NCBI GenBank assembly: GCA_024281145.1
Contig: JAMXLN010000192.1
Coordinates: 1 to 35,226 of the forward strand
Source of the DNA: Hyphomicrobiaceae bacterium
Lineage (GTDB): Bacteria > Pseudomonadota > Alphaproteobacteria > Rhizobiales > Hyphomicrobiaceae
Length of the DNA: 35,226 bases
Direction of reading: 5' to 3'
The notes beneath the pieces were generated by a model. It was not told where the DNA came from and searched no databases. It saw only the letters and a list, made by a program, of their open reading frames with translations. Each line of letters opens with the position of its first letter. Position 1 is the stretch's first letter. The position numbers were made by a program, and so were the translations under genes. Positions 1 to 35,226 of this stretch are shown piece by piece.

Positions 1-281
1 CCGGCCGTCAGGCACGCAAGGAAGCACATGATGGTGATGACGAGCGTCAACGAGCGGCCGGTGACGGAGCCGGCCGGAACGATCGGAGCGGACGTCTGGT
101 TGGGATCGCCGCGCCGCGAGCGCGTGCGGGGACCCTCGCCCGCATCGAGTTTTGGCGGACCGGTGCGCCGACCGCTGGTCGTGAAGCCGCCCGTGTGCGG
201 CTCGAACGCGTCCTGCTCCGCGTGCGAATGCAGCGGACGCAGCGCCGGCGGTCCTGTGGGCCTATCATACGATCCGGACAT
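1..281 (-). CDS. ftsX: Cell division protein FtsX, N-terminal part (truncated by window edge)
   Basis: Reverse-strand ATG at 281 reads MSGSYDRPTGPPALRPLHSHAEQDAFEP...VTGRSLTLVITIMCFLACLTA, a Pro/Arg-rich cytoplasmic N-terminus then a first TM segment. Overlaps the end of ftsE in the same orientation. Confidence 0.75.
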   Translation of the reverse strand, partial: MSGSYDRPTGPPALRPLHSHAEQDAFEPHTGGFTTSGRRTGPPKLDAGEGPRTRSRRGDPNQTSAPIVPAGSVTGRSLTLVITIMCFLACLTA

Positions 282-957
282 GGCCGTCGTGCAACTCCAG
301 CCGCGGCGCTTTGGTCTGCCGCATCAGCTGATGGTCGTGGGTGGCGATGACGACCGAGGTTCCAAGCCGGTTGAGTTCGATGAAAAGACGCAACAGGCGC
401 CGTCCCATCTGCGGGTCGACGTTACCGGTGGGTTCGTCTGCCAGCAGCAGCTCCGGCTTGTTGATGACGGCGCGTGCAATGGCCGCCCGCTGCTTCTCAC
501 CGCCTGAGAGCACGTGCGGATAGGAATACATGCGGTCGCCAAGCCCAACCCATTGCAGCAAATCGGTCACATCCTCTTTGTAGTCGGAGACCCGCTTGCC
601 CGTGACACGCAGCGGCATGGCCACATTTTCCCATGTCGTCAAGTGATCGAGCAACCGGAAATCCTGGAACACAATGCCGATGCGGCGGCGCAATTGGGCG
701 CGTTTGGCGGGGGTCACCCGGGTGATGTCCTGGCCAAGAACGTGAAGTTGACCGCGCGTTACCTGCATTGACATGAACAGCAACCGCAAGAGTGACGTCT
801 TGCCCGACCCCGAGGGCCCCGTGAGAAAGTGAAACGAACCGGGCCGCAAATGAAACGTGACGTTGCGCAGCACCTCGTGCCCGGTGCCATACTTCAATGC
901 GATGCTGTTCAGTCTGATCACGCTCTCTCCCCGCCTCCAGATCGAGTGGACGCGCAT
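265..957 (-). CDS. ftsE: Cell division ATP-binding protein FtsE
   Basis: ABC ATPase with Walker A GPSGSGKTSLL, signature LSGGEKQR, Walker B LLLADEPTGNVD and FQDFRLLDHLTTWENVAMPLRV typical of FtsE. Confidence 0.93.
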   Translation of the reverse strand: MRVHSIWRRGESVIRLNSIALKYGTGHEVLRNVTFHLRPGSFHFLTGPSGSGKTSLLRLLFMSMQVTRGQLHVLGQDITRVTPAKRAQLRRRIGIVFQDFRLLDHLTTWENVAMPLRVTGKRVSDYKEDVTDLLQWVGLGDRMYSYPHVLSGGEKQRAAIARAVINKPELLLADEPTGNVDPQMGRRLLRLFIELNRLGTSVVIATHDHQLMRQTKAPRLELHDGHVRIV

Positions 958-1163
958 GTTCGGCGCAAGCTGGGAAAGCCGATCAATTGTCCAGGATTGT
1001 GGCGGACTGGTGTTGGCGCCGTGGCCTTACGGGCGCCTGGTACTTCGAGGCTGCGCCAACGGGCTCGGCGAGCGCTGTCCCCCGCCAAATCGATGCCGTC
1101 CGGTGACATGTGACCCGGCCCATGTTAGGAGCGCGCTCTCCGTTCGGCATCCATCCTCCGTCC

Positions 1164-3149
1164 ATGGAATATCGCAAGGACATCGATGGTCTGCGCGCAG
1201 TTGCCGTGCTCGCCGTGGTGTTTTTTCATGGGCAGATTCCGGGGTTCTCCGGCGGGTTCGTTGGGGTCGACGTCTTCTTTGTCATCTCAGGCTTCCTGAT
1301 TACGGGCCTCATTGCCCAGGACAGCAAGGCAGGGCGTTTCTCCTTCGTGACGTTCTACTTCAGGCGCGTGCGCCGCATCCTGCCGGCCCTGCTGTGCATC
1401 TATTTTGCATCGGCGGCCCTTGCCGCTTTGCTCATGCTGCCAAGCGACATGGCCGAGTTCGGACGCAGCCTCGTCAGCTCCGCAGCGTTCGTTTCGAATC
1501 ACTTCTTCTTCCATTTGGCCGACTATTTCGGCGGACCGGCGGAGCAAAAGCCACTTTTGCACACCTGGTCGCTCTCGATCGAGGAGCAGTTCTACCTGGT
1601 CTGGCCGCCCGTGTTTTTGCTGCTGGCCGGGCGGCGCACGCGGTGGCTGCCCTATTGCGTGGGTATCGCGGGGGCACTTTCGCTCGCCGCTTCGGCAATG
1701 GCGGTCCACCAGCACAAGGAGGCGGCCTTCTTTCTGGCGCCGTTCCGGGCCTGGGAGCTTCTGCTTGGCGCGTCGCTGGCACTCCTGCCCCGGCATTGGG
1801 CGATTTGTGGACGCGGCGCGCAAATATCCGCAGCTCTCGGCTTATCACTGATCGTTGCCTCCATCGTGCTCCTGGATCAGAGCCAACCCTTCCCGGGGCT
1901 GTTGGCCTTACCGGCTTGCCTCGGCGCGGCGATGCTCATCCTGGCGGGGATGCACGCTGCGCCGCTCATGACGCGGGTGCTCTCGCTGCGCCCGGCAGTG
2001 GCCGTCGGGCTCATCTCCTACTCGCTCTACCTCTGGCACTGGCCGCTGTTGGCTCTCGCGCGCTATCACGTCGACCGGCCCCTGCGATGGACGGAGCTCG
2101 GCGCGATTTTGGGCGCTAGCCTGCTGGCGGCGATCGCGACCTATCGCTACGTGGAACAGCCGGCGCGCCATGCGCGCTTGCCTCAGGCGCTGCGCGTCTT
2201 GGCCGCTGGCGCGCTTGCGCTGGGCGCCGTCGCGCTCATCGGCCACCAGATCGACAAGAGTCGCGGCTGGACCTTCAATCTCGACCCAGAAATCCGCCGG
2301 CTCGATCGGATTTCCAGAACCAAGAACAATTATCGCAACAGCTGCAGTGGGGCGCAGACCCTATCGCGCACCGACGAAGCCTGCACGTTCGGGCCGCCCC
2401 GTACCTCCGGCTCCTATGATGTGGTCATCATCGGCGACTCGCACGCCGATCACTACACGCCCACCATGAGCGTGCTGGCCCAGCAGGCAGGCCTGTCGGG
2501 CCGGCAAGTTTCGGCCGGCAGATGTCTGGTGCTGTTGGGCTATTACGAGATTACCGGCACTCCAGCACAACAGGCGGCCTGCCGCTTGCTGCGCGACGGC
2601 ATGGTCCGGTTCGTCGACAACAATCCGCGATTGCAGCTGGCTGTTTTGGCGCACCATTGGTCGTCGTACGCGGGAAAAACCATCTGGGAGGACGTGGCGC
2701 CCATCTATCTCCTCGGCTCCAAGCACGACGAGGCCACGGCGCAGCGCTCCCTGGACGTACTGCGGCAAAGCCTCGAACAAACTATCGACTTTCTGACCGC
2801 ACGCGGCATCCAGGTGCTGCTCATGGGCGAAGTTCCGCTCTACGACCGCGACCCCATCAAGTGCGTCAGCGCCGCCATCAAGCAGGGGCTGGGTGCTCAG
2901 GGCTGCCGCATTTCGGTCAAGGCGGTTCAAGAACGCATCGGCGCCGCCAACAAAATGCTGGCCGAGCTCGCTCAGCGCCGAGACCACGTCTCGTTCTTTT
3001 CGCCGCTGGCGACCATGTGCGACGAGGTCTGGTGCAGCCCCGTCCTCGACCAGGTCTATTTGTATCGGGACCGCATGCACCTCAACCGCATCGGAGCCGA
3101 GTACCTCGCGCGATCGATGCACCTTCCGCACCCAGCGCCTCGCTCGTGA
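1164..3149 (+). CDS. Acyltransferase family 3 (OafA/YrhL-like) with C-terminal SGNH domain
   Basis: MEYRKDIDGLRAVAVLAVVFFHGQIPGFSGGFVGVDVFFVISGFLITG (acyltransferase-3 start), many TM segments, then a C-terminal GDSHADHY block and DRMHLNRIGAEYL (SGNH GDS and DxxH blocks). Confidence 0.92.
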   Translation: MEYRKDIDGLRAVAVLAVVFFHGQIPGFSGGFVGVDVFFVISGFLITGLIAQDSKAGRFSFVTFYFRRVRRILPALLCIYFASAALAALLMLPSDMAEFGRSLVSSAAFVSNHFFFHLADYFGGPAEQKPLLHTWSLSIEEQFYLVWPPVFLLLAGRRTRWLPYCVGIAGALSLAASAMAVHQHKEAAFFLAPFRAWELLLGASLALLPRHWAICGRGAQISAALGLSLIVASIVLLDQSQPFPGLLALPACLGAAMLILAGMHAAPLMTRVLSLRPAVAVGLISYSLYLWHWPLLALARYHVDRPLRWTELGAILGASLLAAIATYRYVEQPARHARLPQALRVLAAGALALGAVALIGHQIDKSRGWTFNLDPEIRRLDRISRTKNNYRNSCSGAQTLSRTDEACTFGPPRTSGSYDVVIIGDSHADHYTPTMSVLAQQAGLSGRQVSAGRCLVLLGYYEITGTPAQQAACRLLRDGMVRFVDNNPRLQLAVLAHHWSSYAGKTIWEDVAPIYLLGSKHDEATAQRSLDVLRQSLEQTIDFLTARGIQVLLMGEVPLYDRDPIKCVSAAIKQGLGAQGCRISVKAVQERIGAANKMLAELAQRRDHVSFFSPLATMCDEVWCSPVLDQVYLYRDRMHLNRIGAEYLARSMHLPHPAPRS

Positions 3150-3191
3150 CGGAGCGAGCATGGCCTCCCGATAGGTGCAAGACCTCCCGTG

Positions 3192-4046
3192 TCAATGCGC
3201 CAGGTGTTCGAAGGCGGGCACGTCCGGCCAGAAGATGCGCGCCGTTCGGGCCACGCGGGCCGGATCGCCGGAGGTGAGGAGTGTGGGCGAGCGCGGTCGC
3301 TCACCCGGTTCGCCCACAAAGCGCGGGTGCCGGTGCAGGTAGTCCTCGAGGCTGTCGGCCACCACCTCGGGCTGCGACAGAAGACGCGTGAACGGCGGCA
3401 AGTGGCGGCGAAACAGCGGCTCAACCAGCGGATAGTGCGTGCAGCCCAAAATGGCGCGGTGCGGGGGCGCCCCCCCGGTTTGGGCCAATAGCGCCGCCGC
3501 GGCCGCCCCTACTAGGCCATCGAGTTCGTCCTGCGGTGCAGCCCCCTCGATGGCGCCCACCAGTTCGGGACAGGCCTGCTGCACCACTGTCACCTTTGGG
3601 CAGCGCTTGCGAATCTCCTCCGGGTAGGCGTGCGAGGCGATCGTTCGTGTCGTGCCGAACACGGCAATCGTGTCGGTGTTGTACTTTTGTGGGTATTGGG
3701 GTGAAGTCACCGCCCACGGCGTCTGCGTGGCCGCCTCCACCGTGGGGGCCACGATGCCCAGGATGTTGCGTCCGACCCAGCCGCTGACGGGCAGCCAATC
3801 CTTCTGCAGCGTGCGGGCCGCGACACAGGTTGCCGTGTTGCACCCGAGGAGGACGAGCCCGCAGCCGCTGCGGAAGAGCGCGCAAACCGCATCACGCGTC
3901 AAGGCCACGATCTCGTCAGAGGACCGGTTGCCATAGGGCACGTTGCGGTGATCGCCGAGGTAGACGAAGGCGATGTGCGGAAAGCGTCGCGCCAAGACGC
4001 GGAACACGGTGAGCCCGCCATGGCCCGAATCGAAGACGCCGATCAT
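3192..4046 (-). CDS. murI: Glutamate racemase / Asp-Glu racemase family
   Basis: MIGVFDSGHGGLTVFRVLARRFP, VLLGCNTATCVAARTLQ and ILGCTHYPLVEPLF, with both catalytic Cys contexts present. Confidence 0.88.
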   Translation of the reverse strand: MIGVFDSGHGGLTVFRVLARRFPHIAFVYLGDHRNVPYGNRSSDEIVALTRDAVCALFRSGCGLVLLGCNTATCVAARTLQKDWLPVSGWVGRNILGIVAPTVEAATQTPWAVTSPQYPQKYNTDTIAVFGTTRTIASHAYPEEIRKRCPKVTVVQQACPELVGAIEGAAPQDELDGLVGAAAAALLAQTGGAPPHRAILGCTHYPLVEPLFRRHLPPFTRLLSQPEVVADSLEDYLHRHPRFVGEPGERPRSPTLLTSGDPARVARTARIFWPDVPAFEHLAH

Positions 4047-4374
4047 ATCGCCAAGTTCCCATGGTGAGCGTGCCGGTGCAATTCAACTGTCCCGCCACGC
4101 AACTCTCGTTCTGTGCCTTTCTTTCCTAGGGCGTCGCTTCCCGCGTGGCTGCGGCGCGCGGGTCTGACGAGGAAGATTTCACGCCTCGGAGCACAGGCGC
4201 GGCGAAAGGCTCAAGGGAGCGCGCGTCCGTCACGCGCGGGCAGAGGCGAGCACCATCGGGAAGCCCGCCCCGAGCCGCCGGGTGAAGAAGCGCTTGCCCT
4301 GAGGCGGCACGACGCAACAGGATCGGGGCCGCGGCGCTCTGGGGTGCGGCCCTCGCTGCAAAGCCCCTGCGTGG

Positions 4375-5247
4375 TCACTCCGCTGCTTTGGGCGTGGTGC
4401 CACCCCCGAGCAAGGCTGCTCCCTGCTCCATGGCCCGGAGTGCGTCGAGGTTCGGGACGGCGATGGTATTGTAGCCGCAGTCCACGAAGTGGACCTCGCC
4501 CGTCACGGCGCCGGAGAGGTCCGACAGCAGATAGAGCCCGGCTCCGCCCACCTCGTCGAGCGTCGGTGTGCGGTGCAGAGGCGCGTGGTCGCGCTGGTAG
4601 TTGAAGAGCATGCGCCCGTCGGAGATGCCGGCGCCTGCCAGCGTGCGCATGGGCCCGGCGGACAGTGCGTTGACCCGGACTCCTTGCCCGCCAAGGTCGG
4701 CCGCCAGATAGCGCACCGAGGCTTCCAATGCCGCCTTAGCCACGCCCATCACATTGTAGCAAGGCACCCAACGCGTGGCGCCGCTGAACGTGAGGGTCAG
4801 CAGCGAGCCGCCGCGCGGCATCAACTGCGCAGCACGGTTGGCGATCTCGGTAAAGGAGAAGCACGAGATCACCATGGTGTTGATGAAGTTCTCGCGCGTC
4901 GTGTCGGCGTAGCGCCCCGCGAGCTCCCGGCGGTCCGAGAAGGCCAACGCGTGCACCACGAAGTCAAGGCTGCCCCACTTGCTTTTGATCTCGGCGAAGG
5001 TGTTGTCGATCGTGGCTAGGTTGGTCACGTCGCAATCGACGATGATCTCGGCCCCCGCCTGCTTGGCGAGCGGGATGGCGCGGCGGCCGAAGGCATCGCC
5101 CTGATAGGTGAAGGCAAGCTTGGCGCCCTGGCCTGCCAGCACGCGCGCGATGCCCCAGGCAATCGAACGCTCGTTGGCAACCCCCATTACGAGGCCGCGC
5201 TTGCCTGCCATCAGCGGCCCGGGCCGCGCAATGTCTGTGCTGGTCAT
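4375..5247 (-). CDS. fabI: Enoyl-[acyl-carrier-protein] reductase (NADH) FabI
   Basis: MAGKRGLVMGVANERSIAWGIARVLAGQGAKLAFTYQGDAFGRR...CYNVMGVAKAALEASVRYLAADLG; classic FabI motifs, next to fabB and fabA. Confidence 0.92.
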   Translation of the reverse strand: MTSTDIARPGPLMAGKRGLVMGVANERSIAWGIARVLAGQGAKLAFTYQGDAFGRRAIPLAKQAGAEIIVDCDVTNLATIDNTFAEIKSKWGSLDFVVHALAFSDRRELAGRYADTTRENFINTMVISCFSFTEIANRAAQLMPRGGSLLTLTFSGATRWVPCYNVMGVAKAALEASVRYLAADLGGQGVRVNALSAGPMRTLAGAGISDGRMLFNYQRDHAPLHRTPTLDEVGGAGLYLLSDLSGAVTGEVHFVDCGYNTIAVPNLDALRAMEQGAALLGGGTTPKAAE

Positions 5248-5379
5248 GACCTTCTTCCATTCATGGTGTGCGCGAGCCGCCTGGGCCCAACCCTTCACGA
5301 TCCTCCGTCTCACAGCCTTTGCCAGCTCCGAAGCTCCGAATGGCGCACGGCACCGCAGGCCGAGGCGCCCCTCGGGCCC

Positions 5380-6609
5380 TCAGGTGTCGCATCGCTTCAA
5401 CACCAGAGTCGCATTGGTGCCGCCGAAGCCGAAGCTGTTCGACATTACACAGTTAAGGTTGGGGTTGTCCTCTCGTTTCCGCACGATGGGCACGTCTGCG
5501 AACTCGGGATCGAGCTCGTCGATATTGGCGCTCTCGCAAATAAAACCGCTATTCATCATGAGCAGCGAGAAGATCGCCTCCTGCACGCCGACCGCGCCCA
5601 AGGAATGGCCGGTAAGGGACTTGGTCGATGAGATCGGGGGGATGTCCTTGCCGAACACCTGGCGGATGGCCTCGATCTCGCGCTGATCGCCGACCGGTGT
5701 GCCCGTACCATGTGGGTTGATGTAGTCGACCCGCCCGACACCCTTGCCGTCGAAGCCCTGCATGGCCGAGCGCATGCAACGCACCGCCCCCTCACCCGAT
5801 AGCGCCACCATGTCGAAGCCATCGGAGGTGGCGCCGTAGCCCGCCACTTCCCCATAAATGCGAGCGCCGCGGCTCTTGGCGCGCTGCAGCTCCTCCAGCA
5901 CCACCACGCCGGCTCCGCCGGCGATCACGAAGCCGTCGCGGTTCTTGTCATAGGCTCGGCTGGCTTTGCTAGGGGCGCTATTAAATCCGGTAGACATGGC
6001 CCCCATGGCATCGAACAGCACCGATAGCGTCCAGTCGAGCTCCTCGCAGCCGCCCGCAAACATCAGGTCCTGCTTGCCCCATTGAATCTGCTCGGCAGCA
6101 TTGCCGATGCAGTGTGCTGAGGTGGCACAGGCCGACGATATCGAATAGTTGACACCGCGGATCTGGAAGGCCGTGGCCAGTGCCGCGGAGGGCCCCGAGC
6201 ACATGCCTTTCGGCACCTCGAAAGGCCCGACCTTTTTGGGGTCCTTCTCACGCGCAGTGTCGGCAGCGCGCACAATGGCGCGCGTGGAAGGTCCGCCCGA
6301 GCCCATGATGATGCCGGTACGCTCGTTTACGATGTCGCCCTCGTCGAGACCAGCATCGCGGATCGCCTGGTTCATGGCGATGTAATTCCAACCCACGCCC
6401 GCCTCCATGAAGCGACGCGCTTTGCGTGGAACCATGCCTTCCCATTCGATGTGCGGCTCGCCGTGGACTTGGCAGCGGAAACCAAGTTCGGCGTACTTGG
6501 CGGCGCGGACGATGCCGGATTTGCCTTCCCTGAGGGAGGCAACCACCTCTTGGGTACTGTTACCGATGGAGGAGACGACCCCCATCCCCGTCACGACCAC
6601 GCGGCGCAT
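5380..6609 (-). CDS. fabB: Beta-ketoacyl-ACP synthase I FabB
   Basis: [33 protein letters not shown]; active-site region [26 protein letters not shown] and [14 protein letters not shown]. Confidence 0.95.
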
Positions 6610-6697
6610 TGATTGGCCCTTTTCCTTGCCTCCCCGCCTCTCCCCTTCAGCCGGGCAGCGAGCGCGGTTTCGGCCCTTCGGCATGTGCGGCGCAGCC

Positions 6698-7240
6698 TCA
6701 AGCGGCCGCGGGTTGCTCTCCCCCCTCGAACAGACCGACCCTGAGGTCAGTGGCGGCGTAAATCACCTGTCCATCGGCCTTCATGACGCCGTCGGCGATC
6801 GCCAGTTTCAGCTTGCGCAGGATGACCCGCTTCAGGTCGACGACGTATTGCACGGTCTTGGTGCTGGGCATCACCATGCCGGTGAACTTCACCTCACCCA
6901 CGCCCAAGGCGCGACCTTTGCCGGGCGCACCGAGCCAGCCAAGAAAGAAACCGGTCAACTGCCAGAGCGCATCCAATCCCAAGCAGCCCGGCATGACAGG
7001 GTCACCTTTGAAGTGACAGGCCCACAGCCAATCGAGCATCGGATTGCCGCTGACCTTGAGCTCGGCAACAATCTGGCCCTTGCCATGTGCCCCGCCCGCG
7101 TCCGAGATGCTGGCAATGCGATCGAACATGAGCATGGGCAGCAGCGGCAGCTGGGCGTTGCCGCGTCCGAAAAGCTCGCCGCGGCCGCAGGTCAGCAGAT
7201 CCTCGTACTCATAGCTCGTTGGACGCTCGGCCATGGCCAT
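6698..7240 (-). CDS. fabA: 3-hydroxydecanoyl-ACP dehydratase/isomerase FabA
   Basis: [57 protein letters not shown] (active-site region). Confidence 0.95.
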
Positions 7241-7520
7241 GGTCGTCCCACCCTCCGCGGGCAAGTCTGGCATATGACGGACTGTTGCGGCTTTCGGCGC
7301 CATTGTGGCTTCCTATCACACTCGGGGGTTGCTCAAAAGCCCGCGTTCCTTGCTGTGCGCGCGGTCGGGGCCTCAATATGCGTCTCAATAGCGGTCTCAA
7401 AACTGGGGCCTCTGCACTGGAACGCACGGGCTCTTTCGGTGGGCCTCGCCGCGTGAGCGCGAGCCAGAGGACCCGAGCGCCAGCACCGCCCGGCCGCCGT
7501 TGCGGGGCGTGCTGGTCCAG

Positions 7521-7536
7521 CATATACTGATATATG
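7521..7536. promoter_or_regulatory. Perfect 6-bp inverted repeat CATATA-CTGA-TATATG in the fabA/irr divergent intergenic region
   Basis: Read directly: catatactgatatatg, in a divergent promoter region about 80 bp upstream of the irr ATG at 7619. Confidence 0.45.
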
Positions 7537-7618
7537 AGGACGGCATGAAGGCTGTGCGGCGCTTTGGCAGGTGACTTCGCCCGGAGCGTCGCAGCCGGTG
7601 ACAGGCCTGGTGACGGGA

Positions 7619-8050
7619 ATGCGTAGTTTGGCAGGGCGACCCGGAACGAGGGGGGTCGAGATTGGGGCGCTGCTGCGGCGGGCAAACCTGCGGCCGACCC
7701 GTCAACGCGTGGCGTTGGCGACTTTGCTGTTTGGCAACGGTGACCGTCACGTGACAGCCGAAATCCTTCACGAGGAGGCGGTGGCGGCGGGCGAAAAAGT
7801 TTCCTTGGCCACCGTTTACAACACCTTGCACCAGTTCCAGCGCGCGGGGCTGTTGCGCGAGATCGCCATCGGTGGACAACGCGCCTACTTCGACACCAAC
7901 ATCTCCAATCACAACCACTTCTTCGTGGAGGCCGAGGGGCAGCTCATCGATATCCCCGGCAGCTCGATTCGCGTCGATGGCCTGCCGGAGCCGCCGGAGC
8001 ACCTCGAGATTTCCTATATCGACGTGGTCGTGCGCCTCGTCAGCAAATGA
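7619..8050 (+). CDS. irr: Fur-family transcriptional regulator, Irr (iron response regulator) type
   Basis: LLRRANLRPTRQRVALATLLFGNGDRHVTAEILHEEAVAAGEKVSLATVYNTLHQFQRAGLLREI...FDTNISNHNHFFVEAEGQLIDI; Fur-fold HTH and HNH/HxH region; divergent from fabA as in Rhizobiales. Confidence 0.9.
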   Translation: MRSLAGRPGTRGVEIGALLRRANLRPTRQRVALATLLFGNGDRHVTAEILHEEAVAAGEKVSLATVYNTLHQFQRAGLLREIAIGGQRAYFDTNISNHNHFFVEAEGQLIDIPGSSIRVDGLPEPPEHLEISYIDVVVRLVSK

Positions 8051-8227
8051 TCTAGCGTCATCAAGCCGCCACACGGCTTTGAGGGAGCGCGCCTTCCTCA
8101 CCGACCAGCAACAGCGCCGAGGGCAGAACGGGGGTTTCACCCGCAGCTCGCATCGGGCGGTGTTCCGATCGCGTCCTCTTGCAGGTAGTGTCGCAGCGAA
8201 GGCCCGTTTGCGAGCGAGTCGCCGTGC

Positions 8228-8322
8228 GCGCGTTTGCGTTCGCCGTGCGCGCAATTGAGCCCGCGTTACGCGCAATTGAGCCCGCGTTACGCGCATTTGA
8301 GCCCGCGTTACGCGCATTTGAG
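8228..8322. repeat. 21-bp tandem repeat, about 4.5 copies (first copy degenerate)
   Basis: GCGCAATTGAGCCCGCGTTAC at 8249-8269 and 8270-8290, GCGCATTTGAGCCCGCGTTAC at 8291-8311, partial GCGCATTTGAG at 8312-8322; degenerate unit at 8228-8248. Confidence 0.92.
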
Positions 8323-8360
8323 AAAGAGTAGTCCGCACCCGGCCACTTTCCGCTTTGGTG

Positions 8361-8388
8361 GCCAGCATCTTCAAGCCAGCATCTTCAA
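8361..8388. repeat. 14-bp perfect tandem duplication (GCCAGCATCTTCAA x2)
   Basis: Read directly: gccagcatcttcaagccagcatcttcaa. Confidence 0.9.
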
Positions 8389-8711
8389 GAATACGTTGAG
8401 GACCGCGCGGTTCCAACCTCCTCGCCTTGATGATTTTTCCCGCGCTGCTGCGCCGAACAGTCTGCGCGAGCAAGATGTCGAGCAGGAGCCGCACCACCGT
8501 TTGCGAAACGCGTCGGCGAAGCAGACGTCACCACCACCGCCAAATACGACCGTGCCGGCAACCAACTGGCAAGCGCTTGGCACGCACGTTCGCTGCGAGG
8601 CCAGCCTGTTCCACGTGGAACAGCAACATTTCCTTCAATGCGCAAGAGTGTGATCGCGAGTGCGGCCCCGTGCGGCCGGTTCGCCGAAACCTCTAGGATG
8701 GGGAAGGTCCC

Positions 8712-8873
8712 ATGCGCTTCATCGATGTCGTGCTCGCCGCCGTCCTGCTCGGCCTCACCATCAGCTTCTTCACTATGCGATCGGAGGCGGGAGCCGGTCA
8801 CGGCATCGTCGTCAGTGAGCGCATGACCTGGATCTGGACCCCCGCCGTGCCGCGCCGCAGCGCCGTCCAGTGA
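8712..8873 (+). CDS. Small (53 aa) putative membrane/secreted protein
   Basis: ORF below the track's 60-aa cutoff: MRFIDVVLAAVLLGLTISFFTMRSEAGAGHGIVVSERMTWIWTPAVPRRSAVQ*. Hydrophobic N-terminus; purine-rich ggatggggaagg just upstream. Confidence 0.5.
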   Translation: MRFIDVVLAAVLLGLTISFFTMRSEAGAGHGIVVSERMTWIWTPAVPRRSAVQ

Positions 8874-9000
8874 TGTCCTCTCCACCCTAGCGGCTAGGCG
8901 CTCAGGCTGGAGTTTCCTTCAGCAAGCGCCTGACATCCCAGGCGGCGAATGAGGCGTGCAGCATTACGTCTCGATCATGAACCGAACCGCAATCGCCACG

Positions 9001-9035
9001 GCGCCACGCCCTTATTTAGCGCCACGCCCTTATTT
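9001..9035. repeat. 18-bp tandem duplication (GCGCCACGCCCTTATTT[A])
   Basis: Read directly: gcgccacgcccttatttagcgccacgcccttattt. Confidence 0.88.
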
Positions 9036-9288
9036 CAAGACCTGCGCTGCCTTTGGGGCCGCCGAGTGCACCGCACTTGGTACAGTGCCGGCTGCGCATG
9101 AGGCTCTGCCGGGCGAATTTGGCCAACGCCATTGACCCCCTGAGAGGAGTGCGGTTCGCCTCGGCGCCCCCGTGCCGGCGCTGGGTCAACACAATTGCAA
9201 CGCTTTGGCGTGCCACCAGCGAGCCAGCAACTGCGGCCCGCAAGAGCCGCGGGCATCGGAAGGACTGAGATCCATCGCCTTCAGACAC

Positions 9289-9891
9289 ATGCTGGTGGCG
9301 ACCGGCCTGGTACTGGCGGGGGTGCTGGCTGGCCCAGGGCCGGCCGAGGGCACCACCTCGGGCCCAGAGCGCGAGATCGTCGATAGCATCATCGTCCACA
9401 CCATCGGCGGGCCGAGCTGCGGTGGCGGCAAGCTCGTTTTTTCCGGTGCGCCGGGGGACGCGCAGCGTTGGAAGAACTTCTTCGACCGCCACCCGTTTCT
9501 TGGCATTCATTATGTTGTGGATCGAGATGGCGTCGTGCTCGCCAGCACGCCTGAAGATCGGGTCGCCAACCACGCGCTCAACAACAATGCCACCTCGATC
9601 GGCATCGAGCTCGTGCACGAAGGTGACGGGATCGAACCCTTCGGGCAGCCGCAGATCGATGCCCTCATCGGGCTCCTCAAGTCGATCCGCGCCCGCTATG
9701 CGGTGCCCATCGAGAACATCAAGGGCCACAGCGACGTCGACGTGCGTACATTTGCGTGCGGTGGTCGCCTCTACCCCACCAAAATGGATCCGGGCGCCAA
9801 TTTTCCATGGGCACGGGTGCGGGCGGCACTCCGCAATGAACGCGCCCGCAGCGCAAAACCCGCACGCCCGCCGCAGCACCACGCATGGTGA
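9289..9891 (+). CDS. N-acetylmuramoyl-L-alanine amidase (Amidase_2/PGRP-like), secreted
   Basis: Hydrophobic N-terminus MLVATGLVLAGVLAGPGPAEG; SIIVHTIGG, HYVVDRDGVV, ATSIGIELVHEGDG, KGHSDVD. Confidence 0.82.
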   Translation: MLVATGLVLAGVLAGPGPAEGTTSGPEREIVDSIIVHTIGGPSCGGGKLVFSGAPGDAQRWKNFFDRHPFLGIHYVVDRDGVVLASTPEDRVANHALNNNATSIGIELVHEGDGIEPFGQPQIDALIGLLKSIRARYAVPIENIKGHSDVDVRTFACGGRLYPTKMDPGANFPWARVRAALRNERARSAKPARPPQHHAW

Positions 9892-10346
9892 CGCCCTCTC
9901 CCTCCAAGCGCCGACGCGCTGACGGAGCACTGGCGGCATGTGGCCAAGTTGGGGCCGATATTCTATCTTAGATCGCAGATTTCGGACCTCTACACGCTAT
10001 AGGCGAAGTCACTTTGTGAGGGAGCGGTCTTGGTTTGGCCACAAGCCTCGCGCGAGTTACGGCGATGCGGGGTGCAGAGGCGGCAAAGTGCTCAGATAAC
10101 TGAGGTTTCTTGGGTGCCGCGGGCTCCCGTGGGAGGTTTGCGTGAGAGCGAACCTGGGCATTGGAGCGGGTTTGAGTTCGACGCGTTCCGGCGATGGCTT
10201 GGGCGCTAAAGTCGGGCAGACCTTGCTTGCAGTTGCAGCGCTTGCGGCCGGGAATGGCCTCTCATAAGGAGAGCGAGCGGACGCTGCCCGATGCCGCTAG
10301 CTAGTCCCGGGCCCCAGATGAAACACGCGATGGAAAGCTCAATGCG

Positions 10347-11690
10347 ATGAGGTCGAACCGCGGGAGCAATTGGCGCCTGGTCATCCTTGCCACCGGGATG
10401 GCCTTGGCGGTTATGGCGCCGGGAGCGTCTGCGCAGGGGCCCGAGCGTCCCTGGTGGGAAGCCATTCCCGGGTTCGGGCAACCTGACAGCCAGCCGCGGC
10501 GCGCCTCTGATGAAGACCCCCGCCGGCGATCGGAGGTGGTCGACGACCTGCGCCCCGACGCGACCCCCTGGCGCAGCGATGTCATGATCCAGGCGTTGGA
10601 GGGTGCCGTCGAGCGCTACGAGGCGATCGTGTCTCGTGGCGGTTGGCCGACGGTGCCAGGCACGCGCATGATCCGCCCGGAGGACGATGACGAGCGCGTT
10701 CCGCTGCTGCGTCAGCGGTTGATGGTCAGCGGCGAACTGCGCCGCAGCTCCGGTGGATTTGGCTATGGCGAAGACTGGGAAGCTGCCGTGCGCCGCTTCC
10801 AGTCCAACAATGGCCTGCGCGTGACCGGCCGGGTCGACAAGCCGACGCTGCTCGCGCTCAATGTCCCCGCGCAAGCCCGTTTGGAGCAGCTGCGCCTCAA
10901 CCTGCATCGGTTGCGCGAGCTCACCGCACAGCGTGTCGAGGATCGATACGTTCTCGTCAACGTGCCGGCATTCCAGCTCGAGGCGGTGGAGCACTTCCAG
11001 GTGGCGCTGCGCCATCGCGTGATCGCCGGCAAACCGGAGCGCCAAACCCCAACCGTACGCGCCACCATCAAGGCCATCAACTTCTATCCCTATTGGCGCG
11101 TGCCCGAGAGCGTCGCCCACCTCGATCTGATTCCCCGTCTCATCAAGGAGCCGGACTATCTCGCCAAGGAACAGATCCGCGTCTTCACGGGCTCCTACAA
11201 CGGGCCTGAGATTGACCCTGCGAACATCGATTGGCGCATCGCGGACGCGAACAAGCTCAGGTTCCGCCAGGACCCTGGCCCGCAAAACGCATTGGGGCTA
11301 TTGCGTCTCGACATGCCCAACGAGCACGGCGTCTACATGCACGACACGCCGATGAAGGCGCTCTTCAATCAACGTGGACGCGCCTTCAGCGCCGGATGCG
11401 TGCGGGTACAAGACGTGTTCTCGCTGGCCGAATGGGTGGCGCGCTACGAGCCTGGTTGGGAGCAGCCGGGCCGGGTGCGTGAGATTCTTGAAACCGGCCG
11501 GGCGTTCGACCTCAACCTCACGCGGCCCGTGCCCGTCTATTTCACTTACATCACCGCCTGGGCAGAGCCCTCGGGCGCCATCCAGTTCCGGCCAGATCTC
11601 TACGGTCGCGACGGCCTGCGCGATCTGGTGGCAAGCCATGAGCGCGACCCCGCCGACGGGCCGGCGCCGCCCTGGACGCTCGCACCCTGA
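10347..11690 (+). CDS. L,D-transpeptidase of the YcbB type with peptidoglycan-binding domain
   Basis: Signal peptide; PG-binding segment AAVRRFQSNNGLRVTGRVDKPTLLALN; VNVPAFQLEAVE; catalytic HDTPMKALFNQRGRAFSAGCVRVQD. Confidence 0.9.
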   Translation: MRSNRGSNWRLVILATGMALAVMAPGASAQGPERPWWEAIPGFGQPDSQPRRASDEDPRRRSEVVDDLRPDATPWRSDVMIQALEGAVERYEAIVSRGGWPTVPGTRMIRPEDDDERVPLLRQRLMVSGELRRSSGGFGYGEDWEAAVRRFQSNNGLRVTGRVDKPTLLALNVPAQARLEQLRLNLHRLRELTAQRVEDRYVLVNVPAFQLEAVEHFQVALRHRVIAGKPERQTPTVRATIKAINFYPYWRVPESVAHLDLIPRLIKEPDYLAKEQIRVFTGSYNGPEIDPANIDWRIADANKLRFRQDPGPQNALGLLRLDMPNEHGVYMHDTPMKALFNQRGRAFSAGCVRVQDVFSLAEWVARYEPGWEQPGRVREILETGRAFDLNLTRPVPVYFTYITAWAEPSGAIQFRPDLYGRDGLRDLVASHERDPADGPAPPWTLAP

Positions 11691-11713
11691 CGCGCCCTCC
11701 CGCGAGCCCACCC

Positions 11714-12655
11714 ATGGCAGCCTTGATGAGCTTCGGATTGGACGTTGGCGTGTACGGGCCGCTCGCCGATGCCGAGACGATCCTGAGCCTCGCCCGCCAC
11801 GCCGAGGAGATCGGATTGGATTCCATTTGGCTCGCCGACCACGTCGCCTTCCCCGTCTCGTTCAAGGCCGTCTATCCCTACAGCGCCAAGGGTGAATTCC
11901 CGACGCACTTGTCCGATCCTCTGATGGAGCCCATTGCCACCATGGGCGTGCTGGTCGGGGCAACGCAGCGCGTGCGCATCGGCACGGCCGCGCTCATCAT
12001 GCCCTATCGCAACCCGGTGCTGCTGGCACGCATGCTGGTGACGCTCGATCGGTTCTCCGGTGGGCGCATCATCGTGGGGGCGGGTGTGGGTTGGCTCGAG
12101 GAGGAGTTTGCCGTTCTCGGCGCCCACGACTTCAAGAAGCGCGGTCGGGTCACCGACGAATACCTCGAGATCTTCAAGATCATTTGCGCCGGCGGCGAAG
12201 TTTCCTATCGCGGCGACACCTACGCCTTCGATCCCATCTTTGCCTCACCCGGCTCCCTACAGCGGCCCCATCCCCCGATCCTGATTGGCGGGTTGTCCAC
12301 GGCTGCGCTGCGGCGCGTGGTGCGGCACGGCAACGGCTGGCTGGCCGTGGCAGCACCTCCAGACAAGTTGCGTGAGCGGCTCCTCGTACTTGCGCGGCTT
12401 GCCGCTGAAGCCGGCCGGCGGATGGAGGATTTCACGCTCGCCTACAAGGTTTTTCTCAGCATCGGCGAGCCCAGACGAGGTGCCTTCGAGGGGCGTGAGC
12501 CGGGCACGGGCTCGGTTGCCGAAATCACCGATGACCTCAAAGAGCTGCGCGACTTGGGTTTCGGCAAGATCATCGTGCGCTATCGCGGGTCCAGCGCAAC
12601 AGAGCAGAAGCGCCAGATCGATCGCTTCATGAGCGAAATCGCGCCTCGGGTTTAG
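11714..12655 (+). CDS. LLM-class (luciferase-like, probably F420-dependent TIGR03619-like) oxidoreductase
   Basis: HAEEIGLDSIWLADHVAFP...RVRIGTAALIMPYRNPVLLARMLVTLDRFSGGRIIVGAGVGWLEEEF...RPHPPILIGG. Confidence 0.87.
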   Translation: MAALMSFGLDVGVYGPLADAETILSLARHAEEIGLDSIWLADHVAFPVSFKAVYPYSAKGEFPTHLSDPLMEPIATMGVLVGATQRVRIGTAALIMPYRNPVLLARMLVTLDRFSGGRIIVGAGVGWLEEEFAVLGAHDFKKRGRVTDEYLEIFKIICAGGEVSYRGDTYAFDPIFASPGSLQRPHPPILIGGLSTAALRRVVRHGNGWLAVAAPPDKLRERLLVLARLAAEAGRRMEDFTLAYKVFLSIGEPRRGAFEGREPGTGSVAEITDDLKELRDLGFGKIIVRYRGSSATEQKRQIDRFMSEIAPRV

Positions 12656-12807
12656 CTGCACGCAAGGGACGATCCGGCCGGGCACCCCTGTGCGTGCGTC
12701 AAGCCCTCGCCGCTAGGGGCGGATCGCCGTCTATGGGGATCTGCAGTTTGACGGCCGGCCCACGGCTCAGCAGGATATGCCTGAGCGACCGCCGGGGAGG
12801 AGCCCGC

Positions 12808-13899
12808 ATGGCCAAGACGCAATTTGGGATCTTCAGCCTGAGCCAGATGCCAGATCTCTCCCGCGTGGTGGAGAGCTTTGATGAGGATCTTGGCTTCTTC
12901 GAGCTGGCCGAGGAACTCGGTTACGACAAGGTGTGGATCGCCGAGCATCTCTTCTCAACCTACGGCCTGGTCACCTCCACGCAGGTCTACGCCGCGGCCA
13001 TTGCTCAGCGGACGAAGCGGCTCCGCATCGGCATGGCCGTGTGCGCCGTCCCGTTCAATCACCCGCTGCGCACGGCCTCGGACTTTGCCCTGGTCGACGT
13101 CCTCTCGCACGGCCGCCTCGACTTTGGCGTGGGGCGGGCGTACCAGCCGCACGAGTTCATTGGCCTCGGCGTCCCCATGGATAAGAGCCGGGAGATGCTG
13201 GCCGAGGGGCTCGACATCATCTTGCAGGCGTGGACGTGCGAGAAGATTTCCTACCGCGGCGAGTTCTGGACCATTCCCGAACCCGTCGAGGTGCTGCCCA
13301 AGCCCGTGCAGAAGCCGCATCCGCCGATCTACCAGGCGACCATCAGCCCTGAAAGCTTTGAGCAGGCCGCGCGCACCGGGGTCCACCTGCAGATGGCCTC
13401 GCCCTTCACCTACCGCACCTACCGCGAGCGCTGGATGGACGAGCTTGAGAAGAACTGCCGCCACTTTGACGTGGTCTGTCGCGAGCTTGGTCGTGATCCC
13501 GCCCGGACGCAACGCATGCTGCTGTTGCCGTTCTTCGTGCATGAGGACGCGCGCCGCGCGCGTGAGATCTACAAGTCGCACGTGGAGTGGTTCTACGCCA
13601 AGGTGACCGCCAACCAGCTCGCCGGTGCGCCACAGGTCGGAGAGGTGAAGGGCTACGAACTGACCATGCGCGAGGGCAAGAAGACCCGCGAGCTCGGTTA
13701 TCTATCCTTCGACAAGCTGCACGAGTACGGTGCGTGCATCGCCGACGATCCAGCCACCTGCGTTGCCAAGCTTAAAGAGATGAAGCGCCGCTTCGGCATC
13801 ACCGAGTTCGTGCTCTGGTTCAATATCGGCGGCATTGCCAAGGCCCACGCCGAGGCGGCCATGCGCCTGGCGGCAGAGAAGGTGCTACCCTTCGTTTGA
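12808..13899 (+). CDS. LLM-class flavin-dependent oxidoreductase
   Basis: MAKTQFGIFSLSQMPD...ELAEELGYDKVWIAEHLFSTYGLVTS...RLRIGMAVCAVPFNHPLRTASDFALVDVLSHGRLDFGVGRAYQPHEF. Confidence 0.88.
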   Translation: MAKTQFGIFSLSQMPDLSRVVESFDEDLGFFELAEELGYDKVWIAEHLFSTYGLVTSTQVYAAAIAQRTKRLRIGMAVCAVPFNHPLRTASDFALVDVLSHGRLDFGVGRAYQPHEFIGLGVPMDKSREMLAEGLDIILQAWTCEKISYRGEFWTIPEPVEVLPKPVQKPHPPIYQATISPESFEQAARTGVHLQMASPFTYRTYRERWMDELEKNCRHFDVVCRELGRDPARTQRMLLLPFFVHEDARRAREIYKSHVEWFYAKVTANQLAGAPQVGEVKGYELTMREGKKTRELGYLSFDKLHEYGACIADDPATCVAKLKEMKRRFGITEFVLWFNIGGIAKAHAEAAMRLAAEKVLPFV

Positions 13900-14097
13900 A
13901 GGGTTCAACTGCCCCCTCCATGGGGCTGAGAACCACGGGCCGCCATTTTGCCAAAGCCCGGCCGATCGCGGGCCTTGAAACGCAACGAGAATCGCAACGG
14001 TTTGGTGCTGCGGGCCCCCATGCATTGACGCAAGCGGCCGAGAGCACCAAAAATTGAGAAGGTGTGGACGCGTTCCCTTGACCCTGGAGGTGCACCC

Positions 14098-14697
14098 ATG
14101 ACTGAGCAGATCTCGAAGGCTGACATCAACACCACGATCGCCGAGGCGCGTCGGCAGATCGCCGACAACTGGAGCTGGTTCCTAGCGCTCGGCATCCTGC
14201 TCCTCATTGCCGGCGTGGCCGCAATCGCCTTTCCGCTGCTCTCCACGATCGCAACCAAGATCGCACTGGACTGGATCTTCCTCATCGCTGGCGCGCTCAT
14301 CGTGGTGCACGCGTTCTCGATCCGACAATGGCAAGGTTTCCTCGTGAGCCTGCTGATCGGCGTGCTCTATTTGGTCGCTGGCGCCTGGCTTGCCTTTACG
14401 CCGTTTGCCGGTGTTGTCGCGCTTACCATTTTGCTGGCGGCGCTGTTCCTGGCCGAGGGCGTGCTGGAGGTGATCATGGCGGTGCGCGTGCGCCCGCACG
14501 AAGGCTGGGGTTGGCTGCTGCTCAGCGGCCTTATCGCGATCGCCGTCGGCGTGTTGATCGCCGCCGAGCTGCCCTCCTCGGCCGCCTGGGCCATCGGCCT
14601 GCTCACGGGCATTAACTTGCTCTCGAGCGGCGTGAGCTTCGTGGCACTGGCCCTGGCCGGACGTCGCGCCGGACGGGGCTCGCCGGTCCCTGCCTAG
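14098..14697 (+). CDS. HdeD-family (DUF308) multi-pass membrane protein
   Basis: Six hydrophobic helices: SWFLALGILLLIAGVAAIAFPLLSTIATKIALDWIFLIAGALIVVHAFSIRQWQGFLVSLLIGVLYLVAGAWLAFTP... Confidence 0.8.
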   Translation: MTEQISKADINTTIAEARRQIADNWSWFLALGILLLIAGVAAIAFPLLSTIATKIALDWIFLIAGALIVVHAFSIRQWQGFLVSLLIGVLYLVAGAWLAFTPFAGVVALTILLAALFLAEGVLEVIMAVRVRPHEGWGWLLLSGLIAIAVGVLIAAELPSSAAWAIGLLTGINLLSSGVSFVALALAGRRAGRGSPVPA

Positions 14698-14716
14698 GGG
14701 CCTGAAAGTGCCAGGC

Positions 14717-15697
14717 CTACTTGCGCCGCGGCCCCGTGTATTGCTCGATCGGGGGAGTGCCGTGGGTGTGGAAGCTCTCGATGGTCTTGAGCCCCCAGGC
14801 CTGGCCCTTTTTGCGTTCGTTCTCTGTCCACACGATGGGTTGCCAGTCGGGTGCCAGCACCAGGCGCGCGCCGGCGTTGGCCACCTCGACGCGGTTCCCG
14901 CCGGGCTCGTAGACGTAGAGGAAGAACGTCTGCTGGATGGCGTGCTTGTGGGGCCCCGTCTCGATGGGCACGCCCGCCTCTAGAAAGATGTCGGCGGCCC
15001 GCAGGATCTCTTCGCGCGAATCGAGCGCGTAGGTGACGTGATGGAAGCGGCCCATGGCGCCATAGTGGTCGAGGGTGAAGGCGAGGTCATAGCTCTTGTT
15101 GTTGGTGGTGACCCATCCGCCGGCCTCGCGGCCGTCGTCGAGCACGATCTTTTCCGTGGTGCGCAGACCCACCACGTCCTCCAGAAATCGACGCAGCTCA
15201 GCGGGCTCGCAGGTGAGCAGGTTCATATGGTCGAGCCGGCGGACATTGACGCCCCGCGCGGGAAAGCGCTGTGCCTGGTTCTTGAGGGCAGGCGTCAGCT
15301 CCGGCGGCGGCTTGTACCATTCGGTTTCGTAATAGATCTCCATGTTGTGCCCGTCTGGGGTGGTGAAGGCGTAGGCGGCCCCGTGGCCCAGATCGCCCTC
15401 CGTCCAGCCCTTGCCGCGACCGGAGCGTGCGATGATGCCGACGCGGTGCTCGAGTGCCTCGGGGCTGGTCGCGCGGTAGGCGAAGTGGCCCATTCCGGCA
15501 ACCCTCGCCTCGGTCAGCTTTAGCGTGTGGCGCTCGTAGTCGTCCCACCCGCGCAGATAGACCGATTGGCCCCGTCGGCCGCTCTCGGTCATGCCCATGA
15601 CGTCGATGAAAAAGCGCAAGGACGCCTCAGGCTTGGGTGTCAGAAGCTCCACGTGGGCAAGGTGCGCAAGATCAAAGGAGCGGATGGTGGATTGCAC
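14717..15697 (-). CDS. VOC-family extradiol (catechol 2,3-dioxygenase-like) dioxygenase
   Basis: Likely GTG start, VQSTIRSFDLAHLAHVELLTPKPEASLRFFIDVMGMTE; second domain RLDHMNLLTCEP, RFHHVTYALDS, GGNRVEVANAGARLV (2-His-1-Glu triad retained). Confidence 0.85.
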   Translation of the reverse strand: MQSTIRSFDLAHLAHVELLTPKPEASLRFFIDVMGMTESGRRGQSVYLRGWDDYERHTLKLTEARVAGMGHFAYRATSPEALEHRVGIIARSGRGKGWTEGDLGHGAAYAFTTPDGHNMEIYYETEWYKPPPELTPALKNQAQRFPARGVNVRRLDHMNLLTCEPAELRRFLEDVVGLRTTEKIVLDDGREAGGWVTTNNKSYDLAFTLDHYGAMGRFHHVTYALDSREEILRAADIFLEAGVPIETGPHKHAIQQTFFLYVYEPGGNRVEVANAGARLVLAPDWQPIVWTENERKKGQAWGLKTIESFHTHGTPPIEQYTGPRRK

Positions 15698-15714
15698 GGC
15701 GGAAGCACCCTCGG

Positions 15715-15730
15715 GTCGAGCTGGCTCGAC
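15715..15730. promoter_or_regulatory. Candidate operator: perfect inverted repeat GTCGAGC-TG-GCTCGAC
   Basis: Read directly in the divergent VOC/Bug intergenic region, 18 bp upstream of the VOC start. Confidence 0.4.
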
Positions 15731-15864
15731 ACCATAGCGCGCGCCGCGCCGCCGAACAGCAGGGCAAACCGCCACTTCAGCATGGGCTCGAACTGGGATA
15801 CCAATGGTCGCGCGGGCTGGACGGCCCCGCCAATTCCTAGAGATTGCGCCCTTGGAGGAGGCCC

Positions 15865-16842
15865 ATGTCGCAGATAGCCCGGCTCGCAAGTGCCTTGACG
15901 GGGCTGACCGCCCTGGCCGGCGTCTTGGTCGGAGCCGCCGCCGAGGAGTATCCCTCGCGCACGGTCAAGATCATCGTGCCGTTTGGCGCCGGCGGCCCAG
16001 CCGACCTCTATGCCCGCTTTCTCGGCCAACAGCTGCAGGACACCCTGAAAGAGGCCTTCGTGATCGAGGACAGGCCGGGTGCCGGCTCGGTGATCGGCAC
16101 CGGCGAGGCCGCGAAGGCGGCTCCCGACGGCTATACGCTCTTGATGATGTCGAATACCCACACCACCAACGAGACCCTGCTTCCCAACAAGCCCTTCCAA
16201 TTGATGCGCGACTTCGTGCCTGTGGCGCCCGTCAACACCTCCGATCTCATCATGGTGGTGCATCCCTCGGTCCCGGCCAAGGACCTCAAGGAGTTCATCG
16301 CTCTGTTGAAGTCCAAGCCGGGCGACCTCAACTATGCCTCCTCCGGCCCCGGCACCCCCTACCACATGGCGAGCGAGCTCTTCAAAGCCATGAGCGGCAC
16401 CAACATTGTACACGTCGCTCATCGCGGCAGCGGCGATGCTCGCACCGCCGTGATGGGCGGCCACGTACAGATGATGATCGATGCCATCACCACCACCGCA
16501 CCCGTCGTGCAGTCGGGCGAGCTGCGCGCGCTGGGCACGACGGGGCTCAAGCGCTCGACCGTCTTGCCCGACGTGCCAACGATCGCCGAGGCCGGCCTGC
16601 CGGGTTACGAGGCCACGATCTGGCTCGGGCTCATGGCGCCGGCGGGTACGCCCGCAGCCGTTGTCGACAAGCTCAACAGCGAGATCAACAAGGTACTGAA
16701 GCGGCCGGAGACGCGCCAGGCGTGGGCCAAGCAGGGCGCCGAGCCGCTCGTCATGACGCCCGCCGAGTTCGATCGCTACCTGCGCGGGGACATCGAAAAG
16801 TGGGCCAAGGTGATCCACATGGCCGGCATCAAGGTGCAGTGA
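15865..16842 (+). CDS. Bug/TctC-family tripartite tricarboxylate transporter solute-binding protein
   Basis: Signal peptide, then EEYPSRTVKIIVPFGAGGPADLYARFLGQQLQ...FVIEDRPGAGSVIGTGEAAKAAPDGYTLLMM. Confidence 0.93.
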   Translation: MSQIARLASALTGLTALAGVLVGAAAEEYPSRTVKIIVPFGAGGPADLYARFLGQQLQDTLKEAFVIEDRPGAGSVIGTGEAAKAAPDGYTLLMMSNTHTTNETLLPNKPFQLMRDFVPVAPVNTSDLIMVVHPSVPAKDLKEFIALLKSKPGDLNYASSGPGTPYHMASELFKAMSGTNIVHVAHRGSGDARTAVMGGHVQMMIDAITTTAPVVQSGELRALGTTGLKRSTVLPDVPTIAEAGLPGYEATIWLGLMAPAGTPAAVVDKLNSEINKVLKRPETRQAWAKQGAEPLVMTPAEFDRYLRGDIEKWAKVIHMAGIKVQ

Positions 16843-17315
16843 TGAGCTCAGACACAAGCATCAAGCTCAACGTCAACGGTTCGGAACGCACCGTCGAGGC
16901 GGATCCGGCGAGCTCACTGCTCGGCGTATTGCGCAACCAATTGGGATTGACGGGCACCCGCTACGGCTGTGGTGCCAACCAGTGCGGGGCGTGCCATGTG
17001 CTGATCGAGGGCCAGGCTGTGGCGGCATGCGATACGCCGCTGTGGGCCGCTGCCGGCAAGAACATCGTCACCGTCGAGGGGCTCGGCACGCCGGAACGGC
17101 CGCATCCCCTGCAGCGCGCCTTCATCGCTGAGCAGGCGTGCCAGTGCGGCTATTGTCTGTCGGGGGTTCTGATTTCCGCGGCCGCACTTCTCAAGCGCAA
17201 CCCAAACCCAAGTGAGGTGGAGGTACGGGCCGCGCTCGATCGCAATCTGTGTCGCTGCGGCGCCCACAACCGCATCGTGCGCGCCGTGCAGCGTGCGGCC
17301 AAGGAGGCGCTATGA
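16842..17315 (+). CDS. (2Fe-2S)-binding small subunit of molybdenum hydroxylase (IorA/NicA-like)
   Basis: GTRYGCGANQCGACHVLIEGQAVAACDTP and QCGYCLSGVLISAAALL...LDRNLCRCGAHNRIVRAVQ; TGATG overlap with the upstream gene. Confidence 0.93.
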   Translation: MSSDTSIKLNVNGSERTVEADPASSLLGVLRNQLGLTGTRYGCGANQCGACHVLIEGQAVAACDTPLWAAAGKNIVTVEGLGTPERPHPLQRAFIAEQACQCGYCLSGVLISAAALLKRNPNPSEVEVRAALDRNLCRCGAHNRIVRAVQRAAKEAL

Positions 17316-19432
17316 CCGGGGAACTGCCCGCCAACCTCAAGGCCAATCCGCGTCTTTCGCGGTGGCTGCGCTTCGATGCGACAGGCTTCATCGAACTGAG
17401 CCCCGGCAAGGTCGAGATTGGCCAAGGCATCCTCACGGCCCTGGCGCAGATCGCGGCCGACGAGCTCGACGTCGATCTAACGCGCATCCGCATGATCCCG
17501 GTGACGACGGCGGCGAGCCCAAACGAAGGCACGACCTCCGGCAGCCTGTCGATCGAACAGTCGGGGTCGGCCGTTCGACACGCATCTGCGCAGGCGCGCT
17601 CGATCTATGTGGCCGCCGCCGCCCGGCGCTTGGGCGTCGCCACGCAGACGCTGACGGTCGAGGACGGCACCATCGTCGGTCCCGGTAACCTGCGCACCAG
17701 CTATTGGGAGCTCGCCGACGACGCGCTGTTGCAGCGCGATGCCGTTGCCGGTGCCGTGCCAAAGATGCCCAGCGCGCGACGCGTTGCCGGCACACCCGCC
17801 GCGCGGCTTGACATCCCCGACAAGGTGTTCGGTCGGCCGCGTTTCGTGCACGATCTCATGCTGCCAGGCCTGCTCCATGGCCGTGTGCTCAAGCCCGCGG
17901 CTCCAGGCGCCAAGCTCACGGCGCTCGAGGAGGCGTCGGTGCGCGCCCGGCCGGGGATCGTCGCCGTGGTGCGCCACGGCAGCTTCGCGGGCCTCGTCGC
18001 CCTCACCGAAGCCGCCGCGCAAGCGGGAGTGGATGCCTTGCGCAAGGCCGCCACATGGAGCGGCGAGCCGATGCTGCCCGACGAGACCAATCTCGCCCAA
18101 TGGCTCAAGGGTGAGCCCGTTGAAACCACCATCGTTGCCGACAAGCGAGCGCCAACGCCGGTACCCGGCCTGCGCACGGTGCGTCGCCAATACAGCCGAC
18201 CGTTCATCGCCCACGCCGCCATGGCGCCCTCGTGCGCCATCGCGCAATGGAGCGGCTCGGACAGGGTCCACATCTGGTCCCATTGCCAGGGCGCGTACGG
18301 CCTGCGTGCCGACACCGCGCTCGCGTTGGGCATTCCACCCGAGAACATCGTCGTTGAGCACGTGGAGGGCGCGGGCTGCTATGGGCACAACGGTGCCGAC
18401 GATGTGGCCTTCGACGCCGTTTTGCTGGCGCGAGCCACCGAGGTCGCGGGCCGTCCCGTGCGCGTGCAATGGTCGCGCGAGGACGAACTCGCCTGGGCGC
18501 CGATGGGGGCCGCCATGGCGATCGAACTGGAGGCCGAGCTCGACGCGGGCGGCGACATCCTCGATTGGCGGAGCCAAGTGTGGAGCAACGGCCATGTGTC
18601 CCGGCCAGGACGCATGCCGATCCCCACGGTGCTTTCGGCTTCCCTGCTTGCCAAGCCGTTCGAGCGCCTCATCGCCTTCAACCCGCCAATGACGATGGGC
18701 GGCGGAGCCGAGCGCAATTCCGTGCCGCTTTATGATTTCGGCTCCATGCGTGTGACGTGCCACCGGCTGCTTACCATGCCGATCCGTACCTCGGCGCTGC
18801 GCACCCTTGGGGCGTTCGCGAACATCTTCGCCATCGAGTCCTTCATGGATGAGCTGGCGGCGGAGCGTGGCGAGAACCCGCTCGCGTTCCGGCTGCGCTA
18901 CCTCAAAGACGAACGCGCCCGTGGGGTGCTGGAGGCGGCCGCCAAACGCGCCGGCTGGAACGCATGGCGCAAGCGCGAGGGTGCCGGTCACGGCATAGCC
19001 TTCGGTCGCTACAAAAACTTCGGCGCCTACTGCGCGGTGGTGGCAGAGGTGGAGGGCGATGCCGACATCCGCGTGTGTCGGCTGGTGGTGGCGGTGGACG
19101 TGGGGGAGGTCGTCAATCCGGACGGTGTCGCCAACCAAATGGAGGGCGGCGCCATCCAGGCAACGAGTTGGACCCTCAAGGAGGCCGTGCGCTTCGACCG
19201 GCAGCGCGTCACCAGCGATACCTGGGAGACCTATCCCATCCTGCGCTTCTCCGAGGTGCCCGCCGTGGAGGTCGAGATTCTCAATCGGCCCGAGGAGAGA
19301 TCATTGGGCGCCGGCGAAGCTGCCCACCCGCCGACGGCCGCGGCCATTGGCAACGCCATATTCGATGCGCTCGGCGTGCGCGTGCGCGACCTGCCCATCA
19401 CCCGCGAGCGCATCATCGCCGCCATGGGCTGA
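17312..19432 (+). CDS. Molybdopterin-binding large subunit of xanthine-dehydrogenase-family enzyme (IorB/NicB-like permuted arrangement)
   Basis: ATGA overlap with small subunit; LSPGKVEIGQGILTALAQIAADELDVDLTRIRM, DIPDKVFGRPRFVHDLMLPGLLHGRVLKP, GAGEAAHPPTAAAIGNAIFDALGVRVRDLPIT. Confidence 0.92.
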   Translation: MTGELPANLKANPRLSRWLRFDATGFIELSPGKVEIGQGILTALAQIAADELDVDLTRIRMIPVTTAASPNEGTTSGSLSIEQSGSAVRHASAQARSIYVAAAARRLGVATQTLTVEDGTIVGPGNLRTSYWELADDALLQRDAVAGAVPKMPSARRVAGTPAARLDIPDKVFGRPRFVHDLMLPGLLHGRVLKPAAPGAKLTALEEASVRARPGIVAVVRHGSFAGLVALTEAAAQAGVDALRKAATWSGEPMLPDETNLAQWLKGEPVETTIVADKRAPTPVPGLRTVRRQYSRPFIAHAAMAPSCAIAQWSGSDRVHIWSHCQGAYGLRADTALALGIPPENIVVEHVEGAGCYGHNGADDVAFDAVLLARATEVAGRPVRVQWSREDELAWAPMGAAMAIELEAELDAGGDILDWRSQVWSNGHVSRPGRMPIPTVLSASLLAKPFERLIAFNPPMTMGGGAERNSVPLYDFGSMRVTCHRLLTMPIRTSALRTLGAFANIFAIESFMDELAAERGENPLAFRLRYLKDERARGVLEAAAKRAGWNAWRKREGAGHGIAFGRYKNFGAYCAVVAEVEGDADIRVCRLVVAVDVGEVVNPDGVANQMEGGAIQATSWTLKEAVRFDRQRVTSDTWETYPILRFSEVPAVEVEILNRPEERSLGAGEAAHPPTAAAIGNAIFDALGVRVRDLPITRERIIAAMG

Positions 19433-19443
19433 GGGGTGCACCG

Positions 19444-20145
19444 GTGCAGCTCGTCCTTTTCAGCGGTGGCGCAGCGGAGGGACTGGTGAACGGGCTGCGT
19501 CACGAATTCCAAATTTCCACGGGTTGCGAGATCGCCGGCACCTTCGGCGCAGTGGGGGCCATGCGCCAAAAGCTTCTCGCCGGCGCGCCTGCCGATCTTG
19601 TCGTGCTCACGGCGCCGCTGATTGCCGAGCTGGCGCGCTCAGGTCACGTGCGGTCGGGCTCCGCCGTCGATATCGGGCTCGTGTATACGGGGCTGGCCGT
19701 GCGCGTCGGCGATCCAACGCCGCGCGTGGGTGATGCGCGGGCATTGCGCGCGGCACTGCTGGCGGCCGAGGTCATCCACTTGCCGGACCCAAAGCTTGCG
19801 ACGGCCGGCATCCACTTCGCCAAAGTGCTCGACGGACTGGGCCTCGCTGACGAGGTGAGAACCCGGCTGCGACCCGCGCCCAACGGGGCCGCGGCGATGC
19901 GGGCGTTGGCCGCAGCCTCGGAACCGCGTGCCATCGGCTGCACGCAGGTGACCGAAATTCTCAACACGCCCGGCCTGGCGTTCGCTGGACCGCTGCCCGA
20001 GCCGTTCGAGCTCGTGAGCCTCTATACCGCGGCCGTCTGCACGCGTGCACAGCTGCCAGATGAGGCCGCGCGTCTCGCCACGCTCCTTGGCAGCGATGCC
20101 GCGCGCCCAATGCGCGACAAGGCGGGGTTTCGGCACCGCGCGTGA
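19444..20145 (+). CDS. ModA-like substrate-binding-domain protein without evident signal peptide
   Basis: GTG start 11 bp after the Mo-hydroxylase stop: VQLVLFSGGAAEGLVNGLRHEFQISTGCEIAGTFGAVGAMRQKLLAGAPADLVVLTAPLIAELARSGHV. Confidence 0.8.
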   Translation: MQLVLFSGGAAEGLVNGLRHEFQISTGCEIAGTFGAVGAMRQKLLAGAPADLVVLTAPLIAELARSGHVRSGSAVDIGLVYTGLAVRVGDPTPRVGDARALRAALLAAEVIHLPDPKLATAGIHFAKVLDGLGLADEVRTRLRPAPNGAAAMRALAAASEPRAIGCTQVTEILNTPGLAFAGPLPEPFELVSLYTAAVCTRAQLPDEAARLATLLGSDAARPMRDKAGFRHRA

Positions 20146-20162
20146 GATCGCGCCATTTCGGG

Positions 20163-21494
20163 CTAGCGGTCGAGATTGACGGGCTGGCCGGCGATGGCGA
20201 CGGAGAGATCGTCGGTCGACAGGAGCGAGCGGGCCACGCGGGCAACGTCGGCCCGCGTCACCTTGGCGAGTTGCGCCTTGCGCTGATCGACGAAATCGGG
20301 TCCCAGACCCTGCAGCTCTGCGCGCAGCATCTGCTCGGCGATCTTGGCGTTGGAATCCAGGCTCAGCACGAACGAACCGATGAGGTAGCTTTTGGCCGCT
20401 TCGACCTCCTCCTGCGTGGGCCCCTGCTCGGCCAGCGCCTTGAACTCGGCGCGGACGAGCTCCAGGCTCGTTGCCACATCTTTGTTGGGGCTGGCGAACC
20501 CGCCGATCAGCATCGACGAATGCTTGAAGTTATAGAGCAGGGTGTAAATCCAATAGGTAAGACCGCGCTTCTCACGCACCTCGCGAACGAGGCGGGCATC
20601 CGAACTGCCGCCGCCAAGGAGCTGGGCCAGGACCAGACCTGGGAAGTAGTCGGGATCGGTGCGATCGATACCGCGTCGGCCAAAAATCGTCACGGACTGC
20701 GGACCCTCTACGTCCACGACCGTCGGCTTGGGCACCCCTTTGGGTTGGACATCGGGCACGGAAGTAAGTTGGGGCTCGGCCGGCAGTCCGCCGAATATCT
20801 CGTCCAGCACTCGGCCAAGGGTGGCCGCATCGATGTCGCCGACCGCCGCCACGCGCAATCTCGCTCGCGCCATGATGCGTCGGCGAAAGTCCTCCAGATC
20901 GTCACGGGTGATGACCTTGAGCGACTCGGGCGTTCCCGAGATGGCGCGGGAATAGGTGTGCCCGGCGAAGGATTGTGCCATCCACTGGGCATTCGCAAGC
21001 TTATTGTTGTCGCCGGCCTCAAAGCCGGCGCGCGCCATGAGCTGGGCGCGCGTGCGCTCCAAAATGGCCGGCGCCAGCAACGGCTTGGTGATGGCGAGGT
21101 GCAAGAGCTCGGTGGCCTTGTCCAGGTTCTTGGTCAGCGTCTCGAAGTTGCCGAAAAAGCTGTCGCGGTCGGAATCGAAGGCCAGCCGCACCGACAGCCT
21201 CTCGATCTGTGTCTGGTACTCGGCGGCCGACAGGTCGCCGGCGCCTTGATCCAGCATGGCGGCGAGCAAGCCTGCGGTGCCCTCCTTGCCTGCCACCTCC
21301 TGCGCGCTGCCGCCATCGAACGCGAAGCGAATGGCGATGATGGGCAAGCTTCTTTCCTCGACCAGCCAGGCGGAAATTCCGCCGGGGCTGCGGATCTCGC
21401 GAATGTCCGCGGCGTAAGGCCTTGCCTCCCAGGCGCAGAGGCAAAAGAGCACCAGTGCGAGCCTAAATGCGGCGGCACGCAAAGCACCCGTCAT
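20163..21494 (-). CDS. M16-family peptidase-like protein lacking the HxxEH zinc motif
   Basis: Signal peptide; SPGGISAWLVEERSLPIIAIRFAFDGGSAQEVAGKEGTAGLLAAMLDQGAGDLSAAEYQ (LAAMLDQGAG replaces the HFLEHMMF zinc site). Confidence 0.88.
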   Translation of the reverse strand: MTGALRAAAFRLALVLFCLCAWEARPYAADIREIRSPGGISAWLVEERSLPIIAIRFAFDGGSAQEVAGKEGTAGLLAAMLDQGAGDLSAAEYQTQIERLSVRLAFDSDRDSFFGNFETLTKNLDKATELLHLAITKPLLAPAILERTRAQLMARAGFEAGDNNKLANAQWMAQSFAGHTYSRAISGTPESLKVITRDDLEDFRRRIMARARLRVAAVGDIDAATLGRVLDEIFGGLPAEPQLTSVPDVQPKGVPKPTVVDVEGPQSVTIFGRRGIDRTDPDYFPGLVLAQLLGGGSSDARLVREVREKRGLTYWIYTLLYNFKHSSMLIGGFASPNKDVATSLELVRAEFKALAEQGPTQEEVEAAKSYLIGSFVLSLDSNAKIAEQMLRAELQGLGPDFVDQRKAQLAKVTRADVARVARSLLSTDDLSVAIAGQPVNLDR

Positions 21495-22924
21495 CGGTGA
21501 GCCTCCGCAGGCTGCTTCTCGGACGTGGCGTTGTCGGCCGCCCGTTGGGGAATGAGATAGCCCGTCACCGAGGACTCGATCACCAGGTACTTGGCTGCGA
21601 CTTTCTTGACGTCTGCCGCCGTCACCTGCCCCACCTTGTTCGGCCATTCTTCAATGTCGGCAATGGAGCGCCCAATTACGAGATTGGAGCCGTAGCGCTG
21701 CGCCAATCCGGCCTGATTGTCGGCGCTATAGATGTAGCTGGCGATCATGGCGTTCTTGGCTTGCTCCAGCTCCTCGTCGCTGGGGCCCTCCTTGATGAAT
21801 TGGGCGATCGAGGCGTCGAGGGCCTGCTCCAGTGCCTCCTGCTTCACGCCGTCGCCGGCCACGGCGTAGAGCGTCAGCGAACCGCCGTCGAGGGCCACGG
21901 CAGAGAAGCTCGCGCCGGCATTGGCGGCGATGTTCTTTTCTTCCACCAGCTGGCGATAGAGGCGCGACGTGGGACCATCGCCCAGGATGATCGACAAGGT
22001 GTCAAGCGCTTCGGCTTCGTTGCCCTCGGCGGATTTATAGCTTGGGGTCATGTAGTAGCGCTGTAGAGCCAGATTATTCACGCGCGCATCCTTGAGCTCG
22101 ACGCGGCGCACGCCCCGCTGCGGCGGTTCGGTGGGGCGGGCCTCCCGCAACGCCCCCGGCTGGCGCTTGATCGGACCATAGACCTCTTGCGCGAGCTTTT
22201 TCACCTGGTCGGGCGTCACGTCACCCGCGACGACGAGGATGGCATTGTTGGGGGCGTAATAGCGTCGGTAGAAGGCGATGGCCGCGGCGCGGTTGAGCTT
22301 CTTCATCTCGTGCTCCCAGCCGAGCACCGGGATCCGATAGGGATGATTGAGGTAGAGGTTGGCGTTGATGAGCTCATCGAGGATGGCCAGCGGCTTGCTG
22401 TCCACCACGGAGCGGCGCTCCTGCAGCACCACCTCGCGCTCCGTCGCTACCTCGGCCTCGTCGAGGTTGAGGTTGCGCATGCGGTCGGCTTCCATCACCA
22501 TCGCCGTCTTCAAGTGCTCTTTGGGAAGGCGCTGGAAATAGTAGGTGGCATCATGCGAGGTCACCGCGTTGTCGCGACCCCCGAGCCGGGACACCGTGCG
22601 CTCCAGCTCGCCCGACTTGAGCTTCTTGGTGGACCTGAACATCAGGTGCTCGAGAAAGTGCGCTACGCCGGATTGCCCGGGGGCGTTGTCGGCGCCGCCC
22701 ACGCGGTACCACACCACATGGGTAACGACCGGCGCGCGATGATCGGGGACAACGACCACCTGCATGCCGTTGTCGAGCCAGAACTCGCTCGCACGACGCT
22801 GCGGTTCAGCACGCACGGGGACACAGGCAGCAGCGGCGACTATGGCCGCTGCCGCAAGCGATAGGAGGGCGCGGGCACGGCCGGTCGCCGCGGCCCCAAC
22901 ACCTCGACTAATCAACGCTGCCAT
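21491..22924 (-). CDS. M16-family zinc peptidase (catalytic member)
   Basis: Signal peptide; FWLDNGMQVVVVPDHRAPVVTHVVWYRVGGADNAPGQSGVAHFLEHLMFRSTKKLKSGELE (HxxEH). Stop/start ATGA overlap with the downstream paralogue. Confidence 0.94.
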   Translation of the reverse strand: MAALISRGVGAAATGRARALLSLAAAAIVAAAACVPVRAEPQRRASEFWLDNGMQVVVVPDHRAPVVTHVVWYRVGGADNAPGQSGVAHFLEHLMFRSTKKLKSGELERTVSRLGGRDNAVTSHDATYYFQRLPKEHLKTAMVMEADRMRNLNLDEAEVATEREVVLQERRSVVDSKPLAILDELINANLYLNHPYRIPVLGWEHEMKKLNRAAAIAFYRRYYAPNNAILVVAGDVTPDQVKKLAQEVYGPIKRQPGALREARPTEPPQRGVRRVELKDARVNNLALQRYYMTPSYKSAEGNEAEALDTLSIILGDGPTSRLYRQLVEEKNIAANAGASFSAVALDGGSLTLYAVAGDGVKQEALEQALDASIAQFIKEGPSDEELEQAKNAMIASYIYSADNQAGLAQRYGSNLVIGRSIADIEEWPNKVGQVTAADVKKVAAKYLVIESSVTGYLIPQRAADNATSEKQPAEAHR

Positions 22925-23112
22925 GGCTCCATCCTTGGGAGCGCTCAAGTCCGCGGCCAAGACCCACCCACCCGACGATTGCCAGAGCGATGGCATGATC
23001 CAAGAAACGACCAAACGCAAGGGCCAACAGAACGGGCAAGCCGGCGCCCCCTTCGCCATCGGCACCCCGAATGGATCCGCGACCCAAATCGCGCCTTAGT
23101 CGGACTGGCGGA

Positions 23113-23187
23113 GACTGGGCCTCGCGAGACTGGGCCTTGGGAGACTGGGTCTCGCGAGACTGGGCCTTGGGAGACTGGGCCTCGGCC
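23113..23187. repeat. 15-bp tandem array (5 units, alternating GACTGGGCCTCGCGA / GACTGGGCCTTGGGA)
   Basis: Units at 23113, 23128, 23143, 23158 and 23173; the last is degenerate. Confidence 0.93.
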
Positions 23188-23365
23188 CACTGGGATCGCT
23201 CAACCGGCCGCCGGCGAACCGGGGGTTGGTCGAACGGCGCTCAATCCTCGCGAGCGGAGGGGGGCCTTGGGGTAGGGGACACCACGCTCTCGGCCGGGCC
23301 ACATGGGTTTCCCGCAACGTGGGAAGCCCATGGGCCAGTGCGGCGGCCAGCGATCCAGGCGCTGG

Positions 23366-23623
23366 TCAGAACGTCATCTTGCTCAGACGGTCGAACAGGG
23401 CCTTGGCATCCTGCTCGTCACCCGCCTGGCACGCGTCGTAGGCGCGCAGAGCCATGCGGCTCACGCCGGCAAGCTGCTCGGCCGAGATCTTGGCATATTT
23501 CTCCCGGTCGAACTTCTCCCAGAAATCCTTGTAAAGGCGGCTGCAATCCATCTTGGTTTGCGCCGTCGCCGCTCCAGCCATCACGCCGAGCGCCACGAGG
23601 CCGATCAGTGTAGACCTGAGCAT
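23366..23623 (-). CDS. Small secreted protein of unknown function (85 aa)
   Basis: MLRSTLIGLVALGVMAGAATAQTKMDCSRLYKDFWEKFDREKYAKISAEQLAGVSRMALRAYDACQAGDEQDAKALFDRLSKMTF; signal peptide plus two Cys in a helical domain. Confidence 0.75.
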   Translation of the reverse strand: MLRSTLIGLVALGVMAGAATAQTKMDCSRLYKDFWEKFDREKYAKISAEQLAGVSRMALRAYDACQAGDEQDAKALFDRLSKMTF

Positions 23624-23795
23624 CTATAACCTCCGTTAGCTTGTCCTAGGGTTCGCTCTCGGGACACAGCAAAGCCTAGGATGCTGCGGCCCAGCCGAAG
23701 TTACAAGGCGGTTCCGCGCTAACTGTCAAGGTGAACCTCCCTGCGCCCGGCGCGCCCGGGCTAATCCCCGCCCAAAACCGCGCGAAATCGCCGAT

Positions 23796-23817
23796 CAGGT
23801 CCTGGGAAGAGGACCTG
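23796..23817. repeat. Perfect 8-bp inverted repeat / hairpin CAGGTCCT-GGGAAG-AGGACCTG
   Basis: Read directly in noncoding sequence; no T-tract follows. Confidence 0.6.
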
Positions 23818-24178
23818 GGGGGCCGGTGAACTTTGATCTCCTGCGCCGCCGCACGAGGGCCTGCATGAAGGCACGGCCGTCCCGTCTGCGCTCCTGCCTC
23901 GGGCGGCGTGAAGCCCGGCCGACAAGCTCGCCCCCTGCTGTGAGCATCACGAGCGCGCGCGGCTTGCCGGTGGGGGCTTTGTCCCGTGTTGGGGGTGAGA
24001 GCAGCGGCGTACCTCGTCCACCGCATCGCCCTTGGGCCGGGCGATCAGCACCCCAACTTGGCCCCCGAGCCTAAACGGGCGGCGCGATGGCATGCCGCTT
24101 GCTCCAACCCCCGTGACGCGAGCTAGTATGTCGAAGAGCCGGCGCAGGTCGCCTTGCGTGCAGCCAATGCGCTCATTC

Positions 24179-24292
24179 CTTAAGCAGACTGGCCTTAAGC
24201 AGACTGGCCTTAAGCAGACTGGGCTTAAGCAGACTGGGCTTAGACTGGGCTTAAGCAGACTGGGCTTAGACTGGCCTTTAGGCAGACTGGGG
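24179..24292. repeat. 15-bp tandem array CTTAAGCAGACTGG(C/G), about 8 units including 11-bp variants
   Basis: 15-bp units at 24179, 24194, 24209, 24224 and 24250; 11-bp units CTTAGACTGG(G/C) at 24239 and 24265; terminal 17-bp variant from 24276. Confidence 0.95.
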
Positions 24293-24328
24293 ACCACAGC
24301 CGGCACGCAACGTTGGGAGCTTGAGCAC

Positions 24329-25930
24329 ATGGACCGCAGATCGTTTCTCAAGGCCTTTGCCGGTGCCGGCAGCCTGGCCGCGTCCGGGGCCCTTCCGGCG
24401 CCGGCCCTATCTCAGGGGGCGGCGGCGAAGGCGCTGCGCTTCGTGCCGCAGGCCAATCTGGCCAACTTCGATCCGATCTGGGGCACGCAGTATGTGGTGC
24501 GCAACGCCTCGCAGCTGGTGTGGGACACGCTCTATGGCGTTGACGACAAGCTCGAACCGCAACGGCAGATGGTGGAGGGCGAGGAGGTCTCAAGCGACGG
24601 GCTGACGTGGACGTTCAAGCTGCGGTCCGGCCTCAAATTCCATGACGGCGAGCCGGTGTTGGCCAAGGACGTGGTGGCGAGCCTTGCGCGCTGGATGGCC
24701 CGCGACTCCATGGGGCTGATGATCAAAGCGCTGCAGAAGGAGTTTACCGCGGTCGATGACCGCACGATCAAGCTGGTGTTGTCGGCGCCCTACCCCAAGC
24801 TGCTGCTGGCGCTCGGCAAGAACAACACGCCGATGGCATTCATCATGCCGGAACGCATCGCCAAGACCGATCCGTTCCAGCAGATCACCGAGTATGTCGG
24901 CAGCGGTCCCATGAAGTTCGCACGCAGCGAATGGGTGCCGGGCGCCAAAGCCGTGTTCGAGAAGTTCGCCGACTACCAGCCGCGGAACGAGCCGCACTCC
25001 TGGCTGGCTGGCGGCAAGAAGATGCTCATCGACCGCATCGAATGGATCATCCTGCCCGATCCCGCCACTGCCGCGGCGGCGCTGCAGAACGGCGAGGTGG
25101 ATTGGTGGGAGACGCCCATCCCCGACCTCGTCCCGGTGCTGAAGAAAAACAAAAGCATCCAGGTTGATATTGCCGACCCGCTCGGCAATATCGGATCCTT
25201 CCGCATGAACCACCTGCATCCGCCGTTCAACAACGTAAAGATACGGCGCGCGGTGCAGATGGCGCTGAGCCAGGAAGACTACATGCGTGCCGTCGTCGGC
25301 GACGACACCAACCTGTGGAAGCCGATCCCCAGCTTCTTCACCCCCGGCACGCCGCTCTACACAGAGGAGGGCGGCGATGTGCTGAAGGGCAAGCGCGACA
25401 TTGACGGGGCCAAGAAGCTCTTGGCGGAAGCGGGCTATGCGGGCCAGCCCGTCACGTGTCTCGTCGCCCAGGACCAGGCGCCGCTCAAGGCCATGGGCGA
25501 GGTGACCGCCGACTTGCTCAAGAAGCTCGGCATGACGGTCGATTTCGTTGCCACCGACTGGGGCACGGTTGGCCAGCGCCGCGCCTCCAAATCGCCCCCC
25601 GGCCAAGGCGGCTGGGGCATGTTCCACACCTGGCATGCCGGCGCCGACTGCGTTAACCCGGCTTCCTACATTGCCGTGCGCGGCACTGGCGATAAGGCGT
25701 GGTTTGGCTGGCCAGACAGCCCCGCGGTGGAGAAGGAGGTGGCGGCCTGGTTCGCAGCCAAGGAGCTGGGCGAGGAGAAGGCGGCCGTTGCACGGCTCAA
25801 CAAGGCCGCCATGGAAGACGTCATCTACGTGCCGACCGGCTTCTACTACGGCTATCAGGCTTGGCGCAGCAATGTCAGCGGCATCATCAAGGGTCCGCTG
25901 CCGTTCTTCTGGGGTGTGGCCAAGGCCTAA
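24329..25930 (+). CDS. ABC transporter solute-binding protein, family 5 (Dpp/Opp type), Tat-like signal
   Basis: MDRRSFLKAFAGAGSLAASGALPAPALSQG (RRSFLK Tat-like motif); NLANFDPIWGTQYVVRNASQLVWDTLYG...WTFKLRSGLKFHDGEPVLAKDVVASLARW. Confidence 0.94.
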   Translation: MDRRSFLKAFAGAGSLAASGALPAPALSQGAAAKALRFVPQANLANFDPIWGTQYVVRNASQLVWDTLYGVDDKLEPQRQMVEGEEVSSDGLTWTFKLRSGLKFHDGEPVLAKDVVASLARWMARDSMGLMIKALQKEFTAVDDRTIKLVLSAPYPKLLLALGKNNTPMAFIMPERIAKTDPFQQITEYVGSGPMKFARSEWVPGAKAVFEKFADYQPRNEPHSWLAGGKKMLIDRIEWIILPDPATAAAALQNGEVDWWETPIPDLVPVLKKNKSIQVDIADPLGNIGSFRMNHLHPPFNNVKIRRAVQMALSQEDYMRAVVGDDTNLWKPIPSFFTPGTPLYTEEGGDVLKGKRDIDGAKKLLAEAGYAGQPVTCLVAQDQAPLKAMGEVTADLLKKLGMTVDFVATDWGTVGQRRASKSPPGQGGWGMFHTWHAGADCVNPASYIAVRGTGDKAWFGWPDSPAVEKEVAAWFAAKELGEEKAAVARLNKAAMEDVIYVPTGFYYGYQAWRSNVSGIIKGPLPFFWGVAKA

Positions 25931-26054
25931 TGCCCAACGGCGGTGGATCGCGGCAGCGGCGGGGCGGCGACGCCGATCCCGGGGTCTCCCCGGTGAGTGC
26001 ACTTGGCGTCGGCTGCAGTCCGGCGGCGCGGCTAGAGTGTGAGGGCTAGGCTCC

Positions 26055-26996
26055 ATGCTCGCACACATCTTTCGGCGCATCGTGGCGACGATCCCAGTGA
26101 TGGCGATCGTCGCCCTGTTCGTGTTCAGCTTGCTCTACATCGCGCCGGGCGATCCGGCCGCCGTCATCGCCGGTGAGCAAGCCTCGCCCGAGGACGTGGA
26201 AAAGATCCGCAAGGGTCTTGGTCTTGATCGGCCGTTTGTGTCCCGCTTCGGCGAATGGTCTTGGCACATCCTGCAGGCCGATCTCGGTACCTCGATGTTC
26301 ACGGGTCTGCCCGTCACGCAACTGATCGTCCAGCGGCTCGAGCCCACGCTGTCCCTGATGGTGGTCACACTCATCCTCTCGATCACCATCGCCGTGCCGA
26401 TGGGCGTCATCGCCGCCTGGAAGGCGGGCACTTGGGTCGACCGCGGGCTCATGGCCTTTGCCGTGCTCGGCTTTTCGGTGCCGGTGTTCGTCGTGGGCTA
26501 CGTGTTGGCCTATGTGTTCGCCCTTGAGCTCGACTGGTTTCCGGTGCAGGGCTACACGCCGCTCTCCGCCGGCTTTTGGCCGTGGCTTGAGAACCTCGTG
26601 CTTCCGGCCATCGCGCTGGGCTGCGTTTATATCGCGCTCATCGCCCGCATCACGCGCGCCTCCATGCTCGAGGTGCTGCAGCAGGACTACATCCGCACGG
26701 CGCGATCCAAGGGCATGGGCCAGAGCGGCATTCTGTTTGTCCATGCCCTCAAGAATGCCGCCGTGCCCATCGTCACCGTTATCGGCATCGGCGTGGCGCT
26801 CCTGATCGGCGGCGCAGTGGTAACCGAAAGCGTGTTTGCCATTCCTGGTCTCGGCCGGCTCACCATCGATGCCATCGTGCGCCGCGACTATCCCGTGATC
26901 CAGGGCATCGTGCTGTTGTTCAGCTTGGTCTACGTGCTGGTCAATCTCGCGGTTGACGTGATCTATACGCTGCTTGATCCGAGGATTCGCTATTGA
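26055..26996 (+). CDS. ABC transporter permease (DppB/OppB type)
   Basis: MLAHIFRRIVATIPVMAIVALFVFSLLYIAPGDPAAVIAGEQAS...ARSKGMGQSGILFVHALKNAAVPIVTVIG; EAA-type loop. Confidence 0.94.
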   Translation: MLAHIFRRIVATIPVMAIVALFVFSLLYIAPGDPAAVIAGEQASPEDVEKIRKGLGLDRPFVSRFGEWSWHILQADLGTSMFTGLPVTQLIVQRLEPTLSLMVVTLILSITIAVPMGVIAAWKAGTWVDRGLMAFAVLGFSVPVFVVGYVLAYVFALELDWFPVQGYTPLSAGFWPWLENLVLPAIALGCVYIALIARITRASMLEVLQQDYIRTARSKGMGQSGILFVHALKNAAVPIVTVIGIGVALLIGGAVVTESVFAIPGLGRLTIDAIVRRDYPVIQGIVLLFSLVYVLVNLAVDVIYTLLDPRIRY

Positions 26997-27925
26997 GCGC
27001 CCAATCTTCAATGCTGGGCTCAGCCGTGCCGGTGCCCGCCGATGTCGCCGTCGAGCCGGCCATGCCCGACGTGCTGCCACCGATCAAGGTGCGGCGCGGG
27101 CTTGCAGGCTTCGTCTATCGCCATCCCACCATCGCCTTTGGTGCGGCCCTGCTGATCGCGATGCTGTCGATCGCGGTGCTTGCCCCCTATCTCGGCACCG
27201 TCGACCCGACCGCGCTCTCGCCGGCAAAGCGTACACGCGCCCCCTCCGCGGAGTTTTGGTTCGGCACCGACATGTTCGGGCGCGACGTGTACTCGCGTGT
27301 CATGTATGGCGCGCGCGTGTCGCTCACCGTCGGCTTCTCGGTGGCAATCCTGGCCTCGCTCGCCGGCCTCGCCGTTGGACTGATCTCGGGGTTCGTGCGC
27401 TGGGCCGATGGCATCATCATGCGCATCATGGACGGCATGATGTCGATCCCGCCGATCCTGCTCGCGGTCGCCCTGATGGCACTCACGCGCGCCAGCGTCA
27501 CCAACGTCGTCACCGCCATCACCATCGCCGAGTTTCCCCGCGTTGCCAGACTGGTGCGCGGCGTGGTCTTATCCCTGCGGGAGCAGCCCTACGTTGACGC
27601 CGCCGTGGCGGCCGGCACGCGCGGCCCCATGATTATCCTGCGACACATCCTGCCCAATACGTTGGCGCCCATGACGGTGCAGGCGACCTACATCTGTGCG
27701 TCGGCCATGATCGTGGAGGCGATCCTGTCCTTCATTGGCGCCGGCACGCCGCCCAGCGTTCCCTCCTGGGGCAACATCATGGCCGAAGGCCGGGCGCTTT
27801 GGCAGGTGAAGCCCTTCATCGTGTTTTTCCCGGCCGTGTTCCTGTCGCTCACCGTGTTGGCGGTGAACCTCTTGGGCGACGGCCTGCGCGACATGCTCGA
27901 CCCGCGCATGGCCAAACGGCTGTAG
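26993..27925 (+). CDS. ABC transporter permease (DppC/OppC type)
   Basis: FWFGTDMFGRDVYSRVMYGARVSLTVGFSVAILASLAGLAVGLISGF...PSWGNIMAEGRA; overlaps the dppB-like stop. Confidence 0.94.
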   Translation: MSAQSSMLGSAVPVPADVAVEPAMPDVLPPIKVRRGLAGFVYRHPTIAFGAALLIAMLSIAVLAPYLGTVDPTALSPAKRTRAPSAEFWFGTDMFGRDVYSRVMYGARVSLTVGFSVAILASLAGLAVGLISGFVRWADGIIMRIMDGMMSIPPILLAVALMALTRASVTNVVTAITIAEFPRVARLVRGVVLSLREQPYVDAAVAAGTRGPMIILRHILPNTLAPMTVQATYICASAMIVEAILSFIGAGTPPSVPSWGNIMAEGRALWQVKPFIVFFPAVFLSLTVLAVNLLGDGLRDMLDPRMAKRL

Positions 27926-28017
27926 CTTAATGCCGCAAGCCGCCAAACCTCCTGCGCTCCTATGCGGTGCCCTGTCACTTGATTGGACCAGGCCCACCTT
28001 GAGGACCGAGCCGACGC

Positions 28018-29007
28018 ATGCCGCTGCTTGAGATCAATGACCTGCAGACGCATTTCCGCACTCCGGACGGGGTGAACCGCGCCGTAGATGGCGTGTCCTT
28101 CCAGATGGGGGAGGGCGAGACGTTGGCGGTGGTGGGCGAGTCGGGTTGCGGCAAGTCGGTCACCGCCAACTCCATCCTGCGCTTGATCCCTGAGCCACCA
28201 GGAAAAATTGCCGGCTCCATCCGCTTCCGGGGTGTCGACCTTCTCAAGCTCTCCGACAAGGAGATGCGCCGCGTTCGCGGCAACGACATCTCGATGATCT
28301 TCCAGGAGCCGATGACGAGCCTCAATCCGGTGCTCACCGTCGGACGGCAGCTCGGCGAGACGCTCAGATTGCACCAGCGCGTGAGCCGCCGCGAAGCCGA
28401 TGCGAGGGCTGTCGAGATGCTGCGGCTGGTCGGCATCCCTGAGGCCAAGCGCCGGCTCGGCGAATATCCCCACCAGCTGTCGGGGGGCATGCGCCAGCGC
28501 GTGATGATCGCCATCGCGCTCTCGTGCCGTCCCAAATTGCTGATCGCCGATGAGCCGACCACAGCGCTCGACGTCACCATCCAGGCGCAAATCCTCGACC
28601 TGATGAAGGACCTAAAGGCGAAGGTGGGCGCCGCCATCATCCTGATCACGCACGATCTCGGCATCGTCGCCGAGGTGGCGGAGCGCGTGATGGTGATGTA
28701 CGCGGGGCGCAAGGTGGAGGAGGCGCCGGTGGAAAAGCTCTTTCGCACCCCGCGTCACCCCTATACGCAAGGGCTGTTCGGTGCGGTTCCCAAGCTCGGC
28801 TCCTCGCTCGCGGGCAATTTGACCAAGCTCGCGGAGATCCCCGGCGTGGTCCCGAGCCTGAAGCAACGCATCTGCGGCTGCGTGTTCGCGACCCGCTGCG
28901 CGTCGGCGACGGATCTATGCCGGCAGAGCGCACCGGCGCTCGAACTCAAGGCCCCCGGCCACTTGGCCGCCTGCCACTTCGCCCCCAAGGAAGCGCTCGC
29001 CGCATGA
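28018..29007 (+). CDS. ABC transporter ATP-binding protein (DppD/OppD type)
   Basis: [58 protein letters not shown]-terminal Cys-containing oligopeptide transporter extension. Confidence 0.95.
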
Positions 29008-30011
29008 AGAGCCCGCTGCTCGAGGTCACCGACCTAAAGAAGCACTTTTTCGTGCACTCAGGCGCGCTCGGGACGGGCGGCGCGACCGTATATGCGGTCG
29101 ATGGCGTGTCATTTACCATCGACCGGGCCGAGACGCTCGCGCTGGTGGGCGAATCGGGGTGCGGCAAATCCACGGTGGGCCGCTGCATCCTGCGCCTCTT
29201 CGACATCACCTCCGGCCAGGTCATGCTTGACGGCAAGCGCATCGACGAGCTCTCCGCTGGCGCGCTAAGGCCGTTCCGGCGGCGCGTCCAGGTGGTGTTC
29301 CAGGATCCATTCTCAAGCCTCAATCCCCGCATGCGCGTGCGCGATATCCTGGCCGAGCCGATCCGCAATTTTCGCCTCGCCACGTCACGTGCCGAGCTGG
29401 CAGCGCGCGTGGATCGCCTCTTGGAGGTGGTGCGGCTGCCGCGCGATGCGGCAAAACGCTGGCCGCATGAGTTCTCCGGCGGCCAGCGCCAGAGGATCGG
29501 CATCGCCCGCGCGCTCGCCGCCGAGCCCGACCTCATCGTTTGCGATGAGGCCGTTTCGGCACTCGACGTGTCGGTCAAGGCGCAAATCGTCAACCTGCTC
29601 TACGACCTGCAGCAGGAGCTGGGACTCGCCATGCTGTTCATCAGCCACGACCTTGCCATCGTCGAACACATGACGCACCGCGTGGCTGTCATGTATTTGG
29701 GCAAGATCGTTGAGTTGGCGCCGAAGCGGGCCCTCTTTGCCGCACCCAAGCACCCATACACGCAGGCGCTCCTATCGGCCGTTCCGGTGCCCGAGCCGGG
29801 CGCCGCGCGCCAACGCATCATCCTCAAGGGCGACGTGCCAAGTCCCATCAACCCGCCCAAGGGCTGCCGCTTTCACACACGCTGCCCCTACGCCTTCGAG
29901 CGCTGCCGCGCCGAGGAGCCAGCCCTGCGTGCGACGGCCGGCGGTCACCTTTCCGCCTGCCATCTGCACGATCTGCCCGCGGCGCAGAACCCGCTCGCCG
30001 CCGCGGCGTGA
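29004..30011 (+). CDS. ABC transporter ATP-binding protein (DppF/OppF type)
   Basis: [63 protein letters not shown] overlap with the upstream ATPase. Confidence 0.95.
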
Positions 30012-30224
30012 GGCATTTGGCCCAAGGGAATGTGCGGGGCCTCCAAAGCCCCGACGCGGGGGGGAGCGCGCGCCTGCGCCGCTCTTGCAAGTTTGCCGGC
30101 ATCGGTGCCCCTCTCCAGCTTGCGGGTCACAGCGCCTCGCTGCCGGACAAAGCCTGCTGTGGCGCCCGGCGCGGCTCAAAGGGTATCCTCGTGCCCAGTT
30201 GTCCATGAGCAGGAAGCCCCGTCG

Positions 30225-31304
30225 ATGCCAGATCTCGAATTTGGATGGTTCGTGCCAACGCGCGGGGATACGGACGACTACAGCGTCCCTCTCAAGGTAT
30301 CCGCCGGCCTCGAAATGTTCGATCGCGTGGCCATAGCCGCGGAAAAGGCCGGTTTTGAGTACATGCTCATTCCTGTCGGTCACCAGTGCTGGGACGCCTG
30401 GATGACTGGTGCGATGATGACGCGCAAGACGTCGAGCATGCGCATGCTCATTGCCGCGCGGCCGAGCTACATCAATCCCGTGTTGCTGGCCAAGATGATC
30501 ACCACCTTCGATCAGCTGAGCGAAGGGCGCATCTCCGTCAATCTCATCGCCGGGCAAAGCGAGATCGAGAACGTGGCCGAGGGCGTGCGCTGGAGCAAAG
30601 AGCAGCGCTATGAGATCATGGACGAGGAGGTGTCGATCCTGAAGGCGTTATGGACGCAGGCGGGGCCCACCGACTGGCACGGCAAGTACTACACGCTGAA
30701 ACAGGCGGAGCTGGTGCCAAAGCCCTATCAACAGCCGCACCCGAAGTTCTATCTGGGCGGCGGCTCGGACCAGGCCGCGGAGCTTTCCGCGAAACACTCC
30801 GACGTGCACCTTTTCTGGGGCGACACGGTCGACCAGATCATCGCCAATATGAAGATGCTGCGCGGGCTGGCGGCAAAACACGGCCGCGAGCACGCGCTGG
30901 GCTTCGGCATGCGCCTGCAGATCGTGTGTCGTGAGAACGAGAAGGACGCATGGGAGGCGGCCGACAAGCTCGTCCGCAAGGTCACCGCCGAGCGCACGCA
31001 CTATATCCAGAGCTACTATGCCCATTCGGTTGCCAACCAGCGTGTGCAACAACTGGCGCGGGAGATGGGCGAGCTCATTGCGCCCAACCTCTGGAGCGGA
31101 TTGACGAAGGCGCGTCCGGGGGCGGGCATCTGCATCGTCGGCAATCCCGAGCAATGCGCCAACGTGTTGCAGCGCTACATCGACATCGGCTGCCACTCGT
31201 TCTGCCTCTCGGGGTATTTGCACGACGCCGAAGCCGAACGGTTCCACCGCCTGGTGCGCCCGATCCTCATGGATCGCAATCGCGGGCGCATGAAGGCGGC
31301 TTGA
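30225..31304 (+). CDS. LLM-class flavin-dependent monooxygenase (SsuD-like)
   Basis: MPDLEFGWFVPTRGDTDDYSVPLKVSAGLEMFDRVAIAAEKAGFEYMLIPVGHQCWDAWMTGAMMTRKTSSMRMLIAARPSYINPVLLAKMITTFDQLSEGRISVNLIAGQSE. Confidence 0.88.
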   Translation: MPDLEFGWFVPTRGDTDDYSVPLKVSAGLEMFDRVAIAAEKAGFEYMLIPVGHQCWDAWMTGAMMTRKTSSMRMLIAARPSYINPVLLAKMITTFDQLSEGRISVNLIAGQSEIENVAEGVRWSKEQRYEIMDEEVSILKALWTQAGPTDWHGKYYTLKQAELVPKPYQQPHPKFYLGGGSDQAAELSAKHSDVHLFWGDTVDQIIANMKMLRGLAAKHGREHALGFGMRLQIVCRENEKDAWEAADKLVRKVTAERTHYIQSYYAHSVANQRVQQLAREMGELIAPNLWSGLTKARPGAGICIVGNPEQCANVLQRYIDIGCHSFCLSGYLHDAEAERFHRLVRPILMDRNRGRMKAA

Positions 31305-31344
31305 CGGCCGGCGGCGCACCCGCCCGGGGCGTCACCCCCTGCCC

Positions 31345-32136
31345 TCAACGTCCGGAAAATTGCGGGGTGCGCTTCGTCAGGAAGGCCTCAATCCCCTCTT
31401 GAAAGTCGGCGCTGCCGTAGCAGAGCGCGATGAGGTCCCGATCGTCCACGCTCGCGGCGCGCTCGCGCATGCGGCGTACCACCTCCTTGCCGGCGCGCAT
31501 GGTGAGCGGGGCCTGGGTGGCGATCTGGCCAGCGAGCGCCTGCGTGCGCTCGATCAGGGCTTGCGGCGTATCGAGGAGCTCGCTCACGAGCCCGACGGCG
31601 AGGGCCTCCTCGGCGCCCATCAACCGCGTCGTCAGCAACAGGTCCACGGCGCGGCCAACGCCTGTCAGCGCTGCCACCCTGGCGACATTGGCGGCGGACA
31701 GCATGTTAGCGAGCGTGCGGGCGATGGGAAACCCATATTTGAGGCTGCGCGTGGCGATCCTCAGGTCGCAAGCCGCGGCGATCACGGCCGCACCCCCCGT
31801 ACACACGCCGGCGATGGCCGCGATGGTCGGCACCTGGCATCGCTCGAGCTTGCCGAACGCGCGCTCCAACCGCTCCTCGTAGGCGAGCCCCTCGGCGGCC
31901 GAGCGGAAGGTGCGGAAGAGGGAGATGTCGGTACCGGCCGAGAAGGCGCGTCCCCCCGCCCCGGTGATGATGAGGACGCGCAAGCTGCCATCGGCAGAGA
32001 CGCTAGCGCAGATCTCGCCCAGCCGGTCGTACATCTCGAAGGTGAGCGCATTGTGTGCCAGTGGCCGATTGAAGGTGACGAGGCCGATTGCACCGTTCAC
32101 TTCGTAGATGAGATCGCCATCGGTTGCCTGCCGCAT
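31345..32136 (-). CDS. Enoyl-CoA hydratase/isomerase family protein
   Basis: DLIYEVNGAIGLVTFNRPLAHNALTFEMYDRL; GGRAFSAGTDISLF; VCTGGAAVIAAACDLRIATRSLKYGFPIAR. Confidence 0.92.
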   Translation of the reverse strand: MRQATDGDLIYEVNGAIGLVTFNRPLAHNALTFEMYDRLGEICASVSADGSLRVLIITGAGGRAFSAGTDISLFRTFRSAAEGLAYEERLERAFGKLERCQVPTIAAIAGVCTGGAAVIAAACDLRIATRSLKYGFPIARTLANMLSAANVARVAALTGVGRAVDLLLTTRLMGAEEALAVGLVSELLDTPQALIERTQALAGQIATQAPLTMRAGKEVVRRMRERAASVDDRDLIALCYGSADFQEGIEAFLTKRTPQFSGR

Positions 32137-32195
32137 CGGCCAATACTCCTTGCGCGCCTTCCGTCCAAGGCCCCTTCACCGTGCGGCCATCGCCA

Positions 32196-33311
32196 TCACC
32201 GCCGGGCCCCCGAGGGTCGGCCCGGTTCGACACCAAGAGCGGCAGCAACGGCGGGATGGATGATGCGCCCACGGTGCACGTTGAGACCGGCCAGCAGATG
32301 CGGGTCATCGCGCATGGCGACTTCGGGGCCCTTGTCGGCCAGTGCCAGGATGAAGGGCAGCGTGGCGTTGTTGAGGGCGAAGGTGGAGGTGCGCGCCACG
32401 GCGCCCGGCATGTTGGTGACGCAGTAGTGCACCACTTCGTGCAACACGTAGGTCGGGCTGGCATGGGTGGTGGGGCGGGACGTTTCCGAGCAGCCCCCCT
32501 GGTCGATGGAAATGTCGACCAGCACGGAGCCGCGCTTCATCTCGCGGACCAGCTTGTCGGTGATGAGCTTGGGCGCCGCCGCTCCCGGCACCAGCACGGC
32601 ACCGATGACGAGATCGGCCTCGAGCACGTAATCGTCGACCGCCTGGCGCGTTGAGAAGATGGTATTGACGGCGGCACCAAACTGCTGGTCGATGGCGTAA
32701 AGCCGCTCAACATTGATGTCGAGTACGGTGACCTGCGCCTCGAGCCCGATCCCCATGCGCGCGGCGTTGACACCGGAAACGCCACCGCCCAGCACGACGA
32801 TCTTGGCGGGCGCCACACCGGCGACGCCGCCGAGCAGCATGCCGCGCCCGCCCTGCTCCATCTCCAAGCAGTGCGCACCCGCCTGGATGGCCATGCGGCC
32901 GGCCACCTCGCTCATGGGCGCCAACAGCGGCAGGCCGCCACGCGCACTCGTCACCGTTTCGTAGGCGATGGCCGTGACGCCGGATGCCATGAGGGCCTTG
33001 GCCTGCTCGGGGTCGGGCGCCAGGTGCAGGTAGGTAAACAGCGTCTGGCCCTCGCGCAGCATCAGGCACTCCGTCGGCTGCGGCTCCTTGACCTTGACGA
33101 TCAGGTCGCAGCTGGAGAACACCTCCGTCGCGGAGGCGAGCACCGTGGCGCCGGCGCGCTCGTAGTCCCTGTCGAACATCCCCTGGCGCGCGGCTGCATC
33201 GCGCTCCACGAACACCTGATGTCCGTGCTCGACGGCCTCGCGCACACTGGCCGGCGTCATGCCGACGCGATACTCGTGAACCTTGATCTCCTTTGGCACG
33301 CCAATGCGCAT
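32196..33311 (-). CDS. ald: Alanine dehydrogenase
   Basis: MRIGVPKEIKVHEYRVGMTPASVREAVEHGHQVFVERDA; IVVLGGGVSGVNAARMGIGLEAQVTVLDINVERL; SVLVDISIDQGGCSETSRPTTHASPTYVLHEVVHYCVTNMPGAV. Confidence 0.96.
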   Translation of the reverse strand: MRIGVPKEIKVHEYRVGMTPASVREAVEHGHQVFVERDAAARQGMFDRDYERAGATVLASATEVFSSCDLIVKVKEPQPTECLMLREGQTLFTYLHLAPDPEQAKALMASGVTAIAYETVTSARGGLPLLAPMSEVAGRMAIQAGAHCLEMEQGGRGMLLGGVAGVAPAKIVVLGGGVSGVNAARMGIGLEAQVTVLDINVERLYAIDQQFGAAVNTIFSTRQAVDDYVLEADLVIGAVLVPGAAAPKLITDKLVREMKRGSVLVDISIDQGGCSETSRPTTHASPTYVLHEVVHYCVTNMPGAVARTSTFALNNATLPFILALADKGPEVAMRDDPHLLAGLNVHRGRIIHPAVAAALGVEPGRPSGARR

Positions 33312-33359
33312 GGATCGCTGTCTCCGGGGTGGAATCGGCAAGTTCGCAAACGTAGAGGC

Positions 33360-33635
33360 TCACGCGCGCGCGGGCAATTGCGCGCCCATTGGCCGGGCAG
33401 CACTCAAAGCTTGAGAGCCTGCCCCGTCAGCACTGAACAAACCCGCCCTTTGGCATTGAAGTTTGGCTGTGCCGGAAAGCAACCGGAAGCTGCCTTCATG
33501 GTTGGGCACCACCGTGCGGGTTGGAGAGCCCGACAGGGTTTGGCAATCCGTGCAATGGCAAATCACCACCTTGCTGGGGTCGACTTCGGGCTCGCAGCGG
33601 ATCTTGCCGCAGTGGCAACCACCGTCGATCTTCAT
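33360..33635 (-). pseudogene. GFA (CENP-V/GFA) domain protein, apparently truncated at the C-terminus
   Basis: MKIDGGCHCGKIRCEPEVDPSKVVICHCTDCQTLSGSPTRTVVPNHEGSFRLLSGTAKLQCQRAG... N-terminal Cys motifs intact, but the expected downstream CxxCG block is absent and the sequence degenerates. Confidence 0.6.
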
Positions 33636-33811
33636 GGGGGTCCATCCCTCCGCGCACTCGATCGGGACCTTGTGCTGCGCCGGTTGCTTCGGATTGAGGC
33701 TGGCATCTGCCGCCTTCGCCGGCAACCTTCCCATCAAGCGCCGTCCCCCCTTGCGCCAAAAGCCGGTGGTGGATGGGGCGCGGGGAGGACCTGGGCGCCC
33801 TTCCTCGCCCA

Positions 33812-35170
33812 TCACGTCACCGCCACGAGCGGCCGAGCGTTGGGCACGTCCTGGACGTGGGCGGCCAGGGCTTCGAGGCCACGCGGCAGCGGACCGCCGT
33901 AGGCCCAGTCCAGCAGCTCCACGGTATGGGCGACGGGAATGTCCATGGCGCTCGCCAGCTGGGTGATGCAGCCGATGTTGCCGGTCGCCACCACATCGGG
34001 GCGGATGCTGCGGATATTGGCGATCTTGCGGTCGCGCAGCTCGGCGGCGATCTCGGGCTGGAGGATGTTGTAGGTCCCGGCCGAGCCGCAACAGAGGTGG
34101 CCCTCCGGTACCTCGACAACCGTGAAGCCCGCCCTGCCCAGGAGCTTGCGCGGCTCCTCAAAGATGCGCTGGCCATGCTGCATGGAGCAGGCGGAGTGAT
34201 AGGCCACGCGCAACGACGACCAGCGCACGGGCGGACCCATCTCATAGCTGCCGAGAAACTCCGTCACGTCCAATGTCATGCTGGCGAGCTTGGCCGCCCG
34301 CTGCGCATAGGCGGGTTCGTGGGCCAGCATGTGCGCATAGTCCTTCACGGTCGTGCCGCACCCGGAGGCGTTGATGATGATCGCATCGATGCGGTCGCCC
34401 TTGTCCATCAGGCGCATCCAGGCATCGACATTGCGCTTGGCAAATTCGATTGCTTCGGCCTCTCGCCCCATATGATGCACCAAGGCCCCACAGCAGCCGG
34501 CCCCGGGTGCGACCTCCACGTCCACGCCGCGTCGTGCGAGCAGGCGGATGGTGGCGTCGTTGATCTCGGGTCGCAATACCTGCTGCGCGCAGCCCGCCAG
34601 CAGGATGACGCGCCGTCTGCGCTCGGACTTGGTTGCGGCCGTGCCCGGGCCCGTGAAGGTGGCGCCGCGCAAGAACCCGTCGGGGGCCAGGTCGAGCATG
34701 GCCACGAGCTCCTTAAACCCCAGCCGATGCAACAGCCCGGCGAATGGCTGGGCAAAGCGCGCTGCCCGCAACGCCAGGCGCAGTCGCTGCGGGTAGGGCA
34801 GGACGGCGGCGATGAAGGCGCGAGCCAGTCGCTCTCTAAAGCCGCGGTGGCGCGTCTCTTCGATGTGGGCGCGGGCGTGGTCGACGAGGTGCATGTAGTC
34901 GACCCCGCTCGGACAGGTGGTCATGCACGAGAGGCAAGACAGGCAGCGGTCGACGTGGTGCTGCACCTCCGGGCTTGCCGCTCGGTCGTGCTCGAACATG
35001 TCCTTCATCAGATAGATGCGGCCGCGCGGGCTGTCGCGCTCATCGCCCAGGAGCACGTAGGTCGGGCAGGTCGCCGTGCACAGGCCGCAATGGACGCAGC
35101 GGCGCAGGATGGCGTCGGCCTCCGCGATGCGCGGGTTCTCCAGCTGCTCGGGCTTGAAATTCGTCTGCAT
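33812..35170 (-). CDS. glcF: Glycolate oxidase iron-sulfur subunit GlcF
   Basis: Two 4Fe-4S motifs CVHCGLCTATCPTY and CLSCLSCMTTCPSGVDY; CCG-type motifs GCCGALVHH and HLCCGSAGTYNILQP. Confidence 0.95.
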   Translation of the reverse strand: MQTNFKPEQLENPRIAEADAILRRCVHCGLCTATCPTYVLLGDERDSPRGRIYLMKDMFEHDRAASPEVQHHVDRCLSCLSCMTTCPSGVDYMHLVDHARAHIEETRHRGFRERLARAFIAAVLPYPQRLRLALRAARFAQPFAGLLHRLGFKELVAMLDLAPDGFLRGATFTGPGTAATKSERRRRVILLAGCAQQVLRPEINDATIRLLARRGVDVEVAPGAGCCGALVHHMGREAEAIEFAKRNVDAWMRLMDKGDRIDAIIINASGCGTTVKDYAHMLAHEPAYAQRAAKLASMTLDVTEFLGSYEMGPPVRWSSLRVAYHSACSMQHGQRIFEEPRKLLGRAGFTVVEVPEGHLCCGSAGTYNILQPEIAAELRDRKIANIRSIRPDVVATGNIGCITQLASAMDIPVAHTVELLDWAYGGPLPRGLEALAAHVQDVPNARPLVAVT

Positions 35171-35176
35171 CAGCTC

Positions 35177-35226
35177 TCACACGTTCGCGTACATGCGGCC
35201 GGGGTTGAGAATGCCGGCGGGATCGA
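35177..35226 (-). CDS. glcE: Glycolate oxidase FAD-binding subunit GlcE, C-terminal fragment (truncated by window edge)
   Basis: Reverse-strand ...DPAGILNPGRMYANV*, the characteristic C-terminus, directly upstream of glcF. Confidence 0.75.
   Translation of the reverse strand, partial: DPAGILNPGRMYANV

Follow-up and report, generated by a model that had tools for sequence, protein, structure and literature searches.

Direct repeats of the heptamer TAACTGA have been described in Beggiatoaceae, Cyanobacteria and Bacteroidetes, where their function is unknown and a regulator has been suggested to be involved (MacGregor 2015, PMC4679880). These repeats consist of a fixed 7-bp unit arranged head to tail, lie mostly just upstream of start codons and hardly ever occur as repeated single-base variants (PMC4679880). 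They are the closest analogue of the short arrays that we describe here from G000, a 4.44-Mb draft genome of a Hyphomicrobiaceae bacterium (388 contigs, 93% complete), as both are short direct repeats with a short common core that are found genome-wide and mostly in intergenic DNA. Unlike the TAACTGA repeats, however, the G000 arrays have periods of 10–19 bp, leave their linkers and most of the unit free, carry CTGG merely as a bias and show no preference for gene starts. Given these periods and the absence of a 5′ bias, we rejected their assignment to a TAACTGA-type heptamer class. A further parallel is the 2019 survey of bacterial satellites by Subirana and Messeguer (PMC6749651), which likewise deals with tandem repeats of few to several copies, many of them unique and unrelated and with multiples of three predominating. 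Densities above 4 satellites per Mb were reached there by only 18 of 119 bacteria, whereas its criterion, as we approximated it, yields 14.9 (about 15) per Mb in G000; the sections consulted make no mention of a narrow 10–19 bp band with a common core bias.

Head-to-tail copies of a unit of roughly 10–100 bp occur in G000 above chance, as is characteristic of minisatellites or VNTR-type loci, and by every tested feature the arrays are minisatellites; what is unusual is their narrow length band, their core bias and their on/off pattern within the genus. In eukaryotes, Jeffreys reportedly described minisatellites with a Chi-like core whose units differ in length from array to array but have a short core in common, which points to core-driven duplication. 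The G000 arrays similarly combine differing unit lengths with a short common core, yet they are bacterial, their unit measures only 11–16 bp and their core is other than GCTGGTGG. Among the results listed by searches of the open-access literature, there was no description of such core-biased, narrow-band and genus-patchy arrays.

Two neighbouring GACTGG arrays

The window, that is, the whole 35,226-nucleotide stretch of contig C192 that was analysed, contains two such arrays on the same strand. Array A (23103–23187, plus strand) comprises six GACTGG units at positions 23103, 23113, 23128, 23143, 23158 and 23173 (steps of 10, 15, 15, 15 and 15 bp), which span 23103–23178 and are followed by a tail reaching 23187. 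The linkers CTCGCGA and CTTGGGA (CTCGCGAG/CTTGGGAG) alternate, resulting in a 30-bp higher-order repeat. A previous sequence-only reading had recognized this array but let it start at 23113, thereby omitting one unit. Array A lies in the 5′ flank of an M16 peptidase gene (21491–22924, minus strand), about 180 bp upstream of its start codon at 22924. Array B (24179–24291, plus strand) contains eight AGACTGG copies between 24186 and 24290, with steps of 15, 15, 15, 11, 15, 11 and 16 bp. It is located between a sigma-54-like −24/−12 element (TGGCATGCCGCTTGCT, 24088–24103, plus strand), assigned by consensus only, and the start codon, at 24329, of the gene for a solute-binding protein of family 5 (SBP_bac_5, 24329–25930, plus strand), which opens an operon for an ABC transporter of the peptide/nickel type. 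Given the upstream element, Array B presumably falls within the 5′ UTR. RNA of this presumed 5′ UTR was not more structured than shuffled sequences (z=0.55), and no Rfam match was found in window positions 22800–24500 at E-values up to 1. A CRISPR or known structured RNA was rejected on the latter grounds and since the linkers are too short for spacers.

Arrays A and B mostly advance in 15-bp steps and have AGACTGG(GC) in common. The strict core, present in every unit of both, is GACTGG, while AGACTGG is absent only from the first unit of Array A and AGACTGGGC is found in most units. AGACTGG pairs at array spacing occurred 11 times compared to 0 in 100 shuffles, which confirms the earlier claim of two real arrays with a common core on one strand. 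The 15-bp period claimed for both arrays held for most steps but not for those of 11 and 16 bp in Array B, and of the proposed core AGACTGGGCYT, the GACTGG part recurred in all units, whereas the terminal YT fails in the Array B units that read AGACTGGCCTT. As also reported by the sequence-only reading, a small gene lies between the arrays, namely an 85-aa ORF with a signal-peptide-like N terminus (23366–23623, minus strand), for which no Pfam match was found. The closest 5′ gene end is thus that of the M16 peptidase gene for Array A and that of the solute-binding protein gene for Array B, rather than that of the small ORF.

A genome-wide class of short arrays with a CTGG core bias

Genome-wide searches revealed that GACTGG arrays extend well beyond this locus. 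GACTGG pairs occurred 47+14 times in G000, compared to 4+8 times for a reversed pattern control, and in the comparison of 103 family genomes the G000 count (56 vs 11 for the control) was the highest, followed by G003 (34/19), G027 (33/10), G008 (28/19) and G060 (22/9), with nearly all remaining genomes at control level. Thirteen GACTGG arrays with at least three copies were present in G000, 11 of them in addition to Arrays A and B; the common core is thus not the isolated match that a lack of further arrays would have suggested. Nine of the 13 are intergenic (periods of 13, 13, 15, 14, 13, 13, 13, 15 and 15 bp) and four are coding, each with a period of 12 bp, so that the intergenic nature proposed earlier applies to the majority and not to all. 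Linkers vary from site to site, meaning that the 6–7 bp core recurs and the unit does not, and outside this window we found no AGACTGGGC core repeated at a 15-bp period. The idea of a dispersed family therefore survived with respect to its genome-wide extent but not as a single family: a homologous dispersed repeat family was rejected, as the arrays share neither the whole unit nor the period (12–15 bp, with differing linkers). The four arrays within genes, the other units carried by most arrays of the wider class and the probable local origin of Array B (see below) likewise speak against one family.

Several individual loci deserve mention. A GACTGG array with a 12-bp period (L058 288–342, contig C317) falls within the signal peptide, of the twin-arginine type, of a substrate-binding protein and repeats residues in frame (GASVGASLGTSLGTSLAVP), and a coding 12-bp array (L059 849–916, contig C369) encodes (SGIQ)n near the N terminus of the called protein. 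In the congener G003 (L320 4975–5282, contig C225), two GACTGG arrays with periods of 13–14 and 11 bp sit on opposite strands about 130 bp apart, resembling the pair in our window.

We further analysed a unit-blind sample of 80 G000 contig stretches (814 kb) with TRF. Contigs already known for GACTGG pairs (C95, C121, C181 and C325 among them) were left out of this sample, and the frequency of GACTGG comes from the genome searches rather than from it; three whole contigs (L076, L078 and L137) read as N and spoil naive repeat nulls. Within the initial 411 kb, TRF reported 47 arrays with a score of 50 or more, compared to 4 in third-order Markov shuffles. The 814 kb contained 55 intergenic arrays with at least 2.5 copies, all with periods of 10–19 bp and peaking at 11–13 bp (mode 13), while among periods of 1–500 bp none was found outside this band. 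Most of the sampled arrays carry units other than GACTGG. The window itself has three further short direct-repeat tracts within one non-coding stretch (8248–8322, 8361–8389 and 9001–9035; 21-bp CGCGCAATTGAGCCCGCGTTA ×3.6, 14-bp ×2.1 and 18-bp ×1.9), in agreement with this genome-wide class.

The distribution of these arrays within the genus is patchy. Arrays of 9–20 bp reached a density of 80.6/Mb in G000 and 74.7/Mb in G003 (11 in 147 kb), compared to 5.6/Mb in the congeners G001, G004, G005 and G006 taken together (1 in 179 kb). These congener samples are of limited size, and gene calling relied on a home-made hexamer model. In the loci of 80 named relatives, all taken from around a single gene and hence a non-random sample, the density was 10.1/Mb.

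Array units are mostly unrelated to each other: at least 7 bp were common to 72 pairs of units, compared to 45 pairs of random intergenic pieces. To assess cores, we used three nulls drawn from intergenic places that already had 4–6 bp of microhomology at the right distance. CTGG was present in 19 of the 55 units, compared to 8–9 in these nulls, and the same held true for TCTGG (10 vs 1.5–2.5), CTGGCC (8 vs 1.4–1.9) and TGGCCC (10 vs 1.4–3.3). This corresponds to a 2–7-fold enrichment of CTGG-type cores, with the observed counts reached in 0 or 1 of 1000 null draws, and GACTGG is one form of this preference. Broad CTGGCC pair counts are confounded by Leu-Ala codons, and no consistent signal linked the strand of CTGG to genes or to GC skew.

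Local growth, copying or regulation

At the site that holds the eight units of Array B in G000, there is exactly one GCAGACTGGC in the congener G006. In the alignment, a single GGCAGACTGGC occupies the Array B site, while the promoter element, including an identical GGCATGCCGCTTGCTCC, and the leader are the same, and the solute-binding protein is 92% identical over its available part. Independently, the BLAST matches of window positions 24077–24193 and 24278–24385 meet on the same 14 bp of G006 (contig C401, 947–960). This between-species comparison of copy number at an orthologous site (8 vs 1) makes local growth from one copy the most likely origin of Array B. Contraction in G006 is formally possible instead, but arrays are rare in that genome. 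Insertion of a full array was rejected, as G006 has a single-copy unit there and no empty site. Elsewhere, G006 carries one diverged copy (TTGGGACTTGAAC) at the right edge of the array on contig C99 and no array, and the array on contig C76 is absent beside the orthologous gene in five congeners; for the remaining arrays, the neighbourhood could be aligned just on the side of the gene. For Array A, no orthologous site that could hold a progenitor was found, the M16 relatives in G006 being without synteny, and local copying is a possible source.

Taken together, we consider it likely that lineage-specific, core-biased local tandem duplication has generated several hundred minisatellites, Arrays A and B among them, and that these are largely neutral. 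Single-copy DNA would be duplicated locally through replication slippage or template switching in steps of about 13 bp, with a unit length of roughly 11–16 bp and a preference, whatever its reason, for CTGG-containing cores (TCTGG, CTGGCC, TGGCCC and GACTGG). Both arrays would have been drawn from this same biased process, hence their common AGACTGG(GC). Once formed, arrays would gain, lose or partly delete units, probably in a near-neutral manner, and within genes only multiples of three would persist. Three observations favour such a mutational origin and near-neutrality. Among 19 sampled CTGG arrays, the core is conserved no better than the linker (18/355 vs 51/817 mismatches to the consensus). 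The sampled arrays also show neither a promoter nor a 5′-gene bias, their gene context following intergenic length (tandem 23, divergent 18 and convergent 11, with 29, 16 and 7 expected on that basis). Lastly, the period was a multiple of three in 10 of 10 coding but only 19 of 55 intergenic arrays (p=0.0001), as expected if duplication hits everywhere and frameshifts are removed.

The same observations bear on the idea that a regulator binds the DNA or RNA of the arrays at clustered (A)GACTGG sites, in line with the proposal for the Beggiatoaceae TAACTGA repeats. Array B would then act within the 5′ UTR preceding the transporter genes, and Array A upstream of the M16 peptidase gene. The invariance of GACTGG within all counted units of A and B, despite varying linkers and spacing, makes a local role there possible, and the position of Array B between a conserved sigma-54-like element and a start codon, as well as the excess of GACTGG arrays over the reversed control, would also fit. 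However, core and linker vary equally in the sequence-blind sample, neither 5′ ends nor divergent promoters are enriched, four of the 13 GACTGG arrays lie in coding DNA, G006 has only one copy beside the same gene start and promoter element, and the 5′ UTR RNA lacks excess structure or an Rfam match. Little therefore supports a protein-binding function, and we regard this explanation as improbable.

How the likeness between A and B arose is less clear-cut. At least 9 bp in common, as seen for this pair, is shared by only 8 of 1471 unrelated array pairs, which renders the independence of the two arrays uncertain. Moreover, at least 7 bp were shared by 4 of 19 neighbouring array pairs, a set that takes in the window and GACTGG-selected loci, compared to 6% of distant pairs. 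Such sharing between neighbours, together with the 9-bp core, strand and 15-bp period common to two arrays only 1 kb apart, could indicate that a single ancestral array gave rise to A, B and the other GACTGG arrays as copies dispersed through transposition, recombination or gene conversion. Yet GACTGG loci differ in period and linker, no common flanks or termini were seen, and for Array B the single-copy counterpart at the same site in G006 contradicts copying, making this the reading to which we assign the lowest probability. A chance core match in a repeat-rich genome devoid of any core bias seems hardly more probable: the pooled units exceed random intergenic DNA only modestly in their sharing, as it would predict, but the family-wide rank of G000 in GACTGG pairs and the enrichment of CTGG, CTGGCC and TGGCCC over all three microhomology-matched nulls speak against it. 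On the simplest account, A and B agree because the biased process acted twice, in adjacent intergenic spaces, perhaps aided by some local relationship between the two.

A possible lineage-specific mutation process

A bolder, and in our view rather unlikely, version of core-biased duplication is that G000 and G003 own a specific CTGG-preferring process with a step of about 11–16 bp, absent from near relatives, that seeds hundreds of minisatellites. It may involve, for example, misplaced lagging-strand priming or Chi-like recombination, and may be a bacterial counterpart of core-driven eukaryotic minisatellites. The primase of Escherichia coli initiates at CTG and synthesises primers roughly 11 nt long; such a start site and primer length, or a Chi-like core, would each tie CTGG to the duplication process. 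Loss of MutS, RecJ or AddA as the cause of the array density was rejected, as all three genes are present. AddA matches are divided between contigs C252 and C142 of G000 with overlapping profile positions (294–1138 and 2–368), and similar splits occur in G001 and G004; these probably reflect contig ends, or possibly a repeat at which the assembly breaks.

If core-biased local duplication is indeed the right explanation, a pair of arrays that looks regulatory would instead offer a view of a mutation process whose step length and core are definite, which would advise caution against taking cores common to neighbouring arrays as binding sites. This process would be on in some species of the genus and apparently off in near relatives, so that the birth of bacterial minisatellites, usually ascribed to generic slippage, would become testable through gene content and measurement in culture.
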